Source of the DNA: an uncultured Pseudodesulfovibrio sp.
GTDB taxonomy: Bacteria; Desulfobacterota; Desulfovibrionia; Desulfovibrionales; Desulfovibrionaceae
Direction of reading: 5' to 3'
DNA length: 64,000 nucleotides
NCBI RefSeq assembly: GCF_963677845.1
Contig: NZ_OY782498.1
Span: 3,231,518 to 3,295,517 of the forward strand
Shown here: one piece after another, positions 1 to 64,000 of the stretch
Position numbering within the stretch: the stretch's first letter is position 1
Layout of the letters: every line of letters begins with the position of its first letter
Translations under genes and position numbers: made by a program
The notes under the pieces: model-generated
The model's input: the letters and a program-made list of their open reading frames with translations, nothing else
What the model was told of the DNA's origin: nothing
Databases searched by the model: none

Positions 1-10
1 ACTAACTCAG

Positions 11-36
11 CCAAATGTTCGATTCAACACATTTGG
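11..36 (-). terminator. Possible hairpin terminator after the MATE gene
   Basis: Eight-base arms CCAAATGT and ACATTTGG lie just past the stop codon of the MATE gene. No T-run is visible on the minus strand, so this may be a non-canonical terminator or an unrelated palindrome cut by the window edge. Confidence 0.3.
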
Positions 37-42
37 ACAAGA

Positions 43-1422
43 TCAATCTGAGATAACGCGAATATCTCTCCAAGGACCTTTACGAAATCGAGTTGTATAT
101 GTTGTCGCAAGTACCAAAACGTATGAAAGGATGCATATCCAAGGTCCATGAATGCCCTTGATATCCAGAGCATTCAACACAATAAGTGGAAATACTACAC
201 AAAACATCGAAGTCATTATCATGGTCTTCATAACGAATTTTGTATCACCAGCCCCTTTAAGCCCTCCCACATATACAATTGCCACCGCATCAACCATCGT
301 AAAGACCGCTGCATAACGCATGAGCATTACACCCATGGTCAAGACAGCATTAAACTCAATCTGGGTTTCTCCATGCGCCTTAAACAGTTCCATAAGTGCC
401 TCAGGAAAAACAACAAACATCAATGCCATAGCACCCATGTATGCCATTGCCAGATGCAAAACTGATTTAGTCGCATAAGCAGCCATGTCCGGATTCTTGT
501 CGCCCATAGCCTGACCAACCATAATACTTGCAGCAACGTGCAGCCCAATGGTTGGCAAAAACGCCAGAGTATAAATGGAAAACACGGCATTCGTGGACGC
601 TAACTCTACGGGGCCAAAACGCCCAACCATGAGTACAAAAAACGAAAAAGCAAAGAGATCAAGGAAAAATTCGACGCCGCCGGGTACTCCAAACCGCAAA
701 AACCGTTTAAATAGCTCCGGGTCAAATCTCCACGCAGAACGAACCCGGTATTTCTTTTCATTTTTATCAGTAAACACCATAAAGGAATAACATATGACTG
801 GAACTATATACCCAATAACTGTCGCTATCCCCGCACCAACAATACCGAGTTCAGGAAACGGTCCAATTCCATTGATGAGACAATAATCCAAAGGGACATT
901 CAAGGTCATTGCCAGAAGACTCACAAGCATGATCGGTTTCGTCATACCGCGGCCAGAATAAAAACACGACAGACATCCGCTCACCACAAAAGCGCCACTA
1001 CCCACAATCAAAATCCGAAAATAGGCTATTTCCAACTCCATTATTGCAGCAGGGTGGCCACTCATTTCAAAAAGAGGTCGCGCTATGAACCACAAAGAAG
1101 CCAGAATCATCCAAGAAGGCACACAGAACCACAATCCCTGCCAAAGAGACCGGCCAACCTCTAAAGGCCTTCCTGACCCTGTATACTGTGCGACAAATAC
1201 ACCAGCGTATTGAGCGACACCAAGAAAAAACGCTAAAAACATGAAAGCGACAATACTCGCTGGAACAGATGCACCCAATGATTCCGTAGAATAGTTTCCC
1301 AGAAACATACGATCAGTAAATGTCATAACGGTTGAAGATACCATGCTCACCACAAGCGGAAGGCCTATTACCAGGGCCTCTTTATACCCACCTTTTGCAT
1401 GCCATCGCTTCATCAAAATCAT
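43..1422 (-). CDS. MATE family multidrug/Na+ antiporter
   Basis: A 459-residue polytopic inner-membrane protein of the MATE (MatE) fold, about 12 hydrophobic segments in two halves. It would export cationic drugs or metabolites in exchange for Na+ or H+. The N-terminal half carries the typical phrases GLPLVVSMVSSTVMTFTDRM and GRGMTKPI. I place the start at the ATG at 1422 because GGAGAATTTA sits directly upstream; an in-frame start 42 bp earlier lacks a ribosome binding site. It is divergent from the MarR gene at 1612 across about 190 bp, the usual layout for a MarR-controlled efflux pump. The substrate cannot be told from sequence. Confidence 0.9.
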   Translation of the reverse strand: MILMKRWHAKGGYKEALVIGLPLVVSMVSSTVMTFTDRMFLGNYSTESLGASVPASIVAFMFLAFFLGVAQYAGVFVAQYTGSGRPLEVGRSLWQGLWFCVPSWMILASLWFIARPLFEMSGHPAAIMELEIAYFRILIVGSGAFVVSGCLSCFYSGRGMTKPIMLVSLLAMTLNVPLDYCLINGIGPFPELGIVGAGIATVIGYIVPVICYSFMVFTDKNEKKYRVRSAWRFDPELFKRFLRFGVPGGVEFFLDLFAFSFFVLMVGRFGPVELASTNAVFSIYTLAFLPTIGLHVAASIMVGQAMGDKNPDMAAYATKSVLHLAMAYMGAMALMFVVFPEALMELFKAHGETQIEFNAVLTMGVMLMRYAAVFTMVDAVAIVYVGGLKGAGDTKFVMKTMIMTSMFCVVFPLIVLNALDIKGIHGPWICILSYVLVLATTYTTRFRKGPWRDIRVISD

Positions 1423-1611
1423 TAAATTCTCCAATATATGTTGTACAAGAGGAAGTAGACTCACCCTCTAGCCTCAATCTTTATTCTATATCAAGCCTAT
1501 TCTTTTACTCTTTTAGCACCCTATATATTTTCATTCAGCGTGCCCCCCTTGTTCTTATGAAATCTCCATGATAGTGAGATTTATCCATGCCACCGATATA
1601 CAAGGATAAAC

Positions 1612-2088
1612 ATGCCAAATTCTGAAGATTCCTCCTTTTTTTCTCACATCTCGAATTTTCGCCGCCTTTACGCAAAAGCACTCACCACACGTCTTGAGCC
1701 ATATCAGGTGCGCCCTGGGTATATCGATATTCTCAACCGGCTTTGGAAGCAGGACAACATCACGCAAAAGCAACTTCATGCGCAACTCGCCATTGAGCAA
1801 GCCACACTTTCCAACTCATTAAAACGTATGGAAAGGGATGGGTTGATTCATCGCAAGCGCGACCCAAAGGATCGCCGTCTTTCACACATCGTCCTGACAG
1901 AACACGCAAAATCTCTTGAGCCTACAATTCTGTCAGCAATTGTAGAACTTCAATCTGTGATAAACGTTGGCCTGACTATCAATGATAGGCGATATTTTAA
2001 TCGGATACTCAAGCAAATGACCACTCATTTGGAATCGGACATAGATGACCCATGCCTTGTACTTCTCGATGAAATCGCTGAAGAGTAA
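1612..2088 (+). CDS. MarR family transcriptional regulator
   Basis: A 158-residue protein with a winged helix-turn-helix of the MarR type. Residues about 45-95 hold the recognition region and wing, including TLSNSLKRMERDGLIHRKRD and DRRLSHIVLTE. Start ATG at 1612 is preceded by AAGGAT at good spacing. MarR dimers usually repress the adjacent divergent gene and release DNA when a phenolic or other ligand binds, so the MATE exporter is the obvious target (inference from position). A hairpin followed by six T residues ends the gene. Confidence 0.9.
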   Translation: MPNSEDSSFFSHISNFRRLYAKALTTRLEPYQVRPGYIDILNRLWKQDNITQKQLHAQLAIEQATLSNSLKRMERDGLIHRKRDPKDRRLSHIVLTEHAKSLEPTILSAIVELQSVINVGLTINDRRYFNRILKQMTTHLESDIDDPCLVLLDEIAEE

Positions 2089-2141
2089 AGTGAAAGGAAT
2101 CTCCAACAATCAACAAACTCTTGCTTGTCTTAATATGACTC

Positions 2142-2166
2142 ACTAAAGCGCTCTCTTTAGTTTTTT
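2142..2166 (+). terminator. Rho-independent terminator of the marR gene
   Basis: Perfect 7-bp stem ACTAAAG/CTTTAGT with a 6-nt loop runs directly into TTTTTT, about 54 bp after the MarR stop codon. Confidence 0.6.
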
Positions 2167-2475
2167 ACTGCCGATTGCGTTCATACTTACCCTAAACAAC
2201 TCTAATGAGTTGTTTAGTTAACCTTATTTTGTCATTTCTTGCGTGATCACATATGTTCACACACCTTCAATTGCCTGTTTTTATAGATATAATCTAGTCT
2301 TTCTCTTAGGTCTTTCAAGCTTCTTTGCTTTCTCAAAATGTTCAAAGAGCCTGCGGTAAAATCACACCTGTTTTGTTAAATTTGTGTTTTTTTCCCATTA
2401 TTTTTTCCTTTGAAATCTGCTATAGCGAACCGTAATCGACAACAACGTCCTGTAATTCTTTTTTATCGTCGTAAT

Positions 2476-2493
2476 TCTAGATTATATCTAGAC
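2476..2493. promoter_or_regulatory. TCTAGA direct/inverted pair, putative operator
   Basis: TCTAGATTATATCTAGAC contains two TCTAGA palindromes with starts 11 bp apart, one helical turn. A sequence matching at 16 of 18 positions with identical spacing occurs at 45661-45678. It lies upstream of the small HTH gene at 2577. The shared spacing suggests a dimeric or tetrameric regulator site; the regulator is unknown. Confidence 0.4.
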
Positions 2494-2576
2494 TTTGTAG
2501 GACAACGTTGTACTTTGTTGACAATCTTTGACTCCTTGTGTCAATGAATGAACATCATAGGTCAAATTGTGACATT

Positions 2577-2828
2577 ATGGACAACAAAGAAGCACCCAAG
2601 CCCCCGACCCTATTCACCGTACGTGAAGTTGCGGACTTTTTGCGGGTGCACCAGAGAACAGCATACAGACTGATTACTGGTGGAAGCATCAAAGCGATCA
2701 AAATCGGCAGTCAATGGAGAGTGCCTGAAAAAGATCTGCTGGAATTTATAGAGAGTGGATGGAAGGCTGCCGCGTCTAAGGATAAAGACGCCAAAAAGCC
2801 TGATCAATTCAAACTCCCCTTGGATTAA
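2577..2828 (+). CDS. Small excisionase-type helix-turn-helix protein
   Basis: An 83-residue protein with the excisionase/MerR-like HTH_17 fold: FTVREVADFLRVHQRTAYRL is followed by KIGSQWRVPEKDLLEFI. Such domains bind DNA through a short HTH and wing. The start is uncertain: GTG 2538 and ATG 2544 are in frame upstream and none has a clear ribosome binding site. I chose ATG 2577 because it leaves a short leader before the domain. It is followed 11 bp later by a gene of unknown function and probably shares its transcript. No integrase is nearby, so a chromosomal regulator is more likely than a phage excisionase. Confidence 0.75.
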   Translation: MDNKEAPKPPTLFTVREVADFLRVHQRTAYRLITGGSIKAIKIGSQWRVPEKDLLEFIESGWKAAASKDKDAKKPDQFKLPLD

Positions 2829-2839
2829 GGAGAAAAGGC

Positions 2840-3244
2840 ATGTCAAAAAAAACGGTTGGCGGTCACGACGGAAACGATCCGATCCTCAATGTAAATCTGC
2901 CCAATGATTTTGGTCAGGATCTTGGGGTTACCGGCCACTTGATCGGCGAAGAAATGTACTTCGACGACAATACCGGTATGTTGACCATGGAAAAGTTGTA
3001 CCGTGATGAAGACGATAAGCTTGCTTACGGTATTATTTCCGCCATCGGTCATGCCCGTGAACGCCGTGCGTATCGCTTGGAAGAAAGAGAAGAGACCTGC
3101 ATTGTTTCCAACGGTAGCCTCAATCTTGAATTTTCTTATGACGAGCTCTTCGAACTGCTGGCCGTAGCGATGGAAGCGGAAAAGGAAAGTTCCAGCCGAC
3201 AAGTCAGTGAGCAGGTCCGCCGCAGACTGGCAGCCAATGAATAA
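2840..3244 (+). CDS. Conserved acidic hypothetical protein
   Basis: A 134-residue soluble protein with many Asp and Glu residues, preceded by AAGGAG at ideal spacing. I do not recognise a named domain. It has no signal peptide, membrane segment or cysteine cluster. The middle (about residues 45-75) alternates hydrophobic and charged residues and the C-terminal 40 residues are predicted helical and charged. It sits 11 bp after the HTH gene, so the two may act together, and it ends in a strong terminator. Confidence 0.75.
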   Translation: MSKKTVGGHDGNDPILNVNLPNDFGQDLGVTGHLIGEEMYFDDNTGMLTMEKLYRDEDDKLAYGIISAIGHARERRAYRLEEREETCIVSNGSLNLEFSYDELFELLAVAMEAEKESSSRQVSEQVRRRLAANE

Positions 3245-3270
3245 GACCACGCTGTAATAGATAAGAAGAA

Positions 3271-3295
3271 GGGGACCTCTCGGTCCCTTTTTTTA
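3271..3295 (+). terminator. Rho-independent terminator between converging genes
   Basis: GGGACC, TCTC, GGTCCC stem-loop followed by seven T residues on the plus strand. It abuts the stop codon of the converging phosphofructokinase gene. On the minus strand the tail is only TTCTTCTT, so it works best for the plus-strand pair. Confidence 0.85.
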
Positions 3296-4594
3296 TTCCA
3301 TGTAGGTATGCTGTCCAGTAGATTCCATAACTGCACACCAGTAATCCGAGTGAGTATTGATACTGCGCCGTTTGACTGTCACCAAATCAAGGGGCAAATG
3401 CACCAAGCTTGATTTTAATCTCGTGACAACCATACCGGTTTTCCCAGCCATGGCCGCATGCACTGCATTCTGTCCAAGAAACCCACAATAAATTCTATCC
3501 CCGGCATTGGCAGGAACAGACCGTATTATGTAACTAGGATCAATGAATTTAATATTCACTTCCAGATCCCGCTTGTGAAAATGATCTTTCAAACCATTAA
3601 TGATAAATCCACAAATGTCGCCCAACTTGGGATTTCCTGACGGATCTCGCTTTAATTTTTCGCCGAGTAGATCCTGACCGGCACCTTCTGCACACACAAT
3701 GATTGCATGGTCTCGATCATGCAAACGCCTTTCAACGGCCTGCAACAAACCATTGTCACCTTCAAGCGCAAACTTCTTTTCTGGAACCAGCAGAAAATTG
3801 ACTTCCTGAAGAGCAAGCGTAGCCTGTGCCGCAATAAACCCAGCTTCTCGGCCCATTAGTCGAACGATTCCAACGCCTTTATCTACTCCGGTAGCTTCAA
3901 CATGAGCGCACTGAATAGCTTCGGTTGCCTTTTCAACGGCAGTATCAAATCCGAAAGAGCGGGTTATAAAATTGATATCGTTATCGATGGTCTTGGGGAT
4001 ACCTATAACTGCAATCTTTCGTTTTCGGTTGGAGACTTCTTCGACAATGGATTTTGCAGCACGCATGGACCCATCACCACCGATTACGAAAAGGATGTTT
4101 ACATTTAGGCGTTCTAAGGAATCGACAATTTCTTCAGCATCTTGTAGGCCACGGGAGGAACCAAGAATCGTACCTCCAAACTGATGAATATGAGACACGT
4201 TCTGCGGAGTCAGTTCCTTAATTTCATATCCATAATCAGGGATAAATCCTCGTAGTCCGTTGGAGATCCCGAAGACAGTCCGGATACCATAGTGGTAATG
4301 CGCCTCATTGACGATTGAACGAATAACATCATTGATTCCCGGACAAAGACCTCCACAGGTTACGATGGCGCAACGGGTCTTTGACGGGTCAAAATACAAT
4401 TTTTCGCGAGGGCCCGCTTTCTCAAATTCCTTTTGAAGGACGCCGGTCTTAATTTCACGCATTTCCTCATCTGTCAGCATGAGTGTTACCGGCTTTGACT
4501 CATCGACATACCGAGGATTCCTCACTGGCGTTTTTACCTTTGCAGGTCCCAAAGCAGGTATATCTGTCATAAAATTCAGATTATTCTTTGCCAT
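3293..4594 (-). CDS. 6-phosphofructokinase, ATP-type within the PPi-like clade
   Basis: A 433-residue PfkA-fold kinase that phosphorylates fructose 6-phosphate to the 1,6-bisphosphate in glycolysis. Visible motifs are GGLCPGIND near residue 82, GGDGSMRAA in the nucleotide site, PKTIDND, and GREAGFIAA. Glycine in GGDGS is the residue typical of ATP-dependent enzymes, whereas lysine in PKTIDND is typical of the PPi group; this combination is known from the long ATP-PFKs of trypanosomatid type. Length and the extra N-terminal 70 residues also fit that clade. The start is ATG 4594 with GGAG 8 bp upstream, not the GTG 9 bp earlier. It follows a sugar kinase gene on the same strand. Confidence 0.88.
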   Translation of the reverse strand: MAKNNLNFMTDIPALGPAKVKTPVRNPRYVDESKPVTLMLTDEEMREIKTGVLQKEFEKAGPREKLYFDPSKTRCAIVTCGGLCPGINDVIRSIVNEAHYHYGIRTVFGISNGLRGFIPDYGYEIKELTPQNVSHIHQFGGTILGSSRGLQDAEEIVDSLERLNVNILFVIGGDGSMRAAKSIVEEVSNRKRKIAVIGIPKTIDNDINFITRSFGFDTAVEKATEAIQCAHVEATGVDKGVGIVRLMGREAGFIAAQATLALQEVNFLLVPEKKFALEGDNGLLQAVERRLHDRDHAIIVCAEGAGQDLLGEKLKRDPSGNPKLGDICGFIINGLKDHFHKRDLEVNIKFIDPSYIIRSVPANAGDRIYCGFLGQNAVHAAMAGKTGMVVTRLKSSLVHLPLDLVTVKRRSINTHSDYWCAVMESTGQHTYME

Positions 4595-4656
4595 CGCGTA
4601 CACTCCAAAGGGTTATCCCAGTCACTAAAATCTCATAAAATTGTAGGACTATGTTC

Positions 4657-5667
4657 TTATTTCCACTGAGATACTTTCGGTTCCGGCAACTCATCGACTG
4701 ATTCAAGCAGTTCTTCAGGGCGAGTCGTTGCCGCACCGACTTGAGCCACAACCACCCCAGCTGCATAGTTCGCCAATGTACATGAAGTCAGCAAATCAAA
4801 CCCGGCGGAAAGGGCCAGTGCAGTGGTCGCGATAACGGTGTCACCGGCACCAGTCACATCAAAAACCTTACGGGCAAATGTAGGAATGTGGCTTACTGAG
4901 TCTTTTCCTTCAAACAAAGCCATACCATCAGGGCCGAGCGTGATCAGGAGGTTGTTACAATTCAACCGTTTAAATAATGCTTCACCAGCTTCCAAAACGG
5001 ATTCACGATCTGTCACTGTCATAAGAGCGCCTTCACCTGCCTCCTTTGTATTGGGAGTCAGAAGATCAACACCTTGGTACAAATCATAATTCACGGTCTT
5101 TGGATCAACCAAAACCTGCGGCCGCACTGAACATGTGTCCACAAGGGCCATAAAACGATCCATAAATGTACGGGAGATGAACCCTTTGCCATAATCAGAC
5201 AAGATTACGACAGGGTAGTCATTCACCACAGATTCAAGGATGGTAAACAGTTCATTATACGCTTCATCACATAAGGGAATGGCCAATTCATGATCAACAC
5301 GAACCACCTGTTGATTATGTGCTATAATACGTGTTTTCTTTGTGGTGGGGCGGTTTGCGTCGCGAATAATCCGCGTTTCAATTCCCGCTTCATTGCAAAG
5401 ATCATCAAGGAGCGCACCGTCTCGATCATCACCAACCACGGAAATAAGCAAGGGGGCGCCACCAAGATCTGCGATATTGCGGCCGACATTACCTGCTCCG
5501 CCCAGGACCACAGATTCCTTGTTCACGTTCACCACTGGCACGGGAGCCTCTGGTGAAATACGGTCCACATTGCCAATCAGGTAATGGTCAAGCATAAGAT
5601 CACCGATTATCAGCACCTTGTGACCAACCAGCGAAGCAACAGCGTTTCGAATCATATCTCGTGACAT
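4657..5667 (-). CDS. D-glycero-beta-D-manno-heptose-7-phosphate kinase-like (PfkB family)
   Basis: A 336-residue PfkB/ribokinase-fold protein matching the kinase half of HldE (RfaE domain I): VLIIGDLMLDHYLIGNVDRI, SPEAPVPVV, LGGAGNVGRN, and the C-terminal DVTGAGDTVIATTALALSAG with the catalytic Asp. It would make heptose 1,7-bisphosphate for LPS core. The nucleotidyltransferase half of E. coli HldE is absent, so it is the separate kinase form. The start is unsure: ATG 5667 fits the homology, although the frame is open to 5718; no good ribosome binding site is seen. It lies downstream of parB. Confidence 0.85.
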   Translation of the reverse strand: MSRDMIRNAVASLVGHKVLIIGDLMLDHYLIGNVDRISPEAPVPVVNVNKESVVLGGAGNVGRNIADLGGAPLLISVVGDDRDGALLDDLCNEAGIETRIIRDANRPTTKKTRIIAHNQQVVRVDHELAIPLCDEAYNELFTILESVVNDYPVVILSDYGKGFISRTFMDRFMALVDTCSVRPQVLVDPKTVNYDLYQGVDLLTPNTKEAGEGALMTVTDRESVLEAGEALFKRLNCNNLLITLGPDGMALFEGKDSVSHIPTFARKVFDVTGAGDTVIATTALALSAGFDLLTSCTLANYAAGVVVAQVGAATTRPEELLESVDELPEPKVSQWK

Positions 5668-5808
5668 AATAGAGTAAACCAGTGTTTTTGACGTGTTATT
5701 AATTTTTATACTCAACAAATCATCAGATAATGTCCGCCTCGAGACATCTCAATGATCATCATATTCAGATCGTTATCTCATCATCAAGACGAAAGACTTA
5801 TTGCTCAT

Positions 5809-6726
5809 TTAGACAAACGATACACCAAGCTTTTCAGCAATCAACCGCAACTCATTTGCGGAGCCATAACTCACTGTAACTTTGCCTTTTTCGGGAGAAC
5901 CGGCGATTTTAACTTTAACTCCCAGCATATCAGATAGCGATTGCTGCAAATCAGAGAGACGGGGGTCCAAGGGTTTCGATTTGGCCTTGCCGGACTTCGC
6001 CGCAACCTCTGAACCAATTTCTTCTGCACCAGGTAAACGCCCATTCTGTTTAAAGAACGTCGCCTGAGCCTCAGCTTGGCGAACAGTCAACCCATTTTCT
6101 ACAATCCGATGGTGCAAGGATTCTTGCGTTTCCGCATCAGCAACGGCCATTATAGCACGACCATGCCCCGCAGAAATAGCCCCTTGTTGAATGTCTGCCT
6201 GCACACTTTCGGGTAAATTCAGCAGACGCAGGGAGTTGGCTACAGCCGAACGACTCTTGCCGACCTGACGGGCCAGCTCTTCCTGACTCAACCCGAACTC
6301 CTGCTGCAACCGCTGATACCCCAAGGCCTCTTCTACAGCGTTCAGATCTTCCCGCTGCAAGTTTTCGATCAGTGCTATGGCCAAACTTTCCTGATCTGAC
6401 ATTTCACGAATTAATGTCGGAATCTCGGTTAAACCGGCTCTTTTTGAAGCACGCAAACGGCGCTCACCAGCAACCAATTCATAGGTAGTGTCACTCAGGG
6501 AACGCACAAGCACAGGCTGGAGTACGCCACGAGTCTTAATGGATGCGGCCAAATCAATCAGGCCTTCTTCGGAAAACTCACGGCGAGGCTGATGTGGGTT
6601 AGGGGAGATAGCCCCGACAGGGATCATCCGAACCTCTGCGGAATCCGAGGTCACTTTTTCGTCCTCTCGGACTCCACCCAAAAGGGCATCCAGGCCTCGA
6701 CCCAATCCCCGATTACCAGATGTCAT
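5809..6726 (-). CDS. parB: Chromosome partitioning protein ParB (Spo0J family)
   Basis: A 305-residue ParB. The N-terminus has GRGLDALLGG (ParA-contact region), then NPHQPRREF, the CTP-binding GERRLRASKRAGL, the ENLQREDLNAVEEA segment, and an HTH (LSQEELARQVGKSRSAVANS) that reads parS. The C-terminal 40 residues form the dimer domain. ParB loads at parS, slides as a CTP clamp and is pulled by ParA. ATG 6726 has GAGGAG upstream; an in-frame start 39 bp earlier is not needed. Two perfect parS sites lie at 8141 and 8174 beyond parA. Confidence 0.95.
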   Translation of the reverse strand: MTSGNRGLGRGLDALLGGVREDEKVTSDSAEVRMIPVGAISPNPHQPRREFSEEGLIDLAASIKTRGVLQPVLVRSLSDTTYELVAGERRLRASKRAGLTEIPTLIREMSDQESLAIALIENLQREDLNAVEEALGYQRLQQEFGLSQEELARQVGKSRSAVANSLRLLNLPESVQADIQQGAISAGHGRAIMAVADAETQESLHHRIVENGLTVRQAEAQATFFKQNGRLPGAEEIGSEVAAKSGKAKSKPLDPRLSDLQQSLSDMLGVKVKIAGSPEKGKVTVSYGSANELRLIAEKLGVSFV

Positions 6727-6820
6727 AACAATTCTCCTCACGCTTATGATTACACCCTTGCTCATTATGGCTGGAGTGCCTATATAGCCCCGAAGACAAG
6801 CGAAAACAATCGGAGCAATT

Positions 6821-7252
6821 ATGTCTGATCATATCAACGAACTCTTTGATAAAGACGGCAATCTCATTGGCGCGCTGCTTTCTGCAGAAGCCTGGAACGC
6901 CGTTAAAAAACAGGTTTTTGATTCTCTTGGAATTGTGGAAACACATGCTGAGCCAGAAAAACCTGAACCTTTGGCCGACTGGGAAACCCTCAAAGACTAT
7001 TGGGATTTCGATTATCCCGTGGATACCGACGTTACCTGTGAACAATGTGGCAACACCACTCAAGACTGGGCCAAGGATGACCCGCGCCGCTTTAGACTGA
7101 CCAGTGCGAACCTTGCGGGTCTGGTTGCTTTTAAATGTATGCAGTGCCAATCAAAAGTCGTTAAAAGGCACTTCAAAGACGAACTCACCACTGAATGTAC
7201 TCCGTACCGAGATTCAAAAGACACTTCCAAGGAAGGGCGGTACAACCGTTGA
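6821..7252 (+). CDS. Zinc-ribbon hypothetical protein between parB and parA
   Basis: A 143-residue soluble protein. Residues about 74-108 hold two Cys pairs, CEQCGN and CMQCQS, spaced like a zinc ribbon. No membrane segment is visible. Its molecular role is unknown. It lies on the opposite strand between parB and parA, breaking the usual parAB operon, and its start is 94 bp from the parB start, so the two share a divergent promoter region. A hairpin at 7272 separates it from the converging parA end. Confidence 0.75.
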   Translation: MSDHINELFDKDGNLIGALLSAEAWNAVKKQVFDSLGIVETHAEPEKPEPLADWETLKDYWDFDYPVDTDVTCEQCGNTTQDWAKDDPRRFRLTSANLAGLVAFKCMQCQSKVVKRHFKDELTTECTPYRDSKDTSKEGRYNR

Positions 7253-7271
7253 TCGCCACTTTCTCAAACTT

Positions 7272-7296
7272 CCCGTCATGATAAACACATGACGGG
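7272..7296. terminator. Hairpin between converging genes
   Basis: Perfect 9-bp arms CCCGTCATG and CATGACGGG with a 7-nt loop lie between the zinc-ribbon gene and the parA end. No T-run follows on either strand, so termination is likely but not certain. Confidence 0.4.
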
Positions 7297-7317
7297 CCGC
7301 AGGATCAAAGACCCCGA

Positions 7318-8091
7318 TCAACCCACCGCAGCCGTACTCTTTGCCACTTCTTGAGCCAGAGCCAAATAAGCTTCTGCGCCACGTGATTTTATATCATAGT
7401 TGATCACGGGTTTTCCAAAGCTCGGTGCTTCTGACAGTCGGACGTTTCTCGGGATTATTGTCTCAAAGAGGTGTTGAGGGAATGCTTTGCGCACCTCATT
7501 CTTCACCTGCCAAGACAACCTGTTTCTGGAATCATACATTGTCAAGACGACCCCCAAAATGCCCAAATCCGTGTTCAGACGTTTTCGAACCAACTCGTAC
7601 GTCATGAGCAACTGCGCAATGCCTTCCAATGCGTAATACTCACACTGCAACGGAACCAACATCTCTTTGGCTGCGCACAAGGCATTCACGGTCAAAAGGC
7701 CGAGGGAGGGAGGGCAGTCGATAATAATAAAATCATATTCCTCATCAACCGTTTCCAGCAGTTCTCGCAAATAATATTCGCGCCCAAACTTATCGACCAA
7801 CTCGATCTCAGCACCGACCAAGTCCTGCGTACCCGGAAGCAAATCCAAATAGGGAACCCCGGTCTCACAAATAGCTTTGCCAATTTTTTTAGGATCGAAC
7901 AGGACGGAATAAATATTCTCACGCTGATCCGCGGGGTAAAACCCAAGGCCGCTTGAGGCATTTCCCTGAGGGTCACAATCGACCAACAAGACCTTTTTTT
8001 CCATCACAGCCAATGACGCCGCAAGGTTGACTGAGGTTGTTGTCTTGCCAACCCCACCTTTTTGATTTGCTACAACAATTCTTCGTGCCAC
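7318..8091 (-). CDS. parA: Chromosome partitioning ATPase ParA (Soj)
   Basis: A 257-residue deviant Walker ATPase: KGGVGKTTTSVNLAASL at the N-terminus, DCDPQGNASSGLG, and IIIDCPPSLGLLTVNAL. There is no N-terminal HTH, which fits chromosomal Soj rather than plasmid ParA. It dimerises with ATP, coats DNA and moves ParB-parS complexes. The start is GTG 8091 with GAGAGGG upstream. It is transcribed toward parB, but a plus-strand gene lies between, so coupling with parB is looser than usual. The parS pair is within 100 bp upstream. Confidence 0.95.
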   Translation of the reverse strand: MARRIVVANQKGGVGKTTTSVNLAASLAVMEKKVLLVDCDPQGNASSGLGFYPADQRENIYSVLFDPKKIGKAICETGVPYLDLLPGTQDLVGAEIELVDKFGREYYLRELLETVDEEYDFIIIDCPPSLGLLTVNALCAAKEMLVPLQCEYYALEGIAQLLMTYELVRKRLNTDLGILGVVLTMYDSRNRLSWQVKNEVRKAFPQHLFETIIPRNVRLSEAPSFGKPVINYDIKSRGAEAYLALAQEVAKSTAAVG

Positions 8092-8140
8092 AAAACCCTC
8101 TCTTTAATGCTCCAGTTCACTCTCATGTGGATATTTCGAG

Positions 8141-8156
8141 TGTTTCACGTGAAACA
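8141..8156. other. parS: parS centromere site 1
   Basis: TGTTTCACGTGAAACA, a perfect 16-bp match to the bacterial parS consensus, fully palindromic. It lies upstream of parA. Confidence 0.95.
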
Positions 8157-8173
8157 ATTTGCTCAATTTGAAA

Positions 8174-8189
8174 TGTTTCACGTGAAACA
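8174..8189. other. parS: parS centromere site 2
   Basis: A second perfect TGTTTCACGTGAAACA whose start is 33 bp from the first, about three helical turns, so both sites face the same side of the helix. Confidence 0.95.
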
Positions 8190-8272
8190 GAGTCTGCACT
8201 TTCGTTCTGACAGTCGTAGGCTGAATTAATTTCTAACGCAAGTGGAGTTATGTAAAAAGAGATAAAAACGAC

Positions 8273-8301
8273 AAAAAAAAGAGCAGCCAAAGGCTGCCCT
8301 A
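8273..8301 (-). terminator. Rho-independent terminator of the epimerase gene
   Basis: On the minus strand GGCAGCC, TTT, GGCTGCT is followed by a run of eight T residues. It lies about 25 bp past the epimerase stop codon. Confidence 0.85.
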
Positions 8302-8323
8302 AAATTAAATATTCAACTCAATA

Positions 8324-9331
8324 CTATTTCTGGTAATACTCACGGTACCAGTCGATAAAATTGCGAATACCTACTTCAATAGAAGTGTCCGGTTTGAAAT
8401 CAACGTCTTTAACCAGATCACTCACGTCTGCCTCCGTTGCCGGGACATCACCAGGCTGCATAGGCATATAGTTATAAATGGCTTTCTTGCCGACAACTTC
8501 TTCGATCACTTCAATGTACCGAGACAATTCAACGACTGCGTTATTACCTATATTATAGACGCGGTAGGGCACTTTACTCGTACACGGATCAGGATTGTTG
8601 CCATCCCAATTTTCATTCGGTGTCGCGGTTTTCTTGACGACACGAACCACGCCTTCAACAATGTCGTCAATGTACGTGAAATCACGCATCATCTTTCCAT
8701 AGTTAAAGACATTGATCGGTTTTTCTTCAAGAATGTTCTTGGTGAACAAAAAGAGAGCCATATCAGGACGCCCCCAAGGACCATACACTGTGAAGAAGCG
8801 CAGGCCAGTTGTGGGCAAGTCATACAGACTTGAGTAGGAGTGCGACATCATCTCATTAGATTTCTTTGTCGCAGCGTACAAGCTCATGGGATGATCAACA
8901 CCCTCATGTGGATTCAACGGCATTTTCGTATTCATGCCGTACACCGAACTACTAGAAGCGTAGACCAAATGTTCGACCTTATTGTGCCGGCAGCCTTCAA
9001 GGATGTTCAGAAAGCCAACAACATTGGAATCGATATACGACTTGGGATTCTCGATGGAATATCTGACACCGGCTTGAGCAGCCAAGTTAACCACATGCGT
9101 AAATTTCTCTTGTGCAAAAAGATCACTCATGGGCTGATCATCCTGCAAGTTGATATTCACATATCTGAAAAGATCGCTTTCCTGTAAAACAGCCAAACGA
9201 GCTTTCTTGAGATTCACATCATAGTAGTCATTCAGGTTATCCAGACCAACGACTTCATGGCCTTCGCCAATCAAACGCCTGGAAAGATGAAAGCCAATGA
9301 ACCCGGCTGCGCCGGTAACAAGTATCTTCAT
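8324..9331 (-). CDS. UDP-glucuronate 4-epimerase-like NAD-dependent epimerase
   Basis: A 335-residue extended short-chain dehydrogenase/reductase. The N-terminal [14 protein letters not shown] is the NAD-binding GxxGxxG; ASSSSVYG supplies the catalytic Ser/Thr region and YAATKKSNE the Tyr-x3-Lys pair. The pattern [13 protein letters not shown] after the NAD motif and the [11 protein letters not shown] segment match bacterial UDP-glucuronate to UDP-galacturonate epimerases (LspL/Cap1J type). It would supply nucleotide sugars for surface polysaccharide. It stands alone with its own terminator. Confidence 0.88.
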
Positions 9332-9755
9332 ATTTTTAACCGTCCCTTACCCCAAACACTTAAGTCAGGATTAATGGTTCCGAAAAGAGTCACTGTCATA
9401 ATTCCACTGTGTCAACCGAACAAGCTGCCTTCGAATCGGGAAGTGGAACTGCTCCCCGCTCATACTCCACACATCTCCCACAATGCAAGTGTGAAAAAAT
9501 TCATTTCTCGATGAAACTGCAGTTCATTCTCTATTTTCGACCCTCTAATCCGTAAATTAACAACAAAACACCTTTTCAATAGCAACATACCGCTTAAAAA
9601 CTGTTGAGGCACAAGGGGTTACAAAGACTGTTGAAAAATTTTGTCGCCTTAAGCCTTTTTGAACCATTCTTGACCACAATCTTACAAAAGGATACCAAAC
9701 GCCTCCTGCGGCGCGTGAGGCGGTAAAAAAGGGAAGTGTTGCTGCAAAAGAGAAA
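9332..9755. other. Intergenic region without a recognised gene
   Basis: About 420 bp between the start of the epimerase and the end of the unknown gene at 9756. A GC-rich inverted repeat (CGCCTC, 11 nt, GAGGCG; near 9702-9725) could serve as a weak terminator for the minus-strand gene. The rest is AT-rich and would hold the epimerase promoter; I could not fix it. Confidence 0.35.
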
Positions 9756-10451
9756 TTACAATCTGATTTTAAAAAGTTCTTCGACAGAAATTTGTTGTTC
9801 ATGCGGGAGCATGGTGATGAGGCGAGCGAGAGGGTCAAGTTTATAGACTGTGACATGTTCAAGCATGTGTGTGGTCAAAGTCGGATCGGCATCCGGCAGA
9901 ACGACCTTCAACGCTTCTTCGCCAAAGCAAACAATATTCGGCGCGCGCCATTGTTCCCAACCTTGCCAGAACATCTGAGTACTCGGTTGAAGCGTTCCAC
10001 CCGAAAGAGCTGCTACCGGCCAAAAATTCATAGTCCCGGTTGGCCACTTGAGATGAGCTTGAATATTCTTGAGAGCAGAAGAGCGTCTGGAATCCGGTTG
10101 CCCACCAAGATCAAGACCAAGTTCCATATAGGTCATGATAACTTTGGGTGCCGGCGATTTTGCAAATCGCAAAAAACCGCTCCAAGGTTCTGAAAGAGGG
10201 GGAGCGTCATGAGTTGGAGCAGATTGCAGAACCGGCGAACTCTGAACCGGTGTCGTTACGGCAGTTGGATCAGGTGAAGAGGCGGGCGGAGTATTTGGAT
10301 AAGCCTCGGACGAATCAACCTGTTGCTCGGGTTGCTCCACTGCAGCATTGTCAGAGCACTCAACTTCGGTGCGCAGGACAAACTCCAGACCGGACTCTAC
10401 CCACGGCCTCAGGCTTTCGCGTGTTTTCAATCGAGCAGAAGGTGATCCCAT
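9756..10451 (-). CDS. Hypothetical protein coupled to coaBC
   Basis: A 231-residue soluble protein. Residues about 35-85 are a Pro/Ser/Thr-rich linker; the C-terminal 130 residues look folded, with WPVAAL, FWQGWEQWRAPNIVCFGEEA and a final LARLITMLPHEQQ. The block around P-NIVCFGEEAL faintly resembles the C-terminal part of uracil-DNA-glycosylase-fold proteins, but I see no catalytic motif, so no function is assigned. The start ATG 10451 has GGAG upstream and overlaps the coaBC end by 25 bp, which indicates translational coupling. Confidence 0.65.
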   Translation of the reverse strand: MGSPSARLKTRESLRPWVESGLEFVLRTEVECSDNAAVEQPEQQVDSSEAYPNTPPASSPDPTAVTTPVQSSPVLQSAPTHDAPPLSEPWSGFLRFAKSPAPKVIMTYMELGLDLGGQPDSRRSSALKNIQAHLKWPTGTMNFWPVAALSGGTLQPSTQMFWQGWEQWRAPNIVCFGEEALKVVLPDADPTLTTHMLEHVTVYKLDPLARLITMLPHEQQISVEELFKIRL

Positions 10452-11653
10452 AATCTCCACGCCACTTCGGTTTTGGGCAACTGCGGCCAAACCTCTTTAC
10501 GTCCCTGAGCGTCCAACACAAACATTTGGTTTGTGGCCACACCGAATCCACTACCGGATTTCGAAATATCATTGGCTGCGATAAGATCGAGATTCTTCGT
10601 CTTAAGCTTCCGCGCAGCTTCATCTCTAATATTACTGGTCTCAGCGGCAAAGCCGATCAATTTTTGAGAAGCCTTTTTTGTCGAACCAAGGGTTTTCAAA
10701 ATATCCTGATTGGTCTCGAACTCAACAGTAATACCTTCACCGGCAGATGTCGTCTTCTTATATTTTTGGTCACCAAAAGGAATAGGCCGATAATCCGCTA
10801 CTGCGGCCGTCAAACAGCCCATATCCATTTCAGGCCATATATCCGTACAGGCCTCAAACATCTGATTTGCCGTGGTGACGGAGACTCTGGAAATTCCGGC
10901 AGGGAAGGAGAGGGCGGTTGGACCGGTCACAACAGTAACATCAGCGCCACGCAAATAAGCAGCCATGGCCATGCACGCTCCCATAGTGCCACTCGACGGA
11001 TTGGACCAGAATCGAACAGCATCCCATGGCTCACGGGTCGGCCCGAGGGAGATCAAAACTTTTTTGCCAGCAAGATCCTGCGGGCTGATGGCCTTCAATG
11101 TTGCAATGAGAATTTCATCAACAGGAGCCAAACGACCGGTGCCGGTATCGCCACAGGCAACATGCCCGGACTCGGGCTGAATGCGAATATACCCCAACTC
11201 GTCGAGCATGGCCCAATTACGCTGCGTTGCTGGAGCAGACCACATGCGAGGGTTCATGGCCGGAGCGATCAGTTTGGGGCCGGGAAATGCGAGAGCCTGA
11301 CAGGAAAGCATATCGTCCGCCAAACCAAATGCGAGTTTGGCCATGGTATTGGCGGATGCAGGAGCAATAAGCATAACATCTGCCACTTGTCCGGGTTCGA
11401 GATGATCAAAAGCAGTCTCGGAGCCGGGGGTATCTTCAAACATGCGCGTATAAACAGGCGAAGCATCCAATGCTTCAAAGCTCAAAGGCTGAATAAATCG
11501 AGTGCATGATTCGGTCAGGGTTGCCGAAACCATACAGTCGGCCTCCTGAAAGGAACGCACAAGGTCAAGCATCTTGTAAGCTGCAATGGAGCCGGTAACA
11601 CCGAGATGGACACGCTTGCCCATAAATCCGGCAAATGTGTAATGCGGTTGCAT
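10427..11653 (-). CDS. coaBC: Bifunctional phosphopantothenoylcysteine decarboxylase / phosphopantothenate-cysteine ligase
   Basis: A 408-residue CoaBC, which makes 4-phosphopantetheine for coenzyme A. The N-terminal flavoprotein half has GVTGSIAAYK, the PAMNPRMW loop and ACGDTGTGRLA with the catalytic Cys. The C-terminal ligase half has LGPTREPWDAVRFWSNPSSG and KYKKTTSAG before the conserved ETNQDIL. The ATG at 11653 follows the upstream lipoprotein stop by about 2 bp; an internal ATG at 11623 is the alternative. It lies in a minus-strand group with a lipoprotein upstream and an unknown gene overlapping downstream. Confidence 0.95.
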   Translation of the reverse strand: MQPHYTFAGFMGKRVHLGVTGSIAAYKMLDLVRSFQEADCMVSATLTESCTRFIQPLSFEALDASPVYTRMFEDTPGSETAFDHLEPGQVADVMLIAPASANTMAKLAFGLADDMLSCQALAFPGPKLIAPAMNPRMWSAPATQRNWAMLDELGYIRIQPESGHVACGDTGTGRLAPVDEILIATLKAISPQDLAGKKVLISLGPTREPWDAVRFWSNPSSGTMGACMAMAAYLRGADVTVVTGPTALSFPAGISRVSVTTANQMFEACTDIWPEMDMGCLTAAVADYRPIPFGDQKYKKTTSAGEGITVEFETNQDILKTLGSTKKASQKLIGFAAETSNIRDEAARKLKTKNLDLIAANDISKSGSGFGVATNQMFVLDAQGRKEVWPQLPKTEVAWRLWDHLLLD

Positions 11654-11657
11654 AGTA

Positions 11658-12125
11658 CTACTTGCTCTTAAGTCCGCTGCCGGAGTCCTTGACTTCCACC
11701 GCAAAAATGGTGGTCGTGGCCTTGGCAAAGCTGTCGTCAATCTGAATGACACAACTCTTGTTGAACTTCTCGAAGTTAAGGACGTGGACCTTACTCGCCT
11801 TGTTGTTGGAAATAAGGGTCCAATTGTCCTTGGTCATGTTGTTCACAAAATACTGGACCAACTCAAGGACTTCCACACGGCCGGAAAAACGCATGATGGC
11901 AGCACGGAATTTGGAGTTATCCAATTTATAGGAGTCGTCAGCGTTGTAGTCGATCTCCTTGGGAATCATGATGTCGTCGAAATCAAGGTAGTAGTCCGGC
12001 TCCTGATACTGGGCCTCGGGTGACTGGCCAGAAGTATCGGCAGAAGAACTTGTCCCGGTGGTCGTGCATGCCATAAGCCCGCAAACGAACATGAGCGGCA
12101 GCAACAATTTGATAAAAATACGCAT
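11658..12125 (-). CDS. Small lipoprotein of unknown function
   Basis: A 155-residue exported protein. The first 20 residues form a lipoprotein signal ending in VCGLMAC, so Cys about 20 would be lipidated. A Ser/Gln-rich linker is followed by a globular domain with about three helices and strands (KFRAAIMRFSGRVEVLELVQ, then DNWTLISNN). The fold resembles small DUF-type envelope lipoproteins common in Desulfovibrio; role unknown. The start ATG 12125 has GGAGGAAG upstream, better than an in-frame ATG 36 bp earlier. It precedes coaBC by about 4 bp. Confidence 0.8.
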   Translation of the reverse strand: MRIFIKLLLPLMFVCGLMACTTTGTSSSADTSGQSPEAQYQEPDYYLDFDDIMIPKEIDYNADDSYKLDNSKFRAAIMRFSGRVEVLELVQYFVNNMTKDNWTLISNNKASKVHVLNFEKFNKSCVIQIDDSFAKATTTIFAVEVKDSGSGLKSK

Positions 12126-12174
12126 AGTCTTCTTCCTCCGAATAACTTGAAATGTATTCAATGCTTCAATCGAT

Positions 12175-12852
12175 CTATGATGTCGGCTCTTTCAGCCTGT
12201 CGATCTTGTCTTGCAGATATTTTTCCATCTCGCGCCTATCTTTACGGAGACGAACGAGTTCCGATTCCAAAATTTGTAACTTGGCCTTAATGTCGGACGT
12301 GTCGAACGTCAACTTCAAAGCCATTTCCTCAATCTCAGCGTCTTTCTGTTCCAAAGCCTTTGTCTGCTCGAGCAGATCATCTGGTATCATATCTTCTGAA
12401 ACCGGAAGTTGTTTCAATTTCTTCTGGCTTCGAGCGAGAAGCACAAAGGCTGTCTTGAGCTTCTGAATGTCTTCCTGCTGATTATCAATGATGGTCTTTT
12501 GATCAGCAATGACTCCCATACAGGAAGCAACTTTGCCTATTACATCATTGAAGGTAGATGCCAACTCGGCATACCCTTCAGTGCGAGGAGCAGGCACACT
12601 TGCCCGATGATCGACTTCGATGGTCCGTGGAAACTCAGTTCTCAGGGCATCATCAATCTCGGACGTCACACGTCCTTCACCGTACAAACGGGATATGCGC
12701 TCGAAAACAACGAGAGATTCTTCAGGGTATTTTGTGACACGCCCCATCTTGCGGCCCCCAAGGAAATCCTTGAATAGGGCAGCGTACCGACGAGCCGTCG
12801 GTGCAGGAATACGAGTAAGTTTGGCTATCTCAGCCACGGAAAGCCAATTCAT
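12175..12852 (-). CDS. MerR-type HTH protein with long coiled coil
   Basis: A 225-residue protein. Residues 1-70 form a MerR-like winged HTH (LSVAEIAKLTRIPAPTARRY, then GRVTKYPEESLVVFERI). Residues about 105-222 are heptad-rich coiled coil with charged repeats. There is no effector domain or Cys cluster as in classical MerR sensors. The HTH-plus-coiled-coil layout resembles Bacillus RacA, which ties origin DNA to the cell pole, but no sequence kinship can be claimed. A longer relative is encoded at 44422. It is the first gene of the lipoprotein-coaBC group. Confidence 0.8.
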   Translation of the reverse strand: MNWLSVAEIAKLTRIPAPTARRYAALFKDFLGGRKMGRVTKYPEESLVVFERISRLYGEGRVTSEIDDALRTEFPRTIEVDHRASVPAPRTEGYAELASTFNDVIGKVASCMGVIADQKTIIDNQQEDIQKLKTAFVLLARSQKKLKQLPVSEDMIPDDLLEQTKALEQKDAEIEEMALKLTFDTSDIKAKLQILESELVRLRKDRREMEKYLQDKIDRLKEPTS

Positions 12853-13010
12853 GTATATGGAATACCATGAATACCGCCAATATCAAGCCCCAAGCGTAAA
12901 CCAGGGCATCTTATACCTAATTAATTGTTATTATTGAGAAAGAAAAAGATTCCGTTGAATTTCTAGGTGTTGTACAACACTGAGTTCATACAAAATATGG
13001 ATATATATTT

Positions 13011-14093
13011 ATGGAAATACCCGAAGATTACTTGCTTGAAAGCTACAATTACGACCTTCCAGAGGAACAGATTGCACAGGAACCGGCTGATCGTCGCGAT
13101 GGTTCCCGCCTTCTTGTCCTCAATCGTGAGGCCGAAACCACCACGCCTTCTACCTTCACGGAGTTGCTGGATTACCTGCCAGACAACGCCTTGCTCGTGG
13201 CCAACAATTCCCGCGTTATTCCTGCCCGCATATTTGGCACCAAAGCCACTGGTGGCAGAGTGGAATTCCTGTTGCTCACACCGCTGCCGCTCATCAACCC
13301 GACAGAAAAAGACGGATGGATGACAGCTTCGGTCGAAGGACTGCTTCGCGCATCAAAGACACCCAAACCCGGTTCGACCATCTCCTTTGCCGACGATTTT
13401 CGGCTGGTCACAGACACGGCAGGGGAATTTGGACGTTGGCAGGTTGAATTGCAATGGAAGGGTAACCTCACTGAACTCTTCACCAAGCTCGGCCATCTTC
13501 CGCTGCCTCCCTACATCAAGAGACCTGACTCCGAAGCGGACAGGGAGCGCTATCAGACCACTTACGCCAATGAGTCAAAAACCGGCTCTGTGGCTGCCCC
13601 TACAGCGGGACTGCATTTCACGCCCGAAATGCGCGAAAAGATCAAAAACAAAGGGATCGAGTGGGCAGAAGTCACGCTCTATGTCGGCTACGGGACATTC
13701 AGCCCGGTCAGGGCAAAGGACATCCGCGATCACAACATGCACTCCGAATACATCGAGGTGCCTGAAACAACCGCCAATGCCATTCTCAAGGCTAAAGCTG
13801 AGGGGCGTCCCGTCATCGCGGTCGGTACGACGAGCGCCCGCACCATGGAGGGAATGTTTCGCGAATCTGGCCGAATTGGAAAATATGAAGGTGAAACTGA
13901 TATTTTCATATCTCCGGGCTATGATTTTAAGGTCATTGACGGTATCTTGACCAACTTCCATTTGCCAGAATCGTCGCTCATCATTATGATCTCGGCTCTC
14001 GCTGGAAGAAAAACCATTCTCTCAGCCTATAAGGTTGCTTTGAAAAACGGCTTTCGCTTTTTCTCCTATGGAGATGCGATGCTTATCATATAG
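13011..14093 (+). CDS. queA: tRNA preQ1(34) S-adenosylmethionine ribosyltransferase-isomerase
   Basis: A 360-residue QueA, which transfers and isomerises the ribosyl group of SAM onto preQ1-tRNA to give epoxyqueuosine. Typical segments are YDLPEEQIAQEPADRRD near the N-terminus, NNSRVIPARIFG, PTAGLHFTPEM and TNFHLPESSLIIMISALAG. Length matches the family. The start is ATG 13011; the region before it is AT-rich without a strong ribosome binding site. It is followed 44 bp later by the oxidoreductase operon and may be read with it. Confidence 0.96.
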   Translation: MEIPEDYLLESYNYDLPEEQIAQEPADRRDGSRLLVLNREAETTTPSTFTELLDYLPDNALLVANNSRVIPARIFGTKATGGRVEFLLLTPLPLINPTEKDGWMTASVEGLLRASKTPKPGSTISFADDFRLVTDTAGEFGRWQVELQWKGNLTELFTKLGHLPLPPYIKRPDSEADRERYQTTYANESKTGSVAAPTAGLHFTPEMREKIKNKGIEWAEVTLYVGYGTFSPVRAKDIRDHNMHSEYIEVPETTANAILKAKAEGRPVIAVGTTSARTMEGMFRESGRIGKYEGETDIFISPGYDFKVIDGILTNFHLPESSLIIMISALAGRKTILSAYKVALKNGFRFFSYGDAMLII

Positions 14094-14137
14094 CTGGATA
14101 TAACCTTTTACTATCATTCACAGAACTGGAGTAATAC

Positions 14138-14371
14138 ATGTCTCGAATCGAGGTCCAGGAAGATAGGTGCAAAGGATGTTTGCTCTGCACCACCGTCTGC
14201 CCTGTTGACATCATCGTCCAGTCGGACCGGTTCAACGTCAGCGGCTACAAAGTTGCTGAGGTACCCGAAGCTGATGCGGACAAATGTACCGGTTGCGCAT
14301 CCTGCGCCATGATCTGCCCAGATGTGGCGATCACCGTTTACCGCACCCCAAAAAAGAAGGGGGGCAAATAA
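14138..14371 (+). CDS. 4Fe-4S ferredoxin subunit of 2-oxoacid oxidoreductase
   Basis: A 77-residue dicluster ferredoxin. Two CxxCxxCxxxC motifs are visible, CKGCLLCTTVCPVDI and CTGCASCAMICPD. It would pass electrons between the catalytic subunits and free ferredoxin. It is the first gene of a four-gene operon; its stop lies 1 bp before the next start, showing tight coupling. Confidence 0.93.
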   Translation: MSRIEVQEDRCKGCLLCTTVCPVDIIVQSDRFNVSGYKVAEVPEADADKCTGCASCAMICPDVAITVYRTPKKKGGK

Positions 14372-14372
14372 C

Positions 14373-15443
14373 ATGACCAAAAAAGCAGAACGCATTTTTG
14401 TTAAAGGTAACGAAGCTATTGCACGCGGCGCCCTGGCTGCCAAATGTCAATGCTTCTTCGGCTATCCCATCACGCCACAGAACGACATCCCGGAGTTCAT
14501 GTCTTCGGCAATGATCAAGGCTGGCGGCGATTTTGTCCAAGCTGAATCCGAAGTGGCCGCAGCAAACATGCTGCTCGGTGCCGGTGCTACCGGTATCCGC
14601 GCCATGACTTCCTCCTCTTCACCGGGCATGTCCCTGAAGCAGGAAGCCATCTCATACATGGCCGGCTCCGAAGTCCCGGCGGTTATCGTCAACATGAATC
14701 GTGGTGGACCGGGTCTCGGTGACATCGGTCCGGCTCAGGGTGACTACTACCAGTCTACCCGAGGCGGCGGTCACGGCGACTATCGTCATTTCACCTTCGG
14801 CCCCGGCACTGTTCAGGAAGCCTACGACCTGACCATCCGCGCCTTTGATATCGCCTTTGAGCACCGCACACCGGTTCTCATCCTTGGCGATGCCATTCTC
14901 GGTCAGATGAAAGAACCCATCACCCCTTGGGAACCCGAAGGGGTTGAATCTGAAGGCGGACATGATTGGGCTATCAACGGTCGTGATGACGGTCGTGAAA
15001 AGCGTCTCATCAAATCTCTCTTCCTTCAGGAAGGTGAACTGGCGGAACAGAACAAACATCTGCAAGCCAAGTACGACTCCTGGACCGATCTGGCCGAATG
15101 CGAAGAGTTTGAAACCGAAGACGCCGATCTCATCATCTGCGCATACGGTTCCATTGGTCGCATCGCCAAATCCGCTGTTCGCAAGTTCCGCAAGGAAGGC
15201 AAAAAAGTCGGCCTGTTCCGTCCCATCACGCTGTACCCGTTCCCGTCTGCACAGCTCAAGGCTCTCGCAGATCAGGGCAAGCGTTTCCTGACCATCGAAC
15301 ACAATCTGGGCCAGATGCTCGACGATGTCCGCCTCGCTATCCGTACAGTGACCGATTCGGACTTCTATCCCATCTATCCCGGCAACCTGCCCACCCCGGA
15401 CGAGCTCGAGGAGCCGATCCTCAAAAGCCTGGAGGGTAAATAA
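14373..15443 (+). CDS. vorB: 2-oxoacid:ferredoxin oxidoreductase subunit, VorB type
   Basis: A 356-residue subunit with the pyrimidine-binding and transketolase C-terminal domains. KGNEAIARGALAAKCQ, FFGYPITPQNDIPEFM, TSSSSPGMSLKQEAISYMAG and RGGGHGDYRH match the VorB group (3-methyl-2-oxobutanoate:ferredoxin oxidoreductase) better than classical KorA, though substrates are not reliably read from sequence. It oxidises a 2-oxoacid plus CoA to acyl-CoA, CO2 and reduced ferredoxin, or runs in reverse for amino acid synthesis. ATG 14373 is the start used by homologues. Confidence 0.9.
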   Translation: MTKKAERIFVKGNEAIARGALAAKCQCFFGYPITPQNDIPEFMSSAMIKAGGDFVQAESEVAAANMLLGAGATGIRAMTSSSSPGMSLKQEAISYMAGSEVPAVIVNMNRGGPGLGDIGPAQGDYYQSTRGGGHGDYRHFTFGPGTVQEAYDLTIRAFDIAFEHRTPVLILGDAILGQMKEPITPWEPEGVESEGGHDWAINGRDDGREKRLIKSLFLQEGELAEQNKHLQAKYDSWTDLAECEEFETEDADLIICAYGSIGRIAKSAVRKFRKEGKKVGLFRPITLYPFPSAQLKALADQGKRFLTIEHNLGQMLDDVRLAIRTVTDSDFYPIYPGNLPTPDELEEPILKSLEGK

Positions 15444-16214
15444 ATGTTAGAAATGAATGAAAAAATAGTATTCGAAAAGCCGGAATCCGTCATTGATCGG
15501 CCCACCCATTACTGCCCCGGCTGTCATCACGGCATCGCCCACAGGCTGATCGGTGAGTTGCTCGACGAGATGAACCTGGCCGAGAAGACCCTCATGACAA
15601 CCTCCATTGGTTGCTCAGTCTTCCTCTACAATTACCTGAATGTTGATGCTGTCGAAGCTCCGCATGGTCGTGCACCCGCAGTCGCTACTGGCGTCAAACG
15701 CGCTCGCCCCGACCATTTCGTTTTCACCTATCAGGGTGACGGCGACCTGGCTTCCATCGGCATGGCTGAAATCATGCACGCTGCCAACCGTGGTGAAAAG
15801 ATGTGTGTAATTTTCGTCAACAACACGGTCTACGGCATGACCGGCGGCCAGATGGCCCCGACCACGCTCATCGGACAGGCAACCACAACGACCCCCGCAG
15901 GGCGTTGCATGACCCACGAGGGTGCGCCCATCCGCATGACTGAGATCATCGCCTCCCTCGGCGGAGTGGCCTTTGCCGCACGCGGTTCTCTCGACTCGGT
16001 CAAAAACATCCGTAAAGCTAAAAAATACATAAAAAAAGCCTTCGAATTCCAGGTCAACAACACCGGATTCGGTTTTGTCGAACTGCTCTCAGGCTGCCCG
16101 ACCAACTGGAAAATGACGCCGTTGCAGGCCAACGAACGTATCCAGAAGGAAATGATCCCGTACTTCCCGCTCGGCATCTACAAGGATGTGTCTGAGGAAG
16201 GGGGTGTCTGCTAA
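15444..16214 (+). CDS. 2-oxoacid:ferredoxin oxidoreductase, thiamine-diphosphate subunit
   Basis: A 256-residue subunit binding thiamine diphosphate. The motif GDGDLASIGMAEI followed by FVNNTVYGMTGGQMAPTT is the GDG...NN cofactor fold. The N-terminal YCPGCHHG carries the conserved Cys pair of this family, and GCSVFLYNY is near the active site. ATG 15444 has GGAGGG upstream and starts right after the preceding stop. Its own stop TAA overlaps the ATG of the next gene by one base. Confidence 0.93.
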   Translation: MLEMNEKIVFEKPESVIDRPTHYCPGCHHGIAHRLIGELLDEMNLAEKTLMTTSIGCSVFLYNYLNVDAVEAPHGRAPAVATGVKRARPDHFVFTYQGDGDLASIGMAEIMHAANRGEKMCVIFVNNTVYGMTGGQMAPTTLIGQATTTTPAGRCMTHEGAPIRMTEIIASLGGVAFAARGSLDSVKNIRKAKKYIKKAFEFQVNNTGFGFVELLSGCPTNWKMTPLQANERIQKEMIPYFPLGIYKDVSEEGGVC

Positions 16215-16756
16215 TGCGTTACATCGATTCTATCATCGCGGGTTTCGGTGGCCAGGGCGTCATGCTCATCGGCAACCTGCTCGCTTACGCAGGCATGAAA
16301 GACGGTCTCAACGTCACCTACATCCCGGTCTACGGCCCGGAGATGCGTGGCGGTACCGCAAACTGCACAGTCGTGCTTTCTCAGGAAGACATTGGCTCGC
16401 CCATCATTCACAGGCCCAAATCGCTCATCGCCATGAACCGCCCGTCTCTGGACAAATTCCAGCCACGAGTTGAAGACGGCGGAGTGCATATCATCAACTC
16501 CTCACTCATCGACATGGAGTTGGCTGATACTGATCGTCTGAAATGCTACGGCGTTCCCTGCAACGAGATCGCCGACGAGCTGGGGAACACCCGCATGGCC
16601 AACATGGTCGCCATCGGCGCATTTGTGCAGGCTACCGGAATCATATCTCTCGACGCCGTCATCGGCTCCCTTGAGAACGTGATCTCCGTGCGCTATCACA
16701 AGCTCATCCCCGCCAACACAGAAGCCATCAAAGCCGGCGCCAAGCACGTCAGCTAG
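16214..16756 (+). CDS. 2-oxoacid:ferredoxin oxidoreductase, gamma subunit
   Basis: A 180-residue subunit of the POR/KOR gamma family: GFGGQGVMLIGNLLAYAG at the N-terminus, VTYIPVYGPEMRGGTANC in the middle, and NTRMANMVAIGAF. With the three genes before it this completes the alpha, beta, gamma and delta set. A long terminator closes the operon 23 bp downstream. Confidence 0.93.
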   Translation: MRYIDSIIAGFGGQGVMLIGNLLAYAGMKDGLNVTYIPVYGPEMRGGTANCTVVLSQEDIGSPIIHRPKSLIAMNRPSLDKFQPRVEDGGVHIINSSLIDMELADTDRLKCYGVPCNEIADELGNTRMANMVAIGAFVQATGIISLDAVIGSLENVISVRYHKLIPANTEAIKAGAKHVS

Positions 16757-16779
16757 ATCGGTTACACGGTTTAATTAAA

Positions 16780-16818
16780 AGCCCGCTGTCAGCAAATGCT
16801 GACAGCGGGCTTTTTTTG
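16780..16818 (+). terminator. Strong rho-independent terminator of the oxidoreductase operon
   Basis: A perfect 15-bp stem, AGCCCGCTGTCAGCA and its complement, with a 2-nt spacer, followed by seven T residues. Confidence 0.97.
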
Positions 16819-16819
16819 T

Positions 16820-16945
16820 CTCCGACGGCTGGGGGAAGGGGAGGAAAAACCCTTTGGAAAGGGTTCTTTCCTCCCCTTCCCCCAGACCCCCATCCTCTCC
16901 TTTTCCTAAACTTTTTTGGTCGCTTCGCGAAGGAGGAGAGGGAAA
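16820..16945 (+). repeat. G element, copy 1 (long hairpin repeat)
   Basis: Starts TCTCCGACGGC, then a hairpin with 19-bp perfect outer arms (16829-16847 with 16867-16885) and inner arms AACCCTTT/AAAGGGTT around GG. The tail has CTCTCCTTTTCCTAAACTTT and a GCTTCGCGAAGG end. Same order as copies at 21261 and, inverted, 30779. No coding capacity is credible. Confidence 0.85.
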
Positions 16946-17132
16946 ACCAGGACAAAGAAATAAAAAACCTGTCAAGATGCATATTTATACCTATCGAGTG
17001 ATTTAAGTATACATTCCTTCACATTTCAAGGAATTGGGGAAAACCGGGGATATGGTTGTCTGGATTCTCGGGGACAATCCTTGAGAACGAAACTAAGGAA
17101 TCAGGTGAGATAGTCACCAGGAAAAAAGGGTA

Positions 17133-17879
17133 TTACCAAATGGCGTCGGCCAAAGTCCCTTGCATGGGGTAGGGGAAGGATTCGCGGCCAACGGTCATTT
17201 CGCCGGTGAGCGTAAACGTAGTGCGGAAAAGATCGTTGGGGTCAATGATTGCTGAACCAGTCGATTTATACATGATGGGGGTCATCATGGAAAAATCGCG
17301 GATATTCATTTTTTCATTATCAATTTCAGCGGTAAAGGCAAAATCTTCTACGCTCTTGTCGCCGGGCAGGACCAATCGTTGAGATCGAATATCCACCCAA
17401 CCCGCATGCGGAAGCTTGGCTCCATCCGGCAGGAACAGACTACCTGAAGCACGCAAAGTGCCCTTGAAATCACCGAAACCAAGCAAATATGTCAGGTTGA
17501 GGTCTCCTTCAAACTCGAACACCCCATTCGAAAACAATTCCAAAGTACACTCAGGCCCGCCGGTATCGAGTCGAACAGTAGCCAGCGGAGAAAAGCCCAT
17601 GGTCACATAGGCACGCTTGAAATGAAGAGCGCCCGGAGTCTGGGCCACCGTGACCTTAAAATCCCGCACACGAAAGCTGAATGGACCATCCCGATCCAGT
17701 CCTTCCCAGGTCATCCCCACCGAGGGCAGTTGTTCATCAACGCGGGTCAGAGCTGATGCCCATATTTTATCCCATGGTGTGAATAATGTAATGCCAATCA
17801 AAAAACCCAGCATGATAAGAAAAAAACGGACCAAAATTCTTCCGGGCAAAGACGAACTCGTATGCAAAGAGGGTTTCAT
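17133..17879 (-). CDS. Type II secretion system GspN-like protein
   Basis: A 248-residue inner-membrane-anchored periplasmic protein. One membrane segment near residues 13-35 is followed by an all-beta region typical of GspN/T2SSN: FKVTVAQ..., GSLFLPDGAKLPHAGW and VDIRSQRLVL. GspN is an accessory of the type II secretion inner-membrane platform. ATG 17879 has GAGGGG upstream and overlaps the end of the GspM-like gene region by a few bases. The other secretin and pilin genes are not in this window. Confidence 0.65.
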   Translation of the reverse strand: MKPSLHTSSSLPGRILVRFFLIMLGFLIGITLFTPWDKIWASALTRVDEQLPSVGMTWEGLDRDGPFSFRVRDFKVTVAQTPGALHFKRAYVTMGFSPLATVRLDTGGPECTLELFSNGVFEFEGDLNLTYLLGFGDFKGTLRASGSLFLPDGAKLPHAGWVDIRSQRLVLPGDKSVEDFAFTAEIDNEKMNIRDFSMMTPIMYKSTGSAIIDPNDLFRTTFTLTGEMTVGRESFPYPMQGTLADAIW

Positions 17880-17889
17880 CGCAGTCCCC

Positions 17890-18387
17890 TCATCGTGCCA
17901 GCACGAGATGCACGTCTGCCAGACGCGGATCATCGTTGTTACGAGTCAATGTAAATTCAGGTGTTTGCAGACTGGCGCGGTCGCGTAAATCCTGTAAAAA
18001 ATCCGTCAGCATAATCAGTGTAAGACCAGTAAATGTAACCTGCACTCCTTCTACATTCTCATTGAGACGGGTGGAACGGATTGAAGTCAAACGATCTTCA
18101 AGCAACCTGTCGTCAATAATGCGCCATGTGGCGTCCTTGGCCGACAGATGAGCGAGATCACCTCGTTTGGCACGCAGGGATTGTATGCCCTGCACGATAG
18201 GTACAACCCGCGCGTACTGTTCCTTTTCCGCCTCAATTTGTTGAAGAAGGGTGTTGGTAAAAATATATGCGCCTACAAACACGGAAAAAAAGATGCCTGC
18301 CAGACCAAACAGGGCCATCTTGAAAAAACGCTGCTGAGCATCAGGAGGCCAACTGCTCCATGGATATGTTCGTTGAGTGCGAGCCAT
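17890..18387 (-). CDS. GspM/PilO-like secretion platform protein
   Basis: A 165-residue bitopic protein: short cytoplasmic leader, one membrane segment about residues 22-45, a coiled coil (QIEAEKEQYARVVPIVQG) and a ferredoxin-like periplasmic domain that ends the protein. This is the GspM/PilO layout. Sequence alone would be weak; position between GspL-like and GspN-like genes, with 1-bp spacing to the former, makes the call. Confidence 0.6.
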   Translation of the reverse strand: MARTQRTYPWSSWPPDAQQRFFKMALFGLAGIFFSVFVGAYIFTNTLLQQIEAEKEQYARVVPIVQGIQSLRAKRGDLAHLSAKDATWRIIDDRLLEDRLTSIRSTRLNENVEGVQVTFTGLTLIMLTDFLQDLRDRASLQTPEFTLTRNNDDPRLADVHLVLAR

Positions 18388-18388
18388 C

Positions 18389-18904
18389 TTATTGCAACTC
18401 CACATTCAGGCTGAAAACTATCAAATCGCCCACAGGGTCACTTTTATACAACGAAAAAAGGTAATGATCATCATCGGTCAGCTTATCCAAATACGTGGTA
18501 AATCCTTGTTCATCACCAGCAAAAGAGCCTCGTACGCGCCCGGCTTTACCACTCAAGGTTATACCTTCCAACCGCAGATTTTCATCCGCAGGACGGCTCA
18601 ACGCCGCAAGCAACCGAAGCGGGTCCAGTCCGATACTATCGGTAGCCAGAAGTTTGCCGTGTTCAAACTGCAAACGACCGAACGGCGAGGCTCCAATATC
18701 CTGCCCGAGAGCAGACATATACTGCACGTTTATCTCGCTTCGAATTTCTTCAAGCTGATTATAATGGAAAAGATAGCGCAATCCTTGTCCGCCAAGGAAA
18801 AGACTACCAATAACAAACACCCAGACAAAATTCCGAAGGAACCGTCTGGACGTCTTGCCGGACCTGAATACAGGTATTTTACTGTTGGATTCTGACTTCG
18901 TCAT
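18389..18904 (-). CDS. GspL/PilN-like protein lacking the actin-like domain
   Basis: A 171-residue bitopic protein with a short basic cytoplasmic leader, one membrane segment (about residues 22-42) and a periplasmic ferredoxin-like domain (VQYMSALGQD, then LRLEGITLSGKAGRVRGSFAG). Canonical GspL is about 400 residues with an N-terminal actin-like domain that holds the GspE ATPase; only the C-terminal half is here. Upstream lies a repeat cluster, so either the gene was truncated by repeat insertion or this family uses a PilN-like short form with a separate partner. Start ATG 18904 by homology of layout. Confidence 0.55.
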   Translation of the reverse strand: MTKSESNSKIPVFRSGKTSRRFLRNFVWVFVIGSLFLGGQGLRYLFHYNQLEEIRSEINVQYMSALGQDIGASPFGRLQFEHGKLLATDSIGLDPLRLLAALSRPADENLRLEGITLSGKAGRVRGSFAGDEQGFTTYLDKLTDDDHYLFSLYKSDPVGDLIVFSLNVELQ

Positions 18905-19070
18905 AACTCTGATGCATTGAATACGCGAAACCCCGACACTGAGCAAGCCATGCTCACATTTGAAACACCAAACAGGAATCCGCAAAACAAAAAACGACGT
19001 ACCACGTTATACACGCAATACGCCGTCCACAAAGACTATTTCTCCACTCCGCACCAACGCCGTAAGGCTT

Positions 19071-19189
19071 TGAAGAGTAGGGCAGATGCTCGACGGGAGG
19101 ATTTGATTTTCCCACAATCGTAGCCTAGCTACGGCGAGGACAGACTCAATCCTTCCAACGACGCAGATGCGCCGCTATCGCAAGCCGAC
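19071..19189 (+). repeat. R element, copy 1
   Basis: One of six near-complete copies of a ~125-bp foldable repeat. Landmarks in order are a GGCTT start, GGGAGGATTTGA, the apical hairpin CGTAGC/GCTACG, ACTCAATCCTTCC, ACGCAGATGCGCCGCTA and TCGCAAGCC. The 5' terminal arm is degenerate in this copy (GGCTTTGAAG). It lies upstream of the GspL-like gene. Confidence 0.85.
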
Positions 19190-19227
19190 TTCTCACGAAT
19201 GAAAAACCCTCTTTACGTCACCCACAC

Positions 19228-19356
19228 CGTGAGGCTTGGGAGAGTGGTGCAGATGTTAGGCGGGAGGATTTGAGTTTCCCACAGTCGTAGCCTAGCTACG
19301 GCGAGGACAGACTCAATCCTTCCAACGACGCAGATGCGCCGCTATCGCAAGCCGAC
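19228..19356 (+). repeat. R element, copy 2
   Basis: Second copy, starting 157 bp after copy 1 and nearly identical to it from the GGGAGG box onward. Its last base is adjacent to the purE stop codon, so it forms the whole 3' flank of purE. Confidence 0.88.
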
Positions 19357-19839
19357 CTACAAGCTTTCCGCAGCTCTTTCAACCGACTCCTTGAAACCCT
19401 CACGAGCATCCAGGATCTTCTGAGTCAATCCGTCATCATGCAAAGCAAGAATTTGGGCAGCCAGCCATGCGGCGTTTTTGGCACCGACCTTATCCAATGC
19501 AAGTGTACCGACCGGGAAGCCCGGAGGCATCTGCACAGTGGCAAGCATCGCATCCATGCCACCGAACGGAGAACCGGCCAGTGGTACGCCGAGTACGGGC
19601 TTGGTGGTCTTGGCAGCAACAGCTCCTGCGAGATGTGCGGCTAGACCGGCGGCACAGATAAAAACCTGCGCACCATCAGCTTCAAATTCCTCAACCAAAC
19701 GAGCTGTCCGTTCCGGTGTCCGATGTGCGGAAGACACCGTAAATACATGCTCAATTCCCAACTCTTTCAACAGATCAGAGCAAGGACGCATCTTGTCCTC
19801 ATCGGAAATTGACCCCATGAAAATTACAACCTTAGGCAT
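19357..19839 (-). CDS. purE: 5-(carboxyamino)imidazole ribonucleotide mutase / AIR carboxylase
   Basis: A 160-residue PurE for purine synthesis. MGSISDEDKM at the N-terminus, SSAHRTPERT with the catalytic His, and PVLGVPLAG are typical of class I. The usual AHLPG is AHLAG here, a variation that may mark a subfamily. No purK is in the window, so use of CO2 or of N5-CAIR cannot be settled. ATG 19839 has AGAGGGAAG upstream; a longer frame would run through the purD terminator. It follows purD on the same strand. Confidence 0.93.
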   Translation of the reverse strand: MPKVVIFMGSISDEDKMRPCSDLLKELGIEHVFTVSSAHRTPERTARLVEEFEADGAQVFICAAGLAAHLAGAVAAKTTKPVLGVPLAGSPFGGMDAMLATVQMPPGFPVGTLALDKVGAKNAAWLAAQILALHDDGLTQKILDAREGFKESVERAAESL

Positions 19840-19864
19840 CTCTCTTCCCTCTCGTTTGTCCGTT

Positions 19865-19895
19865 AAAAAAAAGTGCGCCCAATTCAGGCGCACTC
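19865..19895 (-). terminator. Terminator between purD and purE
   Basis: AGTGCGCC, TGAATTG, GGCGCACT on the minus strand followed by eight T residues. It lies between the purD stop and the purE ribosome binding site, so purE expression depends on read-through or attenuation. Confidence 0.85.
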
Positions 19896-19907
19896 GTTTT
19901 CACGTAT

Positions 19908-21185
19908 TTATTTCAAACGCTTTAAACCCTTGTCAGCTATATCTTTTCGATAATAACTCTTGTCGAAATGGACCTTACCCACGGCCTCATAGGCCTTTTC
20001 CCGGGCTGCGGCCAAATCGTCACCAAGCGCGGTGACGCAAAGCACACGTCCGCCCGAGGTCACGATCTTGTCGCCGTCGACCTTGGTTCCGGCCTGAAAA
20101 ACCTTGACTCCATCCATGGCATCCGCATCCTCAAGACCGGTAATTTCCATGCCTTTGGGGTAGGAACCGGGATAACCTTCAGCGGCCATGACCACGCCAC
20201 ACGCTGTCTGTGGAGTGGATGTCACCTCAATCTGATCCAGCTTGCCGTCGATGCAGGCAAACATGATTGTCAGCAGATCGGTCTCCAAGCGCATGAGCAA
20301 CGGCTGACATTCGGGATCACCGAACCGGACATTGTATTCAAGCACACTGGGACCATCTTCAGTGTACATCAGGCCAGCATACAGCACGCCTTTAAACGGC
20401 TGGCCCTTGGCGGCCAGATGACGCAGAATCGGCTTGATGCAAAGCTCGGCAGTCTCGGCATACTTCTCTTTGGGAAGGATAGGAGCAGGGGAGTAGGCTC
20501 CCATGCCACCGGTATTGGGACCTGTATCGCCTTCATAGGCTGCCTTGTGGTCCTGACTGGACGGTAACATGGCGTAATTGGTGCCATCACAAAAACACAG
20601 GAAGGATGCTTCTTCACCTTTAAGAGTCTCTTCAATGACCACGCGGTCCCCGGCAGAGCCGAACACCTTTTTGACCATCATTTCTTCCACGGCTTCAATG
20701 GCTTCTTCTTCAGAGGTTGCCACGATCACACCCTTGCCGGCGGCCAGACCATCTGCTTTGACCACGAGGGGAGCACCGCGCTCCTTGATAAAAGCCACGG
20801 CAGCTTCATGCTCATCGAAAACACGAAATGCGGCTGTAGGTACGCCTGCATCGGCCATGACGTTCTTGGAAAATGCTTTGGATCCTTCCAGATTCGCGGC
20901 AAAGGCGTTCGGGCCGAAGCACGGAATACCTTCCTGTTTGAGCGAATTTTCCAGTCCGAGTACCAAGGGCATCTCGGGACCGACAACGACCAGATCGATT
21001 TCGCGGTCTTTGGCCAATTTGACCAGAGCCGGAATATCGTCATCCTTAATATCTATATTTTCACCAATCTGGGCAGTGCCGCCATTGCCGGGCGCGCACA
21101 GGATGGATTCAACTTTCGGACTCTGAGCAAGCTTCCAGCACAAGGCGTGTTCACGCCCGCCGGAACCAACAATCAATATCTTCAT
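19908..21185 (-). CDS. purD: Phosphoribosylamine-glycine ligase
   Basis: A 425-residue GAR synthetase with ATP-grasp fold, which joins phosphoribosylamine and glycine. MKILIVGSGGREHALCWKLA at the N-terminus, VVVGPEMPLVLGL, KADGLAAGKGVIVA (ATP-grasp), and VRFGDPECQPLLMRL are diagnostic. ATG 21185 has GAGGGGGAAC upstream. A G element occupies part of the upstream region and purE lies downstream past a terminator. Confidence 0.97.
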   Translation of the reverse strand: MKILIVGSGGREHALCWKLAQSPKVESILCAPGNGGTAQIGENIDIKDDDIPALVKLAKDREIDLVVVGPEMPLVLGLENSLKQEGIPCFGPNAFAANLEGSKAFSKNVMADAGVPTAAFRVFDEHEAAVAFIKERGAPLVVKADGLAAGKGVIVATSEEEAIEAVEEMMVKKVFGSAGDRVVIEETLKGEEASFLCFCDGTNYAMLPSSQDHKAAYEGDTGPNTGGMGAYSPAPILPKEKYAETAELCIKPILRHLAAKGQPFKGVLYAGLMYTEDGPSVLEYNVRFGDPECQPLLMRLETDLLTIMFACIDGKLDQIEVTSTPQTACGVVMAAEGYPGSYPKGMEITGLEDADAMDGVKVFQAGTKVDGDKIVTSGGRVLCVTALGDDLAAAREKAYEAVGKVHFDKSYYRKDIADKGLKRLK

Positions 21186-21260
21186 GAGTAGTTCCCCCTC
21201 TATCTGTTTTCGGGATGTACACGGTGTAAGGAAATTCACCGATTTTATCAAGTTAGTGAT

Positions 21261-21391
21261 GCCTCCGGCGGCTGGGGGAAAGGAAGAGCAAAACCCTTTG
21301 GAAAGGGTTCTTTCTCTCCCTTTCCCCCAGACTTCCTATCCCTCTCTTTTCCTGAACTTTTTGGTGCCGCTTCGCGGAGAGGGCTATCAGA
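21261..21391 (+). repeat. G element, copy 2
   Basis: Begins GCCTCCGGCGGC, then a hairpin spanning about 21272-21330 with arms CTGGGGGAAAGG and its near complement and inner arms AACCCTTT/AAAGGGTT. The tail CTCTCTTTTCCTGAACTTT ends in GCCGCTTCGCGGAGAGG. About 80 percent like copy 1 by eye. It lies between the rubrerythrin terminator and purD. Confidence 0.88.
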
Positions 21392-21440
21392 AGGCAATGC
21401 TTTGTGAGTATATGAAAGTAAGTCATTTGTAGAAAACATG

Positions 21441-21474
21441 AAAAAACCCGATCTGGTATTTCTACCAGATCGGG
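21441..21474 (-). terminator. Rubrerythrin terminator
   Basis: Perfect 12-bp stem CCCGATCTGGTA with a 4-nt loop, followed on the minus strand by TTTTTT. Confidence 0.95.
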
Positions 21475-21498
21475 CGATAGGGTCAACGGAAGTCGAAT

Positions 21499-21996
21499 TT
21501 AGTCGACTTTGGCGTATGCCTTGGGGGCTGCGCCACAAATAGGACATTTTTCAGTGGGTTCACCGTCCTGCGTATGACCACAGACGGAGCAGATGTAAAA
21601 GTCAGCATCAGCGAAAGTATCAGTATCGGCTTCAAGAGCCTGTGTGTACAGCTCGGCGTGAATTTTCTCAGCCTCGTTGGCAAATCCGAAATAGCGCAGG
21701 ATAGCATTTTCGCCTTCGGCTTTGGCGTCTTCCATCATATCGGGATACATGGATTTAAACTCAAAAGTTTCGCCTTCAATAGCAGATTTGAGATTCTCCT
21801 CAGTAGAGCCAATACCTTTCATAAGACGAAGGTGCGCATGAGCATGGATGGTCTCGGCGGCTGCAGCAGCACGAAACAGCTTGGCAACACCGGGCTTGCC
21901 ATCTTTTTCAGCCTTTTCGGCAAATGCCAGATACTTACGGTTGGCCTGAGATTCACCTGCAAACGCTTCCTTCAAGTTTTCCAAAGTCTTACTCAT
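21499..21996 (-). CDS. rbr: Rubrerythrin
   Basis: A 165-residue rubrerythrin, a cytoplasmic non-haem iron peroxidase that reduces H2O2 in anaerobes. The N-terminal four-helix part carries Glu ligands of the di-iron site (FAGESQANRKY, AAAAETIHAHAHL, GFANEAEKIHAELY). The C-terminal rubredoxin-like knuckle has CSVCGHTQDGEP and CPICGAAP. The ATG at 21996 has AGGAG upstream. A Fur/PerR-like box lies about 75 bp before the start, which fits peroxide control. Confidence 0.96.
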   Translation of the reverse strand: MSKTLENLKEAFAGESQANRKYLAFAEKAEKDGKPGVAKLFRAAAAAETIHAHAHLRLMKGIGSTEENLKSAIEGETFEFKSMYPDMMEDAKAEGENAILRYFGFANEAEKIHAELYTQALEADTDTFADADFYICSVCGHTQDGEPTEKCPICGAAPKAYAKVD

Positions 21997-22067
21997 TGTA
22001 TTCTCCTGTCTCAATTCGGTTGCAGCAACTTTATAGAGGTGCTGTGAATGTTCATTTGTTGAAAAAT

Positions 22068-22082
22068 TAGTAATGATTCTCA
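22068..22082 (-). promoter_or_regulatory. Fur/PerR-type box upstream of rubrerythrin
   Basis: TAGTAATGATTCTCA matches the 7-1-7 Fur-family palindrome TGATAATnATTATCA at 11 of 14 defined positions. Position and target gene suggest PerR; Fur cannot be excluded. Confidence 0.45.
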
Positions 22083-22179
22083 AAAAGAAAATCAAGTACT
22101 ATTTATTAATGCATACAACACAGTGTTCCATTTTGCTAATTCACAAAAAATTACAACCAGGCATAACCTCAACTCCCCC

Positions 22180-22206
22180 CTTCCTAACGACGCAGATGCG
22201 CAGCTT
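22180..22206 (+). repeat. R element fragment
   Basis: Only the 3' half is recognisable: CCTTCCTAACGACGCAGATG then CGCAGC. It lies 33 bp before the complete copy at 22239. Confidence 0.6.
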
Positions 22207-22238
22207 CATATGCCACAACATCTCCGATAACCAACGGC

Positions 22239-22366
22239 GTGAGGCTTGCGAGAGGGATGTAGCTGCTAGGCGAAAGGGTTTGAGTTTCCCACAGCCGTAG
22301 CCGAGCTACGGTGAGGACAGACTCAATCCTTCCAACGACGCAGATGCGCCGCTATCGCAAGCCGAG
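22239..22366 (+). repeat. R element, copy 3
   Basis: The copy with the most perfect ends: GGCTTGCGA at the left pairs with TCGCAAGCC at the right. The apical hairpin is CCGTAGC, CGA, GCTACGG. It lies between the rubrerythrin promoter and the terminator of the small membrane-protein gene. Confidence 0.9.
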
Positions 22367-22379
22367 TAACGAAGCAAAC

Positions 22380-22435
22380 AAAAAAAGAACCGCCTTTGTC
22401 TGGGAGGAAAGGATGAATATCCCAGACAAAGGCGG
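22380..22435 (-). terminator. Terminator of the 54-residue protein gene
   Basis: Perfect 15-bp arms CCGCCTTTGTCTGGG and CCCAGACAAAGGCGG with a 16-nt loop; on the minus strand a run of seven T residues follows. Its presence supports the short gene upstream. Confidence 0.9.
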
Positions 22436-22476
22436 CTCAAACCCGCTTATTAATGGAAGCGTCCGCTTCCGGGAAA

Positions 22477-22641
22477 TTAGGCGCCCCTGGTAAACAGTGT
22501 CAGGGCAAATGCAGCCATGGCAGAAACTCCAGACAAGATCAAAGGACGGCGGTTGCTCTTGCGAACAATGCGAACCGGCGTATTACGTGTGCCGTTCTGC
22601 AAGGCCATCATGGCGAGTCGAGTATCGTTTTCCATGCTCAT
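22477..22641 (-). CDS. Small membrane protein (54 aa), divergent from a LysR gene
   Basis: A 54-residue protein with AGAAGGAGC at good distance before the ATG at 22641 and a strong terminator 42 bp after the stop. Residues 1-32 are polar and basic (many Arg, ending in RKSNRRP); residues about 33-50 are hydrophobic (LILSGVSAMAAFALTLF), so a C-terminal membrane anchor with cytoplasmic N-terminus is likely. I do not recognise a family. It is divergent from the LysR gene at 22819 and is its most likely target. A matching arrangement occurs at 24736. Confidence 0.75.
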   Translation of the reverse strand: MSMENDTRLAMMALQNGTRNTPVRIVRKSNRRPLILSGVSAMAAFALTLFTRGA

Positions 22642-22764
22642 AATTTTGCTCCTTCTCGGGTGCCGTCACCCAAGCGCTTTTCCATATCTGCACATCTACG
22701 GAACAACGTGTAATCAATCCAATTGTTTTGTTCGATTAACTCCTTCGGTTTTTCTGATGACAAA

Positions 22765-22780
22765 ACCGATCTTAATCGGT
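22765..22780. promoter_or_regulatory. Candidate LysR operator
   Basis: ACCGAT, CTTA, ATCGGT is a perfect 6-bp-arm palindrome between the divergent small gene and the LysR gene. It sits 39 bp before the LysR start, a usual place for an autoregulatory site. Confidence 0.4.
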
Positions 22781-22818
22781 ATCGATAATTGACTCCATTG
22801 AAGAAGGTGATCAACGAC

Positions 22819-23700
22819 ATGGAACTCTATCAGCTCAAGACATTTGTAGTGGTGGCAGAAGAAGAGCACCTGACCCGTGCGTCAGTGCGATTGCATACGA
22901 GCCAACCTACGGTCAGTGCGCATATCAAGGCGTTGGAAGAAGAGCTTGAAACACGACTGTTTATCCGTACACCCAAGGGTATGCGACTGACGGAGGCAGG
23001 CGAGCGACTGAAAAACAAGGCAAAAGAAGTGCTTCAAACGGCGAGAGAATTAACGCTTGAAGCGCGTAACATGGGCGATGAACTGGTAGGCGACCTGTCC
23101 ATTGGGCTAAACACGGATGCTGAATATCTGCGAATAGTGCCATTACTCACTTCTCTGGGAAACGAACACCCAAAGATCACGATGCAGATTCAACAGCGGG
23201 CAAGCACTTCAGTACAGGACGCCATTCTGGACGGCATATTGGACTGCGGTTTCATCTTTGGCGAACCTCGTCACCCGGACATTCATTCCGTCAAACTGAA
23301 AGATACACAATTTTTCGTCGCCGTACCGGACATTTGGAAAGACCGTATTCCCGGAGGGCTTGAGGCTCTGGCCGATTTGCCGTGGATCATGGATCCCAGT
23401 GACAACCCGTTGCAAAAACTGACGGACCCTTTATTTAAAGCCAGAAACATTAAGCTTCCCATCCAGTTGGAAGTGGACGGCGACGAGGTTATTCGTGTGC
23501 TGGTAGCTGCGGGTAAAGGCGTTTCATTTCTGCGAAAAAATGAAGTTGAGGCTGCCAATCGCATAGGCCAGACCGTTCATGTCATGGCCTTTGACGAATT
23601 AATTATTGATGTTCGTTTTGTCTGGCTAAAACGACGAGATCAAGACCCTGTCATGCAGGCCGTCATTGATCATGTAAAAAAAGCCTGGAGCATCCAATAG
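22819..23700 (+). CDS. LysR family transcriptional regulator 1
   Basis: A 293-residue LysR protein. The N-terminal HTH reads MELYQLKTFVVVAEEEHLTR, then LHTSQPTVSAHIKALEEEL; the rest is a periplasmic-binding-like effector domain. ATG 22819 is preceded by GAAGGTGAT. It is divergent from the 54-residue membrane protein and converges with a second LysR gene of equal length; the two stop codons are about 5 bp apart with no terminator between. The two proteins share the same N-terminus and look like paralogues. The ligand is unknown. Confidence 0.93.
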   Translation: MELYQLKTFVVVAEEEHLTRASVRLHTSQPTVSAHIKALEEELETRLFIRTPKGMRLTEAGERLKNKAKEVLQTARELTLEARNMGDELVGDLSIGLNTDAEYLRIVPLLTSLGNEHPKITMQIQQRASTSVQDAILDGILDCGFIFGEPRHPDIHSVKLKDTQFFVAVPDIWKDRIPGGLEALADLPWIMDPSDNPLQKLTDPLFKARNIKLPIQLEVDGDEVIRVLVAAGKGVSFLRKNEVEAANRIGQTVHVMAFDELIIDVRFVWLKRRDQDPVMQAVIDHVKKAWSIQ

Positions 23701-23705
23701 GGCAA

Positions 23706-24587
23706 CTACACACCCCATTCCTTGCGGACTATATCGATAAGCATAGACATGGACGGATCGTCTGCCTGATTCTTACGATATACAAAATTCATCTCTAGTG
23801 AATGATGACCCAACAGCGGGCATTCCGCCCCCTGATTCAGCTTTAGCAGCCTGTCAGCCTCATCGTCACGCATCACACCGAGCGCCTTACCTTCGACAAC
23901 AAGTGGCCGCATGACTTCTTCTGAATTCACACTGATTATCTGAGCCGGAACAATCCCATATTCATTAAACAGTTTTACCTGCAATTCCTGAAGAGGGCTG
24001 TTACTGGTAGCCACCACCCAAGTATACGCGGAAAGCTCTTCGGGACCGGCCTTGGCCAGATCCTTCTTCATGTGGGCAGCTCCCATTACGCAATAGAAAG
24101 GATCAGCCAGCTTAATCGTGTCGAGATCGCCATAAGGGTTACCGGAAAAAATAAATCCGGCGTCCATGTTTCTGGCCCGAATTTCACTGAGGATAACTCC
24201 GGAAGGGGATTGGGCGAGCTTCAAATTGAGACGCGGAAATCGCTCTGCAATCTGATTAAGTAGACCACTGACCTTGAGATACTCGGGGTCGGCACACAAC
24301 CCGAGAGCCATCTGGCCGGTTACGGCACCACCCAAAGTCACAGCCCGGGCTTCGAGCGTATTGGCTGCGGCAAGGACTTCGATGGCATCATGCACCAGTT
24401 CAGACCCTGCATGGGTCAACTCCACACCACGCGCCACGCGATCGAATAATCGAACACCAAGTTCCTCTTCAAGGGCCTTGATATGTGCACTGACCGCTGG
24501 CTGTGAAGCATGGACACGCTTGCCCGCACGAGTAAAGTTTCCTTCTTCGGCCACAGCCACGAAAGTTCTGAGTTGATAGAGTTCCAT
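23706..24587 (-). CDS. LysR family transcriptional regulator 2
   Basis: A 293-residue LysR protein, paralogous to the one at 22819: MELYQLRTFVAVAEEGNFTR and HASQPAVSAHIKALEEELGV are almost the same, while the effector domain has diverged. It is divergent from a 52-residue membrane-protein gene at 24736 across 148 bp. The tail-to-tail layout with regulator 1 could cause antisense interference at the 3' ends. Confidence 0.93.
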   Translation of the reverse strand: MELYQLRTFVAVAEEGNFTRAGKRVHASQPAVSAHIKALEEELGVRLFDRVARGVELTHAGSELVHDAIEVLAAANTLEARAVTLGGAVTGQMALGLCADPEYLKVSGLLNQIAERFPRLNLKLAQSPSGVILSEIRARNMDAGFIFSGNPYGDLDTIKLADPFYCVMGAAHMKKDLAKAGPEELSAYTWVVATSNSPLQELQVKLFNEYGIVPAQIISVNSEEVMRPLVVEGKALGVMRDDEADRLLKLNQGAECPLLGHHSLEMNFVYRKNQADDPSMSMLIDIVRKEWGV

Positions 24588-24653
24588 TATGCCTTGATTC
24601 CTCCAATGGCCTCATAAGCCATCAGCTTTACTTATAGGTGATCTCATGCATTG

Positions 24654-24664
24654 TTATTGGACCA
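24654..24664. promoter_or_regulatory. Candidate LysR operator 2
   Basis: ATTGG, A, CCAAT palindrome followed by CGG, in the gap between LysR 2 and the 52-residue gene. The extended ATCGG word also occurs in the palindrome at 22765. Weak alone. Confidence 0.3.
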
Positions 24665-24735
24665 ATCGGCTGTCCTTTCCATATGAGTGATTTCAAGGAC
24701 TTTATCAAATTTGAGGGCAGACCGAGGAGGATTCC

Positions 24736-24894
24736 ATGTTGCGTGAAGAAAAGACCAACGGTTTTGTGTACCTGTTCACACCCGAAGATTGCGATACTTT
24801 CTATCGCATGCCCAGAATGCTTAAAATTACCAAAGCATTTCTCTGGGTCGGTGTTGCATTTCTCATGAGCGTGGGTGTGAGTCAACTGGTCTAG
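24736..24894 (+). CDS. Small membrane protein (52 aa), divergent from LysR 2
   Basis: A 52-residue protein with GAGGAGG at ideal distance before ATG 24736. Residues 1-30 are polar (LREEKTNGFVYLFTPEDCD); residues about 33-51 are hydrophobic (KAFLWVGVAFLMSVGVSQL), predicting a single C-terminal membrane anchor. No family is recognised. Its stop codon abuts the stop of the converging GGDEF gene. It mirrors the 54-residue gene at 22477 in size, topology and LysR pairing, although the two sequences are not clearly alike. Confidence 0.72.
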   Translation: MLREEKTNGFVYLFTPEDCDTFYRMPRMLKITKAFLWVGVAFLMSVGVSQLV

Positions 24895-26163
24895 TCATCC
24901 AAATATAATTTTGTCGCGGCCGGTATCCTTGGCTTTATATAAAGCCTGATCCGCCCGCTTCACTAATTCATCGCCTGTCTCTCCAGGTGTGTGCATAACA
25001 ACGCCAAAGCTGGCCGTAATCCTTCTTGGAACACCAGTAAAGGCAAAATGCTTGACTGCCAAGCGCAGTCTCTCCGCCACCTTGATAGCGCGCTTCTCCC
25101 CAGTGCCAGGAGACAGGACGATGAATTCTTCTCCGCCCCAGCGGGCCAAAACATCTCCATCCCGAACCTGATCCCGAACCAACTGAACCATTTCACGCAG
25201 GACTGTGTCGCCAACGTCATGACCATACGTGTCATTGACGGATTTAAAGTGGTCAATATCGAACATGATCAGCCCAAAAGCCGTATCAGTCCCTCTCAAA
25301 CGGCTCAATTTTTCCATCAGACTGCGTCGATTAAATGCTTTGGTCAAAGGGTCGGTTGACGCTTCTCCCTGAAAATAAACCCGCTCATCTTCCAAATCAC
25401 TTATATCCTGAAACGAAAAAAGCCGCATATCCGTGCCCGGAAACTGGTTGAAAGTCACACTAAAAACCCTTGGCCGTGAACCAGGATTTCGTGGGTTCTC
25501 TATGTGCAGCACATGATCGCGATCAACCGGGTCATTGACCATTGATTCAATCCATTTGTGGGGATGGCCTTCATACATCTCATTATTTTGTTGTAGAATA
25601 AAATCTTCCAACCCCATGTCCAGAGCACACGCACTTTCTGCTGCATCCAGACCAAGAAAAATACGTAAAGGCTGGTTCATGTATGTCACATCAACTCCAT
25701 CCACCAACAAAGCTGGGCCAGGGAAAAAATCAAGCAATCGATACAGGGAGTAATCTGCCTGAGCCATGCGCCGAGCCATGGAAATATCTCGTGCGCACTG
25801 CATGACCGCTTCACGGAGTTGCGAGCCATCCACAGGAAGCCTGAAAAACTTGTCAACGCCCAACTCTACGGCCTGTACCAGCCCGTATGGAGCATATGAA
25901 CCAAAGGTGACGATTACCTTAAGATCTGGCGTGGATTCACGGACTTCTTGCAGAAGATGTAAACCGTCCAGCTGATCAATATTCAAATCCATGATCAGAA
26001 TTTCCGGCTTGAGATCATGAAACAACCGCAATCCTTCACGGCCATTCGAGGCCCCATGGATATAGGCGTTTCCACCTTCCAGCAAATCCACCATACGTTT
26101 GCGCTCAAGGTTATCGCCTTGAACCACAAGAATATTCAAAAGAGACTTCCCGTTCAACTGCAT
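24895..26163 (-). CDS. REC-PAS-GGDEF diguanylate cyclase
   Basis: A 422-residue response regulator. The N-terminal receiver has LIMDLNIDQLDGL with the phospho-acceptor Asp near residue 58. A PAS-like region (about 140-250) follows, then a GGDEF domain with DIDHFKSVNDTYGHDVGD, active-site GGEEF, and the RDGD inhibitory I-site 5 residues earlier. It should make cyclic di-GMP and be feedback inhibited. GGAGCAAAC precedes ATG 26163. It follows fabI by 11 bp, so they probably share a transcript. No cognate kinase is adjacent. Confidence 0.92.
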   Translation of the reverse strand: MQLNGKSLLNILVVQGDNLERKRMVDLLEGGNAYIHGASNGREGLRLFHDLKPEILIMDLNIDQLDGLHLLQEVRESTPDLKVIVTFGSYAPYGLVQAVELGVDKFFRLPVDGSQLREAVMQCARDISMARRMAQADYSLYRLLDFFPGPALLVDGVDVTYMNQPLRIFLGLDAAESACALDMGLEDFILQQNNEMYEGHPHKWIESMVNDPVDRDHVLHIENPRNPGSRPRVFSVTFNQFPGTDMRLFSFQDISDLEDERVYFQGEASTDPLTKAFNRRSLMEKLSRLRGTDTAFGLIMFDIDHFKSVNDTYGHDVGDTVLREMVQLVRDQVRDGDVLARWGGEEFIVLSPGTGEKRAIKVAERLRLAVKHFAFTGVPRRITASFGVVMHTPGETGDELVKRADQALYKAKDTGRDKIIFG

Positions 26164-26174
26164 GGCGTTTGCTC

Positions 26175-26939
26175 CTACACACCCATGATATTGTAACCGG
26201 AATCCACAAATACGATGTCTCCGGTGGTACCGGAAGAAAGATCAGAAGCAAGATACAAGGCGCATTTCCCTACGTCGTCGATGGTAATATTTCGATGCAA
26301 GGGAGCTTTTTCCTCGATACGACCAAGGATGGATTTGAACCCGGATATACCCGAAGCGGCCATGGTTTTGACCGGCCCAGCGGAGATGGCATTGATACGT
26401 ATTCCGGCTTCCCCCAAATCTACGGACAGATAACGCACACAGGCCTCAAGCGCAGCCTTGGCCACGCCCATGGCGTTGTAGTTGGCAACCACCTTGCCCG
26501 CACCGTAATAGCTGAGTGTCAGGACGGAACCACCCTTGTTGAGCAATTTTTCATACGCACGACACAGGGCAACCAATGAAAACGAAGAAACATCCAGAGC
26601 GACTTTATATCCTTCACGGCTGGTGTCTATAAACCGCCCCTTGAGATCTTCGCGGTTGGCGTAGGCGATGGAGTGGACCAGAATATCCACGTCCCCCCAT
26701 TGCTCTTCCACAAGCTGTGCACCGTCCGCAATCTCTTCGTCCGAAGTCACGTCACACTTGAACATGAACTCGCCTCCAAGCTCCTTACAGATCGGTTCCA
26801 GCCTGCGCTTGATCGGGTCCGCCGCATAACTGAAGGCAATACGTGCCCCATGTTCCTTGAACTGCTTAGCGATGCCGTAGGCAATTGAACGATCGTTAAC
26901 AACACCGAAGATAAGAGCTTTCTTTCCTTCCAAAAGCAT
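26175..26939 (-). CDS. fabI: Enoyl-[acyl-carrier-protein] reductase (NADH)
   Basis: A 254-residue FabI, which reduces enoyl-ACP in fatty acid synthesis. VVNDRSIAYGIAKQF is the nucleotide loop of this atypical SDR, HSIAYANREDLKGRF the substrate region, and SYYGAGKVVANYNAMGVAKA holds the catalytic Tyr and Lys. GGAGAACG precedes the ATG. The Gly-to-Ser-type triclosan resistance position cannot be judged without alignment. Surrounded by minus-strand genes from 30.7 kb down to 24.9 kb. Confidence 0.96.
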   Translation of the reverse strand: MLLEGKKALIFGVVNDRSIAYGIAKQFKEHGARIAFSYAADPIKRRLEPICKELGGEFMFKCDVTSDEEIADGAQLVEEQWGDVDILVHSIAYANREDLKGRFIDTSREGYKVALDVSSFSLVALCRAYEKLLNKGGSVLTLSYYGAGKVVANYNAMGVAKAALEACVRYLSVDLGEAGIRINAISAGPVKTMAASGISGFKSILGRIEEKAPLHRNITIDDVGKCALYLASDLSSGTTGDIVFVDSGYNIMGV

Positions 26940-26980
26940 ACGTTCTCCTTTTGCTGGCTCTCAGTGTACCTACGTTGCGC

Positions 26981-28141
26981 CTATATGGCTGCGAAAACCT
27001 TTTCCAAAATTTGTGCGCTGTTAGGCCCACCATTCAGATCAAGACCAAGTGGAGCGGCTTCCTTGTCCAAAGCTTCAGCCATATGGGAAGCGAGAAGGGT
27101 AGGTTCAAGGTCGTCGGAAGTAATAACACGCAGGCCGCCTTTTTCCTCGATACGCCGTGCTCGCATATTCTGCTCACGATTCTGAAGGAAAGGATACATC
27201 AACCCAAAGGTGTTGGTCGCCAACAAGTTCATGGTAGTGTTGTATCCGCCAAGCGACACAGACAGACGCGCCAATTCCAGATAGGCCAGGAATCGTTTGG
27301 TGAACCGTTTGACTGTGATGTGCTCGTAAGCTTCCGCTTGTTCCTGCAATTCCTGAAAATGCTCTTCCGTTGCATAGGGGCCGGTAAACATGACCAGTTT
27401 GTGAGGATGGGTTTCATTGAGCTTTGGCGAAGCCCCCATAACGCCGGTAAGCATGTCATGCCCGATATGCCCGCCGCCCACGGATGTAACGATAAGCGGG
27501 GTGTCACCCAGATTCAATTCCTTGGCCAGAGTCGCCGTCTGAACCGGATCCGACTGACGCGCCACGTAGCCGGTATAATGGACTTCCGGTACGATCCCGT
27601 CCACGCCGGGGAACGTTTCATCGAGCTTTACCAGATTCGGATCGGAATGAACCAGTACATGGTCAAAATTGGGATTCAGGTAGCCGTGGACACGTTCAAC
27701 CTGTCGCTTCATGTCGTCCTTTTCCACCAGAATATCCCGCACGCTACACACAGCCTTACACTTGCCGTATTCACCCTTGCGGACTTTCTTCAGGATGGGC
27801 AGCAGCTCAAAACGAAATTTCTTACGGCCAAACGGAAATAGTTCGACCATGAAAATATCCGGCTGATATTCAGCCATTATTTCCTTGAACTGACGCAGGC
27901 GACGGACCAGAACCTCATCGACCTCGGCGCCTTCCTCCAACGGAATAAACCGGGTGAATTTTGAATCCATCATCAAGCCGGGGAGCTGAATCTGTGTCAT
28001 GTTTGCAGGCGGATCGAAATCCACCTTGGCACCGCCTGTCACCAGAATAACCTCATGGTCCTTAAGCCCCTTGACGATTTCAAGCGAACGAAACATATGG
28101 CCCACGCCAAGGACGTGCTGACAATAAAAAACAATACGCAT
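26981..28141 (-). CDS. GT-B glycosyltransferase (MurG-like)
   Basis: A 386-residue GT-B-fold protein of the predicted-glycosyltransferase group with MurG-like C-terminal half. FYCQHVLGVGHMFRSLEIVK opens the N-terminal domain; VTSVGGGHIGHD is the hinge and donor loop, and SLGGYNTTMNLLA is the usual Gly-rich UDP-binding segment. Acceptor and donor sugars are unknown. Its ATG directly follows the stop of the phosphatase gene, and fabI lies 41 bp downstream. Confidence 0.8.
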   Translation of the reverse strand: MRIVFYCQHVLGVGHMFRSLEIVKGLKDHEVILVTGGAKVDFDPPANMTQIQLPGLMMDSKFTRFIPLEEGAEVDEVLVRRLRQFKEIMAEYQPDIFMVELFPFGRKKFRFELLPILKKVRKGEYGKCKAVCSVRDILVEKDDMKRQVERVHGYLNPNFDHVLVHSDPNLVKLDETFPGVDGIVPEVHYTGYVARQSDPVQTATLAKELNLGDTPLIVTSVGGGHIGHDMLTGVMGASPKLNETHPHKLVMFTGPYATEEHFQELQEQAEAYEHITVKRFTKRFLAYLELARLSVSLGGYNTTMNLLATNTFGLMYPFLQNREQNMRARRIEEKGGLRVITSDDLEPTLLASHMAEALDKEAAPLGLDLNGGPNSAQILEKVFAAI

Positions 28142-28735
28142 TTACAGCTCCATATTGAATTGGCCGGGAGCCAACTCATTTTCCAGACATTCGATACGAT
28201 GCAGTCGGTACGATTCAAGGGGCGTGGGTTCATTGGGCATGAACTCCAAGCCGGTCAGGGCATAGGCCAGACACTTGAGCACGCCGTTATGGGTAACAAC
28301 CAGCACGGATTTGTCAGGATGCTCCTCGGAAAAATCAATAAGCGCATCACAGGCACGCATAAGGACATCATTGCGGCTTTCGCCCTTGGGAGGACAAAAA
28401 TCAAAACCCTTGTATTCCTGCTGCTTCACCTGCTTCCTGATCTGCTTCAAATCTTCCTTGGTCAACCCGGTCCATTCACCCCAATCCTGCTCACCGAGGC
28501 GGGGGTCTTCATGTATGGGCAACCCAAGTGTTTCATTGATGATCGTGGCTGTTTCCTTTGCCCGCCCAAGAGAGCTGGTCAGGATACACTGAAGCCCGCC
28601 GTCAGCCAATGTTTCAGCCCATTTTCGAGCCATCTCACGGCCCACATCACTCAAGGGAATATCTTCTGTCCCCTGAATACGAGACTCCCGATTCCAATCG
28701 GTCATCCCATGGCGCATACAAAAATATGTGGTCAT
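28142..28735 (-). CDS. Histidine phosphatase family protein
   Basis: A 197-residue phosphoglycerate-mutase-like phosphatase. FCMRHGMTDWN carries the phospho-accepting His of the RHG motif, SSLGRAKETATII the second Arg region, and VVTHNGVLKCLAY the second catalytic His. These enzymes remove phosphate from small molecules such as alpha-ribazole phosphate or sugar phosphates. It overlaps the upstream glycosyltransferase gene by 4 bp, so it may act on a sugar phosphate in that pathway (inference). Confidence 0.88.
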   Translation of the reverse strand: MTTYFCMRHGMTDWNRESRIQGTEDIPLSDVGREMARKWAETLADGGLQCILTSSLGRAKETATIINETLGLPIHEDPRLGEQDWGEWTGLTKEDLKQIRKQVKQQEYKGFDFCPPKGESRNDVLMRACDALIDFSEEHPDKSVLVVTHNGVLKCLAYALTGLEFMPNEPTPLESYRLHRIECLENELAPGQFNMEL

Positions 28736-29847
28736 TGTGTGGCTCCATTGCGCACAATGTCTTCCATAATGCGCATCATTTCTCGATAATTATTTTGTGT
28801 ACTATGTACGTCTCGGACATAGGTGGCGCATTGCGCTGCCAATTCGTTACGCAAGACAGGATTCAAGGCCAATTGCCTGACGCCTGAAGTAAAATCTCTA
28901 TACGTTGCATTGGTAATTAATCCGGTCTGTTCGTGTGCCACCACCATGGGCGCACCTTCGTCGTCAGTGGCCACTACTGGAAGGCCACACATCTGGGCTT
29001 CCAAATAAACCATACCCAAACTTTCCTTCAGCCCGGGGAAAGCGAACATGTCACCCGCACTAAAAATAACCCCAAGTTTCTGACGATCAACCATACCCAA
29101 AAAGCGGACCCGCTCGCCAAGCAGTTCTTTGGCCCGTTCTTCCAGTTGAGTGCGGCACGGCCCGTCACCGCCTACTATCAACGTGATGTCCTGACCTTCG
29201 GCAACAAGCTCGGCGCAGGAATCAAACAACCAACGTAATCCCTGTTCCTTGACGCCTGGTCGCATCATGGCAACGGTCACAATGACAACAGAATCACCTG
29301 TCGACCATTTTTTCCGCAACTGCGCACCGGCTACCGCATCCTGTTTGAGCAATCCTTTCGGCACCCCTGGCTGAATAGCTGTGTACCGAGACTGCGGGAG
29401 CAGCTTGGCACAACCACGTACATCATTCTTTCGATTACAAAAGATGTGGTCAGCCTGAAGCATGGATTTTTTGTTCAGCATATACCCCGGCCATGTCGCT
29501 ATTTTTTTCCCACGATTCTCTGCATAACTCGCCTGAATAATGAAATAAGGCATATTCAAACGACGAGTTGCAGTCGGTCCAAAAACGTCAGGAACCTTGT
29601 AATATGAGCCAAATGTCAGCCAACAGTCTGCACCTTTGGCTGCACTGGTCATACGGTCTACAGCCAGAAATCCACCAGGCCACAAAGCTGGCTTGCGATA
29701 AATATTCTTGGCCGGAAAAAAGGGGAGGGCACAAATGTCATGTCCCAGTTCACGAAGGGTATCCAAAAGATCACGCGCAATAGTCACGTCGCCGGAGACA
29801 GACGGATTATCAAGCGGCTTGAACGGGGTGCACAAGGCGATCTTCAC
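28732..29847 (-). CDS. Glycosyltransferase family 4 protein
   Basis: A 371-residue GT-B enzyme of the GT4 type: C-terminal LIVGGDGPCRTQLEERA, VRFLGMVDRQKL and FPGLKESLGMVYLEAQMCG (E-x7-E region) are characteristic. The start is GTG 29847. It begins a group of three tightly packed genes (glycosyltransferase, phosphatase, glycosyltransferase) which probably build one glycan or glycolipid. No signal peptide, so it acts at the cytoplasmic face. Confidence 0.88.
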   Translation of the reverse strand: MKIALCTPFKPLDNPSVSGDVTIARDLLDTLRELGHDICALPFFPAKNIYRKPALWPGGFLAVDRMTSAAKGADCWLTFGSYYKVPDVFGPTATRRLNMPYFIIQASYAENRGKKIATWPGYMLNKKSMLQADHIFCNRKNDVRGCAKLLPQSRYTAIQPGVPKGLLKQDAVAGAQLRKKWSTGDSVVIVTVAMMRPGVKEQGLRWLFDSCAELVAEGQDITLIVGGDGPCRTQLEERAKELLGERVRFLGMVDRQKLGVIFSAGDMFAFPGLKESLGMVYLEAQMCGLPVVATDDEGAPMVVAHEQTGLITNATYRDFTSGVRQLALNPVLRNELAAQCATYVRDVHSTQNNYREMMRIMEDIVRNGATQ

Positions 29848-29923
29848 TGATAACTCTCAGGTTGCTTACTGTAAGAAGAAAAAGACTACATCAAAGCCGT
29901 CTATTCGTGAACCAACCATAAAA

Positions 29924-30748
29924 TCAATTCTTGGGTGGAACCAATGGAATGGGCTTCTTTGGTACATCCGGCAAATTAGCCAATCGGGATTCCACAACCC
30001 GCCGATTCGGATAAGTGTCCACTATAGACTCCAGCAATTCTCTTGCCTTGGCATGATTCCGGTCATTTTCATAGATATCAGCCAGCAAAAAGATCGAAAG
30101 AGCGCGTGTTTCTTTGGGAACACCCTGCAAATTAAGCAATGTTTCAAGAGCATTTTTCGCCTGTGACCAACTGGAAATAAAACTGTAGCTTTGGGCCAGT
30201 TCATACAGGCATTGAGCCTTGTCATTGATATTATCAGCACTGTCAGCGCAATATTGCAACGTGGCCGCCACCTGACCATAATTACCCATATCCCGATACA
30301 ATCGTGCCATGCGCAACTGTGTTTGTGTTGTCTTATCAGGAAATTCTGCTGCATGAAGCAAACATTTTTCAAATGATTCTATGGCTTTTGGCTTATTTCC
30401 AAGCACAGAATACACTTCACCAAGCTGGTACATAATTTTCCAGCCTTCTTCCTGATCATCACCAAGTTCCAGATACATGGCTTCAAGGAGAACCACAGCC
30501 CGGTCATATTCCCCTTTGACCGTCACGGCTATTTCACTCAACCGCTCCCATGCTTCCTTACGAAAGATTCCTTGTGGTGCAGCTTGCAAATACCGTTCGT
30601 ATTCCTTTTCCGCTTCGAGATAGAATCCCTTGGAATAGGACGTACGGGCCCGCTCAATGTCATCGCTCCCCGGGGCTGGCTCAGTGGAACATCCGCCCGC
30701 ACCCAACAGGGATACAAAAAGAAATATGATAAAAAGTAAACGCTTCAT
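29924..30748 (-). CDS. TPR-repeat lipoprotein
   Basis: A 274-residue protein. A lipoprotein signal ends at LLGAGGCS, so the Cys near residue 20 is lipidated. The rest is helical with at least five tetratricopeptide-like pairs (ARTSYSKGFYLEAEKEYERY, GEVYSVLGNKPKAIESFEKC, and others) and a Pro-rich tail. Such proteins scaffold envelope complexes. BamD is an alternative, but the length and tail are not typical. It lies between gyrA and the glycosyltransferase group. Confidence 0.8.
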   Translation of the reverse strand: MKRLLFIIFLFVSLLGAGGCSTEPAPGSDDIERARTSYSKGFYLEAEKEYERYLQAAPQGIFRKEAWERLSEIAVTVKGEYDRAVVLLEAMYLELGDDQEEGWKIMYQLGEVYSVLGNKPKAIESFEKCLLHAAEFPDKTTQTQLRMARLYRDMGNYGQVAATLQYCADSADNINDKAQCLYELAQSYSFISSWSQAKNALETLLNLQGVPKETRALSIFLLADIYENDRNHAKARELLESIVDTYPNRRVVESRLANLPDVPKKPIPLVPPKN

Positions 30749-30778
30749 ACCGCCCCTTTACAACCACATAAAAAACAC

Positions 30779-30917
30779 CCTCTCACTTTCCCCCAACTTT
30801 CGCGAAGCGCGACACAAAGTTATGGAAAGTAGAGGGTATGAGGGTCGGGAGAATGAAATCGATACCCTTTTTAAGGTCTTTCGATTTCATTCTCCCGTTC
30901 GCCTGCGGCGTCCCCCT
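30779..30917 (-). repeat. G element, copy 3, with a rewritten hairpin
   Basis: Inverted relative to copies 1 and 2. Reading the minus strand it begins GACGCCGCAGGCG, then 16-bp perfect arms (30881-30896 with 30847-30862; GGGAGAATGAAATCGA) and the tail ACCCTCTACTTTCCATAACTTT with GCGCTTCGCGAAAG. The stem sequence is unlike the other copies but still fully paired. It abuts the gyrA stop codon. Confidence 0.75.
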
Positions 30918-33365
30918 TTATGATTGTTTCTCAGTGAGTTCTTCGTCGTCATCCATGACCAGATCGAAACCGGCCACCTTGTTGTCGGCATCCATACGTA
31001 CCAGACGCACGCCCTGTGTGGCGCGACCTCGTGTCTGGCTGACTTCCGATACGGACATACGGATAACCTTGTTCTGCGTGGTGAGCAGAATCACGTCATC
31101 GGATTCATTGACCATGCGTGCACTGATGACCTTGCCGGTCTTGTTAGTGAGACGCATGTTCAAGATTCCCTTACCGCCACGAGTCTGGCTGCGATATTGA
31201 TCGATTGATGTCCGCTTACCAAATCCGCCTTCGGATACTGTTAGCAACTGATCGCGGTCAACATCACCAGTAACAACACACGCCACAACTTCATCGTTGG
31301 GCCTGAGTGCCATACCCTTGACGCCTGCAGTGGCACGACCCATTGGCCGGGCATCGTTGATATTGAATCGAATAGCGGAACCATCTCGGCTCGCAAGAAT
31401 GCAATCCACATCCCGATCCAATTCACGAACAGTCATGAGTTCGTCACTATCACGCAGATTCACGGCCCTGATGCCGGTCGTACGACAATTGGCATACAAA
31501 CCAATGGAAGAACGCTTGATCATGCCCTTCTTGGTCACGAACAGGAAGAACCGGTCATCGTCGAATTCACGCAACGACAAGCAGGTTGCAATATGCTCAT
31601 CTTTCTCCAGTGGCAGCAGATTGTTCACATGCCCGCCTTTGGCGTAACGACTTCCTTCGGGAACCTGATGGACCTTGATCTTGAACATCTTACCGAAGTT
31701 CGTAAACAGAACCAGATGCTGGTGATTGGTGGTCAACATGAAGGTATGAATGAAGTCACCGTCACCGGTCTGAACGCCGGCAATTCCCTTACCACCACGT
31801 CGCTGCGCCGTGTAGTTGGACAGCGGAGTACGCTTGATATAGCCACGTCTGGACAGGGTGATGACAGTCTCTTCATCAGGAATGAGATCTTCAATATCAA
31901 TGGAATCGAGATCTGCCATAAGCAGTTCGGACTTACGCGGTGTGGCGTAATTTTCCTTAATCTCGATCAGTTCGTCGCGAATGACGCCCTTGAGAACGTC
32001 ATCGTTATCAAGAATGGATCTGAAGTATTCAATCTTTTTCATGAGTTCAGCCAGTTCTTCAAGCAGCTTGTCCTGCTCCAAACCAGTGAGCTTCTGAAGA
32101 CGCATATCCAAAATGGCCTTGGCCTGAATCTCGGACAACTCGAAGCGATTCATAAGAGAATTACGGGCTTCTTCTGGCGATTTGGATGCGCGAATAAGCT
32201 TGACCACTTCGTCGATATTATCAAGAGCGATACGCAAACCTTCCAGAATGTGGACGCGCTTTTCGCACTTATCAAGATCGAACTTGGTCCGACGAATAAT
32301 CACCTCGCGGCGATGATCCAGGAAGTATTTGAGTACTTCCTTCAAATTCAACAGCATGGGACGTTTACCAACAACAGCCATCATATTGATACCGAAGCTG
32401 GTTTCCAACGGGGTGAATTTGTAAAGAGAATTGATAATGATGTCGGCAATGGCACCGCGTTTCAGATCAAGAACGATACGAATACCGTTACGATCTGATT
32501 CATCACGCAGGTCTGAAACACCTTCGACTTTCTTCTCATGCACCAATTGGGCAATTTTCTCGACCAATGTGGATTTATTGAGAGCAAAAGGAATTTCCTT
32601 GATGACGATCCGCTCTTTCTTCCCCTTATTGGCTTCTTCCTTTTCCACAATACCGCGCATTTTGATCGAACCGCGGCCTGTGGTGTAGGCGTCAATTAGT
32701 CCCTGACCACCGAATACGGTGCCGCCAGTGGGGAAATCCGGGCCTTTTACAAATCCCATCATGGATTCAACAGAACAATCCGGATTATCCAGCAAATGTA
32801 CGGAACCATCAATAAGTTCACCCAGATTGTGGGGCGGAATATTGGTAGCCATACCAACTGCAATACCGGTTGTACCGTTCAACAAAAGGTTCGGTACTTT
32901 AGTAGGCAGGACAGATGGCTCCTGCATCGTATTGTCATAGTTAGGATTAAAATCAACAGTCTGTTTCTCAATATCACCGAGAAATTCGCCGCACAATTTG
33001 GCCATACGTACTTCAGTGTAACGCATGGCAGCCGCGGAGTCGCCGTCAATGGAACCGAAGTTACCCTGACCATCCACCAACATGTCGCGCATAGAGAAGT
33101 CCTGGGCCATACGGACCAAGGCATCATAGACTGCGGAGTCACCATGCGGGTGGTATTTACCGATGACGTCACCGACCACACGAGCGGATTTCTTATAGGC
33201 TCGATTGTGGTAGTTACCCAGATCGTGCATGGCGAATAAAATACGCCTGTGAACGGGTTTAAGCCCGTCGCGCACGTCCGGGATGGCGCGTCCTATGATA
33301 ACAGAGAGGGAATACTCAAGATAACTTTTCTTGAGTTCACTTTCGATGGTAATCGTATCACTCAT
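30918..33365 (-). CDS. gyrA: DNA gyrase subunit A
   Basis: An 815-residue GyrA, the breakage-reunion subunit that introduces negative supercoils with GyrB. The quinolone region reads [18 protein letters not shown] with the wild-type Ser and Asp; MRYTEVRM holds the catalytic Tyr. QRRGGKG is the GyrA box that separates gyrase from topoisomerase IV, and the C-terminal part is the six-blade beta-pinwheel. The acidic tail is short. GAGGCAAAC precedes the ATG. It is 15 bp downstream of gyrB. Confidence 0.99.
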
Positions 33366-33380
33366 TCGTTTGCCTCAAAC

Positions 33381-35777
<2,397 letters not shown>

Positions 35778-36947
35778 TTATGCGTTTTCCTCTGTGTAGT
35801 AAGTCTCTTCCTGGATCATCATGGGCATGACGATCACCTGATAGTCTTTGTCATCCACGCCGGTCAGGCCGCAGGGGGCCTCAGTACCGGTCAATGTGAA
35901 TTTAACACTATCGGAATTGAAATGGTTCAGGATCTCAATGAGATTCCTGGTTGGAAAGGCGATACGCTGCATGTCGCCATTAAACGTGGCATCAATGGAT
36001 TCCCGCGCAGTTCCTGTTTCCTGCCCCTGAGCAGAAATCGTTACTTCGGAACCATCAAAGGCAAAATACGCGCACCTGTTGGAATCAGTGTTGAACAGAG
36101 CAACACGGGACAGGGCATCTACTAAATCCAGCCTATTCACTTCCAGTGTTGATACGGAATCGTCACCCAACTTTGCCAAAAAATTATTATAATTCGGGTA
36201 CTGATAGTAGGACAGGGGCAACGTGAAGGTTTCACGCTTATCACCAGTACGGAAAAACAGTCGCTTGTCAGAGATGGCCAGCTCGATTTCATCAGCGGTC
36301 AGCCACTTCTTCAACTCGGTGAGATACTTCTTCTGGATGAGGATACCATCTTCAGGAAGCATGGCGTAAATATCATCGTTTACGAAGTTGAGCATGGAGA
36401 ACTGGTGGCCGTTCAAACCGCAGACCTCGACCTTTTTCTCACCCATGACTTCACGTGGTGCCATATATATACAGGCAATAGCTTCCATGGAATCTTCATC
36501 GGAAATGCAAAAGGATATCTTGTCGATGATCTCATGCAGGAAATCACCGGACCAGAAGACTGTCCCATTATCAGGGAAACTGGAAAATTTCTGAAACCAT
36601 TCAGGATCATTCACCGGGAATTTGTATTTTCTTGCTTTCTGTTCCACCAGGACATTCTGGTTTTCTTCGTCCGTGTGAATAGTCAGTTCTCCCTGACCAC
36701 TTTTGAGCTGTTTGACCAGATCATAAAATGCACGTCCCTGAACACCGGCAAGACCTTCGCCCTCCAAGGCGGCCGGGTAGGATCCCATGAATTCAAGATT
36801 GGAGTCCGTGCTCATGATATTCAAATTTCCATTTTCGCATTGCAACCAGATCGTGCGAAGGAATGCGGCGCCTGTTTTGGCCGGGATAATGTTGGCCGAC
36901 TTCTGGAGCCCTTCAATGATTTCATCTCTGTTCACTTTCAGAAACAT
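35778..36947 (-). CDS. dnaN: DNA polymerase III subunit beta (sliding clamp)
   Basis: A 389-residue clamp of three repeated domains of about 125 residues. FLKVNRDEIIEGLQKSANII opens it and the C-terminal end FNSDSVKFTLTGTEAPCGLT plus VIVMPMM matches the clamp end. AAAGGAGAT precedes the ATG. It lies 150 bp after dnaA, the canonical order. Confidence 0.98.
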   Translation of the reverse strand: MFLKVNRDEIIEGLQKSANIIPAKTGAAFLRTIWLQCENGNLNIMSTDSNLEFMGSYPAALEGEGLAGVQGRAFYDLVKQLKSGQGELTIHTDEENQNVLVEQKARKYKFPVNDPEWFQKFSSFPDNGTVFWSGDFLHEIIDKISFCISDEDSMEAIACIYMAPREVMGEKKVEVCGLNGHQFSMLNFVNDDIYAMLPEDGILIQKKYLTELKKWLTADEIELAISDKRLFFRTGDKRETFTLPLSYYQYPNYNNFLAKLGDDSVSTLEVNRLDLVDALSRVALFNTDSNRCAYFAFDGSEVTISAQGQETGTARESIDATFNGDMQRIAFPTRNLIEILNHFNSDSVKFTLTGTEAPCGLTGVDDKDYQVIVMPMMIQEETYYTEENA

Positions 36948-37009
36948 AAATAATATCTCCTTTATTGTGATTTATTAGGTCGGTTCCTTTGTTCCTAAGT
37001 AGTCTAACA

Positions 37010-37036
37010 TGCGTAAATATTATGTTTTTTTACGCA
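37010..37036. other. Inverted repeat in the dnaA-dnaN gap
   Basis: TGCGTAAA and TTTACGCA, perfect 8-bp arms with an 11-nt spacer. No T-run follows on the minus strand, so a dnaN promoter operator or a DnaA-related site is as likely as a terminator. Confidence 0.35.
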
Positions 37037-37097
37037 CACCCACTGTGTCTAATTTGGAACCTTTTTTTCGTAAAATGGTCTTAATTCACGTTTGTCA

Positions 37098-38393
37098 CTA
37101 CATGCGACATTTATTCTTCAACGTTTTCAACAGTTGTTTCAATTCGAAATCATCTTCCTGTAATTGTTCAATTTTTTTTACGGAATAAAGAACAGTTGAG
37201 TGATCTTTTCCACCAAATGTTCTTCCCAGAGCCGGATAGGATGTGCTGAGCATCTGACGACAAAGATACATGGCTACCTGTCGGGCCTGAGCAATGTGCT
37301 GGTGCCGTTTAGTGCCGATAAGATCTTTGACGTGGATGTTAAAATGTTCGGAAACCACGCTGAGAATCTTTTTGGGTGTAAGATCATCCGTGGTCTTTTC
37401 CTCGGTGTTGGCGAGGATATGTTCAAAGTCTTTTTGTGAGAGATCCTGTTTGACCAGTTCCTTGAAGGCGAACAGCTTGAGCAGAATGCCCTGTAAGTAT
37501 CGAAAATCAGTGAATCGCTGCGCCAAGGTCAGAATCTGATCCTTGGTAAGGGTCAGACGTTTTGCACGCGCCTGACGCTGAATATAGCCCACTCTGATTT
37601 CCAGATCAGGTTCCTTCAGTGTAACGATAAGCCCCCAGCCAAGACGGGATTGCAGATTGTCATCAAGGAAGTCGTAACTGGTCACTTTTTCACGACAAGC
37701 CAGTACCATCTGTTTTTTATTGTCGTAAAAGTGGTTGAAAATATTGACGAGTTCCTGTTGAAAATGCGGATGTTCCTTAATTTTCTGGAAGTCGTCAATA
37801 AACAGAAAGTCATATTCGAACAGGTAATTTCTGGCTTTGAACGGATCACCTTTGAACCGGATTGAGTATAGAGAATTCAGTTCATCCATGGAGCCCATAA
37901 AGACAGTGGAATAGTCGTTCTTTTTGCTTATTTCATTGCCCACGGACTTGAGAAGGTGAGTTTTACCTGAACCGCCCGGTCCGCAAATAATGAACGGATT
38001 GAACAATGAACCGGTCTGCTTGGATACTTCTTTGGCCGAAGCTATAGGAAAGTAGTTTTTCTTGTTGATCAGAAAAGTGTCAAAGGTGAATTCCTGACCA
38101 AATGGGAAGTCGATGCGTTTGACCACATCGGCAACCTGTACACCTTTAGACTTGTCGGATGTGTCACTGTCCTTGTAGCTGACGAGATAGCCGTTCCCAA
38201 AGAACAGGTTGAGCTGGGCTTCAAATTTGTCCTGAATGTCAGTTTCGAACCATTTAGCAAAAAAAGCATGCGGAAATCCCACAGTCAGTTTTTTGTTTTC
38301 CTCGGAATACTCAAATTCCAGAGGGTCAAACCAACGCTTGAGATCATCATCCGAGCATGTTTGAAGAAGATGTTGACGAAGAGGCTCTTTCAC
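37098..38393 (-). CDS. dnaA: Chromosomal replication initiator DnaA
   Basis: A 431-residue DnaA. Domain I covers the first ~90 residues; GPGGSGKTHLLK is Walker A, FLFIDDFQK Walker B, and the DNA-binding signature is RHQHIAQARQVAMYLCRQ then GGKDHSTVLYSVKKI. Start codon is GTG 38393. Domain II is short. It leads the dnaA-dnaN-gyrB-gyrA series and marks the replication origin region. Confidence 0.98.
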   Translation of the reverse strand: MKEPLRQHLLQTCSDDDLKRWFDPLEFEYSEENKKLTVGFPHAFFAKWFETDIQDKFEAQLNLFFGNGYLVSYKDSDTSDKSKGVQVADVVKRIDFPFGQEFTFDTFLINKKNYFPIASAKEVSKQTGSLFNPFIICGPGGSGKTHLLKSVGNEISKKNDYSTVFMGSMDELNSLYSIRFKGDPFKARNYLFEYDFLFIDDFQKIKEHPHFQQELVNIFNHFYDNKKQMVLACREKVTSYDFLDDNLQSRLGWGLIVTLKEPDLEIRVGYIQRQARAKRLTLTKDQILTLAQRFTDFRYLQGILLKLFAFKELVKQDLSQKDFEHILANTEEKTTDDLTPKKILSVVSEHFNIHVKDLIGTKRHQHIAQARQVAMYLCRQMLSTSYPALGRTFGGKDHSTVLYSVKKIEQLQEDDFELKQLLKTLKNKCRM

Positions 38394-38839
38394 TGTGTGG
38401 TCTTTTTGTTAAGTGTCTGTTTTTATGAACTGAAATTATTATCCGCGAAAAATATGAACGAGAATCAAAAAAAACCCGCGAAATTTCTTAGGATCTATAC
38501 CTTATAATATACCTAAAGCCAAGCTTTTCAGCCCGAAATCAGGGGAAAAACAGGCTGTTTTACCCCTGATTTTCGTCCAATATGTCGTACTTGTTGAAAA
38601 CATGGTTTTTCCATTCCGTATCCTCTTTGATTTCCCACTCAAAAAACTGTTTTTTTACGCTGTGAAAAATACAGATCAACAACAGTGTTTTCCTTCGGGC
38701 GAAATTCGATTACAAGTGGTGAACCAATAACCAAGACTCTCCCTGCGGCATATGTCGTGGAGAGGAAAAGTTCAGGAAGGGGGGTCAGGGGTATAATTCC
38801 AATCCAAAGTGGTTCCCTGGCCGCCGGAGGCAATTACGT
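38394..38839. other. oriC: Candidate oriC / dnaA upstream region
   Basis: About 445 AT-rich bp upstream of dnaA. It holds an 18-bp-arm near-perfect palindrome (38536-38572, one internal mismatch), one DnaA-box-like TGTGAAAAA (38661-38669, complement of TTTTTCACA) and an AT stretch near 38490-38512. Only one box is convincing, so this is a candidate from position more than from motif density. The right end is taken up by a partial G element. Confidence 0.4.
38759..38833 (-). repeat. G element, partial copy 4
   Basis: On the minus strand GCCTCCGGCGGC leads into a degenerate hairpin and TTCCTGAACTTTTCCTCTCC. The tail is cut short. Its GCCGGAGGC end, read on the plus strand, lies 7 to 15 bp before the ATG of the next gene and provides the GGAGG ribosome binding site. 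Confidence 0.7.
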
Positions 38840-40009
38840 ATGGCACAGTTTGAAGTGAATAAAACAGTCAAAGAGATTAACGAACGAATTCGCAAGGGCA
38901 AGGCCGTGGTGGTCAATGCCGAGGAAATGATTGCGATCGTGAAAAAGGAAGGCAAGGTTAAGGCGGCCAAGGAAGTGGATGTCGTCACTACTGGAACCTT
39001 CTCGCCTATGTGTTCGTCCGGCCTGCTTTTTAATATAGGGCAGCAACCGCCGGTAATGAAAGTTTCCAAGCTTTGGTTAAATAACGTCCTCTGCTATTCA
39101 GGCATTGCCGCTGTAGACGCGTATTTGGGGGCTACAGAGGCTTCCGAAGACGATCCCCTTAACAAGGTTCATCCGGGTCGCTTTGCGTACGGTGGAGCGC
39201 ATGTCATGGAAGATTTGCTTCGTGGCAAAGCCGTGCATTTGCGAGCTGAGTCCTATGGCACCGATTGTTATCCGCGCCGTGAACTTGATAAGGATGTGAC
39301 CCTGGCTGATCTGCCGAACGCAGTCATGCTCAATCCGCGCAACTGCTATCAGAATTACAATGCGGCCGTGAACCTGACCAGCCGTACCATTTATACGTAC
39401 ATGGGACCGCTCAAATCGAATTGTTCCAATGCAAACTTTGCCACTTCCGGTCATTTGTCACCACTGTTTAACGATCCGTATTACCGGACCATTGGCATGG
39501 GGACACGGATATTCCTTGGTGGCGGTGTTGGGTATGTCATTGGCGAAGGCACCCAGCATGTGCAAAAGCCAAAACGAAATGATCGCGGGTTGCCGGAAAA
39601 TCCGTCGGGTACTTTGATGCTCAAGGGTGACTTCAAACAGATGGATGCCCGGTATGTGCGCGCTCAATCACTCATCGGTTATGGCGTATCATTGGCAGTC
39701 GGTGTAGGCATTCCCATCCCGATTCTTAACGAAGAAATGGCCTGGTTTACCGGCGTGTCCGATGCGGATATCACCATGCCGGTCAAAGACTATGGGTATG
39801 ATTATCCCAACGGCATCCCCCGTGAATTGGCCCGTGTCACGTTCGAGCAACTGCGCAGCGGTGAGATTGAAGTCAACGGCAAGGCCACCTCGACCGTGCC
39901 TGTTACAAGCTACAGCATGTCATTGGAAGTAGCCGATAAACTCAAGGATTGGATTGAAAAGGGCGAGTTCCTGCTTTCAGAAAAAGTAGACGACATCCCC
40001 AGCTTCTAA
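38840..40009 (+). CDS. DUF39 homocysteine biosynthesis protein (L-aspartate semialdehyde sulfurtransferase)
   Basis: A 389-residue DUF39 protein. This family, with ferredoxin-type partners, converts aspartate semialdehyde and sulfide to homocysteine in methanogens and sulfate reducers, replacing the acyl-homoserine route. TTGTFSPMCSSGLLFNIG, LCYSGIAAVDAYLGATEASE (conserved Cys) and GGGVGYVIGEGTQHV are visible. No C-terminal CBS or ferredoxin domain is fused; the COG2122/NIL partner genes are not in this window. GGAGG upstream comes from a repeat. A clear terminator follows. Confidence 0.88.
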   Translation: MAQFEVNKTVKEINERIRKGKAVVVNAEEMIAIVKKEGKVKAAKEVDVVTTGTFSPMCSSGLLFNIGQQPPVMKVSKLWLNNVLCYSGIAAVDAYLGATEASEDDPLNKVHPGRFAYGGAHVMEDLLRGKAVHLRAESYGTDCYPRRELDKDVTLADLPNAVMLNPRNCYQNYNAAVNLTSRTIYTYMGPLKSNCSNANFATSGHLSPLFNDPYYRTIGMGTRIFLGGGVGYVIGEGTQHVQKPKRNDRGLPENPSGTLMLKGDFKQMDARYVRAQSLIGYGVSLAVGVGIPIPILNEEMAWFTGVSDADITMPVKDYGYDYPNGIPRELARVTFEQLRSGEIEVNGKATSTVPVTSYSMSLEVADKLKDWIEKGEFLLSEKVDDIPSF

Positions 40010-40030
40010 CCAAATTGATATACAACAATA

Positions 40031-40065
40031 AAAGGCCTGCCGAGTTTTCTTGGCAGGCCTTTTGT
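40031..40065 (+). terminator. Terminator of the DUF39 gene
   Basis: AAAGGCCTGCC and its 11-bp perfect complement with a 10-nt loop, then TTTG. Confidence 0.92.
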
Positions 40066-40111
40066 GTGCTTTTAATGAAGTCTTTGTGTGATTAAAAGAA
40101 TAGTAAATAGA

Positions 40112-40152
40112 ATTTTGCGAAGCACATAAAAAAGTTGAGGAAAAGGAGAGGC
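40112..40152 (-). repeat. G element, partial copy (tail only)
   Basis: On the minus strand CCTCTCCTTTTCCTCAACTT continues into TTTT and a GCTTCGCAAAA end. The hairpin half is absent. It begins 5 bp after the ftsX stop codon. Confidence 0.55.
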
Positions 40153-40156
40153 ATTC

Positions 40157-41032
40157 CTACCTCACTGCGACCCAACTTGAACAGATGGATACAAGCGTAA
40201 CGGCTCCGGCCAGTATCATGACTTGATTTATAGGCAGAAATTGAATTTCAAACAGGAACGGTGGAAAATTGAAAACTTCAGCAATGAACGAATGAACCAC
40301 AGCCAATAGACCGATACCTGCCCCTGATCCAATAATTCCCTGAATGAACCCGCCAGTGAGCAACGGCCAGCGAATATACGCAGGTTTTGCACCTACCAAC
40401 GACAGAATCTCAACTTCATCCATGCGTGTGAGTAATGAAAGCTTGATTGTGTTGTGCACAACGAGCGAGACGATTAAGCCGAGAAAGCCGAGTACTGGCC
40501 AGATGACAGCATGTGACATAGTCCGCCAACTTTGGGCGAGATCAGCCTGAAATGGCGTGTAATTGACCTTCGCAACAGCGGGCAGGGAGTTGAGTTGAGT
40601 GAGCAGTTTTTCAGCCCATCCATTGTTCTGCGCATCTGGGGGAACGGCGTATGAAGCCAGGCCAGAATAAGGCAGAGGATTATTATCTGCCAACCAGGAA
40701 AAATCGCCGGTTTCGCCAAGGGTCGTCGCGAGTTCGGTCAAGGCACTTTGAGGCGTGAAAGTTTTAAACACCATCAGGTGTTCCATGGATTTGATGACAT
40801 TCCAGTCTTCAAGCACGGCTTCGACCTTGGCGTCTGTTTTCCAGTAGATTTGAAATTCTACTTGTCCCCGGGATTTCAGGAGTTCGAGATTGATGTTGTG
40901 CAACCCGATGAGGATCAGACCGGTGAGCAATGTGACCATGGCCACGGCCACCAGAGTAAGTAATTGGGCAAACGGATGGAGTCGAAGATCGGCAATGCCA
41001 CGGCCTGTGAGGCGAAGAAATTGGGCGATCAT
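40157..41032 (-). CDS. ftsX: Cell division protein FtsX
   Basis: A 291-residue FtsX: one membrane segment near residues 25-48, a periplasmic extracellular loop of about 110 residues, then three membrane segments at the C-terminal end with the FtsX/MacB-like SLLTRMDEVEILSLVGAKPA. With FtsE it forms an ABC-like complex that activates peptidoglycan hydrolases at the septum. It overlaps ftsE by 4 bp. Confidence 0.93.
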   Translation of the reverse strand: MIAQFLRLTGRGIADLRLHPFAQLLTLVAVAMVTLLTGLILIGLHNINLELLKSRGQVEFQIYWKTDAKVEAVLEDWNVIKSMEHLMVFKTFTPQSALTELATTLGETGDFSWLADNNPLPYSGLASYAVPPDAQNNGWAEKLLTQLNSLPAVAKVNYTPFQADLAQSWRTMSHAVIWPVLGFLGLIVSLVVHNTIKLSLLTRMDEVEILSLVGAKPAYIRWPLLTGGFIQGIIGSGAGIGLLAVVHSFIAEVFNFPPFLFEIQFLPINQVMILAGAVTLVSICSSWVAVR

Positions 41033-41742
41033 AATTTCACTCCGCCAAAGGCACTTTCTTTTTCTTCATGGGGAGCAGAACCGTTGACCTTTGTGATGCG
41101 TCCGTCTTCAAGATGAAGAATCGTCGCATTGGGGACACATTGGAGTACTTCACGACTATGGGTCGCCATGATAACTGAAGTACCGTAGGTATGAAACTGC
41201 TTGAAAATTTCCATTAAGTGCATAGTCAGATCGACGTCAAGATTTCCGGTGGGTTCGTCGGCCAGAATCAGTTCGGGGTTGGCGACCATGGACCGGGCAA
41301 TGGCAACACGTTGCTGTTCACCACCGGACAATCGTTCACAGGTGGAATAACTTTTTGTTTCCAGTCCCATGGCACGAATGATGGCGCGAACTCGGCGTTC
41401 AAGGTGCGTGCGCGGCATACCGCGGACTTCCAGCGCCATGGCCACGTTGTCGAAGACAGTGTGTGTGGGTAAAATTTTGAAATCCTGAAAGACTACACCG
41501 ACCTTGCGGCGTAGTTGTGGGATATGTCGTTTTTTCAAATTATTAAGTTGAAAACCTGCGACGGATGCACGACCTCTCCGCATGGGAAGGGCGCCATAGA
41601 GCAGTCGTAACAGGGTAGTCTTGCCCGCCCCGGAATGACCGGTCAGAAAAAGGAATTCACCTTTGCCCAGTGAGAACGAGATATCCTTGAGCGCCCAATA
41701 GGCCCCGAAGTTGTATGAGAGATGTTCGACATTGACCATCAT
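41029..41742 (-). CDS. ftsE: Cell division ATP-binding protein FtsE
   Basis: A 237-residue ABC ATPase: [14 protein letters not shown] Walker [19 protein letters not shown] (Q-loop), [14 protein letters not shown] signature and [12 protein letters not shown] Walker [14 protein letters not shown] is typical of FtsE. The C-terminal extension after residue 215 is short and charged. The start could be either of two tandem ATG codons. Confidence 0.95.
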
Positions 41743-41807
41743 GCAGCTCTATGTACCCGTCCCTACAGTTTTTGTACAGCCAGTGCAGATCATGGCGTGT
41801 TACTTAA

Positions 41808-42575
41808 TCATGATGTCTCAAGGACAGCATGCATTACATCCTGACATGTGTCTTCGTCAGGGACAAATGCGGTTTCACCGATGGCGACCACAGGCCGCAT
41901 GCCGACAATGGAGTTGAGAATATATGCATGCCGGAATGAATGCAGTTCGTCCAAAGGCAAACGGACAGGAATAATATCGAGAGTTTGCGAAGCTATGGCG
42001 AGGGCGGTTGAAGGAAGCCTGTAGGGAGAGTCTACGCTAACGAATGAACCTTCCTTTTTGAGTACAAGTGCACCAGTGGTGGCTTCAAGAAGATTGTCCT
42101 CAAGGTCGAACAGGGCGGCATCGTCAAAACCACGAGCCTTGGCCTGTTGCATGGCCAGATGAAAAAACATGTAGCTGGTGGTTTTGTGTGCGTTGAGTGT
42201 GGATACGTGATGGTCTTTGCAGACGCAGAGCCTATATGCCTTGTATGGCTTCGGGTCGTGAGCTACAGCGGTGATGACAGGGGATGCGCCGTTGGTTTCC
42301 ATGGGGTAGAAAATGTTGACCCGCGCAGTCTGACCAGTCAATCCATTGCGGTTGAGAACTTGTTCGATAACTTCCTCGAAATCCGTAGTTTCATATTTCA
42401 CGCCAAAAGATCGGAGTGAATAGAGAATTCGGTCGAGATGCTGGTCGAGATGGCAGATGTTTCGGCCATTGTAGTAAATGGTTTCAAAAAATCCTGCGCC
42501 ATATCGGAACGCCGGAGCACTCGGGTCAAGGCTGACAGTTCCGAGCGTGTAGGTGTTGTTGTAATAGTGGATCAT
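41808..42575 (-). CDS. pabC: Aminodeoxychorismate lyase (class IV aminotransferase fold)
   Basis: A 255-residue PLP enzyme of the PabC/IlvE fold. FRYGAGFFETIYYNG and DQHLDRI are typical; the PLP Lys lies in HKTTSYMFFHLAMQQAKARG and DDAALFDLEDNLLEATTGAL is the substrate segment. It cleaves pyruvate from aminodeoxychorismate to give p-aminobenzoate for folate. GGGAGAATC precedes the ATG, which overlaps the pabB end by 4 bp. Confidence 0.85.
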   Translation of the reverse strand: MIHYYNNTYTLGTVSLDPSAPAFRYGAGFFETIYYNGRNICHLDQHLDRILYSLRSFGVKYETTDFEEVIEQVLNRNGLTGQTARVNIFYPMETNGASPVITAVAHDPKPYKAYRLCVCKDHHVSTLNAHKTTSYMFFHLAMQQAKARGFDDAALFDLEDNLLEATTGALVLKKEGSFVSVDSPYRLPSTALAIASQTLDIIPVRLPLDELHSFRHAYILNSIVGMRPVVAIGETAFVPDEDTCQDVMHAVLETS

Positions 42576-43846
42576 GATTCTCCCAGCACAAGAAATTTTT
42601 CAGCTTTGGCCATTGTCTCTTGATACTCTCTCACGGGGTCCGAGTCTACAACGATACCGCTTCCGACATACGAGTCGAGCATGTGTGTTTCCATGTCGAA
42701 TGTTGCGGTACGGATAACAATGGATGAATCCATGTTTCGTTCGTCTTCAATGAACACGACCGAGCCGCAATAGACACCCCGGCTGTGTGGCTCCAGTTGC
42801 TCTATGATCTCCATGGAACTTTTTTTTGGGCACCCGGTAATGGAGCCTCCTGGAAAGGCGTCAAGAAAGAGATCAAGACAATCCTTGTCGGTGCGCAGGG
42901 TGCCATGAACGTCGGCATACATCTGGAGAAGGTTATCCACTGCAAACACGGATTTATGATTTTTGACATGCACTGAACCATAATCACAATTAGCAGATAT
43001 ATCATTGCGCACAAGATCAACAATCATGGAAAGTTCAGCTGATTCTTTGGGAGAATCCGTTAATTGTCGATGTGCGTCAGGTGTAAGAATGTCAAAACGA
43101 AGCGTGCCTTTGATGGGTTGGGATAAGACCTGCCCATCTCGTACAGCCAGGAATCGTTCTGGTGATGTAGATAATATGCGTTTTTGACCGCTGATAAGCC
43201 ATGCGTAAAACGGAGCAGGATGCTTACGGCGCAAGGTTATGAAAAGAGCGAGTGGATCGAGTTCTGGACAATGCCATGAAAGACGTGTGGTCAGATTTAA
43301 CTGATACGTATGACCGGACCGGATATACTCCAGAGTTTGACGGACACCATCTTCATATCCAGTCTTGTCGAGAGATGCTTTCATTCCGGAAAGTGACTGT
43401 TCGTAATCGGGCAGCGTTTTATTTTCAGCTGTCATGTTTTCCAGCATTTTTGTGAGCGTGTCGATCAATGTTTGATGACTGGATGAAAACGTCACTTTTC
43501 CATTTTCAAAGGAAACAAGGGCTTTATATTTTTTAAGATGACCGAGGGGAAAGTCATATGACTTGGAAGAGGCGATGCCTCGCAACATCATGCCGTAGGT
43601 ATAGCTGATGAAACCAAGGGCAGGGCCAAGCGAATCAAAACAGAACATCTTGAGCTGTTCCGGCGTTGTCGCTTCCGTGATAATGAGTTCCGCCATAGGA
43701 TGTACACCGACAACTGAGCGAGTTTGCGCGGGATATCCATCGGCTGACAAAATCATTTCAGCGTCAAGATCACGGGCCAATAATCCAGCAAATCTATCAA
43801 ATTGTGCTTGATTAATTGAGGCCGAGAAAGTGCAGGGCAAATGCAA
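42572..43846 (-). CDS. pabB: Aminodeoxychorismate synthase component I
   Basis: A 424-residue chorismate-binding enzyme. LNLTTRLSWHCPELDPLALF, SPERFLAV, QPIKGTLRF, AELSMIVDLVRNDI and FPGGSITGCPKKSSMEIIEQ are the family's conserved blocks. The start appears to be TTG 43846, 8 bp after GGAGG, and it overlaps pabA by 35 bp, which implies translational coupling. The leader region is shorter than in E. coli. Confidence 0.9.
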   Translation of the reverse strand: MHLPCTFSASINQAQFDRFAGLLARDLDAEMILSADGYPAQTRSVVGVHPMAELIITEATTPEQLKMFCFDSLGPALGFISYTYGMMLRGIASSKSYDFPLGHLKKYKALVSFENGKVTFSSSHQTLIDTLTKMLENMTAENKTLPDYEQSLSGMKASLDKTGYEDGVRQTLEYIRSGHTYQLNLTTRLSWHCPELDPLALFITLRRKHPAPFYAWLISGQKRILSTSPERFLAVRDGQVLSQPIKGTLRFDILTPDAHRQLTDSPKESAELSMIVDLVRNDISANCDYGSVHVKNHKSVFAVDNLLQMYADVHGTLRTDKDCLDLFLDAFPGGSITGCPKKSSMEIIEQLEPHSRGVYCGSVVFIEDERNMDSSIVIRTATFDMETHMLDSYVGSGIVVDSDPVREYQETMAKAEKFLVLGES

Positions 43847-44351
43847 TGTACCAGCCTCCGTCCGGTGTCATGAATGACTCGGGATGAAATTGATAACCGA
43901 GAAGTCGTTTTTCAGCATTGCCGAGACACATGACTATATCGTCCCGGTTCACAGCCAATACATCCAACGTATTGCCAACCTTTGTCACCTTGAGGGAATG
44001 ATACCGAGCCACTACACATTTCGTACCATCAAATTCAATCAAATCGGTTTTTCCGTGTACACAGCCATCCAACCGACCGGTGGACCCTCCGTGCAATTCA
44101 TTGATGATTTGCATGCCAAGACAAATTCCCAACACTGGCTTGTCAGCATTGAATATCTGTTCATAGCCGGGATATTCGGCAGGCTCTCCCGGTCCCGGTG
44201 AAATAATGATGAGATCATACGCCGAATACTTGAGCGAATCCAACTGTGAATATGGTTTGATATCAACAACGCAGCTATCCACCGTCGAAACAATCAAATG
44301 CTCAAGGTTTCGAGTAAAACTGTCATTGTTATCTATTAGAAGGATATTCAT
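43812..44351 (-). CDS. pabA: Aminodeoxychorismate synthase component II (glutamine amidotransferase)
   Basis: A 179-residue class I glutamine amidotransferase: MNILLIDNNDSFTRNLEHLI, ISPGPGEPAEYPG, the catalytic GICLGMQIINELHGG and the HPESF His/Glu. Anthranilate synthase TrpG is similar, but the direct coupling to pabB and pabC makes PabA the better call. ATG 44351 gives the standard N-terminus. A partial G element fills the gap to the gene behind it. Confidence 0.88.
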   Translation of the reverse strand: MNILLIDNNDSFTRNLEHLIVSTVDSCVVDIKPYSQLDSLKYSAYDLIIISPGPGEPAEYPGYEQIFNADKPVLGICLGMQIINELHGGSTGRLDGCVHGKTDLIEFDGTKCVVARYHSLKVTKVGNTLDVLAVNRDDIVMCLGNAEKRLLGYQFHPESFMTPDGGWYIAFALHFLGLN

Positions 44352-44368
44352 GCTCACATCTACCCACA

Positions 44369-44420
44369 TTCGCGAAGCGACTCAAAAGTTGAGAAAAAGA
44401 GAGGGATGGGAGGGGCTGAG
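44369..44420 (-). repeat. G element, partial copy (tail only)
   Basis: On the minus strand CTCCCATCCCTCTCTTTTTC leads into TCAACTTTTGAG and GTCGCTTCGCGAATG. The hairpin half is missing. It starts 2 bp after the stop of the gene at 44422 and ends just before pabA. Confidence 0.6.
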
Positions 44421-44421
44421 T

Positions 44422-45378
44422 CTATATTTTATCCTTCACCTGACGGAAATATTCCTGAAGGAATTGAGAAGAGGCTTCTGCTCCATTCACATCGAGTCGT
44501 TCAAGGAGCACCACCAAATTTCCTCTGGGTGTGGTGGTAGAGGAGAAGTAAAGAGCTTGGGATTCACCATTGGGAGAAGTCAGGACAAATATCCAGATAT
44601 CGCCGTCACGATACCAGTATGTATTTGAGATACCGGATTCTTCAGCCTCACGAGCCAGAATTTCCACAAAACCGGATAAAGGGAGTCTTCCGGGTACGCC
44701 GAGAAATTCATCCTGTTCATTCTTGATGACTATAGGGGTGTTCAGAAAAGCATCTGATGGCCTTTCAAGCTCAGTAGGCTTTTCAAGGGCGTAAGATTTA
44801 ACCTCACCTTCCGGGCTGCGGACATTAACTATTTTTCGTGCGCGAACTTTTGTTTCAGGCTCGACTTTTGGAGCAACGGTTTTTTCGGGTGCGTTTTCCT
44901 GTTTATCAAGGAGGCGTTCTGAGGATTCTTTGTTGCGCGATTCAAGCTCAAGAAGTTTTTCCAAAACAGATTCTACCTTGCGCAACCGCTGCTCTGCTTT
45001 GGCCTGTGCCGTGGCCAGACCAGCCATGCCCTGCATCATTTGTCCTGCAGTAGCGAAGAATTTTTCCATGTATTCCTGCGACACTCCAGTAGGTGCTGTA
45101 ACTGGCTGGCTTGTGGCCTGAGCGCGGCGCGGGCGAGTAACAGGAGCTTCCTTGAAGTTTTCCTTTAAGACTTTGTGTGTTTCTTCAACAGACATGCCTT
45201 TGGCAAAACAATCGCGGATCTTGAGACAGACGTCACCAGCTTCATTTTTGAAACGGATAGGCTTGCCTCGGGTCAATACGGGGATGAATCCCTGAAATTT
45301 TCGGCGGTAACTTTTGATAGTGGTCTCTGACACGCCGCAGAGTTTGGCGAGGTCTTTATGCGTATAGGTATCTGCCAT
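44422..45378 (-). CDS. MerR-type HTH protein with coiled coil and C-terminal domain
   Basis: A 318-residue protein. Residues 1-70: MerR-like HTH (THKDLAKLCGVSETTIKSYR, then TRGKPIRFKNEAGDVCLKI). Residues about 100-165: coiled coil (QAKAEQRLRKVESVLEKLLE, then RNKESSERLLDKQ). Residues about 190-318: a folded domain of unknown type (TYWYRDGDIWIFVLTSPNGE). A Pro/Lys linker joins them. It shares HTH-plus-coil layout with the protein at 12175. No classical MerR effector domain. Confidence 0.8.
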   Translation of the reverse strand: MADTYTHKDLAKLCGVSETTIKSYRRKFQGFIPVLTRGKPIRFKNEAGDVCLKIRDCFAKGMSVEETHKVLKENFKEAPVTRPRRAQATSQPVTAPTGVSQEYMEKFFATAGQMMQGMAGLATAQAKAEQRLRKVESVLEKLLELESRNKESSERLLDKQENAPEKTVAPKVEPETKVRARKIVNVRSPEGEVKSYALEKPTELERPSDAFLNTPIVIKNEQDEFLGVPGRLPLSGFVEILAREAEESGISNTYWYRDGDIWIFVLTSPNGESQALYFSSTTTPRGNLVVLLERLDVNGAEASSQFLQEYFRQVKDKI

Positions 45379-45735
45379 GATATTTACTCATTCTGGGTTG
45401 TATGGGGACTGTATTTCTGGTGGTCAGACTGAGTCGTCGGGGCCTGGATCTGAGACGTGTATCCCAGATGCAGGAAATAGTGCTTTGTCTGCCCTTCAAT
45501 GCGTGATTAAGCGTATTCTTTTTACCAAGCCTGACAACGACCTTTTGGGGTATGGAACCAAATGAAAGTCGGATCATCTGTCCTCCGTGTGTCAAATCGT
45601 CACCAATCGTCACCCTTGAAAAATATGAAAAAGTGAACAACGAAACTTATCGATCTTTTATCTAGAATTTATCTAGACGTCAAGAGTCGGATCAGCGTTT
45701 CGCTTGATAAAAGGAGGCAGAAAGTCGTGGTGTGA
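45379..45735. other. Intergenic region with a TCTAGA operator
   Basis: 357 bp between the MerR-like start and the lipoprotein end. The right part holds the TCTAGA pair at 45661-45678. No gene with a ribosome binding site was found; a 62-residue plus-strand frame near 45377 has neither. The MerR-like transcript may carry a leader of about 280 nt if the pair lies at its promoter. Confidence 0.4.
45661..45678. promoter_or_regulatory. TCTAGA pair, second copy of the putative operator
   Basis: TCTAGAATTTATCTAGAC, 16 of 18 identical to the site at 2476 and with the same 11-bp spacing of the two palindromes. Confidence 0.4.
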
Positions 45736-46278
45736 CTAATTTATTTTGATGGTGGCCACATTGCTTTTTTTCACGGTGACGAGCTGTTTATCCAGATTAT
45801 TGTCAATGGTATAAAAAGAATATGTGTCCGCGCTGTCACTTCCCATATAGATGCGGGCGTCCATGAAGATCAGTTCCTTGCCTTTTTTGGTGGTGACGAT
45901 GAAATTGTGTTGATCTTTGAAAATGAACGCTTCGAAATTTGTAAAATCTTTAAATCGGGTGAAGCTGACCACGGTGGAAGAACGGCCATTGAGTTTGCCG
46001 GACATGTATAAATAGTATTTGCCGAGTTTGATTAGTTCGCTGATGACAATGGTGGAACCGTCTGCGAGTTGCAGTGTGCCAACCGGGCCATCCGGAATTT
46101 CATCCTTGAGGGTGTTGGTGGATTTTTGATTTTGATCGTCCGTAGCTGGCGCAGGGGCTGGGGCAGCGGTTTGTTCTGCCGCTTCGGCATCCGGCATGGG
46201 TGATTCGACGGAATCATCTTTGGTTCCACAGGCAGCAAGTGTTAGCACGAGCATCAAGGCTATAATAATGGTCCGCAT
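45736..46278 (-). CDS. Lipoprotein of unknown function
   Basis: A 180-residue exported protein. The signal ends LTLAAC, so Cys 17 is the lipidation site. An Ala/Pro-rich linker (about residues 30-65) precedes a beta-rich globular domain (VGTLQLADGSTIVISELIKL, MSGKLNGRSSTVVS, KKGKELIFMDARIY). The alternating pattern suggests a small beta-sandwich or barrel. No family name is assigned. Confidence 0.8.
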   Translation of the reverse strand: MRTIIIALMLVLTLAACGTKDDSVESPMPDAEAAEQTAAPAPAPATDDQNQKSTNTLKDEIPDGPVGTLQLADGSTIVISELIKLGKYYLYMSGKLNGRSSTVVSFTRFKDFTNFEAFIFKDQHNFIVTTKKGKELIFMDARIYMGSDSADTYSFYTIDNNLDKQLVTVKKSNVATIKIN

Positions 46279-46460
46279 GGGTCCTCCATGGATTTGTCAT
46301 TGGAAAGGTGGTTTTAGCAGGTAACTGTGGGAGAATCCAGAGCCGGGTTGCGTGTTCATAATTTCCATTCTCTAAGTATGAAGAGGCGTGTGATTGTTTG
46401 AATCTTCAGCTGATGATATATTGTTTTTATCTTTGTATCCATCGTACGCTGAGGAGGAAT

Positions 46461-47189
46461 GTGAAGTATCATCATTTTATCATCACCCGTTTCAATGTGA
46501 ACATCTATCCCATTGATTTTCCGAAAAGACTTGAAGACACTTGGTTGTCATTACGACTGGAGTTGTTTCAAAAGTACTGTTTCCCTACGGTACAGGCACA
46601 GAGAAATCAGGATTTTACATGGTTGGTTCTTTTTGATGAGCAGACTCCTGATCGGTATAAAAATTTTATTACTATTTATGCTAAATACAGAAACTTTACG
46701 CCGGTCTATTGCGGGGCGTTCGACACTATTACGCCGCAAACTGTTCATGCCATGCACGAAATTGCGCCTGACGTTGACTGGTTTTTGACGACGCGGTTGG
46801 ACAACGATGACGCATTGTCTACAGGATTTATCCAATGTCTACATGGGGTTGTCAATTCTCTGAATACAGACGATCTCAAACCATCAGATACATTGTATAT
46901 AAACTTTCCCAACGGGTTGCAGTTCTGTGATGGGGAATTTTATGATTTCAAGGATGCGACCAACGCTTTTGTCAGCCTGCTTGAACGTCGGGATAATCCT
47001 CACACGGTTTTTTGGGTGGATCACCCGTCGATTTATGACATGGCGCCGGTTATTCAGGCCGAGACCGGACCCTTATGGCTTCAAGTGGTGCACGAGATGA
47101 ACGTGTACAATTATGTCCGTGGTGAAAAGGTAGACTTGGAAGGAATAAGCAGTCGTTTTCCATGTGACTTTGGGAATGGTAAGTCTTAG
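46461..47189 (+). CDS. Putative rhamnosyltransferase-family glycosyltransferase
   Basis: A 242-residue protein matching the putative rhamnosyltransferase family (PF11316): FPKRLEDTWLSLRLELFQKY, TWLVLFDEQTPD, and a DxD-like TTRLDNDDALSTGFIQ. GTG 46461 is the likely start, because AGGAGG lies just upstream; longer frames have no ribosome binding site. Genes of this family act in surface polysaccharide or phage-type modification. It stands alone between a lipoprotein gene and a chemoreceptor. Confidence 0.75.
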   Translation: MKYHHFIITRFNVNIYPIDFPKRLEDTWLSLRLELFQKYCFPTVQAQRNQDFTWLVLFDEQTPDRYKNFITIYAKYRNFTPVYCGAFDTITPQTVHAMHEIAPDVDWFLTTRLDNDDALSTGFIQCLHGVVNSLNTDDLKPSDTLYINFPNGLQFCDGEFYDFKDATNAFVSLLERRDNPHTVFWVDHPSIYDMAPVIQAETGPLWLQVVHEMNVYNYVRGEKVDLEGISSRFPCDFGNGKS

Positions 47190-47199
47190 AAAGCAAACG

Positions 47200-47236
47200 G
47201 CCCCTGATCGCACGTACGATCAGGGGCTGTTCTTTT
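47200..47236. terminator. Terminator shared by converging genes
   Basis: GCCCCTGATCG and CGATCAGGGGC, 11-bp perfect stem with a 6-nt loop, then TGTTCTTTT on the plus strand. The minus strand also gives a weak T-rich end, so it may serve both directions. Confidence 0.8.
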
Positions 47237-49217
47237 AGAATTTCTGGAATTCGTCTTCAGGGAGAGCCCTGTACCCCTGTACTTCATTCGTTCTCTGGTA
47301 CTGAGTGGTAGGATCACAAATGGAATCATTGAGCTTGAAGAAGCTGATGGAGGTATCGAGTTGCAGGACCTTGTCCGACAAACTTGCTGCTGCTTGGGCA
47401 ACCTGTGATGCTGCTGCTGCGTTTTGCTGAACGACGCGGTCGGATTCCTGTAATGCGCCGGTAATCTGTGTCACGCCGGAATTCTGTTCGGCGGTGGCGG
47501 CTGATATCTCCTGAATAAGCTCTGCTGTGGACTGAATGTCTGGGACAATCTGTTCCAGGAGCTTTCCGGCTTCTTCGGCCACAGCCACACTGGTCGATGA
47601 GAGCTCACTGATTCCGGCTGCGGCGTTACCGCTGCGTTCAGCCAGTTTGCGAACTTCGGCAGCTACCACGGCGAATCCCTTTCCGGCCTCGCCAGCCCGT
47701 GCAGCTTCAATGGCTGCGTTCAGGGCAAGCAGATTGGTTTGCCGTGCGATATCTTCGATTATGCTGATTTCTTCGGCAATTTTCTTCATGGCTTCCAAGG
47801 TTCTGCTGACTGCCTGACCACCAACTTCGGCGTCTTTAGCTGCCTTTGCTGCAACTTTTTCTGTCTTGAGTGCTGTTGCGGATGCCTGGCGGATACTGCC
47901 GGACATTTCTTCCATGCTGGCGGATACCTGCTCAAGTCCGGCTGCCTGTTCCGTGGCACCTTGCGACAGGCCGTCGCTCGCATTGGCAAGTCCATGGCAT
48001 TCGGAAGAGACGTCTTTCGAGACCTGTTGTACGTCTCTAAGCGTGTTGTTGAGTTTGGAACTCATTGTGTCCATGGCTCCGAGTATTGTTCCCATTTCAT
48101 CATTGCGTTTTTCACAGTCCACATGGCTGAGGTCTCCCTCGGAAATGCGGGATACAATGTTTGTGCAATCAGACATGGGATTCATGATAGATTTTTGGAG
48201 CACCCAAAGAATGATGAGAACCGGGGCAATAACCATGGCGAGCATGATGGCCATGATGACCCACATGACCGTGGAAATCATGGCTCCCTGTGTAGCAATG
48301 TCCATGGACAGGACGATGACACCAATGACTTCCCCTCGGTAATCTTTGACCGGGAATGCGCCCAAAGCATTATCGCCAGCGAGAGATATCGTGGTGTTTG
48401 TCATCCCTTTTTGCAGGATATCGTCTGTTGCCATGGTTTGAGTTGCGTCATTTTTTTGCCCATATACGAGTACGTATTTGCCATCTCTGATGGGGTTTTT
48501 CGTCTGGTCTTGCAGTTTGGTGGTGATGGGCAGTAATTTGGAGTCCATGTACAGAAGCGTTTTGATGTCACCTGAAGATTCCATGGTTTTGAGGATTCCG
48601 GAAAATCCTATGAGAACTTCAACGGAGCCAAGATGCTGTCCTTCTGTTCCAGTGACAGGAGCCAATCCACGAATGGTGAATCCGCCTCGTCCCGGTTCAA
48701 TTCCCAGAACTGCCTTGTGATCCCTATTTACATCGATAACTGTGTTTCGGAAACTGGACAGATCATCCGAAATATCGACCCATTTTCCGTTTTTCTTTGC
48801 CTGCTTTTCACGCCAGACGCGAACCAGACTTCGCGCAGTTGGCAGGTGGAAATGGGCTCTGAAACTGGAGCCGACCGTGTCCTTGTATCCTTTGAGAACT
48901 GGAGCGAGTGCCGTACGCAATTGTTCTCTGGCTTCCTGTGCCCTTGGGTCCATCGGGTCATTCATGTTTCCCATATTGGCTATGGAAAATGCGTCGACAA
49001 CAGCGGGCATTTTGCTGAATAGAGCTGCCTGCTCCAATGCGTTGCCAGACATTTTGACAATGGATTGTTGCATATCCTCCACCTTGCCTTTGATGATGAG
49101 GGATACAAAAGACTCTTTGAGGGTATTGAATTGAGAATTGAGGCTAAAAAAGCCACCTGCAATCATTACCAACGTGACTATCAGCAACGGGGCGAATATT
49201 TTTGTTCTGATGCCCAT
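47235..49217 (-). CDS. Methyl-accepting chemotaxis protein with periplasmic Cache-type domain
   Basis: A 660-residue chemoreceptor. One membrane segment near residues 7-29, a large periplasmic domain (about 30-320; single or double Cache-like), a second membrane segment near 320-345, HAMP, then the signalling coil with [20 protein letters not shown] and [18 protein letters not shown]. The final residues DEFQKF resemble the C-terminal CheR/CheB-docking pentapeptide pattern. AGGAGATTC precedes the ATG. The ligand is unknown. Confidence 0.95.
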
Positions 49218-49335
49218 GTGAATCTCCTGTCGGATTTTTACGATTAGACGAGAATATAGATGAGTTGAATATTATCCACTATTATAAAGTGTCTGCGCCG
49301 CAGACGGAACACCGATGATGAGAAGAGGATGTTTT

Positions 49336-50847
49336 CTACAGTAAGCTTTGTACGCGTTGTTGCTCTTCCGTAATGTATGAGAATAATTCCCTGGACATGT
49401 CACCGTATACCCTGATCGCTTCCATATTGAGTGGGACATCGACGTACTGCATAATGATCCTGTCGTCTCCGTCGTGAATATGAGGCATAATCCCTGCAAA
49501 TGAAAAACCCATTTGTTCGCATTCTTCGACTAGGCGCGGCGAAGCGGGAACACCCAGAGGGAGGAAGGCATAAAGGGCATCCCGACGGTCCATTTTGCAT
49601 TGATGCAAGCCTTCTGCAATGTCCCGTTTCGTCGATTCTCCGATGGTATGAACAATAATAAAAGCCACGTTGAGTTCATCGGGTAAGGGAAATATGCTGA
49701 TTGATGATTCGCCTGAAGGCGGTTGAGTCTGGCCGTGCTCAATTTCTCGTGGGATTTCGAGCCATGAGTAGATTTCGGCTACCATATTTGTATGCCGTGG
49801 TGGTACGTATATGGTTTTTGGTGAACGATCCAAAGCGAAGTAGTGGTTTATGACCGAGCCTTTGTTTTGTTTTGAGGTGGCGAGTTCTTTGGCCTGCATG
49901 CCAGAAGCGGCGATGCCCAGAAACAGACTGCACGGCCTTGAACCCATTTCTTGCATACCTTTCTGGGAAAATGTGTGCGTGGTCACAGAGCAATCAAATA
50001 TGCCCCAATCTCCTTCAGCTTCGGCAATATCAAAGAGTAGTCGTGCCACTTTCTTGGGCAAACCTGGGGAGCGATATGTTGGGTCCACAAACGCCAGTCC
50101 AAGCTCGGGAACTTTGACAGCGGGGTCATGATATTTGAAGCCAGCGTGACCGATCATGGCACCACTTTCAGGGTCATATACCGTGGCGGACAAAAACTCA
50201 TTGTGTTTCACTTTTTGAGTCAGTGCCTCAAGGTCGTAGAGAAATTCTTCCTGAGTGTATCCGTAACAGCGCCATGCAAGTCTGCAGACTTCCGGCAGGT
50301 CTTCGATTGTGGTCAAGCGGATTTCAGGCTCTTTGACTGTGATTCGTTTTTTTCCCTTTTTGACGGTTTTTGTGTCGAGTAATTCCGGTGGTAACGCGCC
50401 ATAGGCCAACCGCTTTTTCAGCCGTGTTTCCTTTCCTTCCCGACCATGGACGAACAATTCTACTGAATCCATGGATTGGTGCATCAGAAGAGTACCCAGA
50501 CCGGGTTTATTCATGTTTTCAAGGCAATCGGGCGTGTAACGTTCGGCCTGACCCAGATTGAATGGGATACCTTTTTCCCTGATGGAAATAATCAGGAACT
50601 CTTCTTCGACGGAAAATTCTATATGAATACGTTCAGTTTCTTTTACAGGACCGGAGAAGTGGTCAACAGCATTACAAAAAGCTTCATCAACAGCCAATTT
50701 GATACCAAAGGTATCTTTTTCATTGAAAGACAAAACCTTTGCTACTTGCGCTGCACAATCGACAGCTGTTTTAACCATTATTTTGCGAACAGGGAGCGTT
50801 AATTGAGCCAGAAAAAACGTGACTGTGTGTTTTGTTGCAGCTCTCAA
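49336..50847 (-). CDS. RsbW-like GHKL ATPase fused to GNAT acetyltransferase
   Basis: A 503-residue soluble protein. Residues about 12-145 form an anti-sigma-kinase-like GHKL domain: FGIKLAVDEAFCNAVDHFSG is the N-box, and GIPFNL and GLGTLLMHQSMD the G-boxes. Residues about 170-330 resemble a GNAT N-acetyltransferase (EDLPEVCRLAWRCYGYTQEE, AMIGHAGFKYHD, LGLAFVDPTYRSPGLPKKV). The last 150 residues are unassigned. The start is probably TTG 50847 with GGAG 6 bp upstream, since the conserved LTLPVR of RsbW proteins lies N-terminal to any ATG. Such fusions occur in deltaproteobacteria; the target of either activity is unknown. Confidence 0.8.
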   Translation of the reverse strand: MRAATKHTVTFFLAQLTLPVRKIMVKTAVDCAAQVAKVLSFNEKDTFGIKLAVDEAFCNAVDHFSGPVKETERIHIEFSVEEEFLIISIREKGIPFNLGQAERYTPDCLENMNKPGLGTLLMHQSMDSVELFVHGREGKETRLKKRLAYGALPPELLDTKTVKKGKKRITVKEPEIRLTTIEDLPEVCRLAWRCYGYTQEEFLYDLEALTQKVKHNEFLSATVYDPESGAMIGHAGFKYHDPAVKVPELGLAFVDPTYRSPGLPKKVARLLFDIAEAEGDWGIFDCSVTTHTFSQKGMQEMGSRPCSLFLGIAASGMQAKELATSKQNKGSVINHYFALDRSPKTIYVPPRHTNMVAEIYSWLEIPREIEHGQTQPPSGESSISIFPLPDELNVAFIIVHTIGESTKRDIAEGLHQCKMDRRDALYAFLPLGVPASPRLVEECEQMGFSFAGIMPHIHDGDDRIIMQYVDVPLNMEAIRVYGDMSRELFSYITEEQQRVQSLL

Positions 50848-51307
50848 ATTTGTCTCCGGTGCTATCCGTCTGAAGTTTATCGATGAATTAACATAAACTC
50901 ATAGCGAAAGCTGAAGATGATCGCAATGAAGTGGGGGTAATGTGATTTGTTTCACGTAGAGAAGAGAATCTTATAAATAAATAATATTATTTGCATTAAT
51001 ATATTGTGATAAAAAGCGCAAAGTGTGCGTGGTTGGTAAATTGAAGGACTGGAATTTCCTTTTATCAAGAAGTTTGATGTTGGACAGAAAGTTATGGTGA
51101 CATTGGGACTGGTATTAAAGCTGCGGTTTTGTTTCTTGGGAGGAGGAAAATCATCAGTTTGAAACTATGTCGAATGACGATCTTTTTATGAGAGCTGAGA
51201 ATGAAATTCAATCATTATATTAGTATATTATAATAGCCTATCCTCAGGCATAGGCCTATTTCCCCATTGAAAAAGTATAATAATTTTTAATAAGCAGAAA
51301 GGGGATT
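50848..51307. other. AT-rich intergenic region
   Basis: 460 bp between divergent signalling genes. It holds a degenerate parS-like half (TGTTTCACGT at 50949-50958 with a mismatched right half) and an inverted repeat around 51230-51261 (AATAGCCTAT, ATAGGCCTATT). A frame with GGGAGGAGG near 51140 stops at once. Promoters of the flanking genes are expected here; none is clear. Confidence 0.4.
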
Positions 51308-52912
51308 ATGATGAAATGGTATCAGTCGATTCGGTTCAAAATAATTGGAATGCTTATGCTGGTAACGCTCCTGTCGGCAAGTTTGACCGGGGCGATTTTG
51401 TTTAGCCAATATTACAGTAGTGAGGTGACCAATCTGGAGGTTGCGCTGAAGAGAAGTGCCGAGACAACTCTGAACAAAATAGGCCTCGACGACGTGAAGC
51501 CGTATGTTAAGGGCGGTTCTGAAAAAAACGAATTTTTCATGAATAAACTGCATGAATTGGCTGCAATAGTGGATATTTTTGATCTTGCTTACCTCTATGT
51601 CGTCGAACGTACCCCCACTGGCCAGTATAGATTTCTTATGGATGCAGCGATGCTGACAGGCGATCCAAAACCTCTGCAAATCTATGAAGGCGCACCTCCT
51701 GAGTTAGATAAGGTCTATACTTCCCGGAAAATGATTTATCCTGAAATTTATACTGATGAATATGGAACATTTAAATCCATTTTGAGCCCAATCGTTGTTA
51801 ACGGGGAAACCATTGCTGTTATTGGTGCTGATTTTGATGCTTCGTCATTACAACAGATTCGATCCAAGGTTTTGTTAACATTACTTATCGCCATTACTAT
51901 TTCTGGTATTATTGCGGTGCTAATTTCTTTTTATTTTAGCCGAAAGATCAACACGGCGATTACTGCGGGAGTAACTATTGCCGAATCCATTGCAGAAGGG
52001 AATCTTGTCGTTGACACGAATTATTCCGGCAAGGATGAAATCGGTCTCATGATTTTCACTCTTGTGAAAATGGTCAAAAAGTTGAGGCAGGTTGTCGGCG
52101 AAGTTCATTCCGTAACGGGCAATGTTACATCAGGGTCGGAAGAGTTGTCTTCAACTTCCATTATTCTTTCACAGGGAGCCACAGAACAAGCCGCTTCCAT
52201 TGAGGAAGTTTCAGCGAGTATGGAAGAGATGACTGCTAACATTCAACAGAATGCGGGTAGTGCTACTGAGACACAAATTCTTGCTAACGGTGCAGCAAAA
52301 CAAGCAGCGGAAAGCGGGACGGCTGTTTCTAAATCAGTCACAGCCATGCGCGAAATAGCGGATAGAATCAGTATTATTGAGGAGATCGCCAGACAGACAA
52401 ATCTTCTTGCTCTCAATGCCGCCATTGAGGCCGCTCGAGCTGGAGAACATGGGAAGGGTTTTGCCGTGGTCGCCGCAGAGGTTCGCAAGCTGGCAGAACG
52501 TTCTGGCCTTGCTGCTGGCGAAATCAGTCAGTTGGCGGTGAGCAGTGTCGATGTAGCGGATCGTGCCGGCGAATTGTTGGGCAAATTGGTCCCGGATATT
52601 CAGCGTACAGCGCAACTGGTGGAAGAGATTACAGCAGCCAGTAACGAGCAGAGTACGGGGGCTTCTCAGATAAATAACGCCATTCGACAGCTTGATGAAG
52701 TCGTGCAGCAGAATGCCGCAGCTTCAGAGGAAATGTCATCCACATCCGAGCAGTTGTCAGCGCAGGCTGTTCAGCTTCAGCAGACAGTTTCTTTCTTTGA
52801 CCTTGGAGATGCCAGCCAACCCAGTCAGGGAATGGTGAACAGGTCCCCTAGGGAGTATAATAAGAGAGCGTCCGTGAATATGGAGATGGATGGCGGGTTT
52901 AAACGTTTCTAA
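51308..52912 (+). CDS. Methyl-accepting chemotaxis protein
   Basis: A 534-residue chemoreceptor: membrane segment about residues 12-32, a periplasmic domain of some 150 residues, second membrane segment near 190-212, HAMP and the signalling coil with [20 protein letters not shown]. The C-terminal GGFKRF again resembles a receptor-modification tether. GGGG lies just before two tandem ATG codons; the first is used here. The signalling half is close to that of the receptor at 47235, while the sensory domains are unrelated. Confidence 0.95.
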
Positions 52913-52922
52913 CAGCGCAAAC

Positions 52923-52955
52923 GAAAAGGCCGGACTGATGTTCGGCCTTTTCTTA
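52923..52955 (+). terminator. Terminator after the chemoreceptor
   Basis: GAAAAGGCCG and CGGCCTTTTC with a 10-nt loop and a partial T tract. It separates the receptor from the ComM-type gene. Confidence 0.88.
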
Positions 52956-53122
52956 TTGAGTTTTGATCAATATAAAACACAATATAAATAGATCAGAAAA
53001 TATATTGGTGGGTTCCGTGTGTTGTGCATCCATCTGTTCGCCTATGTGATATTCGTTTGCAGAATGTCATGGGTTTGGTTAGTAACTTCAGAGTTGTTAC
53101 CAATTTCAGACGGATACCTCAT

Positions 53123-54652
53123 ATGATTGCCAAAGTTTCCTGTGCAGCCCTTATGGGCATCGATGCTTTTAAGGTTCAGCTCGAAGTTGATTTTTCCCGT
53201 TCCGGGATGCCCTGTTTTACCATGGTTGGTCTTGCCGAGGGCGCTGTTAAAGAGTCCAAGGAGCGAGTGTTTTCTGCGCTTAAGAATTGCGGGTTCAAGG
53301 TGCCACCAGCACGGATTACCGTGAATCTGGCTCCGGCTGACGTCCGCAAGGCGGGCAGTGCCTATGATCTGCCGCTCGCCATTGGGATTCTGGTCGGTAT
53401 GGGCATCATCAAACCAGAAAATGCTGATGGTTGGTTTATGGCGGGAGAACTGTCCTTGACTGGCGACCTCAAGTCGGTCCCCGGTGTTTTGCCTCTGGCG
53501 TTGGCGGCGCGACAGGAATCCGGCAAGGGTATCATTGTCCCGGCATCCAACGGACGGGAGGGGGCTGTAGTCAAGGACATCCCGGTTATCGGTGCATCTG
53601 ACCTTGGACAGGTCGTCCGTATGCTTTTGGGCGAGGAAGAAGTTGAACCTACAGCCGTGGACATCGATACTCTTTGGAATGAACGGCAGTCACATCGTGT
53701 GGATTTCGGTGAAGTTAAAGGGCAGGAACACGCCAAGCGCGCCATTGAAATTGCGGCGGCTGGCGGACATAATCTGTTGTTCATCGGGCCTCCCGGATCG
53801 GGAAAGACCATGCTTGCCAAGCGTATTCCCACGGTGCTCCCACCTTTGCGTTTTGAAGAAGCTTTGGAAGTGACCAAGATATATTCCGTGGCCGGATTGC
53901 TTCAGAAAGACCGTGCCCTTATGGTCACCCGTCCATTCAGGACACCCCATCATACCATTTCGGATGTCGGTCTCATCGGAGGCGGGCGATATCCTCAACC
54001 GGGTGAAACGTCCTTGGCACATCGAGGGGTGCTTTTTCTTGATGAAATGCCTGAGTTCAAGAAGGCCGTTCTCGAAGTTTTGCGGCAACCGCTTGAAGAT
54101 GGGGAAGTCTCGATTTCGCGCTCGCTCATGACGTTAAAATATCCGGCAGATGTAATGCTTGTGGCAGCCATGAACCCGTGTCCGTGCGGGTATATGTCAG
54201 ACGATACGCATACGTGCACCTGTTCTCCGTTGGCTGTGCAGCGGTATCGAGGGAAAATCTCCGGCCCGCTTCTTGACCGTATCGATTTGCATGTGGACGT
54301 GCCTGCGGTTCCCTACGAGGATTTGAAAAAGGCACGAAGTGAGGTGGATTCGGCCACCATGCGTGCTCATATTTTGGCTGCTCGTGATATTCAGGTCCAG
54401 CGATATGAGGGGATGTATTTTTCGCTGAACGCTGAACTGGATGGCTCGGCATTGGAAGAGTTTTGCGCCTTGGGGGAATCCGAACACGGATTTCTCAAAC
54501 AGGCCGTGGAATCGTTGGGGCTATCCGCCAGAGCGTATACTCGTATTTTACGCATAAGTCGCACCATAGCGGATCTAGCCGGAGCTGATGAAATAGGTGT
54601 CGACCACCTGGCCGAAGCAGTGAATTACAGGGGTATGGACAGAGAGGGGTAA
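53123..54652 (+). CDS. comM: YifB/ComM family Mg-chelatase-like AAA+ ATPase
   Basis: A 509-residue ComM/YifB helicase. The N-terminal Lon-like domain reads IAKVSCAALMGIDAFKVQLE and VGLAEGAVKESKERV; GPPGSGKTMLAKRIP is Walker A, GVLFLDEMPEFKKAV Walker B, and the C-terminal CGYMSDDTHTCTC has the usual Cys cluster. ComM drives branch migration during natural transformation; outside competent genera its role is less certain. ATG 53123 matches homologues, 99 bp inside an open frame. Confidence 0.93.
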   Translation: MIAKVSCAALMGIDAFKVQLEVDFSRSGMPCFTMVGLAEGAVKESKERVFSALKNCGFKVPPARITVNLAPADVRKAGSAYDLPLAIGILVGMGIIKPENADGWFMAGELSLTGDLKSVPGVLPLALAARQESGKGIIVPASNGREGAVVKDIPVIGASDLGQVVRMLLGEEEVEPTAVDIDTLWNERQSHRVDFGEVKGQEHAKRAIEIAAAGGHNLLFIGPPGSGKTMLAKRIPTVLPPLRFEEALEVTKIYSVAGLLQKDRALMVTRPFRTPHHTISDVGLIGGGRYPQPGETSLAHRGVLFLDEMPEFKKAVLEVLRQPLEDGEVSISRSLMTLKYPADVMLVAAMNPCPCGYMSDDTHTCTCSPLAVQRYRGKISGPLLDRIDLHVDVPAVPYEDLKKARSEVDSATMRAHILAARDIQVQRYEGMYFSLNAELDGSALEEFCALGESEHGFLKQAVESLGLSARAYTRILRISRTIADLAGADEIGVDHLAEAVNYRGMDREG

Positions 54653-54661
54653 AGAGATACT

Positions 54662-55591
54662 TTACTCTTCGAAATCAAGTCCGGCTTTGCTGCGACCAAG
54701 GAGAATGGAGGTGATGACGGCAATGAAAAGAATCGTCACTGCAATGAGGCCATATCTGACCCATTCGGTTTTTTTTGCATGAAAGACGAACCAGTGACTG
54801 GCGATGTTCTTGTATTCGGCCATGGAGATGTCTGAAAATCCTTGATTCATGAGATTCAGAAGGACCCTATTCCCTTTGGTAACAGCTCCGTGAATGTTTT
54901 TCGTAAAAAGTATTTGTTTGACGATGAGACCGTGCCCACCTCCCTTTTTCCCTACTTCAAAACCAAGAACGGGATGATCTCCGGCAGCAGCCTGAATCGT
55001 ATCATTTGCAAGAGCCTTTGCTATATCTTCGTTTGTGGAGAATTTTTTGACTGTAATGTTGATTTTATTTTTGCGTAAAAAATATTCAGTATAACCTCCT
55101 TTTAGAACGCCAACAATATAGGTGTCATAGATTGTCGAGAGATCAGCGTCATATTCGGCTTTGACAAGTAGAGCAGATTCAAGCTCATGAAAGGATCTGC
55201 TGAAATCGAGGGATTTAGCACGCTCATCATTGATGAAAAGGCCGCCGTGAATGTCGTATTCACCGTCGGCAACAAGGGGAATGGTTTTTGCCCATTCTTC
55301 AAATTGGAATGTAACGGGAATACCAGTTTTGTCCGACCATTTTTTCCAAATATCAATGAGGTACCCCTTGGGATCCCCGTTGACTCCCTGAAAAGAGAGC
55401 GGGGCGGAATTGGTTGGATTTATCACAGTGACACCATGTTCGCGATACCAATCATTATCCCGCGCTGAAGCTGCACTCCCAGACGGCCCTGTTATAGAAA
55501 ACATGGCAAGGAGTATGGTCAGCGTTATGACTGCTTTGTGCCCGCTGGCGATAAGAGATTTGCCGTTCAGGAAATACATATAGATCAACAT
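54662..55591 (-). CDS. Solute-binding domain protein with C-terminal membrane anchor
   Basis: A 309-residue protein. Signal-like hydrophobic segment near residues 18-40, a periplasmic SBP_bac_3 domain (about 50-265; SAPLSFQGVNGDPKGYLID, PLVADGEYDIHGGLF), then a single membrane segment (about 277-297) and only ten cytoplasmic residues. This is the sensory half of one-component receptors (GGDEF, kinase or chemoreceptor) without any output domain. It could be a truncated receptor or a tethered binding protein. No transporter permease is adjacent. Confidence 0.7.
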   Translation of the reverse strand: MLIYMYFLNGKSLIASGHKAVITLTILLAMFSITGPSGSAASARDNDWYREHGVTVINPTNSAPLSFQGVNGDPKGYLIDIWKKWSDKTGIPVTFQFEEWAKTIPLVADGEYDIHGGLFINDERAKSLDFSRSFHELESALLVKAEYDADLSTIYDTYIVGVLKGGYTEYFLRKNKINITVKKFSTNEDIAKALANDTIQAAAGDHPVLGFEVGKKGGGHGLIVKQILFTKNIHGAVTKGNRVLLNLMNQGFSDISMAEYKNIASHWFVFHAKKTEWVRYGLIAVTILFIAVITSILLGRSKAGLDFEE

Positions 55592-55632
55592 TAGCTGATT
55601 CTGGAGTCTATTGGCAATGATTCTACGAAAAA

Positions 55633-55661
55633 AAGAGGAGATGCCATGAGCATCTCCTCTT
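55633..55661 (-). terminator. Terminator of the ORP-like cluster
   Basis: AAGAGGAGATGC and GCATCTCCTCTT, 12-bp perfect stem; on the minus strand it runs into TTTTTTT. It ends the five-gene cluster. Confidence 0.92.
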
Positions 55662-55688
55662 CATTTCGTCTGAATGGAATTTTTGCGG

Positions 55689-56048
55689 TTACATTCTGCC
55701 GAGAATTTCCGCCAATTCCACACCATCTTTTTTGCCGGGATTAAGCGGCAATCCTTTGAGTACGCCGAGACCTTCACTTTTGTCGTGAAAGTCTTCGTCG
55801 GACAGTGAGGTGACAGTGGCCGTGTTGACCATGGCGTTCACCTTGATGACTTCCAAGGCCAATGCCAAGGAGTCAAAATCGGACAGCCCTTCGTCAATGA
55901 CGACCAACTTAACAGCACCGTCCTTGACCGCTTCGAGAGCGGCGGCACCGGAGGGCACCACGTCGATGTTTTGTCCGCTGGAATCTGCCAGAGAGTCAAT
56001 GAACTCGCCTAGAGAGTCTCCACGGGGTGTTGCAAAGACGATGGACAT
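55689..56048 (-). CDS. Receiver-fold-like protein at the end of the ORP-like cluster
   Basis: A 119-residue soluble alpha/beta protein (SIVFATPRGDSLGEFIDSLA, LVVIDEGLSDFDSLALALEV). The order of strands suggests a receiver-like fold, but the phosphorylation motif is not complete, so a pseudo-receiver is the cautious reading. It follows the NifX-type gene by 2 bp and is the last gene before the terminator. Confidence 0.7.
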   Translation of the reverse strand: MSIVFATPRGDSLGEFIDSLADSSGQNIDVVPSGAAALEAVKDGAVKLVVIDEGLSDFDSLALALEVIKVNAMVNTATVTSLSDEDFHDKSEGLGVLKGLPLNPGKKDGVELAEILGRM

Positions 56049-56050
56049 GT

Positions 56051-56425
56051 TTATCGGCCGCCGCCGCAGGTCTGCTCTGCGGTGAAAACAGGCAGGCTGT
56101 CACGCAGGAAAGCTTCAATGGCAGTTTTGACAGTGGGAGCACCATTGCCGTGGAAGACTTCAATGCCAACCTGGTTGAAACCCATGAGTGGGCGCATGCC
56201 CATACCACCGGAAATCAGGGCCTTGACGTTCTGGTCGGCCAGATACTGCACCGGAGCCATGCATCCACCCTGTTCGTGGGGGCAGCTCGGTACGGTTTTT
56301 ACGTCTTTGACTTCACCGTCGGCGACTGTCACGAGAGTGTACATGCCGCAGTGGCCAAAGTGGGCATCAACAGTGGCGTCCATGCCACCGGGTTCCGCAG
56401 TGGGAACAGCTACGAGAGTTTCCAT
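56051..56425 (-). CDS. NifX/NifB-type dinitrogenase-cofactor-domain protein (ORP-like)
   Basis: A 124-residue protein of the dinitrogenase iron-molybdenum cofactor family: VAVPTAEPGG, DAHFGHCGMYTLV, SCPHEQGGCMAPVQYL and ALISGGMGMRPLMGF. This family includes the orange protein (ORP) of Desulfovibrio, which holds a Mo-Cu cluster. Whether this one binds metal is inferred from Cys and His content (HFGHC, CGGGR end). ATG 56425 has GAAGGAGAT upstream. It sits next to two MinD-type ATPases. Confidence 0.85.
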   Translation of the reverse strand: METLVAVPTAEPGGMDATVDAHFGHCGMYTLVTVADGEVKDVKTVPSCPHEQGGCMAPVQYLADQNVKALISGGMGMRPLMGFNQVGIEVFHGNGAPTVKTAIEAFLRDSLPVFTAEQTCGGGR

Positions 56426-56451
56426 ATTCCTATCTCCTTCTGAAGGTTTGG

Positions 56452-57333
56452 TTACTTTTTTATGTCTTTGAGCATGTCCAGAATATCCGACCATGCCTGC
56501 TTGAGCGTTTTTGAGAGTTCACCGTCTTCATATTCCGTAATAACTTGGCGGTTCAACATGGAGTCGACCACTTTTTTATCATGAGGGAATCGTCCTATAA
56601 CGGTATATCCCTTTTCATTGCAGTATGTTTCAATTTGCTCTGAAAGATCAGGGTTGATGTCCCATTTGTTGATCAGAACGGCGACCTTGGTACGGAATCC
56701 ATCACACAATTCGGCAACACGTTTGAGATCGTGCAGGCCGGAAAGGGTGGGTTCGGTGACCGCAACGGCAAGGTCGGTGCCGGCCATGGAGCTGATGACA
56801 GGGCAACCGATACCGGGAGCACCGTCGCACAACACCAGATTCAATCCTTGCTCTTCTGCCATTTCACGTGCTCTCTGTTTGAGCAGAGTGACGAGTCGGC
56901 CTGAATTTTCTTCACCGGGAAAGAGCTGGGCGTGGACCATCTGGCCAAATCTGGTCTGTGAAACATACCATTGTCCACAGTGTCTTTCCGGGAAATCAAT
57001 CGCTTCGGTCGGACAAAGGGCCACACAGAGCTTGCATCCTTCACACAGCATCGGGGCGACAGTGAAAAGGCCGTCCTTCTGGGTGATGGCGTTGAATCGA
57101 CAGAGTTCCGCGCATTGGCCGCAACCGGCACACAGTTCATTGTCGATAACCGCTTCATTACCGGACTTGAATGATTCTTCGGTTTCATGCTTGGGGTCGA
57201 GGAGCAGATGCAGGTCAGGGGCGTCCACATCCAGATCGCACAAGATTGCTTTGTCCGCGAGATGTGAGAAAGCACCGGTAATGGAGGTTTTCCCTGCACC
57301 ACCTTTACCGCTGATAATAACGATCTCATGCAT
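56452..57333 (-). CDS. MinD/Mrp-type ATPase with ferredoxin domain (1)
   Basis: A 293-residue protein: SGKGGAGKTSITGAFSHLA deviant Walker A, DVDAPDLHLLL, then an inserted 2[4Fe-4S] ferredoxin (CAGCGQCAELC, CEGCKLCVALC) and DGAPGIGCPVISSM (Walker B area). This layout is that of the DVU2103/DVU2104 proteins of the orange protein complex. It overlaps the next gene by 8 bp. Electron and metal-cluster roles are proposed for the family. Confidence 0.9.
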   Translation of the reverse strand: MHEIVIISGKGGAGKTSITGAFSHLADKAILCDLDVDAPDLHLLLDPKHETEESFKSGNEAVIDNELCAGCGQCAELCRFNAITQKDGLFTVAPMLCEGCKLCVALCPTEAIDFPERHCGQWYVSQTRFGQMVHAQLFPGEENSGRLVTLLKQRAREMAEEQGLNLVLCDGAPGIGCPVISSMAGTDLAVAVTEPTLSGLHDLKRVAELCDGFRTKVAVLINKWDINPDLSEQIETYCNEKGYTVIGRFPHDKKVVDSMLNRQVITEYEDGELSKTLKQAWSDILDMLKDIKK

Positions 57334-58195
57334 GGCGTGTCTCCTTGGCTTCAACGGCTGCTGTCCGCATGCTTTCGCGTAGGGCGGTGAAGGTTGATTC
57401 CAACGGCTTGAGAGCCTTGGCGATAACTTCGCCTTTGGAGTAGGCCTCAGCTACATCGCGGGAATAAGGGATTTCAGCCCATACGGGAATGTCGTTTTCC
57501 CGACAGAACTCTTGCACAGTGTTGTCGCCAATTCCAGCCCTGTTGATGACCGCGCCCATAGGTTTTCCCATAGGTTTGAATGCTTCCCAAGCGAGTTTGA
57601 AATCATGGAATCCGAAAGGAGTGGGTTCCGTGACGAGCACAATGCAGTCTGCGTCCATAACTGCGGCGATGGCCGGACAGCTTACGCCGGGAGGGGCATC
57701 GATAAGGATGTCGCCTTCGGCGCTGAGAGCCGGGAATTCAGTACGAATTTGTCGCATAAGAGGAGGACTCATTGCTTCGCCAATGCGGAGACGTCCCATG
57801 ATGAATTTATTACCGTTCGTCGTGCCCCGGCATATTTCACCGAGTTCCCGTTTTCCTGGAGTGAGTGCGCCTTCCGGGCAGACTTCAAGACAGGCTCCGC
57901 ATCCATGGCACATTTCCGGGAATGTGAGCAGGGTGTCGGCCATGATTGTTATCGCTTTGAATTGGCAAATGTCGGCACAGGCCCGGCACTTGGTGCATTT
58001 GTCTTCGTCGGCCTCGGGCACCTCGATGTACGCCTTCTGGATATCGTCCAGATCAGGCTTCAGGAAGAGATGCAAATTTGGTTCTTCGACGTCCAAATCC
58101 ACCAGAGTGATGGGAGAGTCCCACAAGGCGGCCAGGGATGACGACATTGTCGTCTTGCCCGTGCCGCCCTTGCCGCTGGCTACGGCGTATATCAC
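57326..58195 (-). CDS. MinD/Mrp-type ATPase with ferredoxin domain (2)
   Basis: A 289-residue paralogue of the preceding ATPase: SGKGGTGKTTMSSSLAALW, DVEEPNLHLFL, ferredoxin motifs CTKCRACADIC and CHGCGACLEVC, and DAPPGVSCPAIAAV. Start GTG 58195 overlaps the stop of the DUF134 gene. The two ATPases probably form a heterodimer, as in the ORP complex (inference). Confidence 0.9.
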   Translation of the reverse strand: MIYAVASGKGGTGKTTMSSSLAALWDSPITLVDLDVEEPNLHLFLKPDLDDIQKAYIEVPEADEDKCTKCRACADICQFKAITIMADTLLTFPEMCHGCGACLEVCPEGALTPGKRELGEICRGTTNGNKFIMGRLRIGEAMSPPLMRQIRTEFPALSAEGDILIDAPPGVSCPAIAAVMDADCIVLVTEPTPFGFHDFKLAWEAFKPMGKPMGAVINRAGIGDNTVQEFCRENDIPVWAEIPYSRDVAEAYSKGEVIAKALKPLESTFTALRESMRTAAVEAKETRHA

Positions 58196-59193
58196 TTGTT
58201 GCCCCCGGACTGTGCATTGGCGTTGTCAGCCATGGGAACTTCGCCGTTCTTGAATTTTTCAACAGCTTCGCCCACGGTCATGCCGTCTACATCCTGACCG
58301 ATTTTGATGCCGGCAGCCTGCAGGGCAGTGAAGGCCTTGGGACCAACATAGCCGGTCAGGAGTACCTGAGCACCTGCATTGGCAACATTCTCGGCAGCCT
58401 GGATTCCAGCACCCTGAGCCATGGCTTGGGAAGAGCCGTTATCTACGTATTCGACGTTCATGGTTTCGAGGTCAACGATAACAAATCCGCCTGCGCGGCC
58501 AAAACGGGGATCAACTTTGTCGTTCAGGGTCGGTCCATCACTGGTAACTGCAATTTTTTTCACGGTAATATCCTTGAATTGTTGTGTTGTATTAGCTTGT
58601 TGGGGAGTATTGTCGGTTCCCATGGAACGGCCCATGCCAGCGTTGCCGCCGCCCATGCCCTGACCGCCCATTCCGCGGCCTCCGCCGCCCATTCCACGGC
58701 CCTGGCCTTGACCTTGGCCCATTCCTCGACCCTGACCGCCTACGCAACGACCCTGGCCGGACTTGCGACCTTGGCCGCCACCCATGCATCGTCCGCCGCC
58801 TCCGGCTCCTGATCCATTTCCATTCATACCTGGCATAGCTTCTTCTCCATCTGTTGTGGACGAGTTGTCCGCTTGCATTTTGGGGCAAGATGCCCCTTTG
58901 CAGGCGAGGGTGTAATGGCCGCCTTCGATGCGAATGGCGAGTCCGTTGGTCAACGCATTAGCGACGATAGACCTGGCTGCGCAGAGGATTCGTCCGAAGG
59001 TGGCGCGGGAAACACCCATCGCCTTGGCCCCATCCATCTGAGAGAGGCCTTCAGCGTCCGCAAGGCGAAGCGCTTCAAGGTCTTCAAAGGTGATCGTGGC
59101 GTTCTTCAGTTTTTGCATGGGAATCCCTTGCGGCTTGTAATAAGTCGTGTCGGGTTCCTGTTGCACCATCCGTCGCTTTTTTTGCCTTCCCAT
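58192..59193 (-). CDS. DUF134 HTH protein fused to a NifX-type domain by a Gly/Met-rich linker
   Basis: A 333-residue protein. Residues 1-100: DUF134 sigma-like HTH (LEALRLADAEGLSQMDGAKA). Residues about 120-205: a linker with about 50 percent Gly, Met, Gln and Arg. Residues about 215-325: dinitrogenase-cofactor domain (VDPRFGRAGGFVIVDLETM, VLLTGYVGPKAFTAL). It may sense the metal cluster or cofactor and control the cluster. Its promoter region has a TTGACG/TATGGT pair and a 14-bp palindrome. GAGGGACT precedes the ATG. Confidence 0.88.
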   Translation of the reverse strand: MGRQKKRRMVQQEPDTTYYKPQGIPMQKLKNATITFEDLEALRLADAEGLSQMDGAKAMGVSRATFGRILCAARSIVANALTNGLAIRIEGGHYTLACKGASCPKMQADNSSTTDGEEAMPGMNGNGSGAGGGGRCMGGGQGRKSGQGRCVGGQGRGMGQGQGQGRGMGGGGRGMGGQGMGGGNAGMGRSMGTDNTPQQANTTQQFKDITVKKIAVTSDGPTLNDKVDPRFGRAGGFVIVDLETMNVEYVDNGSSQAMAQGAGIQAAENVANAGAQVLLTGYVGPKAFTALQAAGIKIGQDVDGMTVGEAVEKFKNGEVPMADNANAQSGGNK

Positions 59194-59226
59194 AGTCCCT
59201 CTTTAATATGAACAAGTGTTGAAATG

Positions 59227-59254
59227 ACCATACACTCATAAAAGTGGTCGTCAA
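59227..59254 (-). promoter_or_regulatory. Sigma-70-like promoter of the ORP-like cluster
   Basis: TTGACG (minus strand, 59254-59249) and TATGGT (59232-59227), 16 bp apart, about 34 bp before the DUF134 start codon. Confidence 0.5.
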
Positions 59255-59260
59255 GTGAAA

Positions 59261-59274
59261 TGAGCATATGCTCA
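59261..59274. promoter_or_regulatory. Palindromic operator next to the ORP-like promoter
   Basis: TGAGCATATGCTCA, a perfect 14-bp palindrome just upstream of the -35 element. Placement suits an activator or autoregulation by the DUF134 HTH. No sigma-54 promoter was recognised, unlike the published orp operons. Confidence 0.5.
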
Positions 59275-59385
59275 AAAAAACATCAGAGATGTTGAAAAAG
59301 TCATTGATAATTACGTGGTGGGTATCAATTTAATCTGTAATAGAATATGTTTACACGGAAAAAAATAATATTGCAGGGCTGTACT

Positions 59386-60135
59386 ATGAGAAAAGTATGT
59401 TTTTTTAATATGTTATTCTTTATAATTTTGTTTTGTGCACCTGCGCACGGAGCAGAATTGAAAGAAGTTTATTCCGCGGGTCCAGAGTGGGAGACTTTTA
59501 CGCACAGGGATGGAACCGGGCTGTACCATGAGGTACTTCGAGAAGTATTTGCTTTGTATGAAATTTCTGTGAAGCATGAGTATGTTCCTACAAATCGGGG
59601 GGATGAGCTGGTTCTCGCAGGGATGGCAGATATGATGACCTGCGATGACAAAGCTACAAGCGACCAATTGCACATGTCCCGGTATCCTTTGTATGTGGAT
59701 AAATATTACGCATTTTTCAGAAAAGAGCTGATTGGTCCTTGGCATGGCGTGGAAACTTTACGGGGCAAGGATGTCGCTTGCCAGTTGGGATATTACCATG
59801 AATGGGATTTTCCTGTGCCTGTGCACATCCGAGACCTGTCGTCAGGTGTGAAGTGTTTGCAGATGGTTTTACTTGAGCGGTCAGATTTTTACGTGGACGA
59901 TATGCTGTTCATTAAGGATTCTATCAAAAAGTCGGGACTTTCTTTCAACCGTTTGGAATATGATACGAAAGAAGTGGGTATCAGATCATACCATCCCGTA
60001 TTTAATGATACGGAACGGGGAAAGACGGTCATGCAGTTTTTTGATGAAGGGATAATGGTTTTGCACAAGGCCGGAAAACTTAAGCCTATTTATGAGAAAT
60101 GGGGGCATGAATATCCCGACTTTGACAGCTTTTGA
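59386..60135 (+). CDS. Periplasmic solute-binding protein, SBP_bac_3 type
   Basis: A 249-residue protein with a signal peptide (MRKVCFFNMLFFIILFCAPA, cleavage after about residue 24) and a type-II periplasmic-binding fold: EVLREVFALYEI, DMMTCDDKATSDQ, LRGKDVACQLGYYH and a C-terminal YEKWGHEYPDF. Amino acid-type ligands are common. No permease is nearby, so it may serve as an orphan binding protein. GCAGGG precedes ATG 59386. Confidence 0.78.
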   Translation: MRKVCFFNMLFFIILFCAPAHGAELKEVYSAGPEWETFTHRDGTGLYHEVLREVFALYEISVKHEYVPTNRGDELVLAGMADMMTCDDKATSDQLHMSRYPLYVDKYYAFFRKELIGPWHGVETLRGKDVACQLGYYHEWDFPVPVHIRDLSSGVKCLQMVLLERSDFYVDDMLFIKDSIKKSGLSFNRLEYDTKEVGIRSYHPVFNDTERGKTVMQFFDEGIMVLHKAGKLKPIYEKWGHEYPDFDSF

Positions 60136-60191
60136 TATTCGGTATTTCAAGTCATGGACAACCGCATGAAGCAGGTGTATTGACCTCCCCC

Positions 60192-60632
60192 ATGCGTACT
60201 CAAGCAGACAGGCTTCGCCACACAATTATGTTTGAAGTCATAGGACTTCTCACTTGCACCCCCCTTGCATCCTGGATTCTTCAAAAGGATCTTATCAAGG
60301 TGGGGACTATGTCCATGATCATTTCGTTGACAGCTATGGGCTGCAATTATCTGTTCAATATCGCCTTTGACCACCTGCTCGTCAAACTGGGCCGTCGGGT
60401 GAATGATCGTCCACCGTGGCTCAGAGCTGTTCATGCCGTGAGTTTCGAAGCCAGTTTGCTGACGCTTACTGTTCCTTTCGTGGCATGGTGGTTGAATCTT
60501 TCCCTTTGGGCCGCATTTGTGACCGATATCGGTTTTGCCCTTTTCTTTCTGGTCTATGCCTATCTGTACAATTGGGCTTATGACGCCATTTTCCCCATGC
60601 CCGCGGATGACCCTCAACCCGTAATTCGGTAG
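60192..60632 (+). CDS. PACE family (DUF2061) efflux transporter
   Basis: A 146-residue four-helix membrane protein with two bacterial transmembrane pair domains: MRTQADRLRHTIMFEVIGLL, NYLFNIAFDHLL, RAVHAVSFEASLL and DIGFALFFLVYAYLYNWAYD. Glu in the first helix and Asn, Asp in the others match the conserved PACE residues (AceI type), which export biocides such as chlorhexidine or small polyamines. No clear ribosome binding site; the start is by homology. Confidence 0.85.
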   Translation: MRTQADRLRHTIMFEVIGLLTCTPLASWILQKDLIKVGTMSMIISLTAMGCNYLFNIAFDHLLVKLGRRVNDRPPWLRAVHAVSFEASLLTLTVPFVAWWLNLSLWAAFVTDIGFALFFLVYAYLYNWAYDAIFPMPADDPQPVIR

Positions 60633-60647
60633 CACGGAGATTCTTTT

Positions 60648-61280
60648 ATGTTCGGCACTCACGACCTCATACTGTTTATTCTTTCCGGGTTGTTGCTGAA
60701 CATTACTCCTGGGCAGGACGTTTTTTATATTGTGAGTCGAGGGGCTTCGCATGGCTGGAAAGGCGGAGCTTTGGCAGCACTCGGCGTAGGGTCCGGGTGT
60801 TTTGTCCATGTTTTTGCCGCAGCACTCGGCCTGTCCGCTATTTTGGCGACATCCGCCACAGCGTTTACCGTCGTCAAGTATGTTGGCGCCGCGTATCTCG
60901 TTTGGATCGGGGTGAGTATGTGGTGCAAAGGGAATGGAAACGCTGGCGACGCTCAAGAAAAGATTCTCTCTAGGCGAAAGGTTTTTTCGCAGGGCTTTTG
61001 GACGAATGCACTGAATCCCAAAGTCGCGTTGTTTTTTCTTGCTTTTTTGCCTCAGTTTGTGTCGGCGGATGCTGAGTCCAAGCCGTTGGCCTTTCTCTTT
61101 CTGGGGATTTTGTTCACGATTAACGGTACCTTGATAAATATGATTTGGGCTTGGTCTGCCGCCAAGGCTTCTGATGTGTTTGGCGGCGGTGGCAAGTATG
61201 TCCATTGGATCAAGCGGGCCGCTGGTTCTTTGTTTATTGGTTTGGGTATTCGGCTCGCCATGGCAGACTCGGCGGGATAG
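60648..61280 (+). CDS. LysE/RhtB family amino-acid exporter
   Basis: A 210-residue membrane protein with about six hydrophobic segments. LLLNITPGQDVFYIVSRGAS and GAAYLVWIGVSMW are LysE-type marks; LNPKVALFFLAFLPQF is the conserved middle loop. It would export amino acids or related compounds. It is 15 bp after the PACE gene, so the two exporters probably share a transcript, and a terminator follows. Confidence 0.9.
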   Translation: MFGTHDLILFILSGLLLNITPGQDVFYIVSRGASHGWKGGALAALGVGSGCFVHVFAAALGLSAILATSATAFTVVKYVGAAYLVWIGVSMWCKGNGNAGDAQEKILSRRKVFSQGFWTNALNPKVALFFLAFLPQFVSADAESKPLAFLFLGILFTINGTLINMIWAWSAAKASDVFGGGGKYVHWIKRAAGSLFIGLGIRLAMADSAG

Positions 61281-61311
61281 TTCTTTTTTGTTGAGATGAG
61301 AAGAGTAAGGA

Positions 61312-61340
61312 AGGGCCGCTTTGGAAGCTGCCCTTTTTTT
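61312..61340 (+). terminator. Terminator of the exporter pair
   Basis: AGGGCCGCTT, TGG, AAGCTGCCCT with one C-T mismatch, then seven T residues. Confidence 0.9.
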
Positions 61341-61673
61341 ATTGTGGGAAGCGCCTTTGGCGAGAGTCATTGTTGGGTGCTGAAGCACCCAAGGCTTTCC
61401 ATGCCCTGCCGGGCGGGCTTTCTTTTTTGGCAGCGCCCAAAAAAGGAGCAAAAAAGGTCGCTTGCGCTATCTTGGCCGCCTGGTGATCGGCGGCAAGAAG
61501 CTGATCATCGTGCGCAGCTTTTGGAATTGCGTTCTTCCGCTGTGCTTCAGTGCAATTCCGAACGGAGACGCTGCTGTTGCGCGTTGTCAGCTTCTTCGCC
61601 TTTCGATCAAGGGCTGGGTTTGGTCCTTGTCTGTGAGAAAAACAAAGAGGGTTCTTTTCGATATCCCTTCGTC
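61341..61673. other. GC-rich intergenic stretch with palindromes
   Basis: Holds TTGGGTGCT, GA, AGCACCCAA (61373-61392) and CGCC/GGCG. Plus-strand frames of 71 and 130 residues lack a ribosome binding site and biased codon use, and I do not call them genes. A long minus-strand frame (61451-60147) is antisense to both exporters and has unnatural composition. Confidence 0.45.
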
Positions 61674-61784
61674 TTGAAGCTTGTGTAACTGGTAGGCGAA
61701 AAAGTTCGAGTTTCCCGCAGCCGTAGTCCGGCTACGGTGAGGACAGACCCAATCTTTTCAACGACGCAGATGCGCCGCTATCGT
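61674..61784 (+). repeat. R element, copy 4 (left end degenerate)
   Basis: Lacks a clean left arm; AAGCTTGTGTAACTGGTAGG leads in, then the conserved core with apical CCGTAG/CTACGG. It is the first of three copies in a head-to-tail array. Confidence 0.8.
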
Positions 61785-61790
61785 TAACGT

Positions 61791-62130
61791 CTTTTCTTCT
61801 CTTCTTTTTAAAAGAAACGCCTTTCGCAGCCCTTTGACTTGAGGCTTGTGAGAGTGGTGTAGCTGGTAGGCGAAAAGGTTCGAGTTTCCCGCAGCCGTAG
61901 CCCGGCTACGGTGAGGACAGACTCAATCTTTTCAACGACGCAGATGCGCCGCTATCGTTAACGTCTTTTCTTCTCTTCTTTTTAAAAGAAACGCCTTTCG
62001 CAGCCCTTTGACTTGAGGCTTGTGAGAGTGGTGTAGCTGGTAGGCGAAAAGGTTCGAGTTTCCCGCAGCCGTAGCCCGGCTACGGTGAGGACAGACTCAA
62101 TCTTTTCAACGACGCAGATGCGCCGCTATC
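61791..62130 (+). repeat. 174-bp tandem array carrying R copies 5 and 6
   Basis: Units start at 61791 and 61965. They look identical by eye for about 166 bp, then differ only at the right end (GTTAACG versus GCAAGCC). Each unit is an R element (about 61839-61957 and 62013-62140) plus a 48-bp spacer with TTCTTTTTAAAAGAA. Identity implies very recent duplication. Confidence 0.9.
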
Positions 62131-62153
62131 GCAAGCCGACTCATGAAACAGAA

Positions 62154-62183
62154 CCCCCGGTCTCGGGGGCATGAGACCGGGGG
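62154..62183. other. GC-rich hairpin between the repeat array and the sensor gene
   Basis: CCCCCGGTCTC and GAGACCGGGGG, 11-bp perfect stem with an 8-nt loop. No T-run on either strand. The small frame that runs across it (62143-62355) has no ribosome binding site. Confidence 0.55.
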
Positions 62184-62417
62184 ATCAGGAGGTGACAGGA
62201 GGTTTGGGAAGGTGTGTCTGTATCTTTCTCTAGCGACAGTTGGGGAATCGCTTGGGATTTACTTGCCTTTGTTGATAATTATAATCATTCCTAAAAAGAT
62301 GGATGTTGTCAATACAAAAATTGAACCTATTGAAAAGAGTGGCTCACGCCTGTAAAAAAAGGCTAGATATGGGTGAAGAAGTGCCGCATGGAATCGTTGA
62401 TTAATGTTGGGGGAAAT

Positions 62418-64000
62418 ATGGTTGATGATGGTGTATCCATGAAAATCCTTTTGGATGAATTGGAAGACCTCAGAGCGCGTCAAGCTGAATGTGAAGACGA
62501 GCTGGAGGAATATAGAGCGGGCAGGAAGGGCGCGTGTGCCGAGGTAGACCAGTTACGGGAAGCCCGGGAGAAATTGGGACTTGCCAATCTGATCGTTGAA
62601 AATTCTCCGGCAGTGCTTTTCCGGCGTAAGGCCGACGATACGTATGCCCTCGTATATGTGTCTGAGAATGTCAGCCAGTGGGGCTATTCAGCCAAAGATT
62701 TTTTGAGTGGCAAGATTACTTTTGAAGAAATCGGCCACCCGGACGACAGTCAACGTCTTCACGATGAAATTATGCGGTATCAAGACCTTGATGTCGAAGA
62801 ATATGCGCAGGAATATCGTATAAAGACCGCAGATGGCAACACCCGTTGGGTTTCCGATGAAACGTCCATCGTACGCGATGAGGACGGCAACCGGATTTTC
62901 AATCAGGGTGTGCTCATGGATATCACCCGCCGCAAGCAGGTGGAGGAAGCCTTGACCGCCAGTGAATCCAAGTTTCGGCGGACGATTGAAGGAGCTGGTG
63001 AGGGGTATTTTTTTATGGGCGGAGATTTGACCATCAAGGAAGTCAATGATGCCTATTGTCGGATGATCGGCTATGAGCGTGAGGAGTTGATGGGCAGACG
63101 TCCCCATGATTTCGCTACCCTTGAATATCAGCGTTTTCTTGAAAGTAACAAAGAGCATTTTCTTAAACAGGACCACCGTCGTTTTGAAGGGAGTATGGTG
63201 CATAAGGACGGCCATGTGGTGCCTGTATTAGTCAATGCCAATACATTGCGGACGGCGGAGGGGGAATTTCTTGGTCATGTGGCTTTTGTGGCAGATTTGA
63301 CCGAACAGAAAAAAGCAGTGGAGTTGGCAGGAGAAGTACAAAAGAGTCTGCTACCAAAGAAAGCTCCCGATATTCCGGGCCTTGATGTGGCCGGTTCCAG
63401 TGTTGCCAGTGAAGTCGCAGGTGGTGATTATTTCGACTATCTGGAAAGTCTGGATATCGATCATCCTGGTTTGACTGTGGCTGTGGGAGATATCTCCGGT
63501 CACGGAGTTGATGCGGCCCTGCTTATGACCACGGCGCGGGGTTTTTTGCGTATGCGAGCATCCCAGCCCGGCACACCTGTTCAGGTCGTGACCGAGATGA
63601 ACCGTCACCTTGCCGAGGATCTGGATGGTTCCGGTCGGTTCATGACACTTTTTTATCTCACGCTGGATACGGAAGATAAAATAGCTCGATGGGTCCGTGC
63701 TGGCCATGATCCAGCTATGATTTATTGTCCGATTCATGACGTGTTTACGGAATTGGGCGCGGACGCCGGATTACCGTTGGGGGTGACGCATGAATCCTTA
63801 TATAGTGAGCAGGCCAACGACCTGCTTTTCGGGCAGATAATCGCCATCGGTACCGATGGTATTTGGGAGTCCCGAAACAGGGAAGGGGAGATGTTTGGCA
63901 AGGCCCGTTTCAAGGAAGCGGTGCGTGCCCATGCAGATCAGTCTGCCCAGGAAATTCTGGATAGTGTTTTTGAAGCCGTTTACGCTTTCACTGAAGGGGC
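62418..64000 (+). CDS. PAS-PAS-SpoIIE/PP2C phosphatase (partial, runs off the window)
   Basis: At least 527 residues, open at the right edge. N-terminal 50 residues are a charged coil. Two PAS domains follow (about 55-175, ending in RRKQVEEAL, and 180-300), then an RsbU-type phosphatase: AGEVQKSLLPKKAPDIPGLD, SEVAGGDYFDYL, VAVGDISGHGVDAALLMTTA and the TDGIWESRN metal site. Such enzymes dephosphorylate anti-sigma antagonists under control of PAS ligands. GGGGG precedes ATG 62418; ATG 62388 is in frame without a binding site. Confidence 0.9.
   Translation, partial: MVDDGVSMKILLDELEDLRARQAECEDELEEYRAGRKGACAEVDQLREAREKLGLANLIVENSPAVLFRRKADDTYALVYVSENVSQWGYSAKDFLSGKITFEEIGHPDDSQRLHDEIMRYQDLDVEEYAQEYRIKTADGNTRWVSDETSIVRDEDGNRIFNQGVLMDITRRKQVEEALTASESKFRRTIEGAGEGYFFMGGDLTIKEVNDAYCRMIGYEREELMGRRPHDFATLEYQRFLESNKEHFLKQDHRRFEGSMVHKDGHVVPVLVNANTLRTAEGEFLGHVAFVADLTEQKKAVELAGEVQKSLLPKKAPDIPGLDVAGSSVASEVAGGDYFDYLESLDIDHPGLTVAVGDISGHGVDAALLMTTARGFLRMRASQPGTPVQVVTEMNRHLAEDLDGSGRFMTLFYLTLDTEDKIARWVRAGHDPAMIYCPIHDVFTELGADAGLPLGVTHESLYSEQANDLLFGQIIAIGTDGIWESRNREGEMFGKARFKEAVRAHADQSAQEILDSVFEAVYAFTEG

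Follow-up and report, generated by a model that had tools for sequence, protein, structure and literature searches.

Two genes for LysR-type regulators lie tail to tail in a 64,000-nucleotide stretch of a Pseudodesulfovibrio-type genome (hereafter the window), and each stands divergent from a very short open reading frame, here called smA and smB. This arrangement raises the question of whether such tiny frames are genuine genes, whether each is controlled by the regulator that faces it, and what their products might do.

The regulator pair and the two small genes

The features of the locus are collected in Table 1. As the preliminary description had it, the two LysR genes are of equal length and converge, with 5 bp between their stop codons. 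Both products match the Pfam domains HTH_1 and LysR_substrate above the curated cut-offs and are therefore LysR-type regulators; their best NCBIfam match, the selenium-metabolism LysR NF040786, scored 134.9 and 118.2 bits against a cut-off of 250 bits. They are paralogues, 38% identical over 112 of 294 aligned positions, and their N-termini, which had been called near-identical, are alike to a lesser degree, sharing 33 of the first 43 residues. The gaps that separate them from the small genes measure 177 bp (smA/LysR-A) and 148 bp (smB/LysR-B).

Table 1. Features of the smA/smB locus, in window positions
Feature	Position	Strand	Remarks
Terminator-like hairpin 3' of smA	22387-22438	-	19-nt arms, 95% complementary; 14-nt loop
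smA	22477-22641	-	54 aa; AAGGAG 7 nt ahead of ATG
Conserved core AATCCAATTGTTTTGTTCGAT	22716-22736		Likely smA -35 inside; proposed LysR-A site
Likely smA -35, TTGGAT	22717-22722	-	
Palindrome CCGAT-CTTA-ATCGG	near 22767		
LysR-A	22819-23700	+	293 aa; clade support 100/100 in LysR tree
LysR-B	23706-24587	-	293 aa; placed in LysR tree
Conserved core GTCCAATAACAATGCATGAG (minus-strand reading)	24643-24662		Likely smB -35 inside; proposed LysR-B site
Palindrome ATTGGACCAAT	24656-24666		
Likely smB -35, TTGGAC	24657-24662		
CATATG	24680-24685		17 nt beyond TTGGAC
smB	24736-24894	+	52 aa; AGGAGG 5 nt ahead of ATG

The smA product is characterized by a conserved N-terminal MSM[DE]xDTRLxMM, a basic linker and a C-terminal hydrophobic segment ending in FTRGx, with helices predicted at residues 3-19 and 36-53 (mean pLDDT 67). 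Because the hydrophobic segment is weak (median Kyte-Doolittle value 1.56 over 17 residues, minimum 0.92), the protein could be peripheral rather than membrane-inserted. The DxRL of its N-terminus resembles, by eye, the core of DUF1127, a likeness that we dropped. The one weak Pfam match of smA, to PF14972, was set aside; its E was 0.012 and it reached 15.8 bits where the cut-off is 27. A terminator with a 15-bp stem had been ascribed to smA; the hairpin is there, with longer arms than that and with a stretch of T residues on the minus strand. A member of the smB family, as we define it, has a PED-type motif, a C-terminal anchor and, where the membrane segment lies, K-xxx-W; all three are present in the smB of the window: YLFxPEDS is followed by K-xxx-W where the C-terminal membrane helix begins (predicted at residues 27-51, mean pLDDT 73), and the protein ends in SQLx.

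Several observations indicate that both frames encode proteins. The strong ribosome binding sites noted earlier are found ahead of each, and a gene caller built on codon usage and ribosome site selects both. In 18 of 18 pairs dN was lower than dS, these pairs being hand-chosen, of equal length and partly non-independent. The C-terminal position claimed for the hydrophobic segment holds throughout the two families: in 77 of 77 aligned rows the most hydrophobic segment lies no more than 9 residues from the C-terminus, and helices are predicted there. A fixed test for the facing gene (45-70 aa, a ribosome site, a C-terminal hydrophobic segment and a distance of at most 350 bp) was passed opposite 29 of 35 LysR-A, 20 of 23 LysR-B and 10 of 23 LysR-C-class genes. 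Among other LysR genes, taken as a control, two of 30 rows passed, one of them a true smB; the control rows include some genes twice, have one start-less row dropped, and had their regulator starts located by a different method from the tested set. We consider it highly probable that smA and smB are real genes and that their unit is LysR-controlled.

Neither gene belongs to a family in Pfam, NCBIfam or PHROGs, the last of which also disposes of a phage family as a candidate, and we found no paper on these microproteins in the open-licence literature, a body with subscription journals mostly outside its scope. They represent two conserved microprotein families to which no name or function is attached, and for each of which we predict a dedicated regulator and binding site. 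The symmetry of the locus had been read as an inverted duplication. The paralogy of the regulators agrees with this, but for the whole unit it was rejected: smA and smB have no homology detectable by BLASTP or hhalign, and so do not qualify on sequence as one microprotein family, and the tail-to-tail layout is not general, being seen at 15 of 35 LysR-A loci, with the units apart or on the same strand elsewhere. Since smA and smB lack detectable homology, one action shared by the two is an assumption on our part.

Conserved footprints and recurrent pairing

Each divergent gap contains a conserved core (Table 1), that of smA taken from an alignment of 27 of the 29 smA gaps, with the two longest left out, and that of smB from an alignment of the gaps between smB and LysR-B or LysR-C. 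Palindromic sites had been described in both gaps and are present, but what relatives keep is a longer footprint round TTGGAY, not the palindromes as such. Within the genus this motif occurs in all 29 smA gaps and all 34 smB gaps. Outside the genus it was found in 30 of 43 hand-chosen gaps, against 2.3 expected from mononucleotide shuffles (distances are approximate for L054, L128 and L289, the L054 match being confirmed inside the true gap), and it was absent from the other 13, including all four EamA gaps. Intact smB genes that occur as a tandem pair each have their own copy of the site. Searching the organism's own genome with up to three mismatches matched each core once, and no wider regulon emerged at that threshold. 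Because each unit has its own conserved promoter-like footprint, the suggestion that each LysR controls its own microprotein appears to fit.

The pairing recurs well beyond close strains. Across the genus, 31 of 35 LysR-A loci have a smA-like gene opposite the regulator and 22 of 23 LysR-B loci have smB there, while smB stands opposite 10 of the 13 LysR-C-class genes that are not in tandem behind LysR-B; in some genomes a tandem of LysR-B and LysR-C is faced by two smB genes. One locus (L086, genome G008) was left out of the comparison. smB likewise faces this LysR subfamily in further genera of the family (g19, g25, g35, g40, g41 and g44, and in diverged form g33) and, among other Desulfobacterota, in Desulfopila and Desulfosarcina. 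At the g21 loci (L287, L288) we saw no credible small gene. smA is nearly confined to the genus: a profile search of 199 genomes of the family gave a best E of 0.04 outside it, and a smA-like frame in g36 (L277) is a single weak match of 13.8 bits.

LysR-A lacks smA at four of its 35 loci (genomes G009, G011, G014 and G032), and because it persists there it may have targets besides smA. LysR-B lacks a microprotein at one of 23 loci (L053, genome G012), as do LysR-C-class genes in G009 and G032 (L050, L081). In G011 the smA frame is absent while footprint and terminator hairpin are kept, as read by eye; G009 and G032 keep TTGGATT with no frame; and of two small frames at L043 the nearer one has been disrupted in comparison with its relatives. 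In a tree of 90 LysR rows, from which redundant loci of the genus and L158 were omitted, LysR-A is nested among the smB-linked regulators, at forks that are unstarred (88/76 and 82/82). The tree's group of regulators with no partner is overstated, three of its members (L169, L177 and L184) having smB-like frames opposite them at 28-36 bits.

smB is not tied to one kind of regulator. It faces MocR-type regulators, with GntR and aminotransferase domains, at L231 and L232, and a different LysR subfamily at L135, L234 and L243, which makes it appear to be an output and not the partner of a single regulator. The recurrence of related pairs in many sulfate-reducing bacteria suggests that the tiny genes are genuine and under the control of the adjoining LysR.

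What the microproteins might do

The slot opposite related LysR genes has other occupants: DUF1127, DUF3563, a Cys-containing small protein, an exporter or an amino acid permease. The Cys-containing family occurs in related genera (nine loci, of which eight were scanned against Pfam and six aligned). In the tree, five of the six gammaproteobacterial rows of the subfamily face a DUF1127 gene; in Marinobacterium stanieri (L182) none lies opposite the LysR. LysE stands opposite the regulator at L054 and L291, EamA at L186, L187, L190 and L191, and the permease at L292. Moreover, smB itself adjoins LysE at L118, L119, L122, L123, L131 and L135, in the first five of which it faces a MocR regulator, and adjoins EamA at L067 and L071. 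Since related LysRs face such transporters, or smB adjoins them, we would guess at an amino-acid-like signal and a transporter partner. An exporter divergent from a LysR is found in some relatives and not in the window, where five transporter queries at E up to 1e-6 gave no LysE, EamA or MarC match; most loci examined, the window included, have no linked exporter.

Our leading explanation, to which we assign a probability of about one half, is that the LysR activates a tail-anchored inner-membrane microprotein that tunes a membrane partner. The regulator would bind the footprint conserved between the two divergent genes, sense a small metabolite and thereupon activate the microprotein promoter (-35 TTGGAY). 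The product would be a single-span, tail-anchored protein of the inner membrane whose conserved N-terminal segment lies on the cytoplasmic side. It would bind and tune a partner in the same membrane, for which a small-molecule exporter or another transporter is the likeliest candidate and a sensor kinase a less likely one. That it acts on a transporter we put forward tentatively. Genes, conservation, selection, footprints and the recurrent LysR/microprotein pairing can be read directly from sequence; activation as the direction of control we infer from gene anatomy, and membrane insertion and topology in like manner. As part of the whole, the window would hold two paralogous copies of one LysR-microprotein regulatory unit. 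With odds that we hold to be even, the LysR subfamily may keep a "socket" made up of a LysR footprint and a divergent TTGGAY promoter, whose product is exchanged in evolution: either a tiny protein, exported or of the membrane (smA, smB, the Cys family, DUF1127, DUF3563), or a small-molecule transporter. In that case the microproteins would form a new class of inner-membrane adaptors, controlled by LysR and linked to metabolite efflux, and Pseudodesulfovibrio would have two forms of them next to each other.

The gammaproteobacterial loci would suit a microprotein that, like DUF1127, serves sensor kinases or further signalling proteins of the inner membrane as an adaptor, its dose set by the LysR; the DUF1127 protein YjiS is reported, in PMC12501420, to lie at the cytoplasmic membrane and to bind sensor kinases. 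However, DUF1127 was rejected as a family for smA or smB (PF06568 matched neither, and profile comparison was also negative), and the same slot does not mean the same function; we regard this role as unlikely. The correspondence of LysR clade with microprotein type, LysR-A with smA and LysR-B and LysR-C with smB, could instead reflect a membrane anchor or anti-regulator that holds its own LysR at the membrane in a feedback loop. Such a loop is improbable, given that smB is also found opposite MocR-type regulators and another LysR subfamily, and that unrelated proteins or transporters fill the slot opposite the same one. The hairpin of smA and the frameless loci of G011, G009 and G032 would be expected if the short frames were leader peptides or incidental to a regulatory transcript that matters as RNA and not for its protein, but the dN/dS values, the invariance of E17, K33, W37 and L51 over 48 smB rows and an Rfam scan of 21900-25500 that returned no match make this very improbable. 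A small LysR-controlled membrane toxin, which size and a single hydrophobic segment might suggest, is likewise very improbable for genes that match nothing in PHROGs, Pfam or NCBIfam and are conserved genus-wide, as resident genes are; as regards an antitoxin, the analysis extended to the Rfam scan.

Returning to a LysR-activated microprotein that tunes a membrane partner, the function of smA, smB and the Cys-containing family is directly testable by deleting one regulator, since for each family we can predict which regulator is dedicated to it and where that regulator binds. If the exporter link is true, it would represent a widespread bacterial way to tune efflux through tail-anchored microproteins. 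The locus also suggests that a LysR-target promoter can persist through an exchange of the product encoded downstream of it.

Comparison with known systems

The preliminary description knew of no system of this form, which was too strong. VtlR, a LysR of alphaproteobacteria, is reported in PMC12595884 and PMC7486931 to activate genes of small DUF1127 proteins, its direct targets including very small proteins and also small RNAs. The logic of a LysR acting on small-protein genes is similar, such action being predicted in the window from site and promoter conservation; the targets differ, smA and smB being not detectably related to DUF1127. In E. coli, yjiR and yjiS, a MocR-type regulator gene and a 54-aa DUF1127 gene, diverge over 176 bp. 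This is again a divergent regulator and microprotein, and smB itself faces MocR-type regulators in relatives, but both the regulator family and the microprotein family are different from those of the window.

LysG/ArgP-type LysR regulators are paired with the LysE exporter, and two members of the window's LysR subfamily likewise face LysE, whereas the window has a microprotein in the exporter's place. KdpF is a small single-span modulator of a transporter. AcrZ is reported, in PMC7267776, as a small single-span protein that tunes a transporter, the action that we propose for smA and smB. The likeness to both is one of description, and smA and smB differ from them in each having a dedicated divergent LysR.

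Gene layout and conservation

Both LysR genes and both small genes lie where the preliminary description had placed them. LysR-A and LysR-B are 38% identical, with stop codons 5 bp apart, and the divergent microprotein genes, smA and smB, have start-to-start distances of 177 bp and 148 bp to their own LysR genes. Ribosome sites are strong at both, a hairpin with 19-nt arms follows smA, and the end of smB is directly abutted by a convergent gene that, by its motif, is probably of GGDEF type. This arrangement had been read as an inverted duplication; the LysR paralogy stands, as an old one, and a recent inversion does not, because the sole inverted repeat detected between the halves is the LysR gene starts (130 nt at 72%).

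Features in the window, with the loci of a third small family
Feature	Position or loci	Strand	Length
smA	22477-22641	-	54 aa
LysR-A	22819-23700	+	293 aa
LysR-B	23706-24587	-	293 aa
smB	24736-24894	+	52 aa
Convergent gene	24895-26163		
AACGACGCAGATGCGC, two copies	22186-22201, 22334-22349		
Third small family opposite LysR	L278, L279, L281-L286, L289		98-131 aa

The repeated element in the table was seen by eye between rubrerythrin and smA. Genes that are presumably purD and purE lie near a LysR of the window's subfamily in the window and in three fetched loci (L116, L117, L071), which suggests an old position shared by two genera.

A search of 60 genomes, the window's own among them, gave smA matches (E below 1e-4) in 27, every one of which belongs to the same genus; that genus contributed 36 genomes, and 35 of these have a LysR-A match at E up to 1e-30. 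Across the family (199 genomes), the smB profile found matches in 57 at E up to 0.1. The small frames are thus conserved beyond close strains. The gene opposite each LysR was read in 45 of 46 fetched loci, together with the window, and was smA-like for 31 of 35 LysR-A genes and smB for 22 of 23 LysR-B genes. LysR neighbours lacking the small genes, which the preliminary description had held would count against the pairing, are therefore the minority for LysR-A and LysR-B; among the exceptions are four genomes that retain LysR-A without smA. In all 18 chosen pairs dN was below dS (for example 0.07 against 0.99 for smB), and a simple coding-score caller picked both genes. A fixed small-gene test was passed at 29/35 LysR-A, 20/23 LysR-B and 10/23 LysR-C-class genes (a related class in relatives; ten of these 23 stand in tandem behind LysR-B), compared with 2 of 30 control rows for other LysRs from five genomes, one of the two being an smB that adjoins LysE.

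Upstream of LysR-A at 6852 in L052 (G011), the promoter footprint and smA hairpin are kept with no smA frame between them. L049 and L080 (G009, G032) keep TTGGATT upstream of LysR-A; no small frame lies in the roughly 200 nt of similar sequence that the two have in common, which may be a transcribed RNA. In an LysR-rich cluster, L269 (G024:C1 near 3744993) holds a 56-aa frame with a ribosome site and a C-terminal hydrophobic segment; the LysR that it faces, at 112 bp, is from another subfamily.

Protein families and promoter footprints

No sequence relation was detected between smA and smB, none of either to DUF1127 by comparison, and neither protein could be assigned to a Pfam, NCBIfam or PHROGs family. 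smA reads MSM[DE]xDTRLxMM, a basic linker and AFALTLFTRGx; smB has the motif YLFxPEDS, a K and a W further on, and a C-terminal helix with an SQLx end, with E17, K33, W37 and L51 invariant in 48 rows. AlphaFold2 gave C-terminal helices at 36-53 in smA (mean pLDDT 67) and 27-51 in smB (73). Because the median net charge before the hydrophobic segment is +5 in smA, the positive-inside rule suggests an N-in topology; smB, neutral there, is less clear.

The smA gap core is AATCCAATTGTTTTGTTtGAT, with TTC, TGAT and ATC blocks spaced out after it (27 gaps aligned), and the smB core is GTCCAATaaCAATGCGTGAg...ATAAGgAAtccTGATTG. Tandem intact smB genes have one core copy each, and where the nearer smB has been lost, the core copy belonging to it is gone as well. 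Both cores contain TTGGAY on the microprotein strand (29/29 smA and 34/34 smB gaps of the genus; 30 of 43 chosen other gaps, against 2.3 expected); in the window 17 nt separate TTGGAC from a CATATG behind it. With up to 3 mismatches, each core matches once in its own genome. LysR-activated promoters have a site reaching the -35, with the recognition element upstream; the footprints look like such promoters, from which we infer LysR binding.

Reach of the families and occupants of the slot

Strong smB profile matches fall in seven genera of the family (g1, g19, g25, g35, g40, g41, g44), and in the phylum 14 of 345 genomes match at E up to 0.01, seven of them below 1e-6. Diverged smB copies in three g33 loci (20-22 bits) were missed by the first profile search. 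Among the 20 loci examined first (other genera or paralogues), a MELYQL-type LysR lies opposite in 14 and the other six are LysE-linked. smB also faces LysR in Desulfopila aestuarii, Desulfosarcina widdelii and Desulfosediminicola flagellatus (L177), and in two MAGs (L169, L184) scored along with L177. smA is confined to the genus, with one weak candidate in g36.

Ten loci carry LysR-B and LysR-C in tandem, their gene ends overlapping or nearly so (L043, L047, L055, L066, L068, L070, L075, L079, L082, L083); two intact smB frames lie opposite in five (L047, L055, L068, L075, L082), and one of two is disrupted in L043. In D. widdelii (L176 2686-3604) the gene 32 bp after smB codes for a 177-aa protein with no Pfam match, and a cupin comes next; in L206 and L223 a LysR of the same type has a similar small gene opposite.

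In a 90-row LysR tree the tandem LysR-C genes form one clade, and LysR-A (support 100/100) is placed beside the LysR-B/C group, among smB-linked LysRs. It is likely that smB is the older partner and that smA either replaced it or is a copy too diverged to be recognised; we go no further than likely because the placing forks have modest support (88/76 and 82/82).

Elsewhere the position opposite LysR holds DUF1127 (PF06568) in five of six gammaproteobacterial rows (L171, L175, L178, L181, L228), DUF3563 in two betaproteobacterial rows (L179, L180), EamA in Pelomonas, Rhizobacter and Variovorax (L186, L187, L191), LysE in L054 and L291, and an amino acid permease in L292. In g15, g27, g37, g53, g55 and g56 it holds the third small family, proteins that carry a hydrophobic segment at the N-terminus and end in a motif of the type LCEACxxxC...RERCxRACGL; three Cys are invariant in 6/6 aligned, eight scanned had no Pfam match, and the protein is predicted to be exported.

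Possible function and known systems

smB occurs with more than one kind of regulator. Its copies in g41 (L118, L119, L122, L123, L131) adjoin a LysE-type exporter, and the regulator opposite is of MocR type (GntR-aminotransferase); the copies in L231 and L232 also lie opposite a MocR-type gene, but no LysE was matched there. A different LysR subfamily is opposite in L135, L234 and L243, with LysE 25 bp downstream of smB in L135. In L067 and L071 an EamA exporter gene lies 10-13 bp downstream of smB, and MarC 279-378 bp downstream of a further smB copy. Because it stands opposite varied regulators and beside LysE, EamA and MarC, smB looks like an output associated with export functions. We therefore favour a membrane adaptor that would tune a transporter, the exporter link coming from relatives and not from the window. 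The main rival is an adaptor for sensor kinases, a role reported for DUF1127 (PMC12501420).

Closest in logic to these units are the E. coli yjiR-yjiS divergent pair and VtlR, a LysR-type activator of small DUF1127 proteins (PMC12595884 and PMC7486931). smA and smB belong to families other than those of either system, and because the microprotein families differ, their units are a new form: a variation on VtlR-like logic rather than a member of that kind.
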